Translations under genes and position numbers: made by a program
Notes under the pieces: model-generated
The model's input: the letters and a program-made list of their open reading frames with translations, nothing else
What the model was told of the DNA's origin: nothing
Databases searched by the model: none
Assembly: GCF_009909235.1 (NCBI RefSeq)
Contig: NZ_JAAAPO010000002.1
Location: 1 to 64,000 of the forward strand
Source of the DNA: Novosphingobium ovatum
GTDB lineage: Bacteria > Pseudomonadota > Alphaproteobacteria > Sphingomonadales > Sphingomonadaceae
DNA length: 64,000 bases
Reading direction: 5' to 3'
Shown here: positions 1-64,000 of the stretch, piece by piece
Position numbering within the stretch: position 1 is the stretch's first letter
How the letters are laid out: each line of letters starts with the position of its first letter

Positions 1-402
1 CGGCCGAGACCGAAGCAGCCGTCACCGCGTTCGTGACCGAGACCGAGCCAGCGTTGACGGTCGTGCTGGACACCGTGCTTGCCGACAGCGATACGGTGTT
101 GACGGAGGCGGCCACCACGCCGTTGGTATAGACGTTGTTGCTGGCGGTGACGTCAAAGGTGTTGACGAAGCCGGTCGTGACGGTGTTCGACGAAACCGTG
201 CCGGCCGAGACCGAAGCAGCCGTCACCGCGTTCGTGACCGAGACCGAGCCAGCGTTGACGGTCGTGCTGGACACCGTGCTTGCCGACAGCGATACGGTGT
301 TGACGGAGGCGGCCACCACGCCGTTGGTGTAGACGTTGTTGGTGGCCGAGATGTCAAAGGTGTTGACGCGGCCGGTCGTGACGGTGTTCGACGAAACCGT
401 GC
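1..402 (-). repeat. 201-bp in-frame tandem repeat (67 codons), two units visible
   Basis: Units at about 1-201 and 202-402 differ at only about 7 positions, clustered near 147-176 against 348-377. The start of a diverged third unit continues towards 430. 201 bp is exactly 67 codons, so unit loss or gain keeps the frame. The array continues beyond the left edge of the window. Confidence 0.9.
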
Positions 403-592
403 CGGCCGACACGGTACCGACATTGGTGATGTTGCCGCCGCCCATGTTCAGCGGATCACCGGCCGTGCTGGGCCCGGTGGTGGTCTGGACGGCATCGCCG
501 CCCACGGTGACTTGCGCCTGTGCAGTCGGGACCAGCACCGAGAAGCTGATCGCCGTGCTCGTCAAGATCAAATGCTTAAATTTCAATTTCAT
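1..592 (-). CDS. Secreted repeat-rich surface protein (adhesin/autotransporter-like), 5' part only
   Basis: The reading frame begins at ATG 592 on the minus strand and runs off the window, giving about 197 codons. An AGGGG Shine-Dalgarno-like sequence sits just upstream. Residues 1-26 form a signal peptide (basic MKLKFKH start, hydrophobic core, PTAQA cleavage site). The mature part opens with a Gly/Asn-rich stretch and then enters 67-residue repeats rich in Ser, Thr, Val and Asn, with motifs such as SAGTVSSNTVTTG and NNVYTNGVV. Such Ser/Thr/Val beta-strand repeats are typical of beta-helical or autotransporter adhesin passengers, but no translocator domain is visible because the C-terminus lies outside. 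An exported repetitive surface protein is well supported. The adhesin role is inference. Confidence 0.75.
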   Translation of the reverse strand, partial: MKLKFKHLILTSTAISFSVLVPTAQAQVTVGGDAVQTTTGPSTAGDPLNMGGGNITNVGTVSAGTVSSNTVTTGRVNTFDISATNNVYTNGVVAASVNTVSLSASTVSSTTVNAGSVSVTNAVTAASVSAGTVSSNTVTTGFVNTFDVTASNNVYTNGVVAASVNTVSLSASTVSSTTVNAGSVSVTNAVTAASVSA

Positions 593-944
593 GCCCCTAA
601 ACCCCACGGTCAGAAATTTGACGCGCGCCCGGACTCGACGCGCGCGCAAACGCGACCAGCGGTGCTGATCAGGCGGCATGCATCGAATATAGACCTATGT
701 GGATTGCCAGATCCTGTTAACCATTCAATCCGACAGAGGGACCGGTTGGCGGTCAAACGCCGGTCAAAATTGACCGCAATAAGGATATTCAATGCGGCCA
801 TATTGCGAATCATTTTCGTAATGATGCAAAGCGGTTATCGGGCACGGTCGATCGAGTAGTGCGGTTTTTGGGGGGTAAGTCTCTTTTTCCGCTCGCTAAT
901 TTGCCGATTGAAAAATGGGGGTTGTTTCCCTCTAAGGGTAGTCA
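593..944. promoter_or_regulatory. Divergent intergenic region with small inverted repeats
   Basis: No convincing gene is seen here. The part from about 690 to 944 is clearly more AT-rich than its surroundings. It holds GGTCAAAATTGACC at 762-775 (6-bp arms) beside another GGTCAAA at 751, and TCATT/AATGA arms at 810-824. It separates the surface-protein gene from the divergent response regulator, so binding sites for that regulator are plausible but unproven. Confidence 0.4.
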
Positions 945-1520
945 ATGGCTATTGTTATTGTTGATGACCATCATCTATTTAGATCAGGCATTTCGCATAT
1001 CATCCAAAGTGATATGCCGAACATGCGGATTTTTACGGTAGATTCGATTAGCGCGCTGCTGCAGATTAACGAATTCACACCATTGTTAATTATCATGGAT
1101 CTGCATTTGCCCGATGGCGATGCCTTGGGCGCGATGCCCACCATCCGCATGCGCTGGCCCGATTGCCGCTTGATGGCGGTAACCTCTGATGGTGATCCAA
1201 CCCGAATGCAGCAGGCATCGCAATGCGGGATGGAGGGCTATGTCGTCAAATCCGAACCGCCCGAGCGCCTGTTGCAGGTGATCCGTTACCTGTTGCCTGA
1301 TGCCGGTGAACAGGCCGATGGCGGGCAATTGACGCGCCGCCAATTGGAAATCCTGCGGTTGATGGCGCAGGGCCTGTCGAACAAGGCGGTCGGACGCGCG
1401 CTGGATATCTCTGAATTCACCGTGCGCGGCCATGTGCAGGCCCTGTTCAAGGCATTGCAGGTCACGCGCCGGGGCGAGGCGGTGCATGTCGCGCAAAAAG
1501 CCGGGTTGTTGCAGGTTTGA
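945..1520 (+). CDS. NarL/FixJ-type response regulator (REC + LuxR HTH)
   Basis: This 191-aa protein has a receiver domain followed by a LuxR-type DNA-binding domain. The receiver (about residues 1-115) shows the acidic pair Asp7-Asp8, phospho-acceptor Asp52 in MDLHLPD, Thr80/Ser81 and Lys102. The helix-turn-helix spans about residues 127-180 (LTRRQLEILRLMAQGLSNKA, then SEFTVRGHV). The ATG at 945 has an AAGGG ribosome site about 8 nt upstream. The hybrid kinase gene starts 31 nt downstream, so the two probably form one two-component operon. Targets are unknown; the divergent surface-protein gene is an obvious candidate. The 5' half is less GC-rich than most of the window. Confidence 0.9.
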   Translation: MAIVIVDDHHLFRSGISHIIQSDMPNMRIFTVDSISALLQINEFTPLLIIMDLHLPDGDALGAMPTIRMRWPDCRLMAVTSDGDPTRMQQASQCGMEGYVVKSEPPERLLQVIRYLLPDAGEQADGGQLTRRQLEILRLMAQGLSNKAVGRALDISEFTVRGHVQALFKALQVTRRGEAVHVAQKAGLLQV

Positions 1521-1551
1521 CCCGCGATCCCGGCCTGATCGGCCCCGCCCG

Positions 1552-3336
1552 ATGAGCAGCGCCCCGGTCGACACGCCCGATTATGCCCGCCGCATGTTGA
1601 TCGCCCAGTTGCGGCTGATCCATGACATGCTCTCGGGGGCGTCGTTCTCGACGTTGCTGTTGTCCTGCTTCATGGCTTGGGCGCTGCGCGATATCGGGCT
1701 GGCGATCTGGCTGTGGCTGTTCAGCCAGACGGCGCTCAAATGCGCCGAAATTGTCGCTATGCGGCAGCCGATCGACGATGCGGCGCTGCAGCGCCACCCG
1801 CGACGCTATCTGACGCGGCTGATCGCCGGGCAATCGGTGCACGCGCTGGGCTGGGCCAGCCTGATCTGGATCACCGCCCATTATGGCACCCTGACGCATT
1901 TCACGCTCAGCCTGCTGGTGCTGGGCGGATTGCTGGGGGCATCGGTCACCACCTATGCGCCGCATCTGGGGGTGTTCAGCGCCTATGTCGGGGTCTATGC
2001 GATGATGGGCGTGGTGACCTTCCTGTCGCTGAAATTGCCGCCTGATTCCAGCCCCTTCCTGCGCTATGCGCCGATCGAGATCCTGTTCTATTGTGGGGCG
2101 ATCTGGCTGAATGCGCGGGCGTGTGACCGCTGGCACCGACAGATGATCGAGCTGGGCTTTGTCAATGCGCAGCTGGCCGATGATCTGCGTCAGGAAGTGG
2201 CGCGCACCGCCATCGCCCACCAAAGCGCGGTGGACGCCAACAATGCCAAGTCACGTTTTCTGGCGGCGGCCAGCCATGACCTGCGACAGCCGATCCATGC
2301 GCTGGGGCTGTTTCTGGCGCTGTTGCGGCGCAGCAAGTTGACCCAGGATCAGCAGGCGATGCTGACCGATGCCCAATCGGCGCTGACGGCCTCCAGCGGC
2401 ATGCTGGACACGTTGCTGGACTTTTCCCGCGCCGAGGCGGGCGTCATCCGTCCCCATATCGCGCCGTGCCGGGTGCAGGATGTGTTCAACGATCTGGAAG
2501 ACACGCTGGCGATCGAGGCTGACGCGGCTGGACTGGTCTATCGCGCCAGTGAATGCCCGGCGGTCATCGCCACCGATGCCAATCTCTTGCGCATCATCCT
2601 GAGCAATCTGGTGACCAATGCCTTGCGCTATACCCGGCAGGGGGGCGTGCTGGTGGGCAGTCGGCGGCGCGGCGACCAATTGGTGATCGAGGTGTGGGAC
2701 ACCGGAATCGGCATCCCGCCCGAACGCTGGGACGACATTTTCGAAGAGTTCTATCAGTTGGGCAACCCCGAGCGTGACCGCAACAAGGGGCTGGGGTTGG
2801 GGCTGTCGATCTCGCGGCGGTTGGCCGATCTGATCGGCGGGCGGATCACGCTGGCCTCGCGGCCGGGGCGGGGCAGTGTGTTTCGCCTCAGCCTGCCCGG
2901 AGCGGCGCCACACGACGCGCCACAGACTTTGGCTGCGGTGGCCGCATTGCCGCCCCTGGCGGTGCCTGCGCGGCCGCGCCGCATCCTGATCCTGGACGAT
3001 GATGATGATATCTGCCGCGCCATGGCGGGCCTGTTGCGGCAGGATGGCTATGTGGTGGATATCGCCAATACGATCGCCCAGATGGAGGCGTGTGCCCGGC
3101 TGGCGCCCCCCGATTTGCTGGTGTGCGATTTCCGGCTGCGGGACCATGAAACGGGCCTTGAGGCGTTGCGCCGATTGCGCGCGATGCGGGGCGCGGACCT
3201 GCCGGCGTTGATGGTGACCGGCGACACCCACCCTGACCGCCTGATAGAAGCCAGCAGGGAAGGGGTCGCCCTGTTGCACAAGCCGATCAGGTTCGAGGTG
3301 TTCGTGCAGGCGGTGTCGCAAATGTTGCGCAGGTAG
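1552..3336 (+). CDS. Membrane-bound hybrid sensor histidine kinase/response regulator
   Basis: 594 aa from ATG 1552. The open frame extends upstream to 1432, but that part overlaps the response regulator and is unlikely to be used. The N-terminal 190 residues hold about six hydrophobic segments and no recognisable PAS or periplasmic sensor domain. HisKA follows with His242 in ASHDLRQPIH, then HATPase_c with the N box (NLVTNALRYT), G1 (DTGIGIP) and a GLGLGLSISRR G2 box. The C-terminus is a receiver domain with acidic cluster DDDDD and phospho-acceptor Asp526 (CDFRLRD). It very likely phosphorylates or relays to the regulator encoded just upstream. The signal is unknown. Confidence 0.9.
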   Translation: MSSAPVDTPDYARRMLIAQLRLIHDMLSGASFSTLLLSCFMAWALRDIGLAIWLWLFSQTALKCAEIVAMRQPIDDAALQRHPRRYLTRLIAGQSVHALGWASLIWITAHYGTLTHFTLSLLVLGGLLGASVTTYAPHLGVFSAYVGVYAMMGVVTFLSLKLPPDSSPFLRYAPIEILFYCGAIWLNARACDRWHRQMIELGFVNAQLADDLRQEVARTAIAHQSAVDANNAKSRFLAAASHDLRQPIHALGLFLALLRRSKLTQDQQAMLTDAQSALTASSGMLDTLLDFSRAEAGVIRPHIAPCRVQDVFNDLEDTLAIEADAAGLVYRASECPAVIATDANLLRIILSNLVTNALRYTRQGGVLVGSRRRGDQLVIEVWDTGIGIPPERWDDIFEEFYQLGNPERDRNKGLGLGLSISRRLADLIGGRITLASRPGRGSVFRLSLPGAAPHDAPQTLAAVAALPPLAVPARPRRILILDDDDDICRAMAGLLRQDGYVVDIANTIAQMEACARLAPPDLLVCDFRLRDHETGLEALRRLRAMRGADLPALMVTGDTHPDRLIEASREGVALLHKPIRFEVFVQAVSQMLRR

Positions 3337-3375
3337 CGGCCGCTGTGGCCGTCACGTGTACGGTTGCGGCGAAAA

Positions 3376-3451
<76 letters not shown>

Positions 3452-3519
3452 ATGGGGCGCTGGTGTGGCGTCCTCTTTGCCGCCCATAGCGGCAAGCGGG
3501 CCCCGCCGTCCAGCCCCCT

Positions 3520-4860
3520 TCAACCGTCGCGACGTTCTTGACGTTTCTTGTCCCACCATTCCAGACGGCGCAACACCTCGCGTTCGAAACCGCGTTCGAC
3601 GGGGCGGTAAAAATTCTGTGGTCGCATGCCCTCTGGCCAGTAATCCGCACCGGAAAAGCCATCCTGCGTGTCATGGTCATAGGCGTAATTCTTGCCATAG
3701 CCGATGTCTTTCATCAGCTTGGTCGGGGCGTTCAGGATGTTGGCGGGCGGCATCAGCGATCCGGTCTCGCGCGCGCTGGAAAAACTTTCCTTCATTGCCA
3801 TATAGGCCGCGTTTGATTTGGGCGCCGTGGCGCAATAGAGGCACGCCTGCACGATCGCCAATTCGCCTTCCGGGCTGCCCAGAAAGTCATAGGCGTCCTT
3901 GGCCGCCAGGCATTGGATCAGCGCCTGCGGATCGGCCAAGCCAATGTCTTCGCTGGCAAAACGCACCAGACGGCGCAGGACATACAGCGGTTCCTCGCCC
4001 GCCGTCAGCATCCGCGCCAGATAATACAGCGCGGCCTGTGGGTCCGATCCGCGCAGCGATTTGTGCAGCGCGCTGATCAGGTTGTAATGGCCATCGCGGT
4101 CCTTGTCATAGACGGCCACGCGCCGTTGCAGGAACGCGCCCAATTCGGCCGGGCCCAGAACGGCGGGGATTTGCGCGGTGTACAGCGTTTCGATCTGGCC
4201 CAGCAGGAACCGCCCGTCGCCATCGGCAGAGGCGATCAGCGCCTCGCGCGCGTCCTTGGTCAGGGGCAGGGGCAGGCCCTCGGCGTCCTCGGCGCGGGTC
4301 AGCAACTGGCCCAGTGCGTCTGCCGACAGGCGGTGCAGGATCAGCACCTGCGCGCGCGAGAGCAGTGCCGCGTTCAGCGCGAAGGACGGGTTTTCGGTCG
4401 TGGCGCCCACCAGAGTCACCGTGCCCTTTTCCACAAAGGGCAGGAAACCGTCCTGCTGTGCCCGGTTGAAGCGGTGGATTTCGTCCACAAACAACAGGGT
4501 GGGGCGGCCGTGCAGGCTCAGCGCGCCCTCGGCCTCGGCAAAGGCCTTTTTCAGATCGGCGACGCCCGAAAAGACCGCTGAAATGCTGGTGAAACGCATC
4601 CCCACGCTGGCGGCCAGCAGGCGGGCGATGCTGGTTTTGCCGGTGCCGGGCGGGCCCCACAGGATCATGCTGGACAATCGCCCAGCGGCCACCATCCGGC
4701 CGATCGCGCCCTCGGGGCCGGTCAGGTGTTCCTGCCCGATGATCTGGTCCAGACTGGCCGGGCGCAGTCTTTCGGCCAGCGGCATTGATCCCAGCCTGCG
4801 CGGATCGGGTTGGGCGGGGGCCGTGGGCGGCGGGTCGTCATGGGCGAAAAGGTCTGCCAT
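3520..4860 (-). CDS. rarA: Replication-associated recombination protein A (RarA/MgsA AAA+ ATPase)
   Basis: 446 aa, the usual length for the RarA/MgsA/WRNIP1 family, an AAA+ ATPase related to the clamp-loader subunits and acting at stalled forks. The order seen is a conserved N-terminal motif (PLAERLRPASLDQIIGQEHL), Walker A GPPGTGKT at 69-76, Walker B LLFVDEIH at 122-129, sensor-1 region GATTENPSF near 152, and a C-terminal tetramerisation region ending GYGKNYAYDHD and RPVERGFEREV. The gene stands alone, with tRNA-Thr downstream and a divergent membrane protein gene upstream. Confidence 0.95.
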   Translation of the reverse strand: MADLFAHDDPPPTAPAQPDPRRLGSMPLAERLRPASLDQIIGQEHLTGPEGAIGRMVAAGRLSSMILWGPPGTGKTSIARLLAASVGMRFTSISAVFSGVADLKKAFAEAEGALSLHGRPTLLFVDEIHRFNRAQQDGFLPFVEKGTVTLVGATTENPSFALNAALLSRAQVLILHRLSADALGQLLTRAEDAEGLPLPLTKDAREALIASADGDGRFLLGQIETLYTAQIPAVLGPAELGAFLQRRVAVYDKDRDGHYNLISALHKSLRGSDPQAALYYLARMLTAGEEPLYVLRRLVRFASEDIGLADPQALIQCLAAKDAYDFLGSPEGELAIVQACLYCATAPKSNAAYMAMKESFSSARETGSLMPPANILNAPTKLMKDIGYGKNYAYDHDTQDGFSGADYWPEGMRPQNFYRPVERGFEREVLRRLEWWDKKRQERRDG

Positions 4861-4935
4861 CGCCCCCTTGTACCGGGCTTGCTGGGCGTTTGCATCCCCC
4901 CGCGTAAATGCTTAGAAGGCGATGTTGAAGATAAG

Positions 4936-5427
4936 ATGTCACGAGGGTCAGAGGTGCGCGAGCAAGGCGGGCAAGAGGTCGGTGCGCGATCGTCCGATGA
5001 TGAGGGGGTGATTCCCTCGGCGCGGCGTCTGCGTCAATTCTATGCGATGACTGCGCTTTTTCTGTTGTGGAACCTGTATGCCGCAGCCGAATTTCTGGCG
5101 CATTGCCGGGACGCGCAACTGAACGCCACCGATACGCCGCAGGGCGCGTTTCTGACCGCCTGCCCGACTTGGGCGTTGCTGGGCTGGGGATTGGGGGCGC
5201 TGATGGGGGTGGGCGGATCGATGCTGATGGCGCTGCGCCGCCGTGTCGCCGCGCTGGCCTTTGCGCTCGGCTTTGTCGGCTATCTGGTGCATGGGCTGTG
5301 GCGCTTTGACGCGACGCCCGCGCATGCGCTGCAGACCAGCGCGCTGTCTGTCGCGCTGGTGCTGGCCATGGCGCTGGCACAGATGGGGCTGGCCCGGCGC
5401 CTGTTCTGGGCGGGTCTGTTGCGCTGA
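4936..5427 (+). CDS. Small integral membrane protein of unknown function
   Basis: 163 aa from ATG 4936, preceded by a GAAG ribosome-site-like sequence. The upstream extension to 4810 overlaps rarA and has no membrane character. After a polar N-terminus of about 38 residues there are four hydrophobic segments: FYAMTALFLLWNLYAAAEFL, a Gly-rich helix LLGWGLGALMGVGG, VAALAFALGFVGYLVHGLW, and a final SALSVALVLAMALAQMG. I do not recognise the family. It diverges from rarA and converges on the glycosyltransferase gene 11 nt away. A later start at 5047 is possible. Confidence 0.7.
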   Translation: MSRGSEVREQGGQEVGARSSDDEGVIPSARRLRQFYAMTALFLLWNLYAAAEFLAHCRDAQLNATDTPQGAFLTACPTWALLGWGLGALMGVGGSMLMALRRRVAALAFALGFVGYLVHGLWRFDATPAHALQTSALSVALVLAMALAQMGLARRLFWAGLLR

Positions 5428-5438
5428 TCGGCGGTGGG

Positions 5439-6605
5439 TTAGCGCCGCGCGCCCTTTTGCCGGATCAGCCGCAGATAGGTATCGGCCACCGACTGGTTGA
5501 TCCGGTCCCACGAAAAATCGCGCGCCCGCATTTCGCCCGCCGCGCCATGGGCAACGCGCATCTCGGGATTTTCGACATAGGCCTGCAGCGCCTTGGCAAA
5601 GGCGTGGATCGCGCCGGGGCGGATCAGCCGCCCGGTCACGCCATCCTCGACCAGACTTTCGCTGCCGGTGGCCTCGGCACAGACGGCGGGCAGCGAACTG
5701 GCCATCGCCTCCAGCGTGACATTGCCAAAGGTTTCGGTGATCGAGGGGAAGAACAGCACATCCATGCTGGCCACCGCCCGGCCCAGATCCTGCCCCGCCT
5801 GATGCCCGGCAAACACCGCCTGCGGCAGGCGCGCCTCGAACCAGTGGCGGGCCGGGCCATCGCCCACGATCAGCACCCGGTGCGGCACGCCACTGGCGAC
5901 CAGTTCGTCGATCGTGTCGGCGAATACGTCCAGCCCCTTTTCCATGACCAGCCGGCTGAACAGGCCGATCACCACCTCGTCATCGGCAATGCCCAGATCG
6001 CGCCGCCAGCCCATGTCGCGGTGGCTGGCGTCAAAGATCGTGCGGTCCACCCCGCGCGACCAAAGCGAGATGTCATAATTCATCCGCTGATCACGCAGCA
6101 CCTGCGCAAAGCTTTCCGATGGGGCGACCAGCGCGTCACAGCGGCGGTACAGGCGGCGCAGGATCGCCGTCAGCAAAGGTTCGGCCCAGGCCATGTTGTA
6201 ATAGCGCGGATAGGTGTCAAACCGGGTGTGGACGCTGCCCAGCACCGGAATGCCGTGTTGCCGCGCCCAGGTGACCGCACGATGCGCCCCCGGATCGGGC
6301 GAGGAGATATGCACGATATTGGGCGCGAAAGCCTCCAGATCGCGCCGGACGCGCGCGGGCAGGCCGGTCGCCACGCGGTATTCCTGACGCCCGGGAATGG
6401 CAAAACTGGGCAGGCTGACCAGATCGCCCGCCGGTTCAAAGGCGGGGTTTTCAATGGTCGGCGAATAGACGCGCACCTTGACACCCTGACGCAGCAAATA
6501 GCCGACCAGTCGGTTGAGCGCCTTGTTGGCGCCATCGGTGACCATGTTGTAGTTGCCGCTGAACAGCGCGACGCGCAGGCCCTGATTAAGATCGGATGCA
6601 GACAT
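5439..6605 (-). CDS. Glycosyltransferase family 4 (GT-B fold)
   Basis: 388 aa from the ATG at 6605. The open frame reaches 6905, but the extra 100 residues look non-coding and overlap the divergent DUF808 gene. N-terminal features include an LFSGNY...DGANKALNRLVGYL acceptor-domain start. The C-terminal nucleotide-sugar domain has IGLFSRLVMEKGLD, VLIVGDGPAR and the E-x7-E motif in ETFGNVTLE. The family contains alpha-mannosyl and other retaining transferases acting on lipid or polysaccharide acceptors. It most resembles the MgtA/PimB-like group that modifies diacylglycerol or phosphoinositide lipids, but donor and acceptor cannot be fixed from sequence. Probably cytoplasmic at the inner membrane. 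Confidence 0.85.
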   Translation of the reverse strand: MSASDLNQGLRVALFSGNYNMVTDGANKALNRLVGYLLRQGVKVRVYSPTIENPAFEPAGDLVSLPSFAIPGRQEYRVATGLPARVRRDLEAFAPNIVHISSPDPGAHRAVTWARQHGIPVLGSVHTRFDTYPRYYNMAWAEPLLTAILRRLYRRCDALVAPSESFAQVLRDQRMNYDISLWSRGVDRTIFDASHRDMGWRRDLGIADDEVVIGLFSRLVMEKGLDVFADTIDELVASGVPHRVLIVGDGPARHWFEARLPQAVFAGHQAGQDLGRAVASMDVLFFPSITETFGNVTLEAMASSLPAVCAEATGSESLVEDGVTGRLIRPGAIHAFAKALQAYVENPEMRVAHGAAGEMRARDFSWDRINQSVADTYLRLIRQKGARR

Positions 6606-6798
6606 GGCCCGCCAATAGCCCGCGTTTCCCCCTTTGGCGAGGGGGCACAGTGCCCTGTTGCCCGCTGCGCCCGGCAAATGTCTGCCTGATCGGATAAAAG
6701 GCGCATAAAACCGGGGGCGGCGGGGTGGCTTGGCGCTTGATCGGCGGCGCGGCTTGGCCCACATCGGGCGCGTTGCGGTGCAATGCAAAGGGGTGGCG

Positions 6799-7740
6799 AT
6801 GTCTTCGGGTCTGGTGGCACTATTTGATGACGTGGCGGTGATCGCCCGGATGGCGGCGGCCTCGCTGGACGACATCGGCAGCGGCGTGGCCACCGCCGGG
6901 ACCAAGGCGGCCGGCGTGGTGATCGATGATGCGGCGGTGACGCCCGCCTATGTCAACGCCTTTACCCCCGACCGCGAATTGCCGGTGATAGCCCGCATCG
7001 CGCGCGGCAGCCTGTTCAACAAGCTGGTGATTCTGTTGCCGCTGGCGCTGGCGCTTTCGGCGTTTCTGCCGTGGGCGATCACGCCGCTGTTGATGCTGGG
7101 CGGTCTGTTCCTGTGCTATGAAGGCGCGGAAAAGATCATGGAAAAGCTGGGCGGGGAACAGCATGGCGACACGCTGGACGATCCGATCACTGATCTGGCC
7201 GCCTTTGAGGCCGAGCGCGTGTCGGGTGCGGTGCGCACCGATCTGATCCTCTCGGCCGAGATCATGGCGATCGCGCTGGCCGATGTCGCGGCGCGCCCGC
7301 TGGTGGAACGCGCGGTGGTGCTGGCGATTGTCGCGGTGGCGATCACGGTGCTGGTCTATGGCGCGGTGGCGCTGATTGTAAAGGCGGATGATATCGGCCT
7401 GCATCTGGCCAAGGGGCGCAGCGCAGTGATGCGCGCGTTTGGCCGCGGGCTGGTGCTGGGGACACCCAAAGTGCTGACGGTGCTGGCCGGTGTCGGCACG
7501 GCGGCAATGCTGTGGGTGGGCGGCGGCATCCTGCTGCATGGCGCGGATGTGCTGGGCTGGCACGCGCCCTATGGTTTTGCGCATCACCTGTCGGATGCCG
7601 CCGCCGCGCTGGTACCGGCGCTGGCGGGGTTTGTCGGCTGGCTGACGGGGGCGGTGGTGGCCGGCATTGCCGGTCTGGCGGTTGGTGTGGCGGTGGCCTT
7701 TGCCCTGCACACCGTGCCGGGGTGGTTCCGCCGGGGCTGA
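6799..7740 (+). CDS. DUF808 family inner-membrane protein (YedI-like)
   Basis: 313 aa from ATG 6799 (GGGTGG upstream). It begins SSGLVALFDDVAVIARMAAAS, the conserved DUF808 start, and continues with a GTKAAGVVIDDAAVTPAYV segment typical of the family. About five to six membrane helices follow: two around residues 75-110 next to YEGAEKIMEKLG, then 175-210, 220-250 and 275-305. The biochemical function of DUF808 proteins is not established. The neighbours (a divergent glycosyltransferase and a convergent PilZ protein) give no clear context. Confidence 0.85.
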   Translation: MSSGLVALFDDVAVIARMAAASLDDIGSGVATAGTKAAGVVIDDAAVTPAYVNAFTPDRELPVIARIARGSLFNKLVILLPLALALSAFLPWAITPLLMLGGLFLCYEGAEKIMEKLGGEQHGDTLDDPITDLAAFEAERVSGAVRTDLILSAEIMAIALADVAARPLVERAVVLAIVAVAITVLVYGAVALIVKADDIGLHLAKGRSAVMRAFGRGLVLGTPKVLTVLAGVGTAAMLWVGGGILLHGADVLGWHAPYGFAHHLSDAAAALVPALAGFVGWLTGAVVAGIAGLAVGVAVAFALHTVPGWFRRG

Positions 7741-7759
7741 TCGCCCGGCGTATCAGGCA

Positions 7760-8158
7760 TTAGTGGCGGCGGCCGTATTCCACCGGGTCATTGTTGACGC
7801 GGCCATCGACATGCAGCAGGCGGTCGGTGTCGGTGCGTTCGCGGCGGCGGCCGTGATGCAGCACCAGCTCTTCAAAGATGTCGGGGTGCAGCGGGCGCTC
7901 GAACTCCAGCCCGGCGGCGTGGCCCATCGTCCACACCACGGTGGCCTCCTTGGGCTTGAGCGAGGGCAGGTTCAGCGTCACCATGTCGCCCACCCGCAGA
8001 CCGTCGATCCCCTCGACGCGGGCGCCGCCGCAGGTGAGGTTCTTGAGCAGCACCGTGGCACGCAGACCTTCAAACCGGTAGCGGACCATCATGTCAAAGC
8101 TGACACGTTCGGCGCGGGGTACATAGACAACCGAATCGTTGAAGGAATTCAGGAACAT
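7760..8158 (-). CDS. PilZ-domain protein
   Basis: 132 aa from ATG 8158, with a GGAG ribosome site. The open frame extends to 8491 but the added part has no domain-like character. The protein is essentially one PilZ domain. RAERVSFDMMVRYR carries an arginine-rich N-terminal motif, followed by ATVLLKNLTCGGARVEG, where NLTCGG matches the (D/N)xSxxG c-di-GMP-binding motif with Thr for Ser. A beta-barrel (GDMVTLNLP, ATVVWTMGHAAGLEFERPL) completes it. PilZ domains bind c-di-GMP and control motility, adhesion or polysaccharide synthesis. The Thr substitution makes binding likely but not certain. No partner gene is adjacent. Confidence 0.85.
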   Translation of the reverse strand: MFLNSFNDSVVYVPRAERVSFDMMVRYRFEGLRATVLLKNLTCGGARVEGIDGLRVGDMVTLNLPSLKPKEATVVWTMGHAAGLEFERPLHPDIFEELVLHHGRRRERTDTDRLLHVDGRVNNDPVEYGRRH

Positions 8159-8463
8159 GCTTCGTCTCCGCTGGTCATCGGCGAGTACCTGAATGAACGG
8201 TTGGCGCGCGGCGGTTTTAAGCCTTTGGCAGGATTTTGGCGGCGTAAAAAAATCTTTTCGCCCGGCCCGTTCCCACCCCTTTACTGCGGCCAGATCCTGC
8301 CGTTCTGATGCGCCTGTCTTCCGGGAAAATGCCGGGGTCGGCCGCAAAGCTTTGGTACGGCAACAGGCGTATGACAGCCTTGGGACCAACAGGAAAGTCT
8401 TGCGGCCTGTGCGCTTCGCGACGCGGACCTCAAGGGGGCCCGCCAAAGCACGCGAGGCAGACA
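8159..8463 (+). other. Intergenic stretch with a possible structured RNA leader
   Basis: No convincing gene is seen between the PilZ start and the small ORF at 8464. An 8-bp perfect stem pairs GGCCGCAA at 8340-8347 with TTGCGGCC at 8400-8407. Inside it TTGGT (8352-8356) can pair with ACCAA (8385-8389) and a GGC/GCC helix is possible. This could be a riboswitch-like or other structured leader for the downstream genes. It does not match any riboswitch consensus I can recall with confidence. Confidence 0.35.
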
Positions 8464-8679
8464 ATGTCGTTACCACCCCGTACCGCCACATGCTGGCAAA
8501 GGCTGGCCACTGGCGGACTTAAGCAATTGAAGACAAGCAATCTTGGCGCACAGATGTTGGGCCAGCGGCTGGAGATGAGCAAGCTTTCGGCCGCGCAGAA
8601 GGCCGATGAGATCTATGCCTTCTTCGTGAAATGGGAAAGGGGCCTGACCAATGAAATCAGTCAACTTGCAGGCCTGTGA
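8464..8679 (+). CDS. Possible small protein overlapping the next gene
   Basis: A 71-codon frame from ATG 8464, preceded by GAGGCAG. The C-terminal half (MLGQRLEMSKLSAAQKADEI and on to FFVKWERGLTNEI) looks like a genuine amphipathic helical protein. The first 25 residues are less protein-like, so the true start may be TTG 8527 or ATG 8554. It ends 29 nt inside the following gene in another frame, which would allow translational coupling. I do not recognise it. It could also be a chance frame. Confidence 0.4.
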   Translation: MSLPPRTATCWQRLATGGLKQLKTSNLGAQMLGQRLEMSKLSAAQKADEIYAFFVKWERGLTNEISQLAGL

Positions 8680-9664
8680 CGGCGCGCGGCTAAGCGCGCT
8701 GATGCAGATTGCCGATGCTGCCGCATTGATCGCGGCGGGCGCGCCGCTGGGCATCGCGGGCCGGGCCGAGGCGCTGGACCAACTGCCTGCGGGCAATTGG
8801 GTCGGCGGCACCACCCCCTACTTCATGACCGAGGCGGGCGGGCGGATCATCGGCGAAGATCAGGTGTGGGTGCGCGATTTCTCGGGCCTGGGCGCGGTGC
8901 GCTTTGCCGCCTATGACGTCGATCATCTGGAGCAGATCACGCAGGAAGCCCCCGAAAACGGCTTTTCGCTGACGATCATTCCCTTTCAGTCGGAATGCCA
9001 TCAGCGCTTTGCCCATGATGCGGCCACCTATCCGCTGGCGTTTTTGCGCCCGACGGTGGGGTGGATCGCCGGGTTTGATCTGGGGCAGGCGGGCGGCAAG
9101 GCCTATGTCTATGACGGCCGCACCGCCACGCGCCATGCCGACCGCGCCGTCGTCGCCCATATCGAACTGCCCGCCGACCAGATGGCCAGTGTCGAGATCG
9201 TCAACCTGTTTGCGCCCGATGGCGTCGACACCATTCGTTTCGATACCGAAGGCTTTGCCATTACCCACGCCATCGTCAACGGCGCGCGGGTGCCTTTTGC
9301 CGATTACGTCAACGCGCGCGGCATGGCCGATGGCCGCCTGCCACTGGTGGGCGATTACTCGGGCGCGTATGTCAATGCCTCGATCAAGCGGGTCGATGGC
9401 GAGACGGTCCATCTGTATGCCCCGGTGTTTCCGGGGGTGGACTATGCCTTTGCCGCGCCGGTGGCCGATTTTGCCGCCGCTTTCCGCGACCGTCTGGACG
9501 GCGTGTCGCAGGAAGGCGCGGCCTGGTCGTGCAATTGCATCCTCAACTTCCTGTACGGCGATCTGGAAGGCAAGACCATCGGAGGGGTTGCCGGTCCGGT
9601 CACCTTCGGCGAAATCGCCTACCAGCTGGTGAACCAGACGTTGGTACAAGTTCGCGTCCAGTGA
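8651..9664 (+). CDS. Conserved-looking protein of unknown function (337 aa)
   Basis: 337 aa with typical coding character throughout and no signal peptide or membrane helix. Segments that look structured include NWVGGTTPYFMTEAGGRI near residue 45, the acidic/aromatic run EDQVWVRDFSGLGAVRFAAY, the Cys/His pair SECHQRF near 117, and a Cys pair in WSCNCILNFLYGD near 297. I do not recognise a family and assign no function. The start overlaps the small upstream ORF by 29 nt and a strong terminator follows at 9721. A neighbouring PilZ gene reads divergently. A cytoplasmic enzyme or sensor is possible. Confidence 0.75.
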   Translation: MKSVNLQACDGARLSALMQIADAAALIAAGAPLGIAGRAEALDQLPAGNWVGGTTPYFMTEAGGRIIGEDQVWVRDFSGLGAVRFAAYDVDHLEQITQEAPENGFSLTIIPFQSECHQRFAHDAATYPLAFLRPTVGWIAGFDLGQAGGKAYVYDGRTATRHADRAVVAHIELPADQMASVEIVNLFAPDGVDTIRFDTEGFAITHAIVNGARVPFADYVNARGMADGRLPLVGDYSGAYVNASIKRVDGETVHLYAPVFPGVDYAFAAPVADFAAAFRDRLDGVSQEGAAWSCNCILNFLYGDLEGKTIGGVAGPVTFGEIAYQLVNQTLVQVRVQ

Positions 9665-9720
9665 GGCGAGAGTACCAGGAATTGCGCGCCTGATAGCGGC
9701 GCGTGGCAGGGTGTGCCGGG

Positions 9721-9760
9721 ACGGGCGCGGGCGGCTTTGGCCATCCGCGCCCGTTCTTTG
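9721..9760 (+). terminator. Rho-independent terminator
   Basis: A 10-bp perfect stem (ACGGGCGCGG at 9721-9730 with CCGCGCCCGT at 9745-9754) is followed by TCTTTGTG. It closes the unit ending at 9664. Confidence 0.8.
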
Positions 9761-9763
9761 TGT

Positions 9764-9865
9764 TAGAGCGTTTTCCGATCATTCAGGATCGAAAAACGCG
9801 ACCAGCCCGCGCGGCGATTGAGCGTCGCTTTTCCGTTCGCGTCAGCTTGAACGGAAAACGCTCTA
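9764..9865. repeat. REP-like inverted repeat covering the Mur ligase stop codon
   Basis: TAGAGCGTTTTCCG at 9764-9777 is the exact inverse of CGGAAAACGCTCTA at 9852-9865. Inside lies a second imperfect pair around GATCATTCAGGATCGAAAAACG. The right arm ends in CTA, which is the TAG stop of the minus-strand Mur ligase gene. AGAGCGTTTTC-type palindromes are common intergenic elements in alphaproteobacteria. Confidence 0.75.
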
Positions 9866-11284
9866 GGCCAGCGCCGCCAGCAGATCGCGCGCGAACAGCG
9901 AGAGCGTGTCGTCCCGCGCGCCCATCACCGCGATGCGGTCGCCCGGCTGGGCCATGGCGGCGATGGCGGCGGCGCAATCGGCGCGGGCGGGGATGTAATG
10001 GGTCTGCGGGCCCTTGCGCTTGGCAGCGATCAGGTTGATGATCCGCTCGCTGCCCTCTGACCGGTCGACCGTGCCACCGAAATAGACCGGATCGCACAGC
10101 ATCACCACATCCTCTGGCCCCAGCAATTTGGCAAAGGTCTGGGCCAGTTCGGCCCCCATCTGGCGCAGCGGACCATATCCGTGCGGCTGGAAAAAGGCGA
10201 TGACGCGGCCCTCGTGGCTTTTCAGCGTTTTGAGCGTGGCGGCCACCTTGTCCGGATTGTGGCCGAAATCGTCGATCACGGTGATCCCGCCCGCGCTGGT
10301 GCCGACAATGTCAAACCGCCGCGCCAATCCGGCAAAGCTGTCCAGCGCCGCCACCGCATCGCCCAGCGAGACGCCCGCCGCCTCGGCCGCCGCCACGGCT
10401 GCCAGCGCGTTTGACAGATTGTGCCGCCCCGGCTGATTCAGATGCAGCGCATGGGTGGCGCCGTGCCGCCGGTCGATCAGCGTGGCCGCGATGCTGGTGG
10501 GGGTTTCAACGATGCTTTTGGGGACGATGCCGATCATCGCCTTTTTCGCGGTGATGCCAAATGTCACCAGCTCCAGCGCGCGCGGGGCCAGCGCGGCGGC
10601 TTCGGCATCATCCAGATTGACCACGCCCACATCGGCCCGGCGCAGGAAATCGCCAAACAACGCGCGCAGTTCCTCCAGACTCTTGTGGTCCAGACTGACG
10701 TTGTTCAACACCGCCACGCCCGGCTGATACAGCGCGATGGAACCATCGCTCTCGTCCACCTCGGAGACAAACAGCCCGCCCGCGCCCACCTTGGCGCTGG
10801 CAAAGGGGGCGTCGGGGGTGGCGTAATTCTTCATCACCGCGCCGTTCATGATGGTCGGGCGCTTGCCCACGCGGTCCATGATCCAGCCGATCATGCCCGT
10901 GACCGTGCTTTTGCCGCTGGTGCCGCCGATGGCGATCGACTGGGGCGCGGCGTTGAACAGGCGCGAAAGCAGCTCGGCGCGGCTCATGCGGGCACAGCCC
11001 AGTTCGGTCGCGCGCACCACCTCTGGCACGGTGTCCTCGACCGCGGCGCTGGCCACCAGTGTCTGGGCCGCGCTGGTGATGCCGCTGCCGTCCTGCGGGT
11101 GCAGGGTAAAGCCAAGCCCTTCGAGCCATGCGAATTTTTCGGGCGTGCGGCCTTGGTCCCGGCTGCGGTCGGAACCGGCCACCTGCGCCCCCATGCCCCG
11201 CAGGATCAGCGCCAGCGGCAACATGCCAGAGCCGCCAATGCCGCAAAAGAACCAGGGGTGCGAGGTCAGCGAAGTATCGGTCAT
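9863..11284 (-). CDS. Mur ligase family protein, MurC/Mpl-like
   Basis: 473 aa from ATG 11284. The three Mur domains are recognisable: N-terminal UDP-binding WFFCGIGGSGMLPLA, central ATPase with IGGTSGKSTVTGMIGWIM and SEVDESDGS, and C-terminal LARRFDIVG...DDFGHNPDKV with FFQPHGYGPLRQ. These resemble MurC (UDP-MurNAc:L-Ala ligase) and Mpl (murein tripeptide recycling ligase). The P-loop reads GTSGKST where MurC and Mpl usually have GTHGKTT, so this is a divergent clade whose amino-acid or peptide substrate is uncertain. Divergent to an LD-carboxypeptidase gene 54 nt away, which favours a recycling role over essential synthesis, since MurC normally sits in the dcw cluster. Confidence 0.8.
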   Translation of the reverse strand: MTDTSLTSHPWFFCGIGGSGMLPLALILRGMGAQVAGSDRSRDQGRTPEKFAWLEGLGFTLHPQDGSGITSAAQTLVASAAVEDTVPEVVRATELGCARMSRAELLSRLFNAAPQSIAIGGTSGKSTVTGMIGWIMDRVGKRPTIMNGAVMKNYATPDAPFASAKVGAGGLFVSEVDESDGSIALYQPGVAVLNNVSLDHKSLEELRALFGDFLRRADVGVVNLDDAEAAALAPRALELVTFGITAKKAMIGIVPKSIVETPTSIAATLIDRRHGATHALHLNQPGRHNLSNALAAVAAAEAAGVSLGDAVAALDSFAGLARRFDIVGTSAGGITVIDDFGHNPDKVAATLKTLKSHEGRVIAFFQPHGYGPLRQMGAELAQTFAKLLGPEDVVMLCDPVYFGGTVDRSEGSERIINLIAAKRKGPQTHYIPARADCAAAIAAMAQPGDRIAVMGARDDTLSLFARDLLAALA

Positions 11285-11338
11285 GGCTATGGGGTTAGGA
11301 TGTGGCGCGGCGTCGTGCAAGCGGCTATGCCTCCACCC

Positions 11339-12172
11339 ATGACCATTCGCATCGCCATTTGCGCGCCGGCCACCCCCATCCTGCCACAGGACGAGGCGCG
11401 GTTGCGCGCGATTGCCGCCGGCTTTGACGTGGACCTGCACCTGCATCCGCAATGCTTTGTCAGCGAAGGACATTTCGCCGGAAGCGACGATGTCCGGCTG
11501 GCGGCTTTGCTGGATTGCGCCAATGATCCGGGGTTTGACGCGGTGTGGTTTGCGCGCGGGGGCTATGGCAGCAACCGCATCGCCGCGCGGGCGGTGGCGG
11601 GCATGAACGCGCTGGCCGGGGCCAAGGCCTATCTGGGCTATTCGGACATGGGCTATCTGCTGGGGGCGCTGTATGGCGCGCGGATTGGCCGGGTGGCGCA
11701 TGGGCCGATGGTGGCCGATGGCCGCCGCGCCGCGGGCGAGGCGGCGCTGGCGCGCGCGCTGGGCTGGCTGACGGGGGCAGGGGACGGGCTGGAGCCTTCG
11801 CTGGCGGGGGAAAGCCATCCGGTGGTGGCGTTCAACCTGTGCACGCTGGCGATGCTGTGCGGCACGCCCATGATGCCGGGGCTGGCCGGCCATGTGGTGA
11901 TGGTCGAGGAGGTGAGCGAGCATCTGTACGCCATCGACCGGTTGATGTTCCATGCGACCGCGCATCTGGCCAGCCTGCCTGAGCCCATTGCGGGGCTGCG
12001 GCTGGGGCGCGTGTCCGATGTGCCGGAAAACGACCGCCCCTTTGGCAGCGATGTCACGGCCATCGCCCGCGATTGGTGCGCGCGCCACGCCATCCCCTTT
12101 CTGGGTGCGGCCGACATCGGCCATGATGCGGACAACAAGATCGTGCCCTTTGGTCTTGCCACGCGCGGATAA
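11339..12172 (+). CDS. ldcA: Muramoyltetrapeptide LD-carboxypeptidase (peptidase S66)
   Basis: 277 aa from ATG 11339; ATG 11327 is an alternative start. S66 family enzymes remove the terminal D-Ala from murein tetrapeptides in the cytoplasm, producing the tripeptide that Mpl re-ligates to UDP-MurNAc. Seen here: the N-terminal IRIAICAPATPILPQDEARL, the substrate loop WFARGGYGSNRI, nucleophile Ser102 in YLGYSDMGYL, Glu190/191 in VMVEEVSEHLYAIDR, and His262 in DIGHDADNKIVPFG. These form the known Ser-His-Glu triad. The divergent Mur ligase neighbour fits a murein recycling pair. Confidence 0.88.
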   Translation: MTIRIAICAPATPILPQDEARLRAIAAGFDVDLHLHPQCFVSEGHFAGSDDVRLAALLDCANDPGFDAVWFARGGYGSNRIAARAVAGMNALAGAKAYLGYSDMGYLLGALYGARIGRVAHGPMVADGRRAAGEAALARALGWLTGAGDGLEPSLAGESHPVVAFNLCTLAMLCGTPMMPGLAGHVVMVEEVSEHLYAIDRLMFHATAHLASLPEPIAGLRLGRVSDVPENDRPFGSDVTAIARDWCARHAIPFLGAADIGHDADNKIVPFGLATRG

Positions 12173-12219
12173 CCGCAATAGTCCGACCCGCCAAAGCCAT
12201 TGGATGGGGTAATCGATTT

Positions 12220-13155
12220 ATGCGGGCTTTCGTTTTTCCGGGGCAGGGCAGCCAAAAGGTGGGCATGGGTGTGGAACTGGCGCAGGCCAGCCCCATCGCC
12301 CGCGAGGTGTTTCAGGAAGTGGACGATGCGCTGGGCCAGAACCTGTTCGCCATCATGGCGGAAGGGCCCGAGGACGCCCTGACCCTGACCGAGAACGCCC
12401 AGCCCGCGATCATGGCCAATGCCATCGCCACGCTGCGCGTGCTGGAAAAGGAAGGCGGCATCAGCCTGGCTGACAAGGCCGATTTTGTCGCGGGCCATTC
12501 GCTGGGCGAATATACGGCGCTGTGCGCGGCGGGAGCGTTTTCGTTGGCTGATACGGCGCGCTTGCTGAAACTGCGCGGGCAATCGATGCAGGCCGCCGTG
12601 CCGGTGGGCGTGGGCGCGATGGCCGCCCTGCTGGGCGCCGACATCGACAAGGCCACCGCGCTGGCCGACGCCGCCGCGCAGGGCGAGGTCTGCACCGTTG
12701 CCAATGACAATGACCCCGGTCAGGTCGTGCTGTCGGGCCACAAGGGCGCGATTGACCGCGCCATCGCGCTGGTCAAGGAACACGGGATCAAGCGCGGCGT
12801 GGCGCTGCCGGTGTCGGCCCCGTTCCATTGCCCGCTGATGCAGCCGGCTGCTGACGCCATGGCCGCAGCCTTGGCCCAGACGGCGCCGGGCGCGCTGTCG
12901 GTGGCGCTGTTTGCCAATGTCACCGCCGCCGTGGTGACCGATCCCGAACTGGTGCGGGCGCAACTGGTCGAACAGGTGTGCGGCCGCGTCCGCTGGCGCG
13001 AAAGCGTGATCGCCATGCAGGCGGCCGGCGTTGCCGAATTCGTCGAACTGGGCGGCAAGGTGCTGGGCCCGATGATCGGCCGCACCGTCAAGGACGTCAA
13101 GGTAACCAGCGTTGTGTCGATGGCCGACATCGAAGCGCTGTTGAAGGAGATCTGA
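12220..13155 (+). CDS. fabD: Malonyl-CoA:ACP transacylase FabD
   Basis: 311 aa, the usual FabD length. It transfers malonyl from CoA to acyl carrier protein for fatty acid elongation. Visible are the N-terminal FVFPGQGSQKVGMG, nucleophile Ser94 in AGHSLGEYTA, Gln/Arg-bearing LKLRGQSMQ, and catalytic His203 in SAPFHCPLM. fabG begins 4 nt after the stop, so the two are co-transcribed. acpP and fabF, often the next genes, are not present downstream of fabG here. Confidence 0.96.
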   Translation: MRAFVFPGQGSQKVGMGVELAQASPIAREVFQEVDDALGQNLFAIMAEGPEDALTLTENAQPAIMANAIATLRVLEKEGGISLADKADFVAGHSLGEYTALCAAGAFSLADTARLLKLRGQSMQAAVPVGVGAMAALLGADIDKATALADAAAQGEVCTVANDNDPGQVVLSGHKGAIDRAIALVKEHGIKRGVALPVSAPFHCPLMQPAADAMAAALAQTAPGALSVALFANVTAAVVTDPELVRAQLVEQVCGRVRWRESVIAMQAAGVAEFVELGGKVLGPMIGRTVKDVKVTSVVSMADIEALLKEI

Positions 13156-13158
13156 GCG

Positions 13159-13899
13159 ATGTTTTCACTGGAAGGTATGACCGCGCTGGTAACGGGCGCG
13201 AGCGGTGGCATCGGGTCGTCGGTGGCGCGGGCTTTGGCGGCGCAGGGCGCGCGGCTGGCGCTCTCGGGCAGCAATGCGGCCAAGCTGGAGGCCTTTGCGG
13301 CGGAACTGGGCGGTGACCACGTCTGTGTCGTCGCCGATCTGTCGGACGCGGCCAGCGTCGAGGCGCTGATCCCCGCGGCCATTGAAAAGCTGGGTAAGCT
13401 GGACATTCTGGTCAACAACGCCGGCATCACCCGCGACAATCTGATGATGCGCATGAAGGACGAAGAGTTCGAGGCCGTCATCCGCATCAATCTGGAAGGC
13501 GCGTTCCGCCTGATGCGCGCCGCGACCAAGCCGATGATGAAGGCCCGTTTTGGCCGCATCATCAACATCACATCCGTGGTGGGCGCGACCGGCAATCCGG
13601 GGCAGGTGAACTATGCCGCCGCCAAGGCCGGTCTGGTGGGCGCGTCCAAGTCTTTGGCGCAGGAACTGGCCAGCCGCAACGTGACGGTCAATTGCGTTGC
13701 GCCCGGCTTTATCCGCACCGCCATGACCGACGTGCTGCCCGATGCGCAGAAGGACGCGCTCAACAGCCGCATCCCGATGGGCCGCATGGGCGAGGGCGAG
13801 GACATCGGCGCTGCCGTTGCCTATCTGGCGTCAAAGGAAGCCGGCTATGTCACCGGCCAGACGCTGCATGTGAACGGCGGCATGGCGATGTTCAGCTAA
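13159..13899 (+). CDS. fabG: 3-oxoacyl-[ACP] reductase FabG
   Basis: 246 aa classical SDR. The NADPH-binding motif TGASGGIG lies at residues 12-19, NNAG at 86-89, and the catalytic set Asn111, Ser139, Tyr152, Lys156 (ITSVVGATGNPGQVNYAAAK) is complete. It catalyses the first reduction in fatty acid elongation. The tight link to fabD and the characteristic FabG ending (YVTGQTLHVNGGMAM) make this the housekeeping FabG and not a general SDR. A terminator follows within 60 nt. Confidence 0.95.
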   Translation: MFSLEGMTALVTGASGGIGSSVARALAAQGARLALSGSNAAKLEAFAAELGGDHVCVVADLSDAASVEALIPAAIEKLGKLDILVNNAGITRDNLMMRMKDEEFEAVIRINLEGAFRLMRAATKPMMKARFGRIINITSVVGATGNPGQVNYAAAKAGLVGASKSLAQELASRNVTVNCVAPGFIRTAMTDVLPDAQKDALNSRIPMGRMGEGEDIGAAVAYLASKEAGYVTGQTLHVNGGMAMFS

Positions 13900-13922
13900 G
13901 GCTGGGCTTTGCGATGCAAAGG

Positions 13923-13956
13923 AGGGCTGGCGCTGGCGCGCTGGCCCTTTTTTGTG
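13923..13956 (+). terminator. Terminator after fabD-fabG
   Basis: AGGGCTGGCGC at 13923-13933 pairs, with two G-U pairs, with GCGCTGGCCCT at 13938-13948. A run of T follows at 13948-13953. Confidence 0.75.
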
Positions 13957-14283
13957 TCCGGGCGGGGGATTGGCAAGTTCTCCACCAACTTGTCCACAGG
14001 CATCAAGAAAGCCTTAACCATTTGGCAATCGCCGTCCCATATCGGGAAAGCAAGTCAGCGGCTGTTCGGCGTCCGTTATCCGATCTGCCACCGGCGAGTT
14101 TGGAAAAATACCGGAATTATCCCCAGTTTCGCCCTGTGCGTGGGCTAAAGCGCTTGCCGCCGCGCATCGGTGCGTTAATGAAGATGGTCCGAATTCGCCG
14201 CGCAAGGCACCGACTCTGGTGCTTTGTCGGCAAGACAGCGAAAATCCTCTGGGGCGATATCAGGCACGGGATCGGATACAGCA
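13957..14283. promoter_or_regulatory. Upstream region of dnaN with DnaA-box-like sites
   Basis: No gene is seen in this stretch. TTGTCCACA at 13990-13998 and TTATCCCCA at 14117-14125 each differ by one base from the DnaA box TTATCCACA. They could mark DnaA-controlled expression of dnaN or the remnant of an ancestral dnaA-dnaN arrangement. dnaA itself is not in the window. Confidence 0.35.
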
Positions 14284-15402
14284 ATGAAAGCCACCATTGA
14301 ACGCTCGACGCTGCTGCGTTGCCTCAGCCACGTCCAATCGGTGGTCGAGCGGCGCAACACCATCCCCATCCTCTCCAACGTCCTGATCGAGGCGAGCAGC
14401 GATGGGCTGCTGCGAGTCATGGCCACCGACCTGGACTTGCAGGTGGTCGAACATATGGCCGCCGTCAGTGTCGAGGCGCCCGGCGCCATCACCGTGTCGG
14501 CCCATCTGTTGTTCGACATCGCGCGCAAGCTGCCCGATGGGTCGCAGGTCAGCCTGCAAACCACCGAAAACCGCATGGTGGTCAAGGCCGGGCGCAGCCG
14601 CTTCCAGCTGCCCACGCTGCCGCGCGATGACTTCCCCGTGATTGTCGAGGGCGATCTGCCCACCAGTTTCGAGGTGCCCGGCAAGGTGCTGGCCGAGCTG
14701 ATCGACCGCACGCGCTTTGCCATTTCCACCGAGGAAACGCGCTACTACCTCAACGGCATCTTCCTGCACGTGACCGAGGAAGAGTTGAAGGCGGCGGCGA
14801 CCGATGGCCACCGTCTGGCCCGCTTTACCCTGGCCAAGCCCGAGGGCGCCGAGGGCATGCCCGATGTCATCGTGCCGCGCAAATGCGTCGCCGAGCTGCG
14901 CAAGCTGCTGGAAGAGGCGCTGGACACCAGTGTTCTGGTTGACCTGTCGGCCAGCAAGATCCGCTTCTCGCTGGGGGGGGAGAATGGCGTGGTGCTGACC
15001 AGCAAGCTGATCGACGGCACGTTCCCCGATTACAACCGCGTCATCCCCACCGGCAATGACAAGCTGCTGCGGCTGGACCCCAAGAGCTTTTACGAGGCGG
15101 TCGACCGCGTCGCCACCATCGCCACCGAAAAGACCCGCGCGGTCAAGATGGCGCTGGAAACCGACCGCGTGACGCTGTCCGTAACCTCGCCCGACAACGG
15201 CACCGCCGCCGAGGAACTGCCCGCCGACTATGGCGCGACCGGCTTCGAGATCGGCTTTAACGCCAATTACCTGAAAGACATTCTGGGCCAGATCGATGGC
15301 GACAATGTCGAACTGCATCTGGCGGACGCCGGCGCGCCGACGCTGATCCGCCAAAGCGAAAAGGCCCCGGCGCTCTACGTGCTGATGCCGATGCGCGTGT
15401 GA
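14284..15402 (+). CDS. dnaN: DNA polymerase III sliding clamp (beta subunit)
   Basis: 372 aa from ATG 14284; the frame is open for 20 more codons upstream, but MKATIERSTLLRCLSHVQSV is the conserved clamp start. Three clamp domains are present: 1-125 with RRNTIPILSNVLIEA, 130-250 with EETRYYLNGIFLH and ATDGHRLA, and 255-372 ending APALYVLMPMRV, a typical clamp C-terminus (VLMPMR). The ring tethers polymerase III to DNA. The gene is alone in its transcription unit, between two terminators. dnaA and recF are not adjacent. Confidence 0.97.
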   Translation: MKATIERSTLLRCLSHVQSVVERRNTIPILSNVLIEASSDGLLRVMATDLDLQVVEHMAAVSVEAPGAITVSAHLLFDIARKLPDGSQVSLQTTENRMVVKAGRSRFQLPTLPRDDFPVIVEGDLPTSFEVPGKVLAELIDRTRFAISTEETRYYLNGIFLHVTEEELKAAATDGHRLARFTLAKPEGAEGMPDVIVPRKCVAELRKLLEEALDTSVLVDLSASKIRFSLGGENGVVLTSKLIDGTFPDYNRVIPTGNDKLLRLDPKSFYEAVDRVATIATEKTRAVKMALETDRVTLSVTSPDNGTAAEELPADYGATGFEIGFNANYLKDILGQIDGDNVELHLADAGAPTLIRQSEKAPALYVLMPMRV

Positions 15403-15465
15403 TGGGCTGACACAATTTCTGAAACTGGCGGAACGGGTTGGGCCGAACCGCCGGCGCCGGATTGG

Positions 15466-15503
15466 AAAGGGCGGGGGCGCTGATGCGCTGTCCCGCCCTT
15501 TTT
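15466..15503 (+). terminator. Terminator after dnaN
   Basis: AAAGGGCGGG at 15466-15475 pairs with CCCGCCCTTT at 15492-15501 and ends in a T run. Confidence 0.85.
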
Positions 15504-15540
15504 GCGTGTTTGGTGTGTGGGGTGGGGAAGGGGAGGAGGT

Positions 15541-15580
15541 GCCTCCGGCGGGCAAAGGGAGGCGGCCCTTTGCAATCCCG
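15541..15580 (+). repeat. Left arm of a 40-bp inverted repeat (REP-like hairpin)
   Basis: Starts GCCTCCGGCGGGCAAAGGG and ends CCCTTTGCAATCCCG. Its inverse lies at 16189-16228 with 39 of 40 bases matching. Each arm also contains its own hairpin (GCAAAGGG/CCCTTTGC). Weaker inverse similarity continues inwards, for example GCCGCTTCGCGG near 15642 against CCGCGAAGCGGC near 16113. Confidence 0.8.
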
Positions 15581-15718
15581 GTACTGGCGGCGTGGCGTCT
15601 TGCTTTCGGCGGTGCGGAAGGTTGTGGGGCTTATGGTTAAGCCGCTTCGCGGGAAGAAATGTGCAGGTTCGGATATGGCGCTGTTGGGGCCGTTGTCCAA
15701 AGGTGCTAATCTTCGCCA

Positions 15719-16072
15719 ATGAAGTTCCTATGCCTATTGGCTGTGTGCATTGTTCTGGCGGGATGCAGCAATACGTCTTGCTACGGAATGACGGACGCCG
15801 AAGTTTTTGCCGACATTCAGCACGCTTATGCGGATGCCCGAATGACGCCCGAGATGGCGAGAGTCTCTCGCCTTGACCGGGAACGACTGGTCGGCGTGGA
15901 GAGGTATGGCGAAAAGGGACAAGATGCGTTTGTCGGAATGGTCTTTCGTCAAGATAACGGAACGCTGCTGAGCATCCGTCTCTTTGAGGATTGCACGTAT
16001 CAAACGTCTGGCGATATTCCGCTGTCGGATTTAAGGACTTGGGCGTATCCTTTGGCACGGCCTCGCTTCTGA
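15719..16072 (+). CDS. Small lipoprotein of unknown function between inverted repeats
   Basis: 117 aa. The signal peptide MKFLCLLAVCIVLAGC has a perfect lipobox (LAGC, lipidated Cys16), so the protein should be membrane-anchored, probably in the outer membrane since Ser follows Cys. The mature part is hydrophilic with Cys21 and Cys91 and no recognisable domain (TDAEVFADIQHAYADARMTP, QDNGTLLSIRLFEDCTY). The gene is less GC-rich than its neighbours and lies inside an inverted pair of REP-like elements. Both points are compatible with a separate origin. Function unknown. Confidence 0.7.
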   Translation: MKFLCLLAVCIVLAGCSNTSCYGMTDAEVFADIQHAYADARMTPEMARVSRLDRERLVGVERYGEKGQDAFVGMVFRQDNGTLLSIRLFEDCTYQTSGDIPLSDLRTWAYPLARPRF

Positions 16073-16188
16073 ACAGTGATCGATCGGGCCCCTTGATTTT
16101 TCCGCATTCCCCGCCGCGAAGCGGCATTTTAAACCAGCCACGCGGCATCATGGCGCAAGCTGTCCGCCGTGACGCCGCCACCTATTAA

Positions 16189-16228
16189 CGGGATTGCAAA
16201 GGGCCGCCGCCCTTTGCCCGCCGGAGGC
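16189..16228 (-). repeat. Right arm of the 40-bp inverted repeat
   Basis: Inverse copy of 15541-15580 with a single mismatch (position 15560). The two arms lie 609 nt apart and enclose the lipoprotein gene. Confidence 0.8.
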
Positions 16229-16251
16229 AAATCCCCCTCAACCCCAAACAC

Positions 16252-16281
16252 AAAAAAGGGCGCCAGCCGCAGCCAGCGCCC
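16252..16281 (-). terminator. Terminator after argG
   Basis: On the minus strand GGGCGCTGG pairs with CTGGCGCCC (G-U tolerated) and runs into TTTTTTG, complementary to 16252-16257. Confidence 0.8.
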
Positions 16282-16305
16282 CATTTCTAACGCAAAGCCA
16301 AAAGC

Positions 16306-17517
<1,212 letters not shown>

Positions 17518-17601
17518 GATGCGCTCCGTAGAAGAACAGGGATTTGGCGCCGCGCCTAGCAGGCGGGCGGGCATTTGCAAAGGGGGCGGGGGCTGGCGCG
17601 C

Positions 17602-18216
17602 TTAGATCCAGCCCAGCGTTACCGCCAATTGCCACAGGCCGATCACCGCAAACAGCCCGGCCGCCACAATGCGCGCCACCGACAGCGGCACAATCCGCAC
17701 CAGCTTGTCGCCCAGAAACACGGCCGGGGCGTCCGCGATCATCATGCCCAGCGTCGTGCCGGCGGCCACGGCAAACACCTGCGCGGGGAATTGCGCGCCC
17801 AGCGCAATGGTGGCGATCTGCGTCTTGTCGCCGATCTCGACCAGAAAGAACGACACCAGCGTGGTCAGGAACGCGCCCATTGCGCCCTTGCCACCCTTGC
17901 CCTTGACGGCTTGGGCGGCCTCGTCCTCGTCCAGCTTGTCGGGGACCAGCGTCCATGCCGCCATCGCCAGAAAGCCGATGGCCACCGCCACGCGGAACCA
18001 CAGCGCTTCGAGCAGGCCCGCCACCTGCGCGCCGATAAAGGCCGAGATCAGGTGATTGACGACCGTTGCGGCAAAGATGCCTGCCACAATCGCCCAAGGG
18101 CGGCGCAGGCGGGCGGCCAGAATGATGGCCAGCAGCATGGTTTTGTCACCAATTTCGGCAAGCGTGACAACGGCGGTGGACGACAGCAGGGGCGTCAGAA
18201 AGGCAGGCAGGATCAT
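17602..18216 (-). CDS. TMEM165/GDT1 (UPF0016) family transporter, probable Mn2+ exporter
   Basis: 204 aa with about six membrane helices and the two inverted signature motifs EIGDKT at residues 21-26 and 127-132. A charged cytoplasmic loop (DKLDEDEAAQAVKGKGGKG) lies between the halves. Family members move Mn2+ or Ca2+ in exchange for H+, and several bacterial homologues export manganese. The ATG overlaps the stop of the preceding SDR gene by 4 nt (ATGA), so it is translationally coupled to it. I saw no yybP-ykoY-type leader, but the promoter must lie upstream of the SDR gene. Confidence 0.85.
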   Translation of the reverse strand: MILPAFLTPLLSSTAVVTLAEIGDKTMLLAIILAARLRRPWAIVAGIFAATVVNHLISAFIGAQVAGLLEALWFRVAVAIGFLAMAAWTLVPDKLDEDEAAQAVKGKGGKGAMGAFLTTLVSFFLVEIGDKTQIATIALGAQFPAQVFAVAAGTTLGMMIADAPAVFLGDKLVRIVPLSVARIVAAGLFAVIGLWQLAVTLGWI

Positions 18217-18995
18217 GACCGCGCCAGATAGAGGACATCTCGCGGTTGCGAAAGCAAATGTTGGCCGGAATCGACGAATACGGTTTCGCCACTGGCCAGC
18301 CAGCCCTGCGACAGGAACAGCGCGGTGCTGGCCAGATCGTCCAGTTCGGTCAACCGGCCCAGCAGGTTCATCCGGCCCGAGGTCTGGTGTTCGTGCGGGG
18401 CCTGATCCCAACTGGGCAGCATCGCGCCCGGCGCCAAGCCATAGACCCGGTCGTCCGGCCTGCGGGCCCCGCCATCCTGCGCCGCCATCGCTAGCATCCG
18501 TACCGTCGCGCCCAGCGCGTGCTTGGCCATGGTATAGCTGAAGAAATCGGGGTTGGGGTTGGCCAGTTTCATGTCCAGCAGGTTGATCACCCGCCGCCCG
18601 CCCCGGCTTTGCGCGCCACCCTGATCGGCCGGCGCCAGAAAGGCCTGTGCCAGACGGGTGGGGGTGATGGCGTTGACGGCCATCGCCTCGGCCATGACGG
18701 AGGGGTCGATGCCCGCCGCGCCATCGTAACGGAACACCGCCGCGCAATTGATCAACACCCGCCAATCGTCCAGCCGCTGTGCCAGCGCATGGGCCATTTC
18801 GACCGCCGCATCGCCATCGGCCAGATCGCAGCGGGCGATTTCGGCGCTGGGCAGGCTGGCGGCCAGCGCCTGCGCCGCGTCACGCGATTGGCCGTAATGG
18901 ATCACCACATGCCACCCCGCGTCGCCAAAGGCGCGGGCCAGATGCGCGCCAATCCGTTTGGCGCCGCCGGTGATCAGAACACTGGGTCGGGTCAT
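18213..18995 (-). CDS. SDR oxidoreductase resembling pteridine reductase/FolM
   Basis: 260 aa from ATG 18995. The dinucleotide motif TGGAKRIG (residues 9-16) has the Arg typical of NADPH-dependent pteridine reductases. The catalytic set is Asp141, Tyr154, Lys158 (NLLDMKLANPNPD then YTMAK). The Asp replaces the usual SDR Ser with the same 13- and 4-residue spacing as in PTR1. Such enzymes reduce dihydropterins such as dihydromonapterin. The substrate is inferred from these residues only. The gene is coupled by a 4-nt overlap to the GDT1-family gene downstream. Confidence 0.75.
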   Translation of the reverse strand: MTRPSVLITGGAKRIGAHLARAFGDAGWHVVIHYGQSRDAAQALAASLPSAEIARCDLADGDAAVEMAHALAQRLDDWRVLINCAAVFRYDGAAGIDPSVMAEAMAVNAITPTRLAQAFLAPADQGGAQSRGGRRVINLLDMKLANPNPDFFSYTMAKHALGATVRMLAMAAQDGGARRPDDRVYGLAPGAMLPSWDQAPHEHQTSGRMNLLGRLTELDDLASTALFLSQGWLASGETVFVDSGQHLLSQPRDVLYLARS

Positions 18996-19061
18996 TGGCC
19001 TTCTAACAGCACAGACCGCTTGCAGAGGAAAGGGCACAAAAGGGCAGGATCCCCGCCGCCC

Positions 19062-19715
19062 CTATCCCAGCGCGATGTCGTCCACCCCGTCGCCAAACGC
19101 CGCGCCACCTGCCGCATCGGCGATGAACAGGCGGAAAAAGCGGCCCGCGTGGAACACCCATACCTCGTCAAATACCCCGCGCGCCGGGGCGCAGGCAGCC
19201 TCCCACCAGTCCAGCGGGGGATCGGCCAGCCCGATGATCCATGCCGCGTTGGACCGCAGGATGATCCCGTCACAGCGCGGATAGTCCTTGGCCGCCTTTT
19301 TCCGCATCAGCCGGGCGATTTCGGCGGCATAGACATCCGGTTCGACCGAGGCCCCGGCATCGCTTAACGGATCGCCGCCATGGGTGAACCGGCGGCAGAA
19401 GGCCTCATAGCTCTCGTTGCGGCGGTGTTCGGGGGCGTCGGCCTCGGTGTTTTCAAAGATCAGTTCGGCCCCATCGACGCGGATGGCGAAATCGGGCGTG
19501 TCATGCGCGGTTTCCGACAACAGCCGCACCGCCTCTGCCCCGCGCACAAGGGCGAAACGGGCGGCCATGTAGCCTTCGCGAAAGGGCTTGCCACGCTGGC
19601 TGCGCACTTCGCATTCGCGGTCCAGCGCTTCGCCCACCTGCTGTGCCAGCGCCAACAGTGCGGATGGGCTGAACCATGTGTCATAGGGGATGGTGGCGGG
19701 CAGGCTGGGGGTCAT
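19062..19715 (-). CDS. Conserved-looking hypothetical protein (217 aa)
   Basis: Starts at ATG 19715 (TPSLPATIPYDTWFSPSALL). It is a soluble alpha/beta-looking protein without signal or membrane segments. Notable segments are the basic REGYMAARFALVRGAEAVRLL, RNESYEAFCRRFTHGGDPLS, and a Trp-rich C-terminal part (DPPLDWWEAACAPARGVFDE, VWVFHAGRFFRLF). I do not recognise the family. It lies 66 nt upstream of the SDR gene on the same strand and may share its transcript, and it is divergent to topA. Confidence 0.65.
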   Translation of the reverse strand: MTPSLPATIPYDTWFSPSALLALAQQVGEALDRECEVRSQRGKPFREGYMAARFALVRGAEAVRLLSETAHDTPDFAIRVDGAELIFENTEADAPEHRRNESYEAFCRRFTHGGDPLSDAGASVEPDVYAAEIARLMRKKAAKDYPRCDGIILRSNAAWIIGLADPPLDWWEAACAPARGVFDEVWVFHAGRFFRLFIADAAGGAAFGDGVDDIALG

Positions 19716-19941
19716 GGGTGGCGAGGTGTGGCACGATCACGGGCGGCTTGCCAAGGGGGGACGCAAGGGGGACGCCCTGCGCGCCTGTTCACCTTTCGTC
19801 GGAGGCGTGGCGAGGGGGGTTGACGAAGGGGGGCATGCCGCCCCACCCTCGCACGCACGTATGAGGCATGGGCCGGGGGGCAGCCGAAACGCGGCGCACC
19901 CCATGGCCTGTCGCCCGCGCATTTGGGTAAAGCGTCCGAAC

Positions 19942-22578
19942 ATGCAGCTAGTTATTGTCGAATCCCCCGCCAAGGCGAAGACGATCGAGAAGTACCTTGG
20001 TAAGGATTTCAAGGTTTTGGCCAGCTATGGCCACGTCCGCGATCTGCCGGCCAAGGATGGCTCGGTGCGCCCGGACGAGGACTTTGCGATGGACTGGGAA
20101 CTGTATGGCGACAAGCAGTCCCGCGTGCGCGAAATCGCCGATCTGGCCAAGCAGGCCGACCGTCTGATTCTGGCGACTGACCCTGATCGTGAGGGGGAGG
20201 CCATCAGCTGGCACGTGCGCGAACTGTTGCAAAAGCGCCGCGCGCTGCCCAAATTGGTGTCGCGCGTGACGTTCAACGCCATCACCAAGGACGCGGTCAC
20301 CACCGCGATGCAGCACCCGCGCGAGCTGGATCAGGACCTGATCGACGCCTATCTGGCGCGCCGCGCGCTGGACTATCTGTTCGGCTTCACGCTCTCGCCG
20401 GTGCTGTGGCGCAAGCTGCCGGGGGCCAAATCGGCAGGCCGTGTGCAGTCGGTGGCGCTGCGCCTGATTGTTGAGCGCGAGCGCGAGATCGAGGCCTTTA
20501 CCCCGCAGGAATATTGGCAGGTCGTGGCCAAGATGCTGCATGATGGCACCGGCTTTGCCGCGCGTCTGGTCAAGTTTGAGGGGCAAAAGCTGGACAAGCT
20601 GAGCCTGGGCGATGCCGGCACCGCCGCCCGCGCCAAGGCGGCGGTAGAAGGCGGCGCCTTCCGCGTGGAAGAGGTGGAGACCAAGCCGGTCCGCCGCAAT
20701 CCCTATCCGCCCTTTACCACCAGCACTCTGCAACAGGAGGCCGCGCGCAAGCTGGGCTTTTCGGCCAGCCACACGATGCGCGTGGCCCAAACGCTGTATG
20801 AGGCGGGCGCGATCACCTATATGCGTACCGATGGCGTGCAGATGGACCCCAGCGCCATCAGTGCCGCGCGGGTGGAAATCACCAACCGTTTTTCCGGGCA
20901 TTTCGTGCCTGAAAAGCCCCGCCATTACGAGACCAAGGCCAAGAACGCGCAGGAGGCCCACGAGGCCATCCGCCCGACCGAGTTCAGCCGCGACCGTTAC
21001 GGCAGCGGCGATGAAGGCCGCCTGTATGACCTGATCTGGAAGCGCGCGCTGGCCAGCCAGATGGCCACCGCGCAACTGGAGCGCACCACGGTCACGCTGC
21101 GCGATGGTACCGGCATGCATGAGCTGCGCGCCACCGGCCAGGTGGTGAAATTCCCCGGCTTCATGGCCGTGTATGACGAAAGCCGCGACCAAAAGCCCGA
21201 CAGCGACGAGGAGGACGCGAACCTGCTGCCGCTGATGTCCAAGGGCGACATGCCGGTCAAACAGGACGTCGAGGCGACCCAGCACTTTACCCAGCCCCCG
21301 CCGCGCTTTTCCGAGGCTTCGCTGGTCAAGCGGTTGGAGGAGCTGGGCATCGGCCGCCCGTCGACCTATGCCGCGACGTTGCAGGTGCTCAAGGACCGCG
21401 CCTATGTCCGCACCGAGAAAAACCGTTTCTTTGCCGAGGAATCGGGCCGCCTGTTGACGGCCTTTCTGGAACGCTTCTTCCCGCGCTATGTCGCCTATGA
21501 GTTCACCGCCGGGATGGAGGACGAGCTTGACGATGTGTCGGGCGGGCGCGCCGGATGGAAGGCCTTGCTTGAGGCCTTCTGGAAGGACTTCAAGCCCAAG
21601 TCTGACGAGGTGATGGAGAAGAAGCCCTCGGAAGTGACCGAGGCGCTGGACGAATTCCTGTCCGACTATCTGTTCCCTGCCAAGGAAGACGGGTCCGACC
21701 CGCGCAAATGCCCCCAGTGCGAGGCGGGCCGTCTGGCGCTGCGCGGTGGCCGCTATGGCGCGTTCATCGCCTGCAACAATTACCCGGAATGCAAATTCAC
21801 CCGCAAATTCGCCCAGCCCGGCGGCAGCGCCGATGCGGGCGAAGAGGGCGAATTGGGCAAGCACCCCGAAACGGGTGAGCCGATCCTGCGCAAGGTGGGC
21901 CGTTTTGGCCCCTATGTGCAGATGGGCGAGGGCGAGACCAGAAAAATGGCCAGCATCCCCAAGGACATCGGGGAAATGACGCTGGACTGGGCGGTCAAGC
22001 TGCTCAGCCTGCCGCGTGCCATCGGCCCGCATCCCGAAAGCGGCGAGCCGATCACCGCCAGCATTGGCCGCTATGGCCCCTATCTGGCGCATAATGGCAA
22101 ATACGCCCGGCTGAAATCCACAGCAGAGGTGTTCGAGACCGGCATGAACATGGCCGTGTCGAAACTGGCCGAGGCGGCGGCGGGTGGTGGGCGTGGCCGC
22201 GCCAGCGCCGAGCCGTTGAAGGTTCTGGGCGCACATCCCACCAGCGGGGGCGAGATGAAGGTGATGGCGGGCCGTTTTGGCCCCTATGTCACCGATGGCA
22301 CCACCAACGCCACGCTGCCCAAGGGCACCGAACCGGCCGATCTGACCGCCGAGCAGGCCGCCACCTTGATCGATGAGCGCGCCGCCAAGGGCCCGGCCAA
22401 GGGCAAGAAAAAGGCGCCCGCGAAAAAGGCCGCGCCGAAAAAGGCCGCCAAAACCGAGGCCAAGGCCGACGATGGCGCGGAGGCCAAGCCGAGGAAGGCT
22501 CCGGCCAAGAAGGCGGCGGCGAAAAAGCCCGCCGCCAAGAAAGCGCCCGCGAAAAAAGCCGCCACACCGGGCGGTTGA
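19942..22578 (+). CDS. topA: DNA topoisomerase I (type IA) with Lys/Ala-rich tail
   Basis: 878 aa from ATG 19942 (MQLVIVESPAKAKTIEKYLG). It relaxes negative supercoils. Toprim motifs include VESPAKAKT and the acidic DPDREGE. Catalytic Tyr293 lies in ITYMRTDGVQ. Later parts show IGRPSTYA, one four-Cys zinc ribbon (CPQC...CNNYPEC) at about 590-625, then three or four short RFGPYV-type repeats and a basic tail from about residue 815 built of KKAPAKKAA units. The tail resembles those known to boost processivity in actinobacterial TopA, but here it is only inferred to bind DNA. The 84 codons of open frame upstream of the start are probably not translated. Confidence 0.96.
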   Translation: MQLVIVESPAKAKTIEKYLGKDFKVLASYGHVRDLPAKDGSVRPDEDFAMDWELYGDKQSRVREIADLAKQADRLILATDPDREGEAISWHVRELLQKRRALPKLVSRVTFNAITKDAVTTAMQHPRELDQDLIDAYLARRALDYLFGFTLSPVLWRKLPGAKSAGRVQSVALRLIVEREREIEAFTPQEYWQVVAKMLHDGTGFAARLVKFEGQKLDKLSLGDAGTAARAKAAVEGGAFRVEEVETKPVRRNPYPPFTTSTLQQEAARKLGFSASHTMRVAQTLYEAGAITYMRTDGVQMDPSAISAARVEITNRFSGHFVPEKPRHYETKAKNAQEAHEAIRPTEFSRDRYGSGDEGRLYDLIWKRALASQMATAQLERTTVTLRDGTGMHELRATGQVVKFPGFMAVYDESRDQKPDSDEEDANLLPLMSKGDMPVKQDVEATQHFTQPPPRFSEASLVKRLEELGIGRPSTYAATLQVLKDRAYVRTEKNRFFAEESGRLLTAFLERFFPRYVAYEFTAGMEDELDDVSGGRAGWKALLEAFWKDFKPKSDEVMEKKPSEVTEALDEFLSDYLFPAKEDGSDPRKCPQCEAGRLALRGGRYGAFIACNNYPECKFTRKFAQPGGSADAGEEGELGKHPETGEPILRKVGRFGPYVQMGEGETRKMASIPKDIGEMTLDWAVKLLSLPRAIGPHPESGEPITASIGRYGPYLAHNGKYARLKSTAEVFETGMNMAVSKLAEAAAGGGRGRASAEPLKVLGAHPTSGGEMKVMAGRFGPYVTDGTTNATLPKGTEPADLTAEQAATLIDERAAKGPAKGKKKAPAKKAAPKKAAKTEAKADDGAEAKPRKAPAKKAAAKKPAAKKAPAKKAATPGG

Positions 22579-22638
22579 CCTTCAAGCTCTTGCTTGAGCC
22601 TTGGGGCGATTTACTGACCACCCGAGCACGAAATCGCC

Positions 22639-23265
22639 CTAATGCTGCATAAGTTCGGGTTTTGGGGCCTGGTCGATCATGGCCAAGGCCTGCGCCATGG
22701 CGGGATCGTCCTCCTTTTTTGAGTCCAGCCATGCGCGGAAGTCGGTGATATTTTCCGGCGGGACGCGGCCACCCACCCATGCCGTGGCGATGATTTTGGC
22801 CGCCTGCGCGCTGCCATGGTGTGCGGCGCGGATGAAGTAGGCCAGCGCCTCATCGGGCATCAGCAGGCCTGCATCATAGTCCAGCGCACGAGCCAGACGC
22901 ATTTCCGCGATTGGCTGGCCGCTGCTCACCGCTTGACGATACCAATGGATCTGGCGCACAAACAAGTCGGTAGCGCCCGCTTTGCCCAGCTTGGCTTCGC
23001 GGATCAGGGCTTGTCCATAAGCATCGCCTAAGGCCATGGCAGCGGCCTGATTGCCCGCATTGGCGGCCTTTTCCAAACATCTGGCCACTGCGCTTTCCAG
23101 AGCAACACTTGCGCCTTGCGAACAATCAGGCAGGTGCAGCCCCTGTCTGATCTGTTGTGCCGATGGCTCGGCTGGTGGACCAGCGGAGGGGGCATAGGAC
23201 AACGCCATCGGCTTGCAGGCCCATAGCGCAAAAAGGGGAGCGAAGAGAAGAGCGGGCCTTTTCAT
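22639..23265 (-). CDS. Sel1-like repeat protein, probable lipoprotein
   Basis: 208 aa. The N-terminus MKRPALLFAPLFALWAC looks like a lipoprotein signal with Cys17, although Trp at -2 is unusual for a lipobox. The mature part carries Sel1/TPR-like helical repeats: ANAGNQAAAMALGDAYG, YRQAVSSGQPIAEMRLARAL, and YFIRAAHHGSAQAAKIIATA. Sel1 repeats mediate protein-protein contacts and are common in envelope stress or secretion accessory proteins. It ends 60 nt from topA (convergent) and begins 4 nt downstream of the glycosyltransferase gene stop, so it may be the last gene of that operon. Confidence 0.75.
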   Translation of the reverse strand: MKRPALLFAPLFALWACKPMALSYAPSAGPPAEPSAQQIRQGLHLPDCSQGASVALESAVARCLEKAANAGNQAAAMALGDAYGQALIREAKLGKAGATDLFVRQIHWYRQAVSSGQPIAEMRLARALDYDAGLLMPDEALAYFIRAAHHGSAQAAKIIATAWVGGRVPPENITDFRAWLDSKKEDDPAMAQALAMIDQAPKPELMQH

Positions 23266-23269
23266 GAAT

Positions 23270-24781
23270 TCAGTGCCCCAGCCTGCTCAAAGATGCGTTA
23301 TAGTCGAAATCCCTGCTGACGCCCGGGCAAAGGCCGGGGCGTTTGAAGATGCAGTAATATTGGTCCTTGGCACGTTTGTGGGGAAATTCGCATCGTACCA
23401 GGCGATAGGAGTTGGGCAATTCGGTTTCGGCGTAACGCGGCGCAAAAGCCATGTTGAAGGAGGAGGCATTGGCCGCGGCAACCAGTTTGGCATTAGGCCC
23501 ATCGATCAGCAAAATCGGGACTGATCGCCCCAACAGCGCATAGGACGCCGTGGGATGATGCGGCGCGCGATAGATGGCCAAGCCGCACAGGGCAGGGTCG
23601 CCGCTCGCCAAGGCCATCGAATGAAACAGGGCGCGCCCCTTGCCCCAATTGTCGACGAAAGGCGTGATCAGCGATGTCGTCATGGCCAGAGCAAACCACA
23701 GGGGCATGACGATAGCGTAAATCCGGCTGCTTTCGAAAGAGCTCCAGCGGATCTTTTGAAAGATATCGACCGTCCCGATGGCGGCAAGAAAGATCAGCTG
23801 AAGCTGGCCCAAGAGGATGAAGCGATATTCCTTGTGCGGGATCAGGCTATGCGTGACGATGGTAATCAGGCCAATCGCCAGCAGCAGCGGAAACCTCCTT
23901 GCCGCGATGACGATGGCGGGAATGAAGACAATCGTCCCAATCGACCATGTACGGATGATCTGATCGCCATACCACCATGCAGGCTGCGTCCCGAAAAATG
24001 CGCTGCGATTCTGGCTCAGATTCATCGAGAAATTGGTCATCAGCCAGCCAAAGGGCGGTTGGCCAGCGGCCAGATCCGCTGCCGCGCTCAAAGCGAGACC
24101 GGCCGCCGCGCCGATGAACATGCGCGCGCTCTTCTGCACAGAGCACTGTGCATAAAGCGCGGCAAGACCAAGGACGCCGATCGCGGGCAAATACTGGAAG
24201 CGAATGGCCGCGGCCAAGGCAAGCGAAAAGCCGATCCAGATGGTTCTGAAGGTTTCCTTGCGCGGGTTTGCATAGAAGGCAAGAATGGCCGACATTATCA
24301 GGATGGTGGCGAGATTTTCGCCCGAAGGCCTTGTGCTGAAATAGAAAACCTCCGGCCAGATGGCGCCCACCCATCCCGCGACAATCGCGTGAGAGGCGCT
24401 GATTTTGGCGCCAAGCCGCCAAAATGTGTAAGGAATGACCAAGGAGATGAGGCCGATAACCAGCCGCAACAGCGCAAGATCGATCTGCGCGCCGGGCGCA
24501 ATGGCCTGCGCGGTGGCCAAGATCGGGCGAAACATCATCGGCACAAGCCAGCCACGCAGCCCGACATGGAATTCCCATGTCGCAATCCAATGACCTGTTA
24601 TCCAGCCCCATGCCGGCTCGACATACTGCCAGATTTCGTCAGGCTGGTGAAAGCCAGGTTGGCAAGCCATGGCCACGCGAAACAGGATTGCGGCCAGGGC
24701 GACAAGGCCGACAAGCCGGTTTTTGGACAGCCAAAAACCACGGCTGCGCAGCGACATTCGCGCCGCTTGAATAAAAGTCAT
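23270..24781 (-). CDS. GT22-like membrane mannosyltransferase (GT-C fold)
   Basis: 503 aa from ATG 24781. The frame is open to 24949, but that part overlaps the upstream gene. Nine or more hydrophobic helices are present. The first loop carries QPGFHQPDEIWQYVEPAWGW, in which HQPDE matches the acidic motif of GT22 enzymes (ALG9/ALG12/PIG-B type). A later LIPHKEYRFILLGQLQL matches their HKEERF-like motif. These enzymes use dolichyl- or polyprenyl-phosphate mannose. Donor and acceptor here are unknown. The gene is markedly less GC-rich than its neighbours, which suggests horizontal origin. It starts 17 nt after the preceding glycosyltransferase. Confidence 0.8.
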   Translation of the reverse strand: MTFIQAARMSLRSRGFWLSKNRLVGLVALAAILFRVAMACQPGFHQPDEIWQYVEPAWGWITGHWIATWEFHVGLRGWLVPMMFRPILATAQAIAPGAQIDLALLRLVIGLISLVIPYTFWRLGAKISASHAIVAGWVGAIWPEVFYFSTRPSGENLATILIMSAILAFYANPRKETFRTIWIGFSLALAAAIRFQYLPAIGVLGLAALYAQCSVQKSARMFIGAAAGLALSAAADLAAGQPPFGWLMTNFSMNLSQNRSAFFGTQPAWWYGDQIIRTWSIGTIVFIPAIVIAARRFPLLLAIGLITIVTHSLIPHKEYRFILLGQLQLIFLAAIGTVDIFQKIRWSSFESSRIYAIVMPLWFALAMTTSLITPFVDNWGKGRALFHSMALASGDPALCGLAIYRAPHHPTASYALLGRSVPILLIDGPNAKLVAAANASSFNMAFAPRYAETELPNSYRLVRCEFPHKRAKDQYYCIFKRPGLCPGVSRDFDYNASLSRLGH

Positions 24782-24798
24782 AAAAAATATGGCCTGTA

Positions 24799-26385
24799 TT
24801 AGGGGCGCGTTACCATAGGCAGTACCGGCTTGTTCGGAGCCGCTTGCTGATATCGGTAGACGAGGAGATTTCTCCAGCCGACATTGACCGATCCCACCAA
24901 TTGGTAATCGCGCTTCATATGCTGGAAGAGCATCGCACGGGTTTTCCAATTGACTGGTAAGGCGGAAGGGACAGCCGAGGTTATGACGACCGAAGGATGG
25001 CGTGCCAAGGTTCGCGCAAATTCTCCGGCGGCATCGACGCCCAAGGCCTCTTCATCAACCATCCCGTTCAAATGGTTGGGAAAGATATAGGGCGTCACGA
25101 AACAGGCATTGGTCAGGTAATAGAGGATCGGGTCGCCCTCGTTGATATAGACGCAACCGTTTTCGCCACGCGCCTGATCGATCAGCGCGGCGGCCTTGTA
25201 AACCTGTTGGGCGGTACCGTGGTGGCGCACATTGAACTGCATCACCATGCCGGCCGCGATTGCGCCCAGGCCGATCATTAGCCGCGTATACCACCGCCAC
25301 GGCGCCGCCTGGCCCAGCGCGGGCGCGGCGCAGATCATCAGCGGCACCAGCAGCGGCGCGACATAATGGTCATACCATGTGCCAAAAATCAGGAAGCCGA
25401 CCACCGCCGCCCCCGCCCAATAACGCAGGAACAGCAGCGCCTGGGGGTTGACGCCGGTGAACAGGCCGGGGATGCGGCGCGGCGCCAGGAAAACCGCGCA
25501 CCACACCGGGGTCAACAGCGCGACCTCCTTGGTCAGGCGCCACAGCGATCCGCCCAATGCCTCGTGTCGGCCAAAGATCGACAGGAAATTGGCCTGAACA
25601 AAGGCATCGGCATGGCCCATCGCGGCATACCAACCCAGCGCCGCCGCCGTCGGCAAGAGGGCCAGCCCCGCCCACAGCAGCCCGGCCAGCGCCATCCGCC
25701 CACGGTGCCATCCATGCGCATGGCCACGTGCCAGCAGTGCCAGCCCAAAGGCGCCACCCTCGAACACCACGGTATATTTGATCTGCATCGCGATGCCGGT
25801 GATCAGCATGATCACCGCGCCCCGGCGCAACAGCGCACCGGCGTCCGGCGCGGTATAGATGCGTAGCATGTACAGCCCCGCCAGCGCCACCAGCGGGTTG
25901 TAATAGACCGGCGCCTGTCCGCCAAAACAGAACACCGCCGCCAGCGCCAATTGATACGCCACGCCCGCCCAGAACGCCCCCAGCGGTGAGGCGATTTCAC
26001 GCGCGGCGCGATAGATCAGCAGCGAGGTCAGTGCCGTGCAGCCCATCGCCACCAATTGATAGGTCACGATGCCATCGCCGCCCAGCATGCGGATGCCAGC
26101 GAACACGGCAAACAGGCCCAGCGGCTTGCGGTCCCAGATGTCGACAAAGGGCAGTTGGCCCTGCAACATGCGGTCACCCACCAGCAGGTAGAATTGCTCG
26201 TCGATGTGGATCACCGGATAGCCCAGAATGGGCAGGCGCATCGCCATTGCAAGCAGCAGGAACAACGCGGCGGCCAAAGCGGTGCGACTGGCCAATGCGG
26301 CCTCGGCCCATCCCCAAAAACCCGGGGATTGCCGAGGAAATGCCGTCCGCAGCCGACCTGGCAGCGTCGCGATGAATTCCACCAT
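24799..26385 (-). CDS. GT39/PMT-like membrane glycosyltransferase
   Basis: 528 aa with about ten membrane helices. The first periplasmic loop VIHIDEQFYLLVGDRMLQGQ continues with VDIWDRKPLG, the acidic loop typical of ArnT/PMT-type GT-C enzymes that transfer sugar from polyprenyl-phosphate donors to lipid or protein. A soluble C-terminal region of about 140 residues follows (ENGCVYINEGDPILYYLTN). Together with the downstream GT22-like gene it forms a two-gene glycosylation unit. The acceptor is not identifiable. Confidence 0.78.
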   Translation of the reverse strand: MVEFIATLPGRLRTAFPRQSPGFWGWAEAALASRTALAAALFLLLAMAMRLPILGYPVIHIDEQFYLLVGDRMLQGQLPFVDIWDRKPLGLFAVFAGIRMLGGDGIVTYQLVAMGCTALTSLLIYRAAREIASPLGAFWAGVAYQLALAAVFCFGGQAPVYYNPLVALAGLYMLRIYTAPDAGALLRRGAVIMLITGIAMQIKYTVVFEGGAFGLALLARGHAHGWHRGRMALAGLLWAGLALLPTAAALGWYAAMGHADAFVQANFLSIFGRHEALGGSLWRLTKEVALLTPVWCAVFLAPRRIPGLFTGVNPQALLFLRYWAGAAVVGFLIFGTWYDHYVAPLLVPLMICAAPALGQAAPWRWYTRLMIGLGAIAAGMVMQFNVRHHGTAQQVYKAAALIDQARGENGCVYINEGDPILYYLTNACFVTPYIFPNHLNGMVDEEALGVDAAGEFARTLARHPSVVITSAVPSALPVNWKTRAMLFQHMKRDYQLVGSVNVGWRNLLVYRYQQAAPNKPVLPMVTRP

Positions 26386-26578
26386 TCAACAGAACTCCGA
26401 ATTCAGACCCAATTGCTGCAACATCCCTGTCCGGAAACAGGGTTCAGCGGTACGATTTTCCGGGTAAGCCCATTGGGTTGCTCCTGAATTTCGACCGTAT
26501 GGCGTCCAGATTGCAGACGGTTGCGCTGCGTCCCAACGCGCTTGCCGAGCGCGAACATGCCTTAAGGGGCGCTTACCG

Positions 26579-27529
26579 TCAACGCACCCATTCCAGTCCG
26601 ATTTCCTCGTAGATTTCGCGCGTTTCGGCCCATTTTTCGTCCACCTTCACATGCAGGAACAGATGAACCTTCTGACCCAGGATCTCGGCCAGCTCCTTGC
26701 GGGCGGCTTCGCCGATGGCCTTGATGCGCGCGCCGCCCTTGCCCAGCACGATGCTCTTCTGGCTGTCGCGGGCGATGACGATCTGTTGGCGGATCTCGAC
26801 GCTGCCGTCCTTGCGCTGGGTATAGCTTTCGGGGCGGACGGTGCTGTCATAGGGCAGCTCGTCGTTCAACTGGCGGTACAATTGCTCGCGGGTGATTTCG
26901 GCGGCCAGCAGGCGCTCGCTGGCGTCCGACACCTGATCCTCGGGGAAGTTCCAGGGACCTTGCGGCATCATGCTGGCCAGATGGGCCTTCAACTGCGCCA
27001 CGCCATCCCCGGTCGAGGCGGACACGAAATAGACCTCGGCAAAATCGACCAGTCCCGTCAGTTCCTGCGCCAGCACCAGCAGCGGCTCCTTGGCGATCAG
27101 GTCGACCTTGTTCAGCACCAACAGCTTGCGCTCGGGCCGGTCCTTCAGCGTTTCAAGGATCTCGAACAGCGCCTCACGCTTTTTGCGGGCGGCGTCGACC
27201 ACCAGCAGGATGGCGTCGGCCTCGCTCGCGCCTTCCCATGCGGCGGCGACCATGGCGCGGTCCAGCCGGCGGCGCGGGGCAAAGATGCCCGGCGTGTCGG
27301 CCAGAATGATCTGGGCGTTGTGCGTGTCCGACTGCTCCAGCGCGATGCCCATCAGGCGCGCGCGCGTGGTCTGCGCCTTGGAAGAAACGATCGCCACCTT
27401 CTGCCCGACCAGCGCGTTGACCAGCGTCGATTTGCCCGCATTGGGCGCGCCGATCACGGCCACCAAGCCACAGCTTTCAGGGATGCCCGCGGCGTTGGTG
27501 GGGGTGGGCAGGGGAGGTAGATCGTTCAT
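26579..27529 (-). CDS. era: GTPase Era
   Basis: 316 aa. The GTPase binds 16S rRNA and supports 30S assembly. Motifs seen: G1 GAPNAGKS at residues 27-34, the Era-type G2 region SSKAQTTRARLMGI, G3 DTPGIF, G4 NKVD, and a C-terminal KH domain with VLGKGGARIKAIGEAARKEL. The family-typical ending is VRENWRENPELYREIGLEW-like; here it is WAETREIYEEIGLEW. The gene starts 15 nt after rnc, giving the common lepB-rnc-era order. Confidence 0.96.
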   Translation of the reverse strand: MNDLPPLPTPTNAAGIPESCGLVAVIGAPNAGKSTLVNALVGQKVAIVSSKAQTTRARLMGIALEQSDTHNAQIILADTPGIFAPRRRLDRAMVAAAWEGASEADAILLVVDAARKKREALFEILETLKDRPERKLLVLNKVDLIAKEPLLVLAQELTGLVDFAEVYFVSASTGDGVAQLKAHLASMMPQGPWNFPEDQVSDASERLLAAEITREQLYRQLNDELPYDSTVRPESYTQRKDGSVEIRQQIVIARDSQKSIVLGKGGARIKAIGEAARKELAEILGQKVHLFLHVKVDEKWAETREIYEEIGLEWVR

Positions 27530-27543
27530 TCAGGGCGTGTCTT

Positions 27544-28281
27544 TCAACCAAAGGTGGAGAGGAATTGCGCGGCGGCCAGGGTTTCGGCCTCTTGCTTGCT
27601 GCTGGCGGTGGCCTGTGCCTCGCCCACGCCCTTGATCGCCACGCCCACGGTAAAGCGCAGCGCGTGATCGGGGCCGGACCGGTCGATCAGGCGGTATTCG
27701 GGGGTCTTGCGCCGGTTGGCGGCGGCCCATTCCTGCAGGGCGGACTTGGGATGCTTGACCTGACCGGTGCGCCCGGCGACCAGATCGGCCCACAGCCCGC
27801 GCACCATCGCACGCGTGGGCGCAAACCCGCGCAGGACAAAGCTGGCGCCGATCAGCGCCTCGGTCACATCGCCCAGAATGTTGTCCGAATCCGACCCGCC
27901 GTCATCGCGGGCCTGTTTGCCCATGCGGATATGCGGGCCCAGCGCCTGCGTGCGGGCGATGTCGGCGCAGATCGGCCGCGCCACCAGCGCGTTCAGCCGC
28001 TGAGACAGGCGGCCTTCGCTATCGCCGCCCAATTCGTGCAGCCATTCGGCAATCACCAGCCCCAGCACCCGGTCGCCCAGAAACTCCAGCCGCTGATAGT
28101 CGGGCAGGGCGGTGCCGGGGGCATAGCTGCCATGGGTCAGCGCCTCGGCCCATTGGGGGGCGTCGAACAGGTCGGCCGGGTCCTTGGGCCCGGCCAGCGT
28201 CATGGCGCGCAACAGCGCCACCGTGTCATCAGGCAGCGGCGCCGGTTTGGGCGCCACCTTGCCCAGTTTCGCTCGGCTCAA
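27544..28281 (-). CDS. rnc: Ribonuclease III (TTG start)
   Basis: 245 aa if translation starts at TTG 28281, which overlaps the lepB stop (TTGA) and gives a normal-length enzyme. The frame is open to an ATG at 28365, but that would lie deep inside lepB. The RNase III domain shows the signature RLEFLGDRVLGL at 64-75 and DILGDVTEALIGA-type second acidic motif (DNILGDVTEALIGASF). The C-terminal dsRNA-binding domain runs from PKSALQEWA to ASSKQEAETLAAAQFL. It processes rRNA and structured mRNAs. Confidence 0.93.
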   Translation of the reverse strand: MSRAKLGKVAPKPAPLPDDTVALLRAMTLAGPKDPADLFDAPQWAEALTHGSYAPGTALPDYQRLEFLGDRVLGLVIAEWLHELGGDSEGRLSQRLNALVARPICADIARTQALGPHIRMGKQARDDGGSDSDNILGDVTEALIGASFVLRGFAPTRAMVRGLWADLVAGRTGQVKHPKSALQEWAAANRRKTPEYRLIDRSGPDHALRFTVGVAIKGVGEAQATASSKQEAETLAAAQFLSTFG

Positions 28282-29132
28282 AACGTGCCCCCGATGCGGT
28301 TCCACCGCGCCGATGTCAGCCATGTCCAAGGCTTGTACCACACCACGCCGCCATCGGTCGACCACATCAGGATCGTCGCGCGGCCCACCAGATTGTCCTG
28401 CGGCACCAGATCGATCCCGCCCTCGAACGTGGAAAAGCGGCTGTCCATCGAATTGTCGCGGTCATCGCCCATCAGGAACAGGTGGCCTTCGGGCACCTTG
28501 ACCGGGGGGGTGGTGTCCTGCGGCGTCAGGCCGAAATCCAGCACGTTATAGCTCTTGCCCGGCTGTCCGTTTTCACCCGGCAGGGTTTCGCGGAACTGGG
28601 GATAGCGGCAGACGTGGACGCCATTGGGCTTGACCACCTCGAACGGGCTGGCCTCACCCCCGCCAAAGCGGTAGCAGCCGGTGTTGTCCGACACGGCGAT
28701 CTCGAAATCCTCGATCCGCACCTTGGGCACGGCCTGACCGTTCAGATAGAGCACGCCCTGACGCATCTCGACCGTGTCGCCGGGCAGGCCGATGGTGCGC
28801 TTGATCCAGTCCTGCTCGGTCCGGCCCGGCGCGCGAAAGATTACCACGTCGCCACGCTTGGGCTGGCTGGCCCAGATGCGTTCACGCGGCATGATCGGCA
28901 GGTCGAACGGCACCGAAAACCGCGAAAAGCCATAGGACCACTTGGCCGCCAGCAAATAGTCCCCGTTCACCAGCCGCGGCAGCATCGATTCGCTGGGGAT
29001 GTTGAACGGCGAGAAGAAGAAGCTGCGGAAGATCCCGACGATCAGCACCAGCTTGATCAGAAAGACGAAGAAATTCTCTTCCTTGGGCTGCGGCTTGCCG
29101 TTGGGCGCGGGCGAGGAGGCGGGCTGGGTCAT
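28278..29132 (-). CDS. lepB: Signal peptidase I
   Basis: 284 aa. It cleaves signal peptides at the periplasmic face of the inner membrane. One N-terminal anchor (FVFLIKLVLIVGIFRSFFF, 22-40) is followed by catalytic Ser49 in FNIPSESMLP, Lys111 in WIKRTIGLPGD, and box E GDDRDNSMDSR. It heads the lepB-rnc-era operon and overlaps rnc by 4 nt. acpS or pdxJ, common upstream partners, are absent. Confidence 0.96.
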   Translation of the reverse strand: MTQPASSPAPNGKPQPKEENFFVFLIKLVLIVGIFRSFFFSPFNIPSESMLPRLVNGDYLLAAKWSYGFSRFSVPFDLPIMPRERIWASQPKRGDVVIFRAPGRTEQDWIKRTIGLPGDTVEMRQGVLYLNGQAVPKVRIEDFEIAVSDNTGCYRFGGGEASPFEVVKPNGVHVCRYPQFRETLPGENGQPGKSYNVLDFGLTPQDTTPPVKVPEGHLFLMGDDRDNSMDSRFSTFEGGIDLVPQDNLVGRATILMWSTDGGVVWYKPWTWLTSARWNRIGGTF

Positions 29133-29432
29133 TGCGCATGTCCATGGTTGGGCGGTTGGTTCACGTCAAGGGGGCATCGCACGCCCGCCTGCCCCGCAAT
29201 GAGGCGATATATCCGGTGTGTTATGCCTGTAATACGCTATGCCGCGACAATACTTGCCGCAGGATGAATGGCGCGCATTCCCGCCTGAAACCGTATGCGT
29301 TCATGCCGCGCCGCGCCCATCATGCTGCGATGCACCCTTGGCCCGCGCGCCGGCCCGGTGCATAGGGGGCGACAGATATCGACACGGGGCAGGCCCGGCC
29401 CGCCCCGGTTCCAACGCGGGAGTTGCGCAAAC
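29133..29432. other. Divergent intergenic region between lepB and pgi
   Basis: About 300 nt without a convincing gene. Promoters for both lepB and pgi should lie here, but I see no strong -35/-10 pair. The middle (29205-29260) is more AT-rich than its flanks. Confidence 0.3.
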
Positions 29433-30971
29433 GTGTCCACCAATTCAACCGTTCAGGCCGCATGGGATCATCTCAAATCCCTGCCCAAGCCGACGCTGGC
29501 CGACCTGTTCGCCGCCGATCCGGCCCGGCTGGAGACGTTCTCGACCCGGCTGGAACTGGGCGAGGAGGCCGGTGGTGACGGCATCCGTTTTGACTGGTCC
29601 AAGACGCATCTGGACGCGGCGCATATCGCCGGGTTTGACGCGCTGGCCGCCGCGCGCGACTTTGCCGGGCGCCGCGCCGCGCTGTTGAACGGCGAAAAGA
29701 TCAACAACACCGAAGGCCGCGCCGCCGAACACACCGCCCAGCGCGGCGTCGGGCGTGAAAGCAGCGTCGAGGAAGCCATGGCGCTGCATGGCCGCACCAA
29801 GGCGTTGGTCGAGGCGATCCACGAGGGCGCCCTGGGTCCGATCCACCACCTGATCCACATCGGCATTGGCGGCAGCGCGCTGGGCCCGGCGCTGGCGATT
29901 GACGCGCTGGCCCGGCACGGTGCCCACGTCCACGTCCATGTTGTCGCCAATATCGACGGCTGCGCGCTGGAAGCGGCGCTGGCCAAGGCGGACCCGGAAA
30001 CCACCCTGATCGCGGTGGCATCCAAGACGTTCACCACCATCGAGACCATGACCAACGCCCATTCGGCGCTGAACTGGCTGAAGGAAGCGGGCGTCGAGGA
30101 CCCCTATGGCCGCGTCGTCGCCCTGACCGCCAGCCCGGACAAGGCGGTGGAATGGGGCGTGGATGAAACCCGCGTCCTGCCTTTCCCTGAAAGCGTGGGC
30201 GGGCGTTATTCGCTGTGGTCCTCGATCGGTTTCCCGGTGGCGCTGGCGCTGGGCTGGGACGGGTTTACCGAATTTCTGGAGGGCGCGGCCGCCATCGACC
30301 GCCATTTCGCCAGTGCCGAGGGCGCCGAGAACCTGCCTTTGCGCGCGGCCTATGGCGATCAGTTCTACAGCCGCCTGATGGGCTGCCAGACCCGCGCCTG
30401 CTTTGCCTATGACGAGCGTTTGGCGCTTTTGCCCGACTACCTGCAACAGCTGGAAATGGAATCAAACGGCAAGGCGGTGACGTTTGACGGCGCGCCGGTC
30501 GACGGGCCGACCTCGGCGATCACCTGGGGCGGGGTGGGGACGGATGCTCAGCACGCCGTGTTCCAGTTGCTGCATCAGGGCACCCATGTCGTGCCGGTGG
30601 ATTTCATCACCAGCATCGCCCCCGGCCATGATCTGGACCCGGCCCATCACCGCATCCTGCTGATGAACTGCTTTGCCCAAGGGGCCGCGCTGATGGCGGG
30701 GCGGCATTCGGACGATGGCGCGCGGTCCTACCCCGGCAACCGGCCCAGCGCGACGATGCTGATCGACGATCTCTCGCCCGGGACGCTGGGGGCGCTGATC
30801 GCGTTCCATGAACACCGCACCTTTGCCAATGCGGTGCTGCTGGGCATCAACCCGTTTGACCAGTTCGGCGTCGAGCTGGGCAAGGAAATCGCCAAGTCGA
30901 TCGAGAAGGGCGGCGCCCAATTCGACCCCAGCACCACCGCGTTGCTGGCCGAAGCGGGGCTGTCGGCCTGA
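29433..30971 (+). CDS. pgi: Glucose-6-phosphate isomerase
   Basis: 512 aa from GTG 29433, with GGGAG 10 nt upstream. Upstream codons to 29295 look non-coding. It interconverts glucose-6-P and fructose-6-P. Conserved segments are the phosphosugar-binding IGIGGSALGP, ASKTFTTIETMTNA, the family signature GGRYSLWSSIGFPVAL, the catalytic-Glu region LQQLEMESNGK, and a GTDAQHAVFQLLHQGTH segment with the active-site His. A clear terminator follows, so the gene is monocistronic. Confidence 0.95.
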   Translation: MSTNSTVQAAWDHLKSLPKPTLADLFAADPARLETFSTRLELGEEAGGDGIRFDWSKTHLDAAHIAGFDALAAARDFAGRRAALLNGEKINNTEGRAAEHTAQRGVGRESSVEEAMALHGRTKALVEAIHEGALGPIHHLIHIGIGGSALGPALAIDALARHGAHVHVHVVANIDGCALEAALAKADPETTLIAVASKTFTTIETMTNAHSALNWLKEAGVEDPYGRVVALTASPDKAVEWGVDETRVLPFPESVGGRYSLWSSIGFPVALALGWDGFTEFLEGAAAIDRHFASAEGAENLPLRAAYGDQFYSRLMGCQTRACFAYDERLALLPDYLQQLEMESNGKAVTFDGAPVDGPTSAITWGGVGTDAQHAVFQLLHQGTHVVPVDFITSIAPGHDLDPAHHRILLMNCFAQGAALMAGRHSDDGARSYPGNRPSATMLIDDLSPGTLGALIAFHEHRTFANAVLLGINPFDQFGVELGKEIAKSIEKGGAQFDPSTTALLAEAGLSA

Positions 30972-30996
30972 TTGGACACAGCATTGGCCTAAGTAC

Positions 30997-31033
30997 AAAA
31001 AGCGCCGCACGGGAAACTGTGCGGCGTTTTTCT
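30997..31033 (+). terminator. Terminator after pgi
   Basis: GCGCCGCAC near 31002-31010 pairs with GTGCGGCG at 31019-31026, flanked by an A run and followed by TTTTTCTTT. Confidence 0.85.
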
Positions 31034-31082
31034 TTGCCTGTTTTCACACATGCCCCTAATCCATCGCCAAACAGTTGGGGCG

Positions 31083-33062
31083 ATGGTGATGATGGGTAAG
31101 GCGTTCGGGATGCGCATGGTGGTGGTATGCGCGCTGTTGGGGGCGGCCCCGGCTGCACTGCTGGCGCAAACACCAGCCCCCGCCCCCGCCGCGCCAGCAC
31201 CCGCCGCGCCGCCCCCGGTCGAGGCCTTTGCCCAATTGCCCTTTGTCGCGCACATCGCGATGTCGCCCGATGGTCAGCGCATGGCGGGCATCTTCAATCT
31301 GGATGGCAAGGCATCGATGTGCATGATCAGCATCGCCGCCACCGCCGAGCCGCCACGCTGTTTGCCGGTGGATGCCAAGGGCGTGGTCCACTGGATCCAA
31401 TGGGTCAACAATGACAACATCGTCGTGCGCGTTGGCGTGCAGATCCCGGTGGGCGAGCGGCTGTGGTATGTCGAGCGCCTGTTCGCCGTCAATCGCAAGA
31501 CCGCCGCCGTGCAGCGCCTGTTGTGGGATCACGGCGGACAGCATGGCGCGGACCTGTTGTGGGTGGCCAACGATGGCTCACCGGACATCGTCATGGCAAC
31601 GCAAAGCTCGGTCTATTCCGACGAGATCGGCTTTTTCCCGGCGGCGCATCGCGTCAATGTCGAAACCGGCGCGCACAAGGTGGTGCGCGCCTCGCAGGTG
31701 GATGTGTTCGACTGGGTGGCTGATGGCAGCGGTCAGGTGCGGGCCGGCTATGCCCTGGACGACCGCACCGGCACGGCGCGGGTCTTTTACCGCAGCGAGA
31801 CGGGCGGATTGCGGGTGATCGATCGCGCCAATGTCCGCGCGCGCGAAAGCGTCGAGATGCCGGTGGCCTTTATTCCGGGCGGCGAGGGCGCGGTGGTGAT
31901 CCGCAACGCCACGGACAAGCCCGCGCGGTTGGTGCAGGTGGACATGGCCACGCAAAAGGACACCGCCACCCTGTACACCGCGCCCGAGGGCAGCCGCATC
32001 GCCGCCGTGCAGACGGGCCGCGATGGCGCGGTGCTGGGCGTGCGGCTGGAGGGGGCGCAGGCTGGCTTGCGCTGGCTGGACCCGACGCTGGCCGAGGCGC
32101 AGGCGCTGTTTGCCAAGGTGCTGGGCGACCGGCGCGCGACGATCCTGAGCCATAGCGATGACCGGAAAAAGATGCTGGTGCGGGTGGACCGGGCCGATTC
32201 CCCCGGCGCGCTGTATTATTATGACTCGGGTGAAGGCGTGCTACGCCGCGTTGCCTGGTTCAACGAGCAATTGCAGAACCGCCGATTGGCCGATGTCTCG
32301 CTGGCCCGGTACAAGGCGCGCGACGGGCTGGAGATCGAGGCGGTGCTGACCCGCCCGCAAGGCACCGAGGGCAAGCGGTTGCCGGTGGTGGTGATGCCCC
32401 ATGGCGGGCCTTGGGCGCATGACAGCAATAACTATGACTATTGGGCGCAATATGTCGCCTCGCTGGGCTATCTGGTGATCCAGCCCAATTTTCGCGGCTC
32501 CACCGGCTATGGCGAGGCGTTCGAGCGCAAGGGCGAGGGCCAGTTGGGGCTGGCGATGCAGGACGATCTGAACGATGCGCTGAACTGGGCCGTGGCGCAG
32601 GGCATGGCCGATGGCAAGCGCGCCTGTCTGGTGGGGGCGTCCTATGGCGGCTATGCCAGCCTGTGGGGCGTGGTGCGCGACCCGGGGGTGTGGCGCTGTG
32701 CGGTGGCGGTGGCGCCGGTTACCTCGTTGCGGCGCGATGTCAACGATATGGCCGATGGCAATTATCAGGCCAACCAGTCGCGCATCGCGTGGGAGCGGAT
32801 GACGCCCGATTTCGGCGCGGTCTCGCCAGCCAACGGGGTGGCGCGCATCACCGCGCCGGTGCTGTTCATCCATGGGCGGCATGACACCACCGTGATGCCC
32901 AATCAGTCCGACATGATGGTGGGCCGGATGCGCGGCGCGGGCAAACAGGTGGACTATGTGCAACTGCCCGAGGCCGACCACTACTTTGCCCGTCAGGCCG
33001 ACCGGCTGAGCCTGTTGCAGGCCACCGGGGCGTTCCTGCAAAAGCATAATCCGGTGCCATGA
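31083..33062 (+). CDS. Secreted S9-family serine peptidase (prolyl oligopeptidase/acylaminoacyl-peptidase type)
   Basis: About 659 aa. ATGs at 31083, 31089, 31092 and 31110 are all possible starts, and the last has AAGG at good spacing. A signal peptide ends near ALLAQ, followed by an Ala/Pro-rich linker and a beta-propeller-like region (about 60-370). The C-terminal alpha/beta hydrolase domain carries Ser520 in GASYGGYAS, Asp601 in FIHGRHDTTV and His633 in LPEADHYF, a complete triad. HGGPWAHD and NFRGSTGYGE are typical of S9C enzymes. Probable role is periplasmic degradation of short peptides. Substrates are unknown. Confidence 0.88.
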   Translation: MVMMGKAFGMRMVVVCALLGAAPAALLAQTPAPAPAAPAPAAPPPVEAFAQLPFVAHIAMSPDGQRMAGIFNLDGKASMCMISIAATAEPPRCLPVDAKGVVHWIQWVNNDNIVVRVGVQIPVGERLWYVERLFAVNRKTAAVQRLLWDHGGQHGADLLWVANDGSPDIVMATQSSVYSDEIGFFPAAHRVNVETGAHKVVRASQVDVFDWVADGSGQVRAGYALDDRTGTARVFYRSETGGLRVIDRANVRARESVEMPVAFIPGGEGAVVIRNATDKPARLVQVDMATQKDTATLYTAPEGSRIAAVQTGRDGAVLGVRLEGAQAGLRWLDPTLAEAQALFAKVLGDRRATILSHSDDRKKMLVRVDRADSPGALYYYDSGEGVLRRVAWFNEQLQNRRLADVSLARYKARDGLEIEAVLTRPQGTEGKRLPVVVMPHGGPWAHDSNNYDYWAQYVASLGYLVIQPNFRGSTGYGEAFERKGEGQLGLAMQDDLNDALNWAVAQGMADGKRACLVGASYGGYASLWGVVRDPGVWRCAVAVAPVTSLRRDVNDMADGNYQANQSRIAWERMTPDFGAVSPANGVARITAPVLFIHGRHDTTVMPNQSDMMVGRMRGAGKQVDYVQLPEADHYFARQADRLSLLQATGAFLQKHNPVP

Positions 33063-33181
33063 GGCGGCCCGCCATCCGGCGCAAACTTTGTCAGTAACGC
33101 ATACAGTCGCTTGGCAAACGGGCATGGCTTCGCCATATCGGCCCACAACAGCGCGCAGGTGCGCAGCGGAGACTTTGGGCA

Positions 33182-34528
33182 ATGGCTGAGTTTGATTATG
33201 ACCTGTTTGTGATTGGCGCGGGGTCGGGCGGCGTGCGCGCCAGCCGGATCGCGGCCAGCCATGGCGCGCGCGTGGCCGTGGCCGAAGAGTTCCGCGTGGG
33301 CGGCACCTGCGTCATCCGTGGCTGCGTGCCCAAAAAGCTGCTGGTCTATGCCAGCCAGTTTGCCGAGGAACTGCACGATACGGCCAAGCTGGGCTGGACC
33401 TTTGGCGAAAAGACGTTCGACTGGGCGGCCTTGCGCGATTTCGTCGCCAGCGACGTTGACCGGCTGGAGCGCGCCTATACCAGCACGCTGGCCAACAATA
33501 AGGTTGAGCATTTCGCCGCCCGCGCCACCGTCACCGGGCCGAACAGTGTGGCGCTGTCGGATGGGCGGACGATCACCGCCAAATATATCCTGATCGCCGT
33601 GGGTGCATGGCCCGTGATGCCCGCCTTCCCCGGCAACGAACACGCCATCACCAGCAACGAGGTGTTCCATCTGCCCACCCTGCCGCGCCGTGTGGTGGTG
33701 CAGGGGGCGGGCTATATCGCGCTGGAATTCGCGGGCATCTTCAACGCGCTGGGCTGTGAGGTGACGGTCGTCAACCGTTCGGACAAGATCCTGCGCGGCT
33801 ATGAGGAGGCGATGACCGAGCGCCTGTTGAAGATCACGGCTGAGCGCGGCATCCAATACCGTCTGGGCCACCCGATCACCGGCATTGAAAAGCACGCCGA
33901 TGGCTCCATGACCGTCAGCCTGTCGGGCGCGGACCCGATCGAGGCTGATTGCGTGCTGGTCGCCACCGGCCGCAAGCCCAAGACCGATGGGCTGGGGCTG
34001 GAAACGGCGGGGATCACGCTGGGCGCCAATGGCGAGGTGCCGGTGGACGCCTATAACGCCACCGCCTGCCCCAGCATCTATGCCGTGGGCGATGTGACCG
34101 ACCGTGTGCAACTGACCCCGGTGGCCATCCGCGAAGGCCATGCCTTTGCCGACACGGTGTTTGGTGGCGCGCCGCGCACCATCGCCTATGACCACATCCC
34201 CAGCGCGGTGTTCAGTCAGCCCCCCCTGGCGGGCGTTGGCCTGACCGAGGCACAGGCCCGTGCCGAAGGGCGCGAGATCAAGGTCTTTACCAGCGATTTC
34301 CGCCCGATGAAGAACATGTTCTTTGCCCGCGCGGAACGTGGGTTTTACAAGCTGATCGTGGATGCCGCGTCCGACAAGGTGATCGGCGTCCATATGATCG
34401 GCCCCGACAGCCCCGAAATCCTGCAGGCCGTGGCCATCGCGGTCAAGGCGGGCCTGACCAAGGCCGATTTCGACGCAACCGTGGCCCTGCACCCCAGCAT
34501 GGCCGAGGAACTGGTGCTGATGCGCTAA
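33182..34528 (+). CDS. gor: Glutathione-disulfide reductase
   Basis: 448 aa class-I flavoprotein disulfide reductase. FAD-binding VIGAGSGGVRAS is followed by redox Cys43/Cys48 in GGTCVIRGCVPKK, the glutathione reductase version of the motif. The NADPH domain starts VVQGAGYIALEFAGIF and carries an Arg after the second strand (VVNRSD). The second FAD motif is YAVGDVTDRVQLTPVA, and the dimer-domain base is His437 in ALHPSMAEE. It keeps the glutathione pool reduced, using NADPH. A terminator follows 29 nt downstream. Confidence 0.94.
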   Translation: MAEFDYDLFVIGAGSGGVRASRIAASHGARVAVAEEFRVGGTCVIRGCVPKKLLVYASQFAEELHDTAKLGWTFGEKTFDWAALRDFVASDVDRLERAYTSTLANNKVEHFAARATVTGPNSVALSDGRTITAKYILIAVGAWPVMPAFPGNEHAITSNEVFHLPTLPRRVVVQGAGYIALEFAGIFNALGCEVTVVNRSDKILRGYEEAMTERLLKITAERGIQYRLGHPITGIEKHADGSMTVSLSGADPIEADCVLVATGRKPKTDGLGLETAGITLGANGEVPVDAYNATACPSIYAVGDVTDRVQLTPVAIREGHAFADTVFGGAPRTIAYDHIPSAVFSQPPLAGVGLTEAQARAEGREIKVFTSDFRPMKNMFFARAERGFYKLIVDAASDKVIGVHMIGPDSPEILQAVAIAVKAGLTKADFDATVALHPSMAEELVLMR

Positions 34529-34556
34529 GGCGCGCTGTGCCATTACGCGGGCAACA

Positions 34557-34588
34557 GGGGGCGTCGGGGCGATCCGGCGCCCCTTTTG
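34557..34588 (+). terminator. Terminator after gor
   Basis: GGGGCGTCGG at 34557-34566 pairs with CCGGCGCCCC at 34574-34583 (one G-U) and ends TTTTG. Confidence 0.75.
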
Positions 34589-34763
34589 CGTGGGTGGGGC
34601 CGGTGTTCGGCTGGCGGACAATCGCGCCAACCTGCGACTAAAGACAGTTTAACCGACCGATTAAAATTGTTGACGCGGCGGCCCCGGCGTGGTTTTGACG
34701 CGGCTGTCAACCGTGGCCCGCAACCCGTGGCCACGCGCCATTGTCAAAGGGATGTTTCGGGCC
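34589..34763 (+). promoter_or_regulatory. Upstream region of the propionyl-CoA operon
   Basis: An AT-rich patch at 34640-34672 ends in a TTGACG. A repeated TTGACGCGGC occurs at 34670 and 34695, the second copy forming TTGAC-N6-GTCAA at 34695-34710. This could be the operon promoter or an operator, but no good -10 is visible. Confidence 0.3.
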
Positions 34764-36290
<1,527 letters not shown>

Positions 36291-36298
36291 GGTGATGG

Positions 36299-36562
36299 GT
36301 GAATTTGTTTTCCGCCCTCTTTGCAATTGTCTGGACAGTTGCCGCTTATGGCATCGCGATGTCTGGGTGGCGGCAGGCAAGAAAATGGTGTGCAGACGGT
36401 GTGATTGATAACGGCGTGGGGGTCCGCATTCGTCGGGATGAGCGTCCGGTCGCTTTCGCGCTAGCATATCGAGGTGCGCAGGCTATTTCTTTGTTTGGGT
36501 TTGCATTTTTCCTTCCTGCCGGCGTTGTCGCCACATTCATTTGTATTGTGAGGCTGATATGA
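36299..36562 (+). CDS. Small membrane protein inside the propionyl-CoA operon
   Basis: 87 aa from GTG 36299, with GAGGTGAT directly upstream. It has two membrane segments, residues 1-22 (NLFSALFAIVWTVAAYGIAM) and about 58-84 (SLFGFAFFLPAGVVATFICI), flanking a basic loop with RIRRDERP. It begins 9 nt after pccB and its stop overlaps the mce start by 4 nt (ATGA). This strongly indicates real translation and coupling. The region is clearly less GC-rich than pccB and mce. I recognise no family and no function in propionate metabolism is known to me for such a protein. Confidence 0.75.
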   Translation: MNLFSALFAIVWTVAAYGIAMSGWRQARKWCADGVIDNGVGVRIRRDERPVAFALAYRGAQAISLFGFAFFLPAGVVATFICIVRLI

Positions 36563-37011
36563 AACTCGGACGTTTGAACCATATCGGCGTGGCGGTGCCC
36601 TCGATGGCGGACGCCATTGCTTATTACCGCGATGTGATGGGCGCGCAGCTGATCACCGAGCCTTTCGACATGCCCGCACAGGGCGTGAAGGTGGCCTTTG
36701 TGAACACGCCTGACGCCCATGGCGAATTGTCCGGCACGCAGATCGAGCTGATCGAGGCGATCCCGCTGCCCGATGGTTCGGCCAGTCCGATCGCTGGTTT
36801 CATCGCCAAGAACCCCGCCGGTGGCCAGCACCACCTGTGTTACGAGGTCGAGGATATCGAGGCCGCCCGCGAATGGTTCACCGCACAGGGCAAGCGCATC
36901 CTTGGCCCCACGCGCATTGGCGCGCATGGCACGCCGATCTTTTTCCTGCACCCCAAGGACATGCTGGGGCAGCTGACCGAAATCATGGAAACGCCGAAGG
37001 GGCATCACTGA
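36559..37011 (+). CDS. mce: Methylmalonyl-CoA epimerase
   Basis: 150 aa from ATG 36559. It converts (S)- to (R)-methylmalonyl-CoA between carboxylase and mutase. The VOC fold is visible: first metal ligand His8 in [11 protein letters not shown], the central [19 protein letters not shown] with metal-binding His, [20 protein letters not shown], and the final ligand Glu141. The mutase gene starts 1 nt after the stop. Placement between PccB and mutase makes the assignment secure. Confidence 0.95.
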
Positions 37012-37012
37012 C

Positions 37013-39142
37013 ATGGCCGATATCAACGACTGGCAGGCGCTGGCGACCAAGGAGGTCAAGGGCCGCGATCTGAACTGGCAGACGCCCGAAGGCATCACGG
37101 TCAAGCCGCTGTACACGGCCGATGACGTCAGCGTTGATCCGGGCCTGCCGGGCTTTGCCCCGTTCACGCGCGGCGTGCGCGCATCGATGTATGCCGGGCG
37201 CCCCTGGACGATCCGCCAATACGCGGGCTTCTCCACCGCCGAGGAATCGAACGCCTTTTACCGCCGCAATCTGGCGGCGGGGCAAAAGGGCCTCTCGGTC
37301 GCCTTCGACCTTGCCACGCATCGCGGTTATGACAGCGACCACCCCCGCGTGGTGGGCGACGTGGGCAAGGCGGGCGTCGCCATCGACAGCGTCGAGGACA
37401 TGAAGATCCTGTTCGACGGCATCCCGCTGGACCAGATGTCGGTCAGCATGACGATGAACGGCGCGGTGATTCCGATCCTCGCCTTCTTCATCGTGGCCGG
37501 TGAGGAGCAGGGCGTTGACCGCAAATTGCTGGACGGGACCATTCAGAATGACATTCTGAAGGAGTTCATGGTCCGCAACACCTATATCTATCCGCCCGAA
37601 CCCAGCATGCGGATCATTTCGGACATTTTCGGCTATACCAGCCGCGAAATGCCCAAATTCAACAGCATTTCCATCTCCGGCTATCACATGCAGGAAGCTG
37701 GCGCGACGCAGGTGCAGGAACTGGCCTTCACCATCGCGGACGGCATGGAATATGTGAAATATGGCGTGGCTTCGGGCCTCGACATTGACAAGTTCGCGGG
37801 GCGTCTGTCGTTCTTCTTTGCCATCGGCATGAACTTCTTCATGGAAGTGGCCAAGCTGCGCGCCGCCCGCGTGCTGTGGCACCGCGTGATGACCAAGCTG
37901 GGCGCCAAGGACGAGCGCTCCAAGATGCTGCGCACGCACTGCCAGACCTCGGGCGTGTCGTTGCAGGAGCAGGACCCCTACAACAACGTCATCCGCACCA
38001 CGATCGAGGCGATGGCCGCGATGCTGGGGGGCACGCAGTCGCTGCACACTAACGCGCTGGACGAAGCCATCGCGCTGCCCACCGATTTTTCGGCCCGCAT
38101 CGCCCGCAACACGCAGATCATCATCCAGGAAGAGACCGGCATGTGCAATGTCGTCGATCCGCTGGGTGGCAGCTATTACATTGAATCGCTGACGCAAAAT
38201 CTGGTCGACCGGGCGTGGGAAATCATCGAGCGCGTGGAAAGCGAAGGCGGCATGGCCAAGGCCGTGGCTGCTGGCTGGCCCAAGGCGATGATCGAGGAAG
38301 CTGCCGCTGGCCGTCAGGCCCGTGTGGACCGTGGCGAGGATGTCATCGTTGGCGTCAACAAGTACCGTCTGGCCAACGAGGACCTGCTGGAAACGCTGGA
38401 AGTCGACAATGTCGCCGTGCGCGAAGGCCAGATCGCCCGCATCAAGGCGGTGAAGGCTTCGCGCGATGAGGGCAAGTGTCAGGCCGCCTTGGCCGCGCTG
38501 ACCGAGGGCGCGCGTGGCAATGGCAACCTGCTGGAACTGGCCGTAGAGGCCGCCCGTCACCGCGCCACGCTGGGCGAAATTTCCGACGCGATGGAGGCGG
38601 TGTTTGGCCGCCATGGCACCGTGCCGACCCCGGTCAAGGGCGTCTATGGCGCGGCCTATGCGGGCGACAGCCGCTACCAGCAGGTGCTGGATGGCGTGGC
38701 CGCCGTCACCCGCCGGTTGGACCGCGCGCCGCGCATGCTGGTGGCCAAGATGGGGCAGGACGGCCACGACCGTGGCGCCAATGTCATCGCCAGCGCCTTT
38801 ACCGACATGGGCTTTGACGTGACCAGCGGGCCGCTGTTCCAGACGCCCGAGGAAGCGTGCAAGCTGGCGCTGGAAAAGGACGTTGACGCGGTCGGGGCCA
38901 GTTCGTTGGCTGCGGGTCACAAGACGCTGATCCCGGCGCTGATCGGCCTGTTGCGTGAGGCGGGCCGCCCCGACATCAAGGTGGTCGCCGGTGGTGTCAT
39001 CCCGCCGCAGGACTATGACTACCTGCGTGAGGCCGGCGTGCAGGGCATCTATGGTCCGGGCAGCAATGTGGTGGAATGTGCCGCCGACATGTTGCGCCTG
39101 CTGGGCCACAACATGCCGCCGCTGGGTGAAACCACGGAATGA
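37013..39142 (+). CDS. scpA: Methylmalonyl-CoA mutase (B12-dependent, single large subunit)
   Basis: 709 aa. It rearranges (R)-methylmalonyl-CoA to succinyl-CoA with adenosylcobalamin. The N-terminal TIM barrel carries [20 protein letters not shown] and [15 protein letters not shown]. The C-terminal cobalamin domain has the DxHxxG motif with lower ligand His585 in [12 protein letters not shown], then [12 protein letters not shown] and [15 protein letters not shown]. The enzyme is of the large-subunit or homodimer type; no small subunit or MeaB chaperone gene is present in the window. Confidence 0.96.
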
Positions 39143-39244
39143 TCCGTCCAAATGAAACGGGGGCCGGGCGGGGCTTGATGCAGATGGGCACACACGCCTA
39201 TGCGGCGCAATCCTTCCCCCTCCCGGATTCTGGAGTACCCCACC

Positions 39245-40303
39245 GTGTCTGACACCCCCGCCACCGCCACCGCCCCGCGCAACGACTGGACGCGCGAGGA
39301 AATCGCCGCCCTGTTCGACCTGCCGTTCACCGAGCTGGTGTTCCGCGCGGCGCAGGTGCACCGGGACAACCACCCGGCCAACGAGGTGCAGCTCTCGACG
39401 CTGCTGTCGATCAAGACCGGCGGCTGTGCCGAGGATTGCGGCTATTGCAGCCAGTCGGCATCGGCCAACAGCGGGGTCAAGGCGACCAAGCTGCTGGAAG
39501 TGCAAAGCGTGTTGCAGGCCGCCGCCCGCGCCAAGGATCAGGGCAGCACCCGGTTCTGCATGGGCGCGGCCTGGCGCAACCCCAAGGACCGCGACATGCC
39601 CGCCATCATCGAGATGGTAAAGGGCGTGCGGTCGATGGGGCTGGAAACCTGCATGACTCTGGGCATGCTGGAGCCGCATCAGGCCGAGATGCTGGCGCAG
39701 GCGGGGCTGGATTACTACAACCACAATATCGACACCTCGCCTGAAAAGTATGAGGAAATCACCAGCACCCGCACCATGGGTGACCGTCTGGACACGCTGG
39801 CCAATGTGCGCTCTGCCGGGCTGAACGTGTGCAGCGGCGGGATCGTGGGCATGGGCGAAACGCGCGCCGACCGCGTGGGTTTCATCCACACGCTGGCGAC
39901 GTTGCCGGGCCATCCGCAATCGGTGCCGGTCAACGCGCTGGTCCCGGTCAAGGGCACGGTGCTGGGCGATATGCTGGCCGATACGCCGCTGGCCCGGATT
40001 GATGACGTGGAATTCGTGCGCACCGTGGCGGTCGCGCGCATCACCATGCCGCAATCGATGGTGCGCCTGTCGGCGGGCCGCGAAAGCATGTCCGAAATGA
40101 CGCAGGCCATGTGCTTTATGGCAGGTGCCAACTCGATCTTTACCGGCGACAAGCTGCTGACCGCGCCCAATGCGGGCGATGACAATGACGCGGCGATGTT
40201 TGCCCGGCTGGGGCTGAAGGCGATGGCCCTGACCCAGACTCAGGCCGAGGTCGAGGCGCTGAACATGCCCAAGGGCTGTGTGAAGCTGGAACAGGTGATC
40301 TGA
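39245..40303 (+). CDS. bioB: Biotin synthase (radical SAM)
   Basis: 352 aa from GTG 39245, with GGAG 10 nt upstream; an ATG at 39200 is possible but less likely. It inserts sulfur into dethiobiotin. The radical-SAM cluster Cys61, Cys65, Cys68 ([13 protein letters not shown]), [13 protein letters not shown] and GGIVGMGET are typical, as is the [2Fe-2S] Arg/Cys region [11 protein letters not shown]. The other bio genes (bioA, D, F) are absent. Its position between mutase and pccA suggests supply of biotin to propionyl-CoA carboxylase. Confidence 0.95.
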
Positions 40304-40440
40304 TTTTCCCTTGGGGCGCGCGCCGCCGCAAAGGGGTTCGAATGCGCCGGGGACATGCCCCGGCAACAGGGTTTGACAGTTTGGCAGCGGGCGGCGCGTT
40401 ACAGGGCGCTCACCGCTGTGACCTTTGAGGAATGTGCGTG

Positions 40441-42462
40441 ATGTTCAAGAAAATCCTCATCGCCAATCGTGGCGAAATTGCTTGCCGCGTGATCAAGACG
40501 GCGCGCCGCATGGGTATTGCAACGGTTGCGGTCTATTCCGACGCCGATGCCCGCGCGCCTTTTGTACAGATGGCCGATGAGGCGGTGCATATCGGCCCTT
40601 CGCCCGCCGCGCAGTCCTACCTGATCGCCGACAAGATCATCGCCGCGTGCAAGGCCACCGGCGCGGACGCGGTGCATCCGGGCTATGGCTTCCTGTCGGA
40701 ACGCACCAGCTTTGCCGAGCAACTGGCCGCCGAGGGCATCGCCTTTGTCGGGCCGCCGGTGAACGCGATTGCCGCCATGGGCGACAAGATCGAGTCCAAG
40801 AAGCTGGCCAAGGCGGCGGGCGTCAATGTCGTCCCCGGCTTTGTGGGCGAGATCGAGGACACCGACCACGCCGTGCGCATCTCGGACGAGATCGGCTATC
40901 CGGTGATGATGAAGGCATCGGCCGGCGGCGGCGGCAAGGGCATGCGTCTGGCCTATAACGAGCAGGACGTGCGCGAGGGCTTCCCCGCCGTCAAGCGCGA
41001 GGGGCTGAACAGCTTTGGCGATGACCGCGTGTTCATCGAGAAGTTCATCCTGAACCCGCGCCACATCGAGATCCAGATTCTGGGCGATCAGCACGGCAAT
41101 GTGCTGTATCTGAACGAGCGCGAATGCTCCATCCAGCGCCGCCACCAGAAGGTGGTCGAAGAGGCCCCGTCGCCCTTTGTCACGCCCAAGATGCGCAAGG
41201 CCATGGGCGAACAATGCGTCGCCCTGTCCAAGGCGGTGGGCTATTACAGCGCGGGCACGGTCGAACTGATCGTGTCGGGCGCGGACCCCAGCGGCGAATC
41301 GTTCTATTTCCTGGAAATGAACACCCGCCTGCAGGTCGAACACCCCGTGACCGAGGCGATCACCGGCATCGATCTGGTCGAACAGATGATCCGCGTGGCC
41401 GCTGGCGAAAAGCTGTCGATGACGCAGGATGACATCAAGATCGACGGCTGGGCGATTGAAAACCGCGTCTATGCCGAGGATCCCTATCGCGGCTTCCTGC
41501 CCTCGACCGGGCGCCTGACGCGCTATCAGCCGCCGGTGCAGGGCTGGGCCGATGACGGCGCCGAGAATGGCCGCCGCGGCATTGACGGCGTGCGCGTCGA
41601 CGATGGCGTGTACGAGGGCGGCGAGGTCTCCATGTTCTATGACCCGATGATCGCCAAGCTGATCACTTGGGGCGAAACCCGCGACGAGGCGGCGGACAAG
41701 CAGATCGCGGCGCTGGACGCGTTCGAGATCGAGGGCCTTGGCCACAACATCGATTTCGTCAGCGCGATCATGCAGCACCCGCGCTTCCGCAGCGGCGAAC
41801 TGACCACCGGCTTCATCGCCGAGGAATATCCCGAAGGCTTTACGGGCGCTGCCACCAGCGACGCGCTCAAGGCCGATCTGGCGGCCATTGCCGGCTTCAT
41901 CGCCACCGCGCGGGCCGATCGCGCGCTGCAGGTCAGCGACCAATTGGCCAACACGCTGGCCCCCAATGGCGCGTGGGCGGTCACCATCGATGGCGTGAGC
42001 CATGACGTGGTGGTGGACGCCGATGGCGTGGCGGTGGACGGCACCGACATTGATCTGGCGATGGAATACACCCCGGGCGACCGCTTGGTCGAGGCCGAGA
42101 TTGGCGATGAGATCATCACCATCAAGGTCGAGCCGATCCGCGCCGGTCTGAAGATGACCACGCGCGGCGCGATCCACAAGGTGTCGATCCTGCCCGCCCA
42201 TGTCGCGCCGCTGGCCAAGCACATGATCGAGAAGATCCCGCCCGATCTGTCCAAGTTCCTGATCTGCCCGATGCCGGGCCTGCTGGTCGCGCTGAACGTG
42301 GCCGAGGGCGACAAGGTGGAGGCGGGTCAGCCGCTGGCCGTGGTCGAGGCGATGAAGATGGAAAACATCCTGCGCGCCGAAAAATCGGCCACGGTCAAGA
42401 AGATCAACGCCAAGGCGGGCGAAAGCCTGGCCGTCGACGCGATCATTCTGGAACTGGAATAA
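40441..42462 (+). CDS. pccA: Propionyl-CoA carboxylase alpha subunit (biotin carboxylase + BCCP)
   Basis: 673 aa from ATG 40441, with GAGGA 9 nt upstream; ATG 40432 is in frame as well. The N-terminal biotin carboxylase starts MFKKILIANRGEIACRV, with ATP-grasp loop KASAGGGGKGMRLA and EMNTRLQVEHPVTE. A linker or BT domain (about 460-590) follows, then the biotinyl domain with Lys639 in VVEAMKMEN. Length and layout are those of PccA. Weak TTGACA at 40373-40378 upstream may give it its own promoter, since 137 nt separate it from bioB. Confidence 0.94.
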   Translation: MFKKILIANRGEIACRVIKTARRMGIATVAVYSDADARAPFVQMADEAVHIGPSPAAQSYLIADKIIAACKATGADAVHPGYGFLSERTSFAEQLAAEGIAFVGPPVNAIAAMGDKIESKKLAKAAGVNVVPGFVGEIEDTDHAVRISDEIGYPVMMKASAGGGGKGMRLAYNEQDVREGFPAVKREGLNSFGDDRVFIEKFILNPRHIEIQILGDQHGNVLYLNERECSIQRRHQKVVEEAPSPFVTPKMRKAMGEQCVALSKAVGYYSAGTVELIVSGADPSGESFYFLEMNTRLQVEHPVTEAITGIDLVEQMIRVAAGEKLSMTQDDIKIDGWAIENRVYAEDPYRGFLPSTGRLTRYQPPVQGWADDGAENGRRGIDGVRVDDGVYEGGEVSMFYDPMIAKLITWGETRDEAADKQIAALDAFEIEGLGHNIDFVSAIMQHPRFRSGELTTGFIAEEYPEGFTGAATSDALKADLAAIAGFIATARADRALQVSDQLANTLAPNGAWAVTIDGVSHDVVVDADGVAVDGTDIDLAMEYTPGDRLVEAEIGDEIITIKVEPIRAGLKMTTRGAIHKVSILPAHVAPLAKHMIEKIPPDLSKFLICPMPGLLVALNVAEGDKVEAGQPLAVVEAMKMENILRAEKSATVKKINAKAGESLAVDAIILELE

Positions 42463-42469
42463 GGGGTGC

Positions 42470-42499
42470 GCGCGGCGGGGCCATCACGCCCCGCCGCGC
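42470..42499. terminator. Strong GC hairpin between convergent pccA and aroB
   Basis: GCGCGGCGGGGC at 42470-42481 pairs perfectly with GCCCCGCCGCGC at 42488-42499, loop of 6 nt. There is no T run on either side, so termination activity is plausible but not certain. Confidence 0.5.
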
Positions 42500-42500
42500 C

Positions 42501-42548
42501 CCTGTCTCAACCCGCCCCTGTCTCAACCCGCCAATGTCTTAACCCGCC
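42501..42548. repeat. Three 16-bp tandem repeats spanning the aroB stop codon
   Basis: CCTGTCTCAACCCGCC at 42501-42516 is repeated exactly at 42517-42532 and with three changes at 42533-42548. The aroB stop (TAA, complementary to 42539-42541) is inside the third unit. Confidence 0.85.
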
Positions 42549-43660
42549 AATTGCCCGGCCAGAAACGCCGATACCTCGTCCAGAGTGACGTCCTTGGTCA
42601 GGAAGGTCTGGCCTATGCCGCGCAGCAGCAGGAAGGCCAGACGGCCCGCGTCGACCTTTTTGTCGTGCAGCATATGCGCCGCCAGTTCCTCGCCCGACAC
42701 GTTCAGCCCCAGCGCCCGCACGTCAGCAGGCAGGCCCACAGCGGCGACATGGGCGGCGATGCGTGTCGCCTCATCGGCCCCCATCAGCCCGCGTGCGGCT
42801 GAAAAGCGCGCCGCCAGCACCATGCCCAGCGCCACCGCCTCACCATGCAACAGCCGCTCGCCAAAGCCGGTTTCGGCCTCCAGCGCGTGGCCGAACGTGT
42901 GGCCCAGATTGAGCAGCGCCCGCAGGCCGGTCGTCTCGAATTCGTCCTGGGCGACAATGTTCGCCTTGGCCGCCACGGAATAGGCCACCGCATGGGCGCG
43001 CGCCGCCACATCGCCCGCCAACAGCGCCGCGCCGTTCGCCTCGCACCAGGCAAAGAACGCCGCGTCATTGATCAGGCCATATTTCACCACCTCGGCATAG
43101 CCAGAGGCCAGTTCGCGCGGGGGCAATGTGGCCAGCGCGTCCAGATCGGCCAGCACAAGGCTGGGCTGATGGAACGCGCCCACCAGATTCTTGCCCGCGG
43201 GCGTGTTGATCGCGGTCTTGCCGCCCACGCTCGAATCGACCTGCGCCAACAGGCTGGTTGGCACCTGCACGAAATGGCACCCGCGTTTCAGCACACTGGC
43301 GGCAAAGCCCGTCAGATCTCCGATCACCCCGCCGCCCAGCGCGATGATGTGGTCGCCGCGTTCCACCTCCAGCCCCAGCAGCCAGTCGACCACCGCCACC
43401 AGATTGGCCCAGCATTTGGTCGCTTCACCGGCGGGCAGGATCTGCCACGCGGCCTGCTTGCCCGCTGCCTGCAATGACGCTTCGACCGCGCCGCCCCATG
43501 CGGCATGGACATTGGCGTCGGTGACAATCGGCACAACGGGCTTGCGCAGCCGCGCGCCGCATTGCCCCGCGATGTCCGCGATCAAGCCATGGCCCACGCG
43601 CACCTCATACGGGCGGCCGGCGATGTCGACGGGGATGGTGGCGGTGATCTGCGCGCTCAT
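42539..43660 (-). CDS. aroB: 3-Dehydroquinate synthase
   Basis: 373 aa from ATG 43660, which overlaps the aroK stop by 4 nt. It converts DAHP to 3-dehydroquinate using NAD+ and a divalent metal. Conserved: ALGGGVIGDLTGFAAS, VPTSLLAQVDSSVGGKTAIN, KNLVGAFHQP, EVVKYGLI, and metal ligands in NLGHTFGHALE and HGEAVALGM. It forms the classic aroK-aroB pair. The last codons enter the 16-bp tandem repeat. Confidence 0.95.
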   Translation of the reverse strand: MSAQITATIPVDIAGRPYEVRVGHGLIADIAGQCGARLRKPVVPIVTDANVHAAWGGAVEASLQAAGKQAAWQILPAGEATKCWANLVAVVDWLLGLEVERGDHIIALGGGVIGDLTGFAASVLKRGCHFVQVPTSLLAQVDSSVGGKTAINTPAGKNLVGAFHQPSLVLADLDALATLPPRELASGYAEVVKYGLINDAAFFAWCEANGAALLAGDVAARAHAVAYSVAAKANIVAQDEFETTGLRALLNLGHTFGHALEAETGFGERLLHGEAVALGMVLAARFSAARGLMGADEATRIAAHVAAVGLPADVRALGLNVSGEELAAHMLHDKKVDAGRLAFLLLRGIGQTFLTKDVTLDEVSAFLAGQLAG

Positions 43661-44301
43661 GCGATGGGTTCCTGCGTGTCCAGCCATGCGCCAACCGCGC
43701 TCAGCAATTTGGCCAAAGTCTTGGCATGGGGGGTGTTGCCGCTGATCACATGGATCGGCGCCTGCGCGTAAAACGGCGCGCGGGTGGTTTTCAGATTGGC
43801 CAGAATCTCGCGCGGGTTGCCCTGTTTCAGCAGGGGGCGGTTGTCCTTGCGGGCTGTGCGTTCGACCAGCGTGTCCAGATCCGCGTCCAGCCACACCGCG
43901 ATTCCCCGGCGCAGGATCAGGGCGCGGGTTTCCTCGTTGATGAAGGCGCCGCCGCCGGTGGAAATCACCCGCACATCGCCCTTGGCCGGCGAGACGGGCG
44001 GCAGGGACAATTCCTTGAGCGCGGGGGCGGGCTCACCCAGCAGGCGGGCGATGACTCGCCGCTCGCCATCGCGGAAAAACGCTTCGCCATAGGTGGCAAA
44101 GATGTCGGGGATCGACATCCGCGCGGCCTTCTCGATCTCGTCGTCGGCGTCCAGAAAAGGCGCGTTCAACAAGGCCGCCAGACGCTTGCCCACGCTGGTC
44201 TTGCCCACGCCCATCATCCCCACCAGAACGATCGGGCGGTCAATGCGGGCGATGATGTCGGCCTGCGCCGCCAATTCGGGATTTGGTTGTTCGTGCTCCA
44301 T
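43657..44301 (-). CDS. aroK: Shikimate kinase
   Basis: 214 aa from ATG 44301 (ATG 44310 also possible). It phosphorylates shikimate. The P-loop GMMGVGKT lies at 28-35, followed by the shikimate-binding DADDEIEKAARMSIPDIF, FRDGERRVI, and STGGGAFINEETR. The lid Arg region is RTARKDNRPLL. An insertion around LLGEPAPALKELSLPPVSPA makes it a little longer than the typical 170-190 aa enzyme. Translationally coupled to aroB. Confidence 0.94.
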   Translation of the reverse strand: MEHEQPNPELAAQADIIARIDRPIVLVGMMGVGKTSVGKRLAALLNAPFLDADDEIEKAARMSIPDIFATYGEAFFRDGERRVIARLLGEPAPALKELSLPPVSPAKGDVRVISTGGGAFINEETRALILRRGIAVWLDADLDTLVERTARKDNRPLLKQGNPREILANLKTTRAPFYAQAPIHVISGNTPHAKTLAKLLSAVGAWLDTQEPIA

Positions 44302-44395
44302 TGCGGGCATGCCTATACTTTTGCTAACCGGCGGCGCAAGCGCGGGTGTGCATCGGGGTGTGTTTGCCCCATGTCCCGCCGCAATGGAGTGTTGG

Positions 44396-44599
44396 GTGAA
44401 AACGGTCCTCAGGCGCAGTAACCGGACGGCGGGCGGCAATGGCACGGGCGCGATGCGCGGCTGGGCGCTGGGATTGGGCGTGGCGGCCTTGGTTGCGGTT
44501 GGCCTGACGGGTCTGGCGTGGCACAAGGGCGCGGTGCAACCGGTGCATGAAATGTCCGTGGCCCTGCCCACGATCGAGGTCGGAGCCAGCGCGCAATGA
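44396..44599 (+). CDS. Small single-pass membrane protein coupled to the next gene
   Basis: 67 aa from GTG 44396 (GGAG 6 nt upstream), or 71 aa from ATG 44384. A basic N-terminus (KTVLRRSNRT) is followed by one membrane helix of about 20 residues (ALGLGVAALVAVGLTGLAW) and a short periplasmic tail ending EVGASAQ. The stop overlaps the start of the 640-aa gene by 4 nt. Family not recognised. Its topology suggests an anchor or accessory for the exported partner. Confidence 0.65.
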   Translation: MKTVLRRSNRTAGGNGTGAMRGWALGLGVAALVAVGLTGLAWHKGAVQPVHEMSVALPTIEVGASAQ

Positions 44600-46518
44600 G
44601 CCTGAAACACCCTATCCGCCGCCCGCTGCTGCTGGCTGGGCTGATGGCCACGGCCGCGTTTGGCGCATCGGGCTGGGCCCCCGGCGCGGCCATCGCGCAA
44701 CAGGGGCCGGAGTCGCTGTTGCCGCCCGGCTATGACCGGCCCGCGCGTGCCCGCCCCACCGCCAGCCCGGCGCCGGTGCGCGCCGCGCCCGCCGCCGCGC
44801 CCGCCGTCCCCCGGATCGAGGCCGCCCCGGTGATCGCCCCCATGCCGCTGTTGCCCGAAGGCGGCGCGGCGGTCGAGCATGCCGCGCCCGTGGTCTCCGG
44901 GCCGGTGAGCCTGCCCAATGGCATCACCAGCTTTGACCAATTGCTGGCGCTGCCCGCGGCGCAGCTGGACCAATTATTGGGCCTGACGCCAAAATATGAC
45001 ATTCCCCCGGCCGCCCAGCGCAGCCTGCGCCATGTCGGCATCATCGCCGCCAGCGAGGGCGGCATGGGCCCCTATGCGCTGGTCAATCAGCCGGGCGCTT
45101 TGGTGCGGGCGGCGCTGGCGGGCAACAGCGGGCATCTGGTGTCGCGCTGGGGCCATATCCTGTTGCGCCGCGCGCTGGCCAGCCGGATGGATGCGCCGCA
45201 GGACATGAATCCGGCCGAATTCGTGGCTTTGCGCGCGGCTCTGCTGGTGCGCATGGGCGAGGGCGATGCCGCCCGCGCGCTGGTGCAGGACGTGGACCCC
45301 GGCAATTACGATGCCACGCTGACCCAGGCCGCGATGGAGGCCTATGTCGCCACGGCCGATCTGACCGGGTTCTGCCCGGTGATGGCGTTGCAGGGCTATA
45401 ACCGGCGCGATGCGCAATGGATGGCGTTGCAGGGCATCTGCATGGCCTTTACCGGGCAGGCGGCGCAGGGGCTGGCGCAATTGGACGGTATGACGGCCAA
45501 GGGCGCGATGACCAAGATCGACATGCTGCTGGCCCAGAAATACGCGGGCGCGGCCGGTATGGCGGGCAAGGGTGGCCGCCGCGCGGTCAAGATCGAGTGG
45601 GAGGGCATCAGCGATATGTCGCCGTGGCGCTATGCCTTGGCGATTGGCGTGGGGCTGACCCCGCCCGCCAGCCTGATGGCCGATACCCATGGCCGCTATG
45701 ACGCGATGACGGCGCTGGCGCCGATGGTCGGGCTGGGCTTGCGCGCCGATGCGTCCGACCGGGCCGGGGCGTGGGGCATCCTGTCGGCTGGCGCGATGGT
45801 CGATCTCTACAGCCAGATTTATTTGCAGGACGATATCACCGGCGGCCCGGCCGACCGCGCGCTGTTGCTGCGCGACGCCTATGTCGGGGATAGCCCCGAG
45901 GCCCGCGCCGATGCCATGCGCAAGCTGTGGGAGGGGGCAGGGGACGCCAATGCCCGTTATGGCCGGATGGTGCTGACCGCCTATGCCGCCGCGCGCCTGC
46001 CCGCCAGCGGCAATCTGGCATCAGGCGCGGGCGATGTGCTGGCCTCGATGCTGGCGGCGGGGCTGGACGCCAATGCGGCGCGCTGGTGGACGGTGGTGGA
46101 TAAGGGCTCGGACGGCTGGGCGCAGTTGGCGCTGGCCATGCCACAGGCGGGCGCGGTGGATGGCGGCGCGATCGACAGCTTTCGTTCGGCCGACAAAAGC
46201 GACAAGCAGCACCGCACCGCCATGCTGGTGGCGGGGCTGGCGGGGCTGGGCCGGATCAGCGACTCAACTCGCCGCGATTATGAATCCAAGCTGGAGATGC
46301 GGCTGGACGGCAATTCGCGCTGGATCGCCGCCATCGATCAGGCAGCGGCAGTGAACAACGCGCCGCTGGTGGCGATGCTGGCCGGTCTGGGCATGCAGGG
46401 CGACAGCTGGGCCAAGATGACGCCGCGTTTCCTGTACCACATGGTCGCCGCGCTCAACCGTGTGGGCCTGAACGCCGAGGCGCGGATGATCGCCGCCGAG
46501 GCCGTGGCGCGGGGGTAA
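44596..46518 (+). CDS. Large exported protein of unknown function (640 aa)
   Basis: A signal peptide spans about residues 1-35 (basic MSLKHPIRRP start, hydrophobic core, IAQQ cleavage). A Pro/Ala-rich linker (45-110) is followed by an alpha-helical region to the end, with repeated Ala/Leu/Gly helices resembling solenoid repeats (AEFVALRAALLVRMGEGDAA, TLTQAAMEAYVATAD). No catalytic motif is obvious. It is translationally coupled to the small membrane protein gene and stops 38 nt before xerD. A periplasmic scaffold or envelope factor is a guess from composition only. Confidence 0.7.
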   Translation: MSLKHPIRRPLLLAGLMATAAFGASGWAPGAAIAQQGPESLLPPGYDRPARARPTASPAPVRAAPAAAPAVPRIEAAPVIAPMPLLPEGGAAVEHAAPVVSGPVSLPNGITSFDQLLALPAAQLDQLLGLTPKYDIPPAAQRSLRHVGIIAASEGGMGPYALVNQPGALVRAALAGNSGHLVSRWGHILLRRALASRMDAPQDMNPAEFVALRAALLVRMGEGDAARALVQDVDPGNYDATLTQAAMEAYVATADLTGFCPVMALQGYNRRDAQWMALQGICMAFTGQAAQGLAQLDGMTAKGAMTKIDMLLAQKYAGAAGMAGKGGRRAVKIEWEGISDMSPWRYALAIGVGLTPPASLMADTHGRYDAMTALAPMVGLGLRADASDRAGAWGILSAGAMVDLYSQIYLQDDITGGPADRALLLRDAYVGDSPEARADAMRKLWEGAGDANARYGRMVLTAYAAARLPASGNLASGAGDVLASMLAAGLDANAARWWTVVDKGSDGWAQLALAMPQAGAVDGGAIDSFRSADKSDKQHRTAMLVAGLAGLGRISDSTRRDYESKLEMRLDGNSRWIAAIDQAAAVNNAPLVAMLAGLGMQGDSWAKMTPRFLYHMVAALNRVGLNAEARMIAAEAVARG

Positions 46519-46556
46519 GGGGCATCGCCCGGCAGCCCGCCACCCTGCCGCCACAG

Positions 46557-47453
46557 GTGGAGGCCTTTCTGGCGGCCATGGCGGCAGAGCGGGGCGCGGC
46601 GGCCAATACGCTGGCGGCCTATGCCCGTGATTTGCGTGGGGCCGCCGATGCTCTGGCGCGTGCGGGTGTGGCCGATCTGGTGCGCGCCGGGCCGGACGAT
46701 CTGGCGGCGCTGGGCGCGGGGTGGGGCGATCTGGCGCCTGCTTCCCTCGCGCGCAAATGCTCGGCGCTGCGGCAGTTCTATGGCTTTCTGGTGGACGAGG
46801 GGCTCCGCGCCGACGATCCCTCGCCCGCGCTGCCGCGCGTTTCGCCCCGGCGGCCATTGCCGCGATTGCTGGACCACGCCGACATCGCCACCCTGTTCAC
46901 CCGTGCCGAGGAGGAGGCCAGCGGCGACCGGCGCGAGGCGCTGCGCACGCTGGCCTGTCTGGAATTGCTGTACGGATCGGGCCTGCGCGCGACCGAGCTG
47001 GTCAGCCTGACCATCGCCAGCCTGCCGCGCGACGCGCCATTCCTGACCATCACCGGCAAGGGCGGACGGCAAAGGCTGGTGCCGGTCAGTACCCGCGCGG
47101 TGCAGGTGTTGCGCCGCTATGCCGCGATAAGGGGTGCGGAAAAGGGGCCGGACAGCCGGTTCCTGTTCCCCTCCACCGGCAAGGATGGCCATCTGACGCG
47201 GGTGCGCCTGTTCCAATTGCTGCGCGAACTGGGCGCGCGGGCGGGGCTGGACCCAACGCGGCTGTCGCCCCATGTGTTGCGCCACGCCTTTGCCACGCAT
47301 CTGTTGCAGGGGGGCGCGGATCTGCGCGTGTTGCAGATGCTGCTGGGCCATGCCGACATCGCCACGACGCAGATCTATACCCATGTCGATTCGGCCCGGC
47401 TGGTCGAACTGGTCAACGCGCGCCATCCGCTGGGCGGTGGTTCAGGGGCCTGA
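46557..47453 (+). CDS. xerD: Site-specific tyrosine recombinase XerD
   Basis: 298 aa from GTG 46557. The N-terminal SAM-like domain (AAERGAAANTLAAYARDLR) and the catalytic domain are complete: Arg144 (SGLRATEL), Lys168 (GKGGRQR), His239 and Arg242 (HVLRHAFATHLL), His265 (LLGHADI) and nucleophile Tyr274 (TQIYTHV). With XerC it resolves chromosome dimers at dif. The XerD-type sequence and position next to accA argue against a phage integrase. The real start may be slightly further upstream. Confidence 0.92.
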   Translation: MEAFLAAMAAERGAAANTLAAYARDLRGAADALARAGVADLVRAGPDDLAALGAGWGDLAPASLARKCSALRQFYGFLVDEGLRADDPSPALPRVSPRRPLPRLLDHADIATLFTRAEEEASGDRREALRTLACLELLYGSGLRATELVSLTIASLPRDAPFLTITGKGGRQRLVPVSTRAVQVLRRYAAIRGAEKGPDSRFLFPSTGKDGHLTRVRLFQLLRELGARAGLDPTRLSPHVLRHAFATHLLQGGADLRVLQMLLGHADIATTQIYTHVDSARLVELVNARHPLGGGSGA

Positions 47454-47515
47454 GCGCTCGTCCGATTTATACAAAGACTTGCCCTGATCGGCGCAGATGA
47501 TTAGGGCCATGCGCC

Positions 47516-48481
47516 ATGATCTCCTATCTCGAATTCGAAAAGCCGGTCGCCGCCCTCAAATCGCGCATTGCCGAATTGCGCGCCACCGCGCAGGAGGGCG
47601 ACCTTGACATCTCGGCCGAGATCGGCCGGTTGGAGCGCAAGAGTGCCGACCTGCTGGAGAGCACGTACAAGGCGCTGACGCCGTGGCAGAAGACGCAGGT
47701 CGCCCGCCACCCTTCGCGTCCGCATTTCGTCGATTACGTTGCCGAGATTTTCACCGATTTCGTGCCGTTGGGCGGTGACCGCCTGTATGGTGAGGACCAC
47801 GCCATCATCGGCGGCTTTGCCACGCTCAAGGGCCTGCCGGGGCAGCCGGGCCGCAAGGTGATGTTGATCGGCCATGAAAAGGGCCATGACACCGCCACCC
47901 GCATCAAGCACAATTTCGGCATGGGCAAGCCTGAGGGCTATCGCAAGGCGATCCGCCTGATGGAGCTGGCCGGGCGCTTTGGCCTGCCGGTGGTGACGCT
48001 GGTGGATACCTCGGGCGCGTTTCCGGGCGTGGAGGCCGAAGAGCGCGGTCAGGCCGAGGCCATTGCGCGTGCGACCGAGGCCTGTTTGGCTCTGCCGGTG
48101 CCGATGGTGGCGGTGATCGTGGGTGAAGGCGGCAGCGGCGGCGCGGTGGCTTTGGCCAGCGCCGAGCGCGTGCTTATGCTGGAACATGCCGTCTATTCGG
48201 TCATCAGTCCCGAGGGTTGCGCCTCGATCCTGTGGCGCACCGCCGAAAAGGCGGCTGATGCGGCCGAGGCGATGCGCGTGACGGCGCAGCATCTGCTGGA
48301 CCTGAAGGTGATCGACCGCATCGTCCCCGAACCCGTGGGCGGCGCGCACCGCGACCCCGTGGCCGCCGCCAAGGCGCTGGGTCGCGTGCTGGGCGAGGAA
48401 CTGGCCGCGCTCTCCAAGCTGAACGCGGGCGAGATCATCACCCGCCGCGAAGAACGCTTTCTGGCGATCGGCGGCGAATAA
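47516..48481 (+). CDS. accA: Acetyl-CoA carboxylase carboxyltransferase alpha subunit
   Basis: 321 aa. With AccD it carboxylates acetyl-CoA to malonyl-CoA. The family-specific N-terminus (SYLEFEKPVAALKSRIAELR), IIGGFATLKG, RIKHNFGMGKPEGYRKAIRL, the oxyanion loop VTLVDTSGAFPGVEAEERGQ, and GEGGSGGAVALA are all present. xerD-accA order with a 62-nt gap; a bidirectional-looking terminator follows. Confidence 0.96.
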   Translation: MISYLEFEKPVAALKSRIAELRATAQEGDLDISAEIGRLERKSADLLESTYKALTPWQKTQVARHPSRPHFVDYVAEIFTDFVPLGGDRLYGEDHAIIGGFATLKGLPGQPGRKVMLIGHEKGHDTATRIKHNFGMGKPEGYRKAIRLMELAGRFGLPVVTLVDTSGAFPGVEAEERGQAEAIARATEACLALPVPMVAVIVGEGGSGGAVALASAERVLMLEHAVYSVISPEGCASILWRTAEKAADAAEAMRVTAQHLLDLKVIDRIVPEPVGGAHRDPVAAAKALGRVLGEELAALSKLNAGEIITRREERFLAIGGE

Positions 48482-48531
48482 GCCGCCCTTAGCGCCGGCG
48501 AATAGGCCGCCACAGCGCCTTTCAGGCACAA

Positions 48532-48568
48532 CAAAGGCCCCGCGAGCATCCCACTCGCGGGGCCTTTG
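48532..48568 (+). terminator. Terminator after accA
   Basis: CAAAGGCCCCGCGAG at 48532-48546 pairs with CTCGCGGGGCCTTTG at 48554-48568 (15 bp, perfect), followed by CTTTG. Confidence 0.85.
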
Positions 48569-48599
48569 CTTTGCGCGTCCTGCGGGGCGCGTTCAGCGC

Positions 48600-48636
48600 G
48601 CAAAAGGAAGGGGCGGCAGGTTGCCCTGCCGCCCCT
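48600..48636 (-). terminator. Terminator after the first pilin gene
   Basis: A perfect 12-bp stem (AGGGGCGGCAGG at 48609-48620 with CCTGCCGCCCCT at 48625-48636) is followed on the minus strand by TCCTTTTG. Confidence 0.75.
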
Positions 48637-48664
48637 CTTACCTCTTGCGTTAACGCGGCGGCGA

Positions 48665-48844
48665 TTACGCGCCGGCGTTGGCGCCCGACATGGCCGACGA
48701 GGTGTTGTTGAACGTGGTCTTCAGCTGGTTGCCCAGACCGTTCATGGCGGTGATGGCGGCAACGGCGATCAGAGCGGCAATCAGACCGTATTCGATGGCG
48801 GTCGCACCAGCTTCGTCGCGGATCAGCTTGTTGATGAACTTCAT
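48665..48844 (-). CDS. Flp-type pilin precursor (first copy)
   Basis: 59 aa from ATG 48844. A short basic leader MKFINKLIRDEAG is followed by the Flp processing site: cleavage after Gly13 leaves ATAIEYGLIAALIAVAAI with Glu+5 and Tyr+6, the hallmark of Flp/Fap pilins. A hydrophobic helix spans about 20-36 and a Ser/Asn/Gly-rich tail follows. Flp pilins assemble into adhesive tad pili, needing the prepilin peptidase CpaA/TadV and the tad machinery, none of which is in the window. It has its own terminator. Confidence 0.9.
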   Translation of the reverse strand: MKFINKLIRDEAGATAIEYGLIAALIAVAAITAMNGLGNQLKTTFNNTSSAMSGANAGA

Positions 48845-49293
48845 GGTCAGTCTCCGTGTAGCAGTCGTTTCCGCCGGACCAATTTCCCGTCTCGGCTGGC
48901 GGTGATCCCTCTCTAGGCTGCAAGTCTTAACAATCCGTCAGCGCGGCGGCCTTTTCGCAAAGCGCTGAATTGCGGGAGAGGGGCGCGTGACAGGTTGTGG
49001 GGTGGGGGCAGGGGGCGGGTTTTTGCCGCCCGCCGGTCGCGTGAATCTGCGTATTTCCGCCCTATGGCAAAGTTAACGCCACCTTGCCGTCCGTGGTCGG
49101 CGGAGGCAGGCGGCCGGATCGGCCGGAAGATGTGGGTGCTGTCAATTTTCATTTTTTGTGACGGGGGCGGGCGCTGCCCTGTGCGGCCGATGGGCCCGAA
49201 TCAGCCTGTGACAGAGAATCACCCTTTGCGGGCAAGGCCATGATTCGCGGAATTTTTCCTTGGCGCTGCCGAATCGCCGCGCGTGACGCCCAT
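48845..49293. other. Intergenic region between the two pilin genes
   Basis: About 450 nt in which I find no convincing gene. It should contain the promoter of the first pilin gene. 48905-48935 is AT-richer, with a TTAACA-like sequence, but no clear sigma-70 pair stands out. Confidence 0.3.
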
Positions 49294-49324
49294 GAAAAAA
49301 GCCCGCCTCTGGTCAGGGGCGGGC
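49294..49324 (-). terminator. Terminator after the second pilin gene
   Basis: On the minus strand GCCCGCCCCTG and AGAGGCGGGC form a stem (GCCCGCC/GGCGGGC), followed by TTTTTTC complementary to 49294-49300. Confidence 0.85.
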
Positions 49325-49354
49325 GCAAAAGCCATCGGCGATGTTGGGGCGCGA

Positions 49355-49549
49355 TCAGGGTGCCGATTGCGACACCGCGTTTTGCACCTGCGTCGACACA
49401 TTGTTCCATGTCGTCGTGGCCGAACCGGCAAAGCCTTTGAGCCCGGCCACCATCACCACCACGATCAAACAGCACAGGAACGCATATTCCATCGCCGACG
49501 CGCCGCGCTGACAGCGCAGCAGGCGTTTGAGGATGGAGGGCAGGCGCAT
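49355..49549 (-). CDS. Flp-type pilin-like protein (second copy)
   Basis: 64 aa. The leader MRLPSILKRLLRCQRG ends in the Gly16 processing site, and mature ASAMEYAFLCCLIVVVMVAG again has Glu+5 and Tyr+6. The helix contains a Cys pair (FLCCL), unusual for Flp pilins, and the tail is Asn/Gln/Ser-rich. It diverges strongly from the first copy, so it may be a minor pilin or a pilin for a different pilus. Separately terminated. Confidence 0.8.
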   Translation of the reverse strand: MRLPSILKRLLRCQRGASAMEYAFLCCLIVVVMVAGLKGFAGSATTTWNNVSTQVQNAVSQSAP

Positions 49550-49667
49550 GAATCAGTCCGATCAGTTGGCGGCGATGGTCTTCCATGCCAAATCAGTCTT
49601 AAGGAATGATGTGGCGGGCAGTGGGTATCACGCAGGTGCCCGGCAAGGCGGTGATAGGGAGGCAGCC

Positions 49668-50084
49668 ATGTTGGCGGTGGTGGCGGTGGCGTTGATTGGG
49701 GCGGACGGACAGGTGCTGATGCAGCGCCGCCCGGAAGGGCGCCAGCACGGCGGCCTATGGGAATTTCCCGGAGGCAAGGTGGAGCCGGGCGAATCGCCCC
49801 ATCAGGCCGCCGCGCGCGAATTGACCGAGGAGTTGGGCGTGAGCGTGCCGCTGGCCGCGCTGGCCCCGGTGACCTTTGCCGCGCATCCTGAGCCGCCGGC
49901 AGGTGGGCGGGCGGTGACGCTGATGCTGTTTGCCGCGCGCGACTGGCAGGGCGTGCCGCGCGCGATCGATGCGGCCGAAATCGGCTGGTTTGCGCCCCAT
50001 GATGTACCTGCGTTGACGATGCCGCCGCTGGATTATCCGCTGGCCGATGGGTTGATCGCCTGGCTGGGGCGTGGGGCGGCATAG
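49668..50084 (+). CDS. mutT: 8-oxo-dGTP diphosphatase (MutT, Nudix)
   Basis: 138 aa from ATG 49668, with GGGAGG upstream. Codons further upstream overlap the pilin gene on the other strand. The Nudix box is complete (GGKVEPGESPHQAAAREL then TEELGV, about residues 34-56), and QRRPEGRQHGGLWEFPGGK is the MutT-type purine-binding lead. It removes 8-oxo-dGTP from the nucleotide pool. MutT is preferred over other Nudix enzymes because of the WEFPGGK motif and length. Confidence 0.85.
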   Translation: MLAVVAVALIGADGQVLMQRRPEGRQHGGLWEFPGGKVEPGESPHQAAARELTEELGVSVPLAALAPVTFAAHPEPPAGGRAVTLMLFAARDWQGVPRAIDAAEIGWFAPHDVPALTMPPLDYPLADGLIAWLGRGAA

Positions 50085-50164
50085 CCTGTTCGCGAAAAAA
50101 GCGACTTATGCACAGGTACTTGCGCGTGAATGTGGGGCGTGTGGCAAAAAGTTGAAATTGGTGC

Positions 50165-50193
50165 TTGCCAACCCCGCCAATGAATCCTAAAGG
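50165..50193 (+). promoter_or_regulatory. Possible tRNA promoter
   Basis: TTGCCA at 50165-50170 and TAAAGG at 50188-50193 with a 17-nt spacer lie 14 nt before the first tRNA-Arg. The match is moderate. Confidence 0.35.
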
Positions 50194-50207
50194 CGCGTCT
50201 CCCAAGC

Positions 50208-50284
50208 GCACCCGTAGCTCAGCTGGATAGAGCATCAGACTACGAATCTGAGGGTCGGACGTTCGAATCGTTCCGGGTGCGCCA
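50208..50284 (+). tRNA. tRNA-Arg (anticodon ACG), copy 1
   Basis: Full cloverleaf: acceptor GCACCCG/CGGGTGC, anticodon loop CTACGAA with anticodon ACG, T-arm GACGTTCGAATCGTT, encoded CCA. Confidence 0.95.
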
Positions 50285-50327
50285 ATTTCCCCACCGGGGT
50301 TGTTGGCTTGGGAGACATGATTGGTAT

Positions 50328-50404
50328 GCACCCGTAGCTCAGCTGGATAGAGCATCAGACTACGAATCTGAGGGTCGGACGTTCGAATCGTTCCGGGTGC
50401 GCCA
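50328..50404 (+). tRNA. tRNA-Arg (anticodon ACG), copy 2
   Basis: Identical over all 77 nt to the copy 120 bp upstream. The 43-nt spacer is not related to the sequence before copy 1, so only the tRNA itself is duplicated. Confidence 0.95.
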
Positions 50405-50427
50405 TTCCCCAATCATCGTTGCAAACA

Positions 50428-50452
50428 GGCTCGCCGCGGCGGGCCTTTTTTG
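50428..50452 (+). terminator. Terminator after the tRNA-Arg pair
   Basis: GGCTCGCC and GGCGGGCC form a short stem at 50428-50445, followed by a run of six T. Confidence 0.7.
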
Positions 50453-50535
50453 TGCGTGTTGGTCGCGCGCGGCGGTGGCGCGCGCGGTGGCGTGTTGATG
50501 GCGCGTAACGCGGTCCTTATTGCTATCATTGACAA

Positions 50536-50567
50536 CAAAAAGGCCCGCGCCGGGTGGGCACGGGCCG
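50536..50567 (-). terminator. Terminator after xylD
   Basis: On the minus strand GGCCCGTGCC pairs with GGCGCGGGCC (one G-T), followed by TTTTTG complementary to 50536-50541. Confidence 0.8.
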
Positions 50568-50605
50568 TTTCGTCGCCATGGGTGGGTGTCAGTGGTTGTG
50601 CCCCC

Positions 50606-52378
50606 TTAGTGGTTATGTCGGGGCGTCTTGGCCGACAGGCCGCGATATTTCACCGCCATCTCCAGCACCGCGCCATCGGCCATCTGGCCGGTCTTTTCGC
50701 GATAGATCTCCTCCCACGGGGTTTCGCTGACCGGCACGGGGGGGATGCCTTCCGCCCGGCGGCGGGCGATTTCCTCGTTATCGACCAAGGCGTTACAGGT
50801 GCCGTTGGTGATGTCGATGCGGATGATGTCGCCATCGCGCAGCCACGACAGCCCGCCACCCACCGCGCTTTCGGGTGAGCAATTCAGGATCGAGGGGCTG
50901 TCCGATGTCCCCGATTGCCGCCCATCGCCCAGCGTTGGCAGCCATTGAATGCCGCGCTGGATCATGGCGGTGGGGGGCTGCATATTGACCACCTCGGCGC
51001 TGCCGGGCCAGCCCTGAGGACCAGCGCCACGCATCACCAAAATGCAATCTTCATCGATATTTAGCGCAGGGTCATCGATGCGGTGGTGGTAATCGTCACC
51101 GCCCTCAAAGATCACCGCGCGGCCCTCGAACACCCCTTGCGCGCCGGGGCGCGAGAGGTAGCGGGAACGGAAATCCTCGCTGATGACGCTGGTTTTCATG
51201 ATGCCGAAATCGAACAAATTGCCCGAAAGCACCAGAAAACCGGCCTTTTCCTTCAACGGTTCGGCAAAGGGGCGGATCACTTCGCGGTCGCGCGCGGCCC
51301 GGCCATCGACGTTTTCGGCCAAAGTCCGCCCCGTCACCGTCAGGCAATCGCCGTCCAGCTTGCCCGCCTGCCACAGCTCCCACACCACCGCCGGAACGCC
51401 GCCCGCGCGGTGGAAACGCTCACCCAGAAAGCGCCCGGCCGGCTGCATGTCGACGATCAGCGGCAGGTCATAGCCATGCTCGGTCCAATCCGCATTGGTG
51501 ATCTCCACCCCGGCGTGACGAGCCATGGCGACGATGTGCGGCTGGGCGTTGCTGGACCCGCCGATCGCCGTCACCAACCGGATCGCGTTCAGGAAACTGT
51601 TGCGAGTCAGGATCTTGGACGGGCGCAGGTCTTCGTAGGCCATCTCCACGATGCGCCGCCCGGTGGTGTACGCAATCTGCCCGCGCTCACGATAGGGGGC
51701 GGGAATCGCCGCGCATCCGGGCAGCGACAGGCCCAGTACCTCGGCCACGGCGTTCATGGTCGAGGCGGTGCCCATCGTGTTGCAATGCCCGGCCGAGGGC
51801 GCTGAATCGCAGGCGCGCTCCAGGAACTCGTCCTCGGTGATCTCGCCCGCGGCCAGTTTGCGGCGGCTGCGCCAGATGATCGTGCCCGATCCCACCAGTT
51901 CATCGCCGTTCCACCCGTCCAGCATCGGCCCGCCCGACAGCACGATGGCGGGGATGTCTACCGTGCTGGCGGCCATCACCTGACTGGGCGTGGTCTTGTC
52001 ACAGCCGGTGGTTAACACAACGGCATCAATGGGATAGCCGTGCAGGATCTCGACCAGGCCCAGATAGGCCAGATTGCGGTCCAGCGCGGCCGTCGGGCGG
52101 CGGCAGTTTTCAAAGATCGGGTGGAGCGGAAACTCGATCGGGATGCCGCCCGCATCGCGGATGCCGTCCCGCACCCGCTTGGCCAGATCCAGATGGATGC
52201 GGTTGCACGGGGACAGGTCGCTGCCCGATTGGGCGATGCCGATGATCGGCTTGCCGCTGCGTAGTTCCTCTGGCGTCACGCCATAGTTCATGAAGCGCTC
52301 AAGATAGAGCGCCACCATGTCGGAGCGGGCCGGATCAGCGAACCAGTCCTGAGAGCGAAAACGGCGGGTTTCAGACAT
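50606..52378 (-). CDS. xylD: D-xylonate dehydratase (IlvD/EDD family)
   Basis: 590 aa. It dehydrates D-xylonate to 2-keto-3-deoxy-D-xylonate with an Fe-S cluster and Mg2+. The sequence is recognisably that of Caulobacter XylD: MNYGVTPEELRSGKPIIGIA, NCRRPTAALDRNLAYLGLVE, TGCDKTTPSQVMAA with a cluster Cys, SAGHCNTMGTASTMNA, and the family-specific ending AKTPRHNH. It starts 10 nt after the aldehyde dehydrogenase stop and forms the left arm of the xylose locus. L-arabonate dehydratase is the closest alternative, but the neighbours fit xylose. Confidence 0.9.
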   Translation of the reverse strand: MSETRRFRSQDWFADPARSDMVALYLERFMNYGVTPEELRSGKPIIGIAQSGSDLSPCNRIHLDLAKRVRDGIRDAGGIPIEFPLHPIFENCRRPTAALDRNLAYLGLVEILHGYPIDAVVLTTGCDKTTPSQVMAASTVDIPAIVLSGGPMLDGWNGDELVGSGTIIWRSRRKLAAGEITEDEFLERACDSAPSAGHCNTMGTASTMNAVAEVLGLSLPGCAAIPAPYRERGQIAYTTGRRIVEMAYEDLRPSKILTRNSFLNAIRLVTAIGGSSNAQPHIVAMARHAGVEITNADWTEHGYDLPLIVDMQPAGRFLGERFHRAGGVPAVVWELWQAGKLDGDCLTVTGRTLAENVDGRAARDREVIRPFAEPLKEKAGFLVLSGNLFDFGIMKTSVISEDFRSRYLSRPGAQGVFEGRAVIFEGGDDYHHRIDDPALNIDEDCILVMRGAGPQGWPGSAEVVNMQPPTAMIQRGIQWLPTLGDGRQSGTSDSPSILNCSPESAVGGGLSWLRDGDIIRIDITNGTCNALVDNEEIARRRAEGIPPVPVSETPWEEIYREKTGQMADGAVLEMAVKYRGLSAKTPRHNH

Positions 52379-52388
52379 TGTCGCGTCC

Positions 52389-53960
52389 TTATGCCAGGCT
52401 CAACGTGCCATCGATGCGGCGCGGCGCGCCCCACGGATTGGCATCGGCCAGCGCGTCCGGCAACAGGCTGGCGGGCAGGTTCTGATAGCAGACTGGGCGC
52501 AGGAAACGCTCGATCGCGGCAGCCCCGACCGAGGTTGTGCGCCCGTCCGATGTTGCCGGGAAAGGTCCGCCGTGGACCATGGCGTGGCACACCTCGACCC
52601 CGGTGGGCCAGCCATTGACCAGAATGCGGCCCACCTTGCGCTCCAGAATGGGCAGCAGGGCGGCGGCGGCCGGTTCGTCGGCGGCGTCGATATGCAGCGT
52701 GGCGGTCAATTGCCCTTCCAGCGCGGCCAGAACGGTGGCGGCTTCGCCCATGTCGGAGACGGTCACGACCAGCCCTGCCGCGCCAAACACCTCATGCCCC
52801 AGCGCCTTGTCCGCCAGAAACGCCTGCGCACTGGTGACAAACACCGCGCCTTGCGCCTGATGCGGGCCGGTGGGGGTGGTGCCGCGCGCCAGCGTGGTGA
52901 CGGCCGCGTGCCCATCCAATGCGGCAACGCCCGCCTGATAGGCGGCGTGGATGCCCGGCGTCAGCATGTCCTGCGGCGCGTTGACCGCCATGGCGGCGGC
53001 GGCGGCGGTCAGGAAGGTGTCCAGATCAGCCCCCGCCGGCGCGATCACCAGCCCCGGATTGGTGCAGAACTGGCCCGCGCCCATCGTCAGCGACCCGACA
53101 TAGGCCGCGCCCAATGCCTCTGCCCGCGCGGCCAGAGCGGCGGGGAACAGCAGCACCGGGTTCACCGCCGACATTTCGGCATAGACCGGGATCGGTTGCG
53201 TGCGGGCGGCGGCGGCCTGCATCAGCGCCAGCCCGCCCACGCGGCTGCCGGTAAAGCCCACGGCCTGCACGCGCGGATCGGCCACCAGCAGGCCCGCAAC
53301 GTCATTGGTGGCGTTGAGGTAAGAGAAGGTGCCTTCGGGCAGGCCGTGCGCTGCAACAGCGCGGCGGATGGCGCGGGCCATCAGCTCACCCGTGCCGGGG
53401 TGGGCGGGGTGGCCCTTGGCAATGACGGGGCAGCCGGCCGCCAGCGCGCTGGCGGTGTCGCCGCCCGCCACGCTGAAGGCCAGCGGAAAGTTCGACGCGC
53501 CAAACACCGCCACCGGGCCCAGCGCCACATGGCGGCGGCGCAGGTCGGGTCGGGGCAGGGGGGCGCGTTCGGGCAGGGCGGGGTCGATGGTGATCTGCGC
53601 CCAGCTGCCTTCGCGCAGCACGCTGGCGAACAGGCGCAACTGGCCCATGGTGCGGCCACGCTCACCCTCCAGGCGGGCGCGGGGCAGGCCGCTTTCGGCC
53701 ATGGCGCGGGTGATCAGATCATCGCCGATGGCGGCGATTTCCTCGGCGATGCTTTCCAGAAAGGCGGCGCGCGCATCGGGCGAGAGCGCGGCAAAGGGCA
53801 CGGCGGCAGCGTCCGCCAGCGCGGCGGCATCGGCCACATCCTGGGCCGTTGCCAGCGCGAAGGCGCCCTCCAGCGCGGCGCCGGTGGCCGGGTTGGTCGC
53901 GGCAAAGGTCTGGGCGCGCGCGACATCGGCGCTGCCAATCAAAAGCGTTCCGTGGATCAT
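52389..53960 (-). CDS. Alpha-ketoglutarate semialdehyde dehydrogenase (NADP-type ALDH)
   Basis: 523 aa from ATG 53960 (AGGAGAG upstream). The longer frame to 54068 would run through the promoter region. It oxidises alpha-ketoglutarate semialdehyde to alpha-ketoglutarate, the last Weimberg step. Catalytic Cys299 lies in [10 protein letters not shown] and general base Glu262 in [29 protein letters not shown] and the length place it in the 2,5-dioxovalerate dehydrogenase group, different from the shorter XylA-type ALDH of Caulobacter. It is the first gene of the left xylose arm, sharing a control region with xylX. Confidence 0.87.
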
Positions 53961-54019
53961 GTCTCTCTCCTGCGCACGGCGGCGCCGTATGGTTCGTAAA
54001 ATGGGCTTATCAAAATCGC

Positions 54020-54057
54020 TTGACAGCGAGGCGACATTCATCATGTTAGCGTTAACA
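54020..54057 (+). promoter_or_regulatory. Xylose promoter with LacI-type operator over the -10
   Basis: TTGACA at 54020-54025 and ATGTTA at 54043-54048 are 17 nt apart. TGTTAGCGTTAACA at 54044-54057 has perfect TGTTA/TAACA arms around a central CG, as in LacI-family operators, and covers the -10. It is placed to control xylX and, within the same 140-nt gap, the divergent dehydrogenase-xylD arm. Confidence 0.7.
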
Positions 54058-54100
54058 ATATTTGTCAACGCCGCGCGTCGCGGCTTGAGAGGACTTTTGC

Positions 54101-55231
54101 ATGCCGCTGAACATTCCCATGGGCGATCTGCTGCCCGCCGATTGGCGTGAGGGCCGGTTTCTGGGCCGTCTGGACCTGCCGGCCGGGCCGACCCCCATTC
54201 TGGTGGAGGGCGGGATCGCCCATGACATGAGCCGCGTGGCCCCGACCGTGTCGCAATTGGTGGAGATGCTGCCGCTGAACGCCGGGGATGGCGTGGCGCT
54301 GGGCGCGCTGGACGCGATTGACGCGCCGTTGCTGGCGCCGGTGGACCTGCAATGCGTCAAGGCCTGCGGCGTGACCTTTGCCACCAGCACGCTGGAGCGC
54401 GTGATCGAGGAGCGCGCCCGTGGCGATGCGGCGCAGGCCGCCGCCATCCGCGCCCGGATCGAGGAACGCGTGGGCGGTTCGATCCGCACGGTCGTCCCCG
54501 GTTCCGCCGAGGCCGAGGCCTTGAAGGCGCTGCTCATCGCCGAGGGGTTGTGGTCGCAATATCTGGAAGTCGCCATCGGCCCCTATGCCGAGGTGTTCAC
54601 CAAGGTGCCGGTGCTGGCCAGTGTGGGCGCGTTGGCCGATATCGGCGTGCGCAGCGACAGCACATGGAACAATCCCGAGCCGGAGGTCGTCCTGCTGGTC
54701 AATGCCAGCGGCGCGGCGGTGGGCGCGACTTTGGGCAATGACGTCAACCTGCGCGACATCGAGGGCCGCAGCGCCCTGTTGCTGGGCAAGGCCAAGGACA
54801 ACAACGCCTCCTGCGCGCTGGGGCCGCTGGTGCGCCTGTTTGACGATGGCTTTACCATTGATGACGTGCGCAATGCCGAACTGACGCTGACCATCGAGGG
54901 GCCCGAGGGCTATCGGCTGGAGGGCCATTCCAGCATGAACCAGATCAGCCGCGATCCGCTGGAACTGGTCCGCCAGACCTTGAGCGAGCATCAGTATCCC
55001 GACGGTTTCGCGCTCTTTCTGGGCACTCTGTTCGCCCCCACGCAGGACCGTGACGAGCCGCAGCGCGGGTTCACCCACAAGGTGGGCGATGTGGTGACGA
55101 TCGCCACGCCGCGTTTGGGCGCGCTGATCAACCGCGTCACCACCAGCAAGGACGCCGCCCCCTGGACGCAGGGGATCGCCGCGCTATACGCCAATCTGGC
55201 CGCGCGCGGCCTGATCGGAGGCGCGGCATGA
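54101..55231 (+). CDS. xylX: 2-Keto-3-deoxy-D-xylonate dehydratase (FAH family)
   Basis: 376 aa. It converts 2-keto-3-deoxyxylonate to alpha-ketoglutarate semialdehyde. The sequence follows Caulobacter Xyl[52 protein letters not shown] with FAH-type metal Glu residues, [20 protein letters not shown], and [16 protein letters not shown]. First gene of the right arm, 43 nt after the operator, and overlapping xylB by 4 nt. Confidence 0.92.
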
Positions 55232-55977
55232 GCGGCAATCGCGCCATTTACCCCAGCCTGCGAGGCAAGCGGGTGTTCATCAGCGGTGGCGCCAGCGGCA
55301 TCGGCGAAGGCTTTGTCGAGGCCTTTGCCGCGCAAGGCGCGCAGGTGGCTTTTTGCGATGTGGCGGTGGCGGCGGGCAGCGCGGTGGCGCTGCGCACCGG
55401 ATCGCGCTTTTTTGCCTGTGACCTGACCGATGTGGCCGCGGTGCAGAGCATGATGGCGCAGGTTGAGGAGGCGCTGGGCGGGATCGATGTGGTGGTGAAC
55501 AATGCCGCCAATGATGATCGCCACAGCGTCGCCGATGTCACGCCCGACTATTGGGATCAGCGCATGGCGGTGAACCTGCGCCACCTGTTCTTTGTCGCAC
55601 AGGCCGCTGTGCCCGCGATGCAGCGTGCAGGTGGCGGGGCGATCATCAACCTCGGCTCGATCAGCTGGCATCTGGGCCTGCCCGATCTGGTGATCTATCA
55701 GACGGCAAAGGCCGCGATCGAGGGGCTGACGCGCGGATTGGCGCGCGAGTTGGGGCCGGACAACATTCGCGTCACCAGCATCATCCCCGGCAATGTCAAA
55801 ACCCCGCGTCAGGAGCAATGGTACACCCCAGAGGGCGAGGCCGAGATCGTTGCGGCGCAATGCCTGAAGGGGCGGTTGCTGCCTGCGGATGTGGCGGCGC
55901 TGGCGCTGTTTCTGGCCAGTGACGATGCGCGGCTGATTACGGGGCATGAATATTGGGTCGACGCGGGGTGGCGCTGA
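55228..55977 (+). CDS. xylB: D-xylose 1-dehydrogenase (SDR)
   Basis: 249 aa. It oxidises D-xylose to D-xylonolactone with NAD(P)+. The NAD motif is SGGASGIGEG (19-28), NNAANDDRHS starts at 91, and the catalytic residues are Ser144, Tyr157 and Lys161 (GSISWHLGLPDLVIYQTAK). NLGSISWHLG, VKTPRQEQWYTPEGEAEI and GHEYWVDAGWR match Caulobacter XylB closely. Starts inside the end of xylX; xylC starts on its stop. Confidence 0.93.
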   Translation: MSGNRAIYPSLRGKRVFISGGASGIGEGFVEAFAAQGAQVAFCDVAVAAGSAVALRTGSRFFACDLTDVAAVQSMMAQVEEALGGIDVVVNNAANDDRHSVADVTPDYWDQRMAVNLRHLFFVAQAAVPAMQRAGGGAIINLGSISWHLGLPDLVIYQTAKAAIEGLTRGLARELGPDNIRVTSIIPGNVKTPRQEQWYTPEGEAEIVAAQCLKGRLLPADVAALALFLASDDARLITGHEYWVDAGWR

Positions 55978-56840
55978 TGAGCATGACTGCTGTTTGGGAA
56001 CTGGGCGCAACGCTGGGCGAAGGCCCGGTGTGGGTTGCGCGTGATGCGGCGCTGTGGTTCGTCGATATCAAGGCGCCGGCCATCCACCGCTTTACCCCTG
56101 CCACGGGCGAGACGCGCAGCTGGCCCGCCCCGGCGCAGGTCGGCTGGGTGCTGCCCAGCGCGCGCGGCGACATGATCGCCGGATTGCAGACGGGCATCTG
56201 CCGCTTTGACCCGGTGACTGGCTTATTCACCCCCATCGCCGCGCCAGAGGCGCATCTGCCTACCAACCGACTGAACGATGCGACCGTGGCGAGCGATGGC
56301 GCGATCTGGTGCGGGTCGATGGATGACGGCGAAGAGGCCGATACGGGGCGGTTTTACCGCATGGATGGCGCCGGATGCCTCGACGCCGGTCTGCCGCCGA
56401 TCTGCATCACCAATGGTCCGGCTTTTTCGCCCGATGGGACGGTGATGTACCACAACGACACGCTGGGCCGCAGGTTGTGGGCCAGCGATGTGGTGGATGG
56501 CCGCATCACCGCCACCCGCCTGTTCGCCACCATCGAGGACGGCGCTGGCTATCCCGATGGTCCCACGGTCGATGCCGAGGGCTGCGTCTGGGTGGGCCTG
56601 TTCTGCGGCTGGGGCGTGCGGCGTTATGCGCCTGATGGGCGGTTGCTGACCACGGTGTCTTTGCCGGTGGCCAATGTGACCAAGGTGGCCTTTGGCGGGC
56701 CGGACCTGCGCACGGCATACGCCACCACCGCGGCCAAGGGATTGACGGCAGAGGAACGCGCGGCGCAACCTTTGGCGGGCGCGCTGTTTGCCTTTGACGC
56801 GGGCGTGGCGGGGCTGGCCGGAACGCTGGCCAACATCTGA
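55977..56840 (+). CDS. xylC: Xylono-1,5-lactonase (SMP-30/gluconolactonase family)
   Basis: 287 aa from ATG 55977, overlapping the xylB stop by one base (TGATG). It hydrolyses xylonolactone to xylonate. SMP-30 beta-propeller features are LGEGPVWVARDAALWFVDI with metal Glu, NRLNDATVASDGAIWCGSM, ITNGPAFSPDGTVMYHNDTL, and YPDGPTVDAEGCVWVGLF with the catalytic Asp. Context fixes the xylose role. Confidence 0.9.
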   Translation: MSMTAVWELGATLGEGPVWVARDAALWFVDIKAPAIHRFTPATGETRSWPAPAQVGWVLPSARGDMIAGLQTGICRFDPVTGLFTPIAAPEAHLPTNRLNDATVASDGAIWCGSMDDGEEADTGRFYRMDGAGCLDAGLPPICITNGPAFSPDGTVMYHNDTLGRRLWASDVVDGRITATRLFATIEDGAGYPDGPTVDAEGCVWVGLFCGWGVRRYAPDGRLLTTVSLPVANVTKVAFGGPDLRTAYATTAAKGLTAEERAAQPLAGALFAFDAGVAGLAGTLANI

Positions 56841-56863
56841 TAACAAGAACGGGAGTACGGGGC

Positions 56864-58273
56864 ATGCAAAGCGGCGCAGCGCGCGCCAATATGGGGCTGA
56901 TCGGCATGATCGTCGCGGTGGCAACGATTGGCGGCTTCATGTTTGGCTATGATTCGGGCGTGATCAACGGCACGCAAAAAGGGCTGGAGGCGGCCTTTGA
57001 TCTGGGCAGTCTGGGCATCGGCATCAATGTCGGCGCGATCCTGCTGGGCAGCGCGATCGGTGCGTTTGGCGCGGGGCGTCTGGCCGATGCCATCGGCCGC
57101 CGCGCGGTGATGAAGCTGGCCGCGGTGCTGTTTCTGGTCAGCGCGTTGCTGGCGGGTTTTGCCGACACATCGGCGGTGTTCATTGTCGCGCGCATCATCG
57201 GCGGGCTGGGCGTGGGCGCGGCCAGCGTCATCTCGCCGGTCTATATCTCCGAAGTCGTCCCCGCCGCTGTGCGTGGCCGCCTGTCCAGCGTGCAACAGGT
57301 GATGATCATCACCGGGCTGACGGGGGCTTTCGTGGTGAACTATGTGCTGGCCTCCTATGCTGGCGGATCAACCGCGCCGCTGTGGGGCGGGATCGTCGCG
57401 TGGCGCTGGATGTTCTGGCTGCAAGCTGTTCCGGCGGCGGTCTATTTTGTGGCCCTGCAATTCATTCCCGAAAGCCCGCGCTATCTGGTGGCGCGCGGGG
57501 ACCACGATGGCGCGGCCGCTGTGCTGACGCGGCTGTTTGACGCCGATACGGCGCGCGCCATGGTGGCCGACATCGCCGCCAGTCTGGCAGCCGACCACCA
57601 CCGGCCCAGCCTGTCCGACCTGATCGACAAGGCGACCGGCCGCATCCGCCCGATTGTCTGGACCGGCATTGGCCTTGCGGTGTTTCAGCAATTCGTCGGC
57701 ATCAATGTGGTGTTCTATTACGGCGCGACCTTGTGGCAGGCGGTCGGCTTTTCCGAGGATCACGCGTTGCAGGTCAACATCCTGTCGGGAGCGGTCTCGA
57801 TTGCGGGGTGCATCGCCACGCTGTTGCTGGTTGATCGCGTCGGGCGGCGGCCGTTGCTGCTGATCGGCTCGGCCGGGATGGCGGTGACGCTGGGGACGGT
57901 GGCATGGGCGTTCTCGACGGCGGTGACGGGCGCGGATGGCGCGGTCAGCCTGCCGGGGCATAACGGGGTGATCGCGCTGATCGCGGCCAATGCCTATGTC
58001 GTGCTGTTCAACATGAGCTGGGGCCCGATCATGTGGGTCATGCTGGGCGAGATGTTCCCCAACCAGATCCGGGGATCGGGTCTGGCGGTGGCCGGCTTTG
58101 CCCAATGGATCGCCAATGCGGTGATCTCGGTCAGCTTTCCCGCGCTGGTGGTCTCGCCCGGACTGGCGGTGGCCTATGCCGGCTATACGCTGGCGGCGGC
58201 GGCATCGTTCCTGTTTGTGCGCGCCATGGTGCGCGAAACCAACGGCAAGACGCTGGAGGCAATGGAAGGGTAG
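56864..58273 (+). CDS. MFS sugar porter, probable D-xylose:H+ symporter
   Basis: 469 aa with twelve predicted helices. Sugar-porter signatures are all present: GYDSGVINGT in TM1, GRLADAIGRRAVM in the 2-3 loop, PVYISEVVPAAVRGRL, PESPRYLVARG after TM6, QQFVGINVVFYYGATL in TM7, and DRVGRRPLLL in the 8-9 loop. It resembles XylE/GalP-type symporters. It closes the right xylose arm 23 nt after xylC, so xylose is the likeliest substrate, though glucose cannot be excluded. Confidence 0.87.
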   Translation: MQSGAARANMGLIGMIVAVATIGGFMFGYDSGVINGTQKGLEAAFDLGSLGIGINVGAILLGSAIGAFGAGRLADAIGRRAVMKLAAVLFLVSALLAGFADTSAVFIVARIIGGLGVGAASVISPVYISEVVPAAVRGRLSSVQQVMIITGLTGAFVVNYVLASYAGGSTAPLWGGIVAWRWMFWLQAVPAAVYFVALQFIPESPRYLVARGDHDGAAAVLTRLFDADTARAMVADIAASLAADHHRPSLSDLIDKATGRIRPIVWTGIGLAVFQQFVGINVVFYYGATLWQAVGFSEDHALQVNILSGAVSIAGCIATLLLVDRVGRRPLLLIGSAGMAVTLGTVAWAFSTAVTGADGAVSLPGHNGVIALIAANAYVVLFNMSWGPIMWVMLGEMFPNQIRGSGLAVAGFAQWIANAVISVSFPALVVSPGLAVAYAGYTLAAAASFLFVRAMVRETNGKTLEAMEG

Positions 58274-58285
58274 GCGCCCGCGCGT

Positions 58286-59347
58286 TTAAGACTTGGGTGC
58301 GCCGTCGGACTGGCGGCGCACCAGCGCGTGATCCATCAGCGTGTGCTGTACCGGCCACGGCGCGTCAGGCTCGGCCCGGCGGGCGCGCAGCATGGTGGTC
58401 AGCATCTCGACCGCAGAGCGCGCCATGTCGCGGATCGGCTGGCGGATGGTGGTCAGTTCGGGCCAGATGGTGGTGGCCATTGGCGTGTCGTCAAAGCCGC
58501 AGACGGTCAGATCGCGCGGCACCATCAGCCCGCGCGCATGGGCCATCGCCAATGTCGCGGCAGCCATGTCATCGTTGCAGGCAAAGATCGCCGAGGGTGG
58601 GTTGGCCGCGTCCAGCAGCCGCGCCGATGCCGCCAGCCCCGAGCGATAGGTAAAGTCGCCCTGCGCCTCCAGCGTGGGGTCCACCGCCAGCCCCGCCTGC
58701 GCCAGCGCCGCGCGATAACCGGCCAGGCGCTGTTCGCTGGCGCTTTGGTCCGGGCTGCCGATGATGATGCCGATGCGCCGGTGGCCCAGATCGATCAGGT
58801 GGCGCGTCATGGTCTGCGCCGCGGCATAGTCATCAATGCCCAGCGCCGGCACCGTTTCGGGCATCATCCCCGCCGCCACCGCCACCACCGGCCATCCCGG
58901 CGCGCGCAGGGCGTCCAGCACCTGCGCATTGTTGCAGAGCGGCGCGGGCAGGATGATGCCGTTGACGCGGCCTGCCTGCATATGCGCCACCAGAGCGGCC
59001 GGGCTGCCCCCGCGCGGGAAATGCTCGATCGACAATTGGGCGTTCAGCGCGCTGGCGCCTTCCAATGCGCCCATCAGCAATTCGGACAAATAGGCCGCCG
59101 ACGGGTTGGCATAGATCAGCGCCAGCCGCAGTTCCTCACCCCCCGCCAGCGTGCGGGCCGCCGCGCTGGGGGAATAGTCCAGCGCGGCAATCGCGGCGGT
59201 GACTTTGGCGCGGGTGGCGTCGCGCACGGCGCCATCGCCGTTGATCACGCGCGACACCGTCATGGGCGACACACCGGCGGCCTGCGCCACATCATTGATC
59301 GTCGGCCGGCCGCGTTGACGCCGGCTGCGGGGAGGAGTGGAGGCCAT
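58286..59347 (-). CDS. xylR: LacI-family regulator, probable xylose repressor XylR
   Basis: 353 aa from ATG 59347. The HTH lies in RPTINDVAQAAGVSPMTVSR (about 15-34) with hinge helix PSAAARTLAGG. The periplasmic-binding-like effector domain spans 65-340 (LALIYANPSAAYLSELLMGA, DLGHRRIGIIIGSPDQSASE, FACNDDMAAATLA). It converges on the sugar porter 12 nt away. Most likely it binds the LacI-type operator at 54044 and responds to xylose or a derivative. This pairing is inferred from location. Confidence 0.85.
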   Translation of the reverse strand: MASTPPRSRRQRGRPTINDVAQAAGVSPMTVSRVINGDGAVRDATRAKVTAAIAALDYSPSAAARTLAGGEELRLALIYANPSAAYLSELLMGALEGASALNAQLSIEHFPRGGSPAALVAHMQAGRVNGIILPAPLCNNAQVLDALRAPGWPVVAVAAGMMPETVPALGIDDYAAAQTMTRHLIDLGHRRIGIIIGSPDQSASEQRLAGYRAALAQAGLAVDPTLEAQGDFTYRSGLAASARLLDAANPPSAIFACNDDMAAATLAMAHARGLMVPRDLTVCGFDDTPMATTIWPELTTIRQPIRDMARSAVEMLTTMLRARRAEPDAPWPVQHTLMDHALVRRQSDGAPKS

Positions 59348-59397
59348 CACCTGTCTTTAGGCCGTGAGACGGGGTAAGGGCAAGAGCGCGGCACCGG

Positions 59398-61488
59398 TCA
59401 GCCGCGCGCCGAAACCCGCACGCCCGTTTCCAGCCCCGCGTCCGATGCGCCGCCCACCACCACGCGATAGACGCCGTCCTCCAGCCGCCAGCCATGCGCC
59501 GCCGGATCGCGCCAGCGCAGGCTGTCATAGGGCACATGCAGCCGCACAATCCGCGTCTCGCCCGGCGCCAGCTCCACCCGGTCAAAAGCGCGCAGCAGCT
59601 TTTTGGGCTGCTCGGCCGCGATGCCCGGCGCGCCGACATAGCATTGCACCACCTCGGCCCCGGCGACATCGCCCGCGTTGGTGACGGCCACCTGCACCGC
59701 AATGCCATCGGGCGCGGCCCGCGCGGTCAGCGCGGCATAGGTAAAGCGGGTGTAAGACAGCCCATGGCCAAAGGCATAGCGGGGCATGACGCCATCGCGC
59801 TCCAATTTGGTATAGCCGTGCCACAGGTCATAGGTGATCGCATCGGCGTCGCGGTCGAAATAGGGGTAATGCGCCGCATCGCGCGCCACGGTGAACGGCA
59901 GCTTGCCCGAGGGATTGACCGCCCCCAGCACCAGCCGCGCCAGCGCCGTGCCGCCTTCCATCCCGGCGTAAAAGCTGAACAGGATGGCGTTGGCCGCCGC
60001 GCGCCATTCCTCGACCAGCACGGCCGAGCCGGCGACGATCGCCACCACCACCGGCGTGCCCGACGCGGCGGCGGCGTGGATCAGCGCCACCTGATCGGCG
60101 GGCAGGGACAGGCTGTCGCGGTCGCCACCAATGGGCGTGGGGGACAGGCTGGGGCGGCCCGGCACCTTTTTCTGGTCGGCGCCCAGGGCGATGTCGCCCA
60201 TGATATATTCGCCTTCCTCCTTGGCGGTATAGCCCACCACCACCAGCGCGACATCAGCGGCGGCAGCGGCGGCCGTGGCGGCGTCCAGATCGCTTTCGTC
60301 GGCATGCAGGATGGCCTCATCGCCCAGCGCCGCGCGCATCCCCTGCAAGGCCGTCACGACATAGGGTGCGCGCACCCGGCTGGAGCCATTGTCGCCGGTG
60401 TTTTCCAGCGCGGCCAGACGGCCCAGCACGGCCACCTTGTGCGGCGCGCGCAGCGGCAGCGTGCCATCGTTTTCCAGCAATACGGCGCATTTCTCCGCCG
60501 CCTCCAGCGCCAGCGCGCGGTGGGCCTCGCACGCGATCAACTCGGGGCCATAGGCGGGCAGGGGGTCTTGCCGCGCGGCAAAGGTCAGCTGTGTGGTCAG
60601 GATGCGCGTGACGGCGCGGTCGATCACGGCGGGTTCGATCGTGCCAGCCTCGACCGCGGCGATCAGGTGCTCGCCAAAGATCAGCGGTTCTGGGTTTTCT
60701 ATGTCCAGCCCCGCCGCTGCGCCATAGACCTGATGCACGCCGCGCACCCAATCGGAATGGACAAAGCCGGTAAAGCCCCATTCGCCACGCAGGATATCGG
60801 TCAACAGCGCGCGGTCCTGACCGCAGAATTCGCCGTTCACCTTGTTATAGGCGGTCATCACGCTGGCGATCCCTGCGTCCAGACAATGCTTGAAATGCGG
60901 CAGGTACACCTCGTGCAGGGCGCGTTCGTCGGCGGTGACGTTCACCTTGAACCGGGCGTTCTCCATCGAGTTCAGGGCGAAATGCTTGACCGTGGCGATG
61001 ATGTTGTGCGCCTGAATGCCGGTGCCCATAGCCGCGCCCATCACGCCCAGGTGATGCGGGTCCTCGCCATAGGTTTCCTGCGCGCGGCCCCATGCCGGGT
61101 GGCGCAGCAGGTTGATGCACACCGCGCCGGAAAAGTTGCAGCCCTGCGCACGGGCCTCGATCCCCATGACTTGCCCCACGCGCCATTCCAGATCGACGTC
61201 AAACGTCGCCCCGCGCGCCATGGTGCAGGGAAAGCAGGTGGAATTGCCCCGCGTCACTCCGCGCGGCCCATCGGTGAACCACAAAGGCGAAAGGCCGAGC
61301 CGTTCGTTGCCACCACCCGCGCGATAGGGGCGGGCGCCCCACACGCGGTCATCCTGCGCCAATGCCTCGAAAAAGCCCTTGCCCGACATCATCTCGACCT
61401 TTTCGGCCAAGGTCAGTTCCGCCAGCAATTGGGCGACCTGCGCCGCGATCTGGTCCTGCGGGGCGGGGGTGGGGGCGGGCGTGGTCAT
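59398..61488 (-). CDS. GH3 beta-glycosidase (beta-glucosidase/beta-xylosidase), no signal peptide
   Basis: 696 aa from ATG 61488; ATG 61500 is also in frame. GH3 N-terminal domain with LTLAEKVEMMSGKGFF, WFTDGPRGVTRG, KHFALNSMENARF (Lys-His), and nucleophile Asp246 in GFVHSDWVRGVH. The second domain (VAVLGRLAALENTGDNGSSR onwards) and a C-terminal FnIII-like domain (EVVQCYVG, GETRIVRLHV) complete it. The N-terminus lacks a signal peptide, so it should act on imported disaccharides. It lies upstream of xylR on the same strand, and divergent to an MFS transporter with an operator-like core between. Confidence 0.87.
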   Translation of the reverse strand: MTTPAPTPAPQDQIAAQVAQLLAELTLAEKVEMMSGKGFFEALAQDDRVWGARPYRAGGGNERLGLSPLWFTDGPRGVTRGNSTCFPCTMARGATFDVDLEWRVGQVMGIEARAQGCNFSGAVCINLLRHPAWGRAQETYGEDPHHLGVMGAAMGTGIQAHNIIATVKHFALNSMENARFKVNVTADERALHEVYLPHFKHCLDAGIASVMTAYNKVNGEFCGQDRALLTDILRGEWGFTGFVHSDWVRGVHQVYGAAAGLDIENPEPLIFGEHLIAAVEAGTIEPAVIDRAVTRILTTQLTFAARQDPLPAYGPELIACEAHRALALEAAEKCAVLLENDGTLPLRAPHKVAVLGRLAALENTGDNGSSRVRAPYVVTALQGMRAALGDEAILHADESDLDAATAAAAAADVALVVVGYTAKEEGEYIMGDIALGADQKKVPGRPSLSPTPIGGDRDSLSLPADQVALIHAAAASGTPVVVAIVAGSAVLVEEWRAAANAILFSFYAGMEGGTALARLVLGAVNPSGKLPFTVARDAAHYPYFDRDADAITYDLWHGYTKLERDGVMPRYAFGHGLSYTRFTYAALTARAAPDGIAVQVAVTNAGDVAGAEVVQCYVGAPGIAAEQPKKLLRAFDRVELAPGETRIVRLHVPYDSLRWRDPAAHGWRLEDGVYRVVVGGASDAGLETGVRVSARG

Positions 61489-61633
61489 GAAAAGGCGCAA
61501 TCCTGCATCGGTGGAACGGGTAATTGGATTATCGGTAAACTCAACCGCGCGACCTGTCGAGACGGATTGCGCCGAACCCCGCCATTTTCTGGGGGCGGTG
61601 CCGTAATTTTCCGCATGAATGGCGGATGTCGTG

Positions 61634-61691
61634 TTGACAATCGGTCGGGGCGGAGCGAGAAGTTGTGCCAGTTTAGGATAACGCTAAAATT
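61634..61691 (+). promoter_or_regulatory. Divergent control region with second LacI-type operator core
   Basis: TAACGCTAA at 61679-61687 equals the core of the xylX operator read on the opposite strand (TGTTAACGCTAACA). TTGTGC at 61663-61668 and AAAATT at 61686-61691 could be a weak plus-strand promoter enclosing it, and a TTGACA stands at 61634-61639. Likely control of the GH3 gene and the MFS gene. Confidence 0.5.
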
Positions 61692-61739
61692 GCCAAGAGT
61701 GCGCCGGGTATCCCCTGCCGCGCCCGGCAGGGAGCCGAG

Positions 61740-63083
61740 ATGTCGCAAGCCCATACCGCAGAGCCTACCGCCGCACCCGAAACGCAACCGACCGGTGGCT
61801 TTGCCGCGTGGTGGGTGGCGATTGTGCTGATGCTGGCCAATACGCTGGCCTTTGTCGACCGTCAGGCGCTGGCGCTGCTGGTCCAGCCGATCAAGCGTGA
61901 TCTGGCGATTTCGGACACGGCGATCAGCCTGCTCTATGGCCTCTCGTTCACGCTGTTTTATGTCGCGGTGGGCATTCCGATCGCGCGGCTGGCCGATCGC
62001 ACCAACCGGCGCAATATCATTGCCGCCTCGGTCTTTGTCTGGAGCATCGCCACCAGCCTGTGCGGTCTGGCGCGCGGCTTTGCCTCGCTGTTTGCCGCCC
62101 GCGTGATGGTGGGCGCCGGTGAGGGCGGGTTGACGCCATCGGCCTATTCGTTGCTGTCCGATACCTTTCCCAAACAGCGCCTGCCGCTGGCGATGGGGAT
62201 CTATCAGGTGGGGATCTATCTGGGCAGCGCGCTGGCGCTGGTGATCGGCGGGCTGATCTCGACGGTGATTCCGCCCAGCGAAACGGTGCTGCTGCCGGTG
62301 CTGGGCGCGCTAAAGGGGGGGCAGATCGTGTTCCTGCTGCTGGGCCTGCCGGGGCTGGTGCTGGCGCTGGTGATCCTGACCTTGCGCGAACCGGCGCGGG
62401 CCGGGGCCAGCGCCGGTGGTAAGGTCGAAAGCGTGCCCTTGGCCCAGTTCCTTGGTCATATGCGCGGTCGCTGGCAGGCCTATAGTGGGATCATGCTGGG
62501 CTTTGCGCTGATGATTTTGGTCGGCAATGGCACGGCGGTGTGGATCCCGGCCTTTTTCGAACGCAAATTCGGCTGGACCACGGCACAGGTCGGTTCGCTG
62601 TATGGCCCGGTGGTGTTCTTTTGCGGTACGGGCGGCGCGCTGATTGGCGGCTTTGTCGCTTCGTGGCTGCGGGCGCGCTGGGCGGCGCATGGCAATCTGG
62701 TCGCCTCGCTGGGCGGGCTGATCGCGCTGGTGCCGGTGACGATCGCCTTTCCGCTGATGTCGACGGCCTCATCCGCGCTGGCGCTGATCGGGCTGATGAA
62801 TTTTCTGGCCGGGTTCAACTATGGCGGCGGGCTGTCCTCGTTGCAGGAACTGACGCCCAACCGGATGCGCGCGCAGGTGTCGGCCACCTATATGCTGGTG
62901 ATCAACCTGATCGGCGCGGCGCTGGGGCCGACGCTGATGGCGCTGGTGACCGACTATTGGTTCCGCGATCCGCAGGCGCTGCCCTATGCGATTTCGATCG
63001 TGTCCTGCGTGGCTTCGCCGCTGGCGGTGGTGATGCTGTGGCTGGGCTTGCGCGATTATCGCCGCCATCAGGCGCAGGGCTGA
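61740..63083 (+). CDS. MFS transporter (spinster/ACS-like)
   Basis: 447 aa with twelve helices. The opening FAAWWVAIVLMLANTLAFVDRQALALLVQPIK has the FxDR motif of spinster-type and anion:cation symporter MFS proteins common in sphingomonads. RLADRTNRRNIIAASVFVWS is the loop 2-3 signature, and VMVGAGEGGLTPSAYSLLSD is typical. Context next to a cytoplasmic GH3 enzyme and a LacI regulator suggests uptake of a plant-derived oligosaccharide or glycoside. The substrate is not determinable from sequence. Confidence 0.82.
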   Translation: MSQAHTAEPTAAPETQPTGGFAAWWVAIVLMLANTLAFVDRQALALLVQPIKRDLAISDTAISLLYGLSFTLFYVAVGIPIARLADRTNRRNIIAASVFVWSIATSLCGLARGFASLFAARVMVGAGEGGLTPSAYSLLSDTFPKQRLPLAMGIYQVGIYLGSALALVIGGLISTVIPPSETVLLPVLGALKGGQIVFLLLGLPGLVLALVILTLREPARAGASAGGKVESVPLAQFLGHMRGRWQAYSGIMLGFALMILVGNGTAVWIPAFFERKFGWTTAQVGSLYGPVVFFCGTGGALIGGFVASWLRARWAAHGNLVASLGGLIALVPVTIAFPLMSTASSALALIGLMNFLAGFNYGGGLSSLQELTPNRMRAQVSATYMLVINLIGAALGPTLMALVTDYWFRDPQALPYAISIVSCVASPLAVVMLWLGLRDYRRHQAQG

Positions 63084-63095
63084 CCTGCCCCCAGG

Positions 63096-64000
63096 TCAGG
63101 CGCTTTCGCGCACCACCAGTTCGAACGGCATGCGCAACGCCTCTGCCGGGCCGGAAATGATGCCGCGCTGACGCTCGATCAGACGGCGGGTGGCAGCCTC
63201 GGCCATGGCCTCGACATCCTGCCGGATAGTGGTCAGCGGCGGCCAGATTTTCACCGCGATGGGCGCGTCATCAATCCCCACCACCGCCAGATCGGCGGGC
63301 ATGCGCAGGCCGCGGCGGTGCGCCTGGGCGATCACGCCGGCGGCCATGTCGTCATTGCTGGCCAGAATGGCGGTGGGGGGCGTGGCGGCCGCCAACAGCA
63401 CATCGGCCGCCGTCAGCCCGGAATCGAACGTGAAATCGCCCAGCGCCACCAGCGCGGGATCAATCGCCAAGCCCGCCTCGGCCAGCGCCGCGCCATAGCC
63501 TTCGAACCGCACGCGGCTGACCGAATGGGTGGCTGGCCCCATGACAAAGCCGATGCGGCGATGTCCGCGTGCCAGCAGATGGCGGGTGGCGGTGGCGGCG
63601 GCGGCTTTCTCGTCGATGCCGATGCTGTCCATGCCGGGCAGCGGGCGGTCACAGGCCATGGCCACCGCCGGCAGGTTCAGCCCGGCAAAGCCCGCATGGC
63701 CCGCCAGCAGATCATCATAGGGCGGTGCCAGCAGGATGGCGTTCGCGCCGCCCTTTTTCAGCTTGTCCACCGCGTCCAGCGCCTGTTCCACGGTGGGGGC
63801 GTCGCATTTGCGCAGGATCACCTGTGCCCCCGCGCGCGACGCGGCATTCAGCGCGCCCACCAGCATCGCCGACAGGAAGGCGTTGGAAGCATTGCGATAG
63901 ACGATCCCCACCCGGCTGGCCTGCGCCGAGGCCAGCGAGCGCGCCGCCGTGTTCGGAACATAGCCCAGCTCCTCGACCGCGCGCAGCACGGCCTCGCGCG
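63096..64000 (-). CDS. LacI-family transcriptional regulator, N-terminal HTH cut by the window edge
   Basis: About 301 residues to the window edge; the HTH and first part of the hinge lie outside. Visible are the end of the DNA-binding module (REAVLRAVEELGYVPNTAARSLA) and the complete effector domain: VGIVYRNASNAFLSAMLVGA, LLARGHRRIGFVMGPATHS, LASNDDMAAGVIAQAH and DAPIAVKIWPPLTTIRQD. It is similar in layout to the xylR-like regulator at 58286 and converges on the MFS transporter 12 nt away, so it may control that transporter or genes further right. Confidence 0.88.
   Translation of the reverse strand, partial: REAVLRAVEELGYVPNTAARSLASAQASRVGIVYRNASNAFLSAMLVGALNAASRAGAQVILRKCDAPTVEQALDAVDKLKKGGANAILLAPPYDDLLAGHAGFAGLNLPAVAMACDRPLPGMDSIGIDEKAAAATATRHLLARGHRRIGFVMGPATHSVSRVRFEGYGAALAEAGLAIDPALVALGDFTFDSGLTAADVLLAAATPPTAILASNDDMAAGVIAQAHRRGLRMPADLAVVGIDDAPIAVKIWPPLTTIRQDVEAMAEAATRRLIERQRGIISGPAEALRMPFELVVRESA

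Follow-up and report, generated by a model that had tools for sequence, protein, structure and literature searches.

The gene located between pccB and mce in the propionyl-CoA operon of Novosphingobium ovatum is probably a passenger in a recurrent operon slot, one that would be exchanged laterally and kept compatible with translation of its neighbours by coupling. Genes of this slot were found precisely at the junction of pccB with the core gene that follows it, and they differ among close relatives; most of them form one reading frame that runs from at or near the stop codon of pccB to the ATGA start of mce. Recombination through the conserved genes on either side may bring small genes into the slot or swap those in it. 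Downstream translation would be kept intact by the double overlap, through coupling from pccB to the slot gene and from the slot gene to mce. The passenger would in this way gain operon expression at little cost. Its product would act on a target unrelated to propionate, for which envelope defence, orphan immunity or exclusion of phages or bacteriocins is offered as a tentative guess.

The slot gene and its operon

The window analysed is a 64,000-nucleotide stretch of the N. ovatum genome, on which the operon was found in the order pccB, slot gene, mce, methylmalonyl-CoA mutase, bioB and pccA, with gene names taken from domains (Table 1). The five neighbouring operon genes were all identified as metabolic with Pfam. 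The location of bioB within the pcc operon fits the biotin need of the carboxylase.

Table 1. Features of the slot gene and the surrounding operon (positions within the window)
Feature	Position	Strand	Basis
pccB, propionyl-CoA carboxylase beta subunit; upstream edge of the slot	34764..36290	+	Pfam Carboxyl_trans, E 6.6e-198
Shine-Dalgarno-like GAGGTGAT over the pccB stop	36289..36296	+	read from sequence
slot gene, 87-aa two-helix membrane protein (predicted)	36299..36562	+	ORF, hydropathy, leave-one-out family profile
predicted transmembrane helix 1, residues 2-24 (approximate)	36302..36370	+	hydropathy; AlphaFold2 helix 3-33
family motif RxExPxxFW, here R46-D-E48-R-P50-V-A-F53-A54	36434..36460	+	alignments A1-A3
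predicted transmembrane helix 2, residues 60-86 (approximate)	36476..36556	+	hydropathy; AlphaFold2 helix 46-86
GAGG, likely Shine-Dalgarno of mce, within the end of the slot gene	36550..36553	+	sequence; inference
mce, methylmalonyl-CoA epimerase, starting ATGAAA; downstream edge of the slot	36559..37011	+	Glyoxalase_4, E 1e-19; epimerase name from operon context
methylmalonyl-CoA mutase (mcm)	37013..39142	+	Pfam MM_CoA_mutase and B12-binding
biotin synthase bioB	39200..40303	+	Pfam BATS and Radical_SAM; gene name inferred
pccA, propionyl-CoA carboxylase alpha subunit	40432..42462	+	Pfam, including PCC_BT and Biotin_lipoyl

The slot gene begins with GTG and consists of 87 codons and a TGA stop codon (36560-36562), the latter lying inside the ATGA at which mce starts (36559). 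At its other end, a spacer of 8 nt separates it from the stop codon of pccB (36288-36290), the 3' end of which reads CCG TTG TGA. An earlier sequence-only reading of this DNA had placed the gene 9 nt after pccB; the tight spacing held, with the distance corrected to 8 nt between the two. The good ribosome site and the ATGA overlap with mce that it had described were both recovered, the former as GAGGTGAT, which ends 2 nt before the GTG and matches the usual 3' end of 16S rRNA (anti-Shine-Dalgarno). The gene was also found to be poorer in GC than its neighbours, as had been noticed before, with a GC content of 0.527 and a GC3 of 0.50 vs 0.61-0.64 and 0.79-0.84, respectively, for pccB, mce and mcm. 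In the slot of the window, a bridging frame arose by chance in 2.8% of 400 composition shuffles. On sequence grounds, the ORF is confirmed as a real gene-like feature.

Hydropathy analysis of the slot protein gave two peaks, at residues 3-21 (mean 1.97) and 66-84 (mean 2.33), with a basic loop between them, and a single-sequence AlphaFold2 model placed helices at residues 3-33 and 46-86 (mean pLDDT 72.7, from which the helical hairpin alone is to be taken). Both results uphold the two-helix membrane protein of the earlier reading. The protein is predicted to be a helical hairpin of the inner membrane, in which the basic loop would face the cytoplasm according to the positive-inside rule, with the RxExPxxF motif likely to lie at the start of helix 2.

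Contents and turnover of the pccB-mce slot

Loci read in this analysis are given L-numbers, and each species was represented in the sample by one genome. A match to mce (E <= 1e-30) was found in 128 of the 149 genomes sampled from the same genus. The region upstream of mce was read in 127 loci, with G001 and G023 (contig ends or partial) left out, and the pccB end was unreadable in eight of these, leaving 119 loci from 118 genomes (G025 gives two), that of the window included. In 34 loci, pccB was directly followed by mce, with gaps of 9-68 bp (n = 14), 193-430 bp (n = 19) and 1657 bp (n = 1), and in the other 85 a thiolase gene was located between them.

When the 119 slots were sorted by eye, 15 were found to contain a two-helix gene, eight another membrane ORF, ten another ORF and six repeat-like sequence, with no extra ORF in 80. 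Two of the 15 two-helix slots hold degraded or truncated copies (L064, L116), and L133 was tallied by its membrane ORF, an OsmC-like ORF (by eye) being also present in its second gap. Other contents included a DUF2158 protein (L058), an RNA_pol_A_CTD/HHH-like protein (L160) and a SHOCT protein (L148), and many slot genes, beyond the two-helix family too, resemble small membrane proteins by eye. Empty slots are short stretches, many of them with GGA or GGAG before mce. The stop codon of pccB was TGA in 15 of 20 filled vs 3 of 14 empty pccB-mce slots (Fisher p 0.0045, a test that ignores relatedness; L052 was scored as empty).

The distribution of these contents was examined on a quick tree of 119 rows, built from the PccB C-terminus and Mce. 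The filled or empty label required 27 changes, at least 13 of them forced by starred branches, while shuffled labels gave a mean of 32.9 changes, with 3 of 500 shuffles as low as 27. Slot filling shows some clustering by relatedness, though nothing close to a single origin. For the two-helix label, 14 changes were required over 15 rows, which is similar to shuffled labels. Within the clade of the window (ten rows, SH-aLRT 100), five slots are empty, four hold a two-helix gene (that of the window included) and one holds a repeat. Furthermore, in loci L063-L066, which share 92.5-95.0% identity at the pccB end and 94.4-97.0% in mce, the first slot is empty and the others, of 258, 250 and 230 bp, hold three different contents with an identity of at most 0.50. 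An open, in-frame remnant of 20 codons in L052 was found to resemble the joined ends of the gene in L046. This turnover among relatives agrees with the suggestion of the sequence-only reading that the gene is a recent arrival, and, as judged across these loci, propionyl-CoA metabolism does not include the slot gene as a conserved component. The very long branch of L069 on the tree is due to a frameshift that splits its pccB near codon 480, which is either an assembly error or real.

A divergent two-helix family at several operon junctions

Searches of Pfam, NCBIfam, PADLOC, PHROGs and PDB for a known family gave no match of weight. The slot protein had no match in Pfam at E <= 1, where the family of acyl-CoA carboxylase epsilon subunits (PccE) is represented, and none in NCBIfam. 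PADLOC-DB returned no family for any of the 12 proteins in alignment A1 (slot protein included), the best PHROGs match of the slot protein had an E value of 0.12, and no match was obtained among PDB sequences searched with profile A3. Matches of single members to DUF1664 (one of 12, E 7.5e-4), phrog_25364 (one of 18, E 0.0026) and ATP synthase subunit A (one of 33, E 0.0074) were taken as noise. The immunity protein family Sip4 (NCBIfam NF053812, cut-off 240 bits) gave no match to the slot protein and was matched by L197 alone of 33 members, at 18 bits and E 0.0022, which is a weak lead.

Homologues in the nucleotide data proved equally scarce. Among 61 related genomes searched with tblastn, the slot protein itself was the only credible match, the next best having an E value of 0.006. 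Other tblastn matches in its own genome had E values of 0.13 and 0.40, and a profile search there identified no paralogue at E <= 0.01 among the 38 of 68 candidates scored. Plasmids and phages gave no match, by which carriage on either was ruled out at the sensitivity of tblastn, and none was obtained when genome contigs were searched with the slot protein as query. None of the relatives was found to carry a close homologue in this slot. As expected of an ORFan or alien gene, the slot gene has no orthologue at its locus in close relatives, the 61 genomes giving none with tblastn and the slots differing in content.

By profile comparison, the slot protein can nevertheless be assigned to a two-helix family that is unnamed and very divergent and has the motif RxExPxxFW. 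The motif precedes helix 2 in alignments A1, A2 and A3 (12, 18 and 33 rows, partly chosen by place and motif), with P50 invariant in the 33 partly motif-chosen rows of A3. The slot protein has the layout of the family, namely two hydrophobic helices, a basic loop and the motif before helix 2, with A54 in the position of the final W. Its closest relative found was that of L069, from a slot between pccB and thiolase (39% across 54 residues; E 3e-11 in this pairwise search). Left out of the 36-member set, the slot protein scored 30.6 bits against the profile of the remaining 35 rows, and 21.9 bits when L069 was left out too, while none of 2000 segment-preserving shuffles (three segments) scored as high in either test (best 17.7 and 18.3). 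By this leave-one-out profile, the slot protein falls within the family. Other members left out in turn scored 6.6 (L069), 11.5 (L037) and 16.6 bits (L083), and the profile supports their membership weakly.

Profile A1 had matches at E <= 0.01 in at least 24 of 149 genomes of the genus, many of them being its own rows. Matches to A2 (E <= 1e-4) were identified in at least 29 of 298 genomes and at least 21 of 96 genera of the family, and A3 matched at least 3 of 289 genomes sampled from the class and at least 16 of 299 from the phylum, two counts that each include the genome of the window. A contig search with PccB gave 80 named loci, the nearest of them from Novosphingobium (92%), and profile matches among these were found in Sphingomonas oligoaromativorans (L271) and S. 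populi (L257). Outside the genus, members were located at the 3' end of pccB (identified by eye) in L188, L192, L193, L194, L197, L200, L205, L206 and L344. Enrichment at pccB is biased, since some of the rows used to build the profile were slot genes chosen by eye and by the motif. Members were also found between hisA and hisF (L177, L180, L209, L211, L225, L238, L245), between sufB and sufC (L208) and between sppA and a gene for a TPM protein (L173), with the neighbours of L208, L177 and L173 verified with Pfam. Many further family matches were in no clear operon, and some A2 matches (L214-L216) lacked a sensible reading frame. With regard to presence at the same place elsewhere, a point raised by the earlier reading, the gene was largely absent from homologous operons. 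Two-helix kin lie at the 3' end of pccB in a number of genera.

Ratios of dN/dS were 0.20 for the slot proteins of L200/L206 and 0.28 for those of L225/L245, indicating purifying selection in these relatives at the sequence level. A ratio of 0.02 was obtained for L049/L067, which belong to a different slot family, and ratios of 0.49 for L083/L108, on five differences, and 0.52 for L033/L040, at a dS of 1.36. Five further pairs were at or near dS saturation, including that of the window and L069 (dS 2.7).

The hisA-hisF junction, chosen after members had been seen there, was surveyed in the 30 best hisF loci, hisF having been matched in 142 of 149 genomes. A gap of more than 100 bp was found in nine of the 30, and in eight of these nine the insert is one frame that overlaps each neighbour by 4 nt. 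These eight comprise four two-helix genes (L218, L225, L238 and L245, the first of which is the same gene as L177), three GC-rich repeat-like inserts and one other ORF. Bridging frames were present in 13 of 19 pccB-mce slots, the other six not being bridged, and in eight of nine hisA-hisF inserts, vs 0.67 and 1.55 expected from composition shuffles. This excess shows coding and coupling together, because genes outlast shuffles in frame length anyway. The repeat-like bridging inserts (L219, L235 and L246 at hisA-hisF, L034 at pccB-mce) would speak for coupling alone, each of them being only mildly improbable, with chances of bridging of 0.22-0.41 each (0.26 for L034). The repeat-like insert of L106 has no bridging frame.

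Two control junctions were also measured. Between hisH and hisA, gaps of 70-148 bp were found in 6 of 24 measurable loci out of 30. Between mce and mcm, gaps were -14 to 8 nt in 10 of 10 loci of the window's clade, and 24 measurable loci out of 30 included seven with an enoyl-CoA hydratase-like gene (by eye; L041, L046, L047, L051, L055, L059, L060) and five with 126-156 bp and no ORF. Junctions besides pccB-mce and hisA-hisF thus vary too, and therefore no hotspot rate is claimed.

Alternative explanations and known systems

The sequence-only reading had offered tethering of enzymes to the membrane, or propionate transport, as roles for the protein. To our knowledge, the propionyl-CoA pathway has no such membrane component, and the view that the gene is foreign to the known pathway was accepted from this general knowledge. 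An accessory to the pathway, whether a tether for PccB or Mce, a transporter helper or a small regulatory subunit, would have to be replaced by analogues in relatives. The tight spacing to both neighbours is consistent with such a role, as are the membrane-like appearance of many slot genes of other families, an unrelated 72-aa protein between pccB and pccA in other proteobacteria (L287, L288, L300) and the small epsilon subunit of actinobacterial propionyl-CoA carboxylase (PMC13118682). However, the slot is empty in half the rows of the window's clade, is occupied elsewhere by unrelated ORFs (the DUF2158 protein, the RNA_pol_A_CTD-like protein) or repeats, and its protein here has no Pfam counterpart. 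A pathway-specific part is unlikely because kin occupy histidine, Suf and sppA operons, and the same evidence speaks against both tethering and transport; overall, we regard a role in the propionate pathway as very improbable. A different proposal is that the inserts have no protein function of their own, being landed DNA that is tolerated when a bridging frame happens to form and relays translation. High slot turnover, the GC-rich repeat-like inserts that bridge both junctions, the 20-codon bridging frame retained in L052 and the dN/dS values near 0.5 (L083/L108, L033/L040) would all suit this proposal. Against it stand a motif and two-helix plan that recur over very divergent members, the lower dN/dS of three other slot-protein pairs (0.02, 0.20 and 0.28) and the fit of the slot protein to the family profile, and it is considered unlikely.

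The passenger reading is preferred over these, and it may be narrowed to an orphan immunity or exclusion protein that is directed against a pore-forming effector, a bacteriocin or a phage and is housed in an expressed housekeeping operon. A small hairpin in the membrane, low GC, rapid turnover and dispersed positions would be in keeping with this, and an effector-immunity insertion has been published for the Serratia ilv cluster (PMC12669606). The match of L197 to Sip4 points the same way but is sub-threshold, far under the cut-off with 33 members scanned, and is not shared by the slot protein; in addition, the neighbouring operon genes are metabolic and PADLOC returned nothing for 12 members. 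This narrower form is possible, though on balance rather unlikely. A bolder version of the passenger reading, which is speculative and appears doubtful, is that sphingomonad housekeeping operons carry fixed exchange slots (pccB-mce, hisA-hisF and others), among which a large unnamed two-helix superfamily would circulate as interchangeable, translationally coupled cassettes; these would be inserted at stop/start overlaps by an unrecognised mechanism and would have a function in envelope defence in common.

If the passenger reading is true, gene order in a tight operon would be a poor guide to function for such small genes, some operon junctions would be natural entry and exit sites that spare the translation of their neighbours, and the settling of foreign genes in operons would become directly testable. 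New defence or immunity proteins might also be sought in a membrane family such as this, which is dispersed and fast-changing and has no named function.

Alien and ORFan genes in operons are reportedly discussed by Price et al. 2006 in 'The life-cycle of operons'. Such genes are known within operons (PMC10138114) and are like the slot gene in being foreign to the pathway and without wide orthologues. The present case differs in that an unnamed family occurs in several housekeeping operons, the slots of relatives differ and the inserts are mostly bridging. With respect to hisA-hisF, impA overlaps both genes in Mycobacterium tuberculosis and has the corresponding location in M. smegmatis (PMC2834668). 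Its start overlaps the hisA stop and its stop the hisF start, an arrangement shared with the sphingomonad inserts. It differs in being an inositol monophosphatase gene, in belonging to another phylum and in its presence in at least two mycobacteria (PMC2834668), whereas the sphingomonad contents are small, mostly unnamed and different between close relatives. Double-overlap insertion at hisA-hisF is not new as such, because the mycobacterial impA has been published.

Genes for the PccE/AccE epsilon subunits are located after pccB and are, like the slot gene, small genes beside it. In contrast to these subunits of actinobacterial acyl-CoA carboxylases (PMC13118682), the slot protein lacks a Pfam match, is a predicted membrane hairpin and comes from a slot that is empty in half its clade. 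The Ssp4/Sip4 genes of the Serratia ilv cluster also include one for an integral inner-membrane protein in an insertion within a metabolic cluster; Sip4, however, is predicted to have four helices and is paired with a toxin (PMC12669606), and only one distant member of the two-helix family matches it, weakly. In the portions of the literature searched, which were mostly outside subscription journals, no description of the two-helix family or of the pccB-mce slot was found.

A number of further small genes and modules were observed at these loci. A two-helix module was seen within longer membrane proteins in L191, L195, L199 and L212, with C-terminal TPR repeats identified by Pfam in L191 and the others looking alike. 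In L203, a serine-recombinase/resolvase-like ORF (by eye, at about 734-1312 of the reversed locus) lies upstream of the two-helix match. GC-rich repeat-like inserts were found at operon junctions in L074, L143, L219, L235, L246 and L034, several of them being bridging frames. A small ribbon-helix-helix/NikA-like protein (xTERVTFLT...) recurred between pccB and thiolase in L132, L147 and L150, where it is followed by a second small ORF, and between pccB and mce in L259 and L261; the NikA-like assignment comes from a Pfam match of the L132 protein only, below cut-off. Another small family (YALELEMCGxWxPE) was found directly upstream of mce, between pccB and mce in L049 and L067 and between thiolase and mce in L131. 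The 72-aa protein encoded between pccB and pccA (membrane by eye, RRGRxVRxHxIxAL...) was found in a Reyranella, a Rhodospirillales and another proteobacterial MAG.
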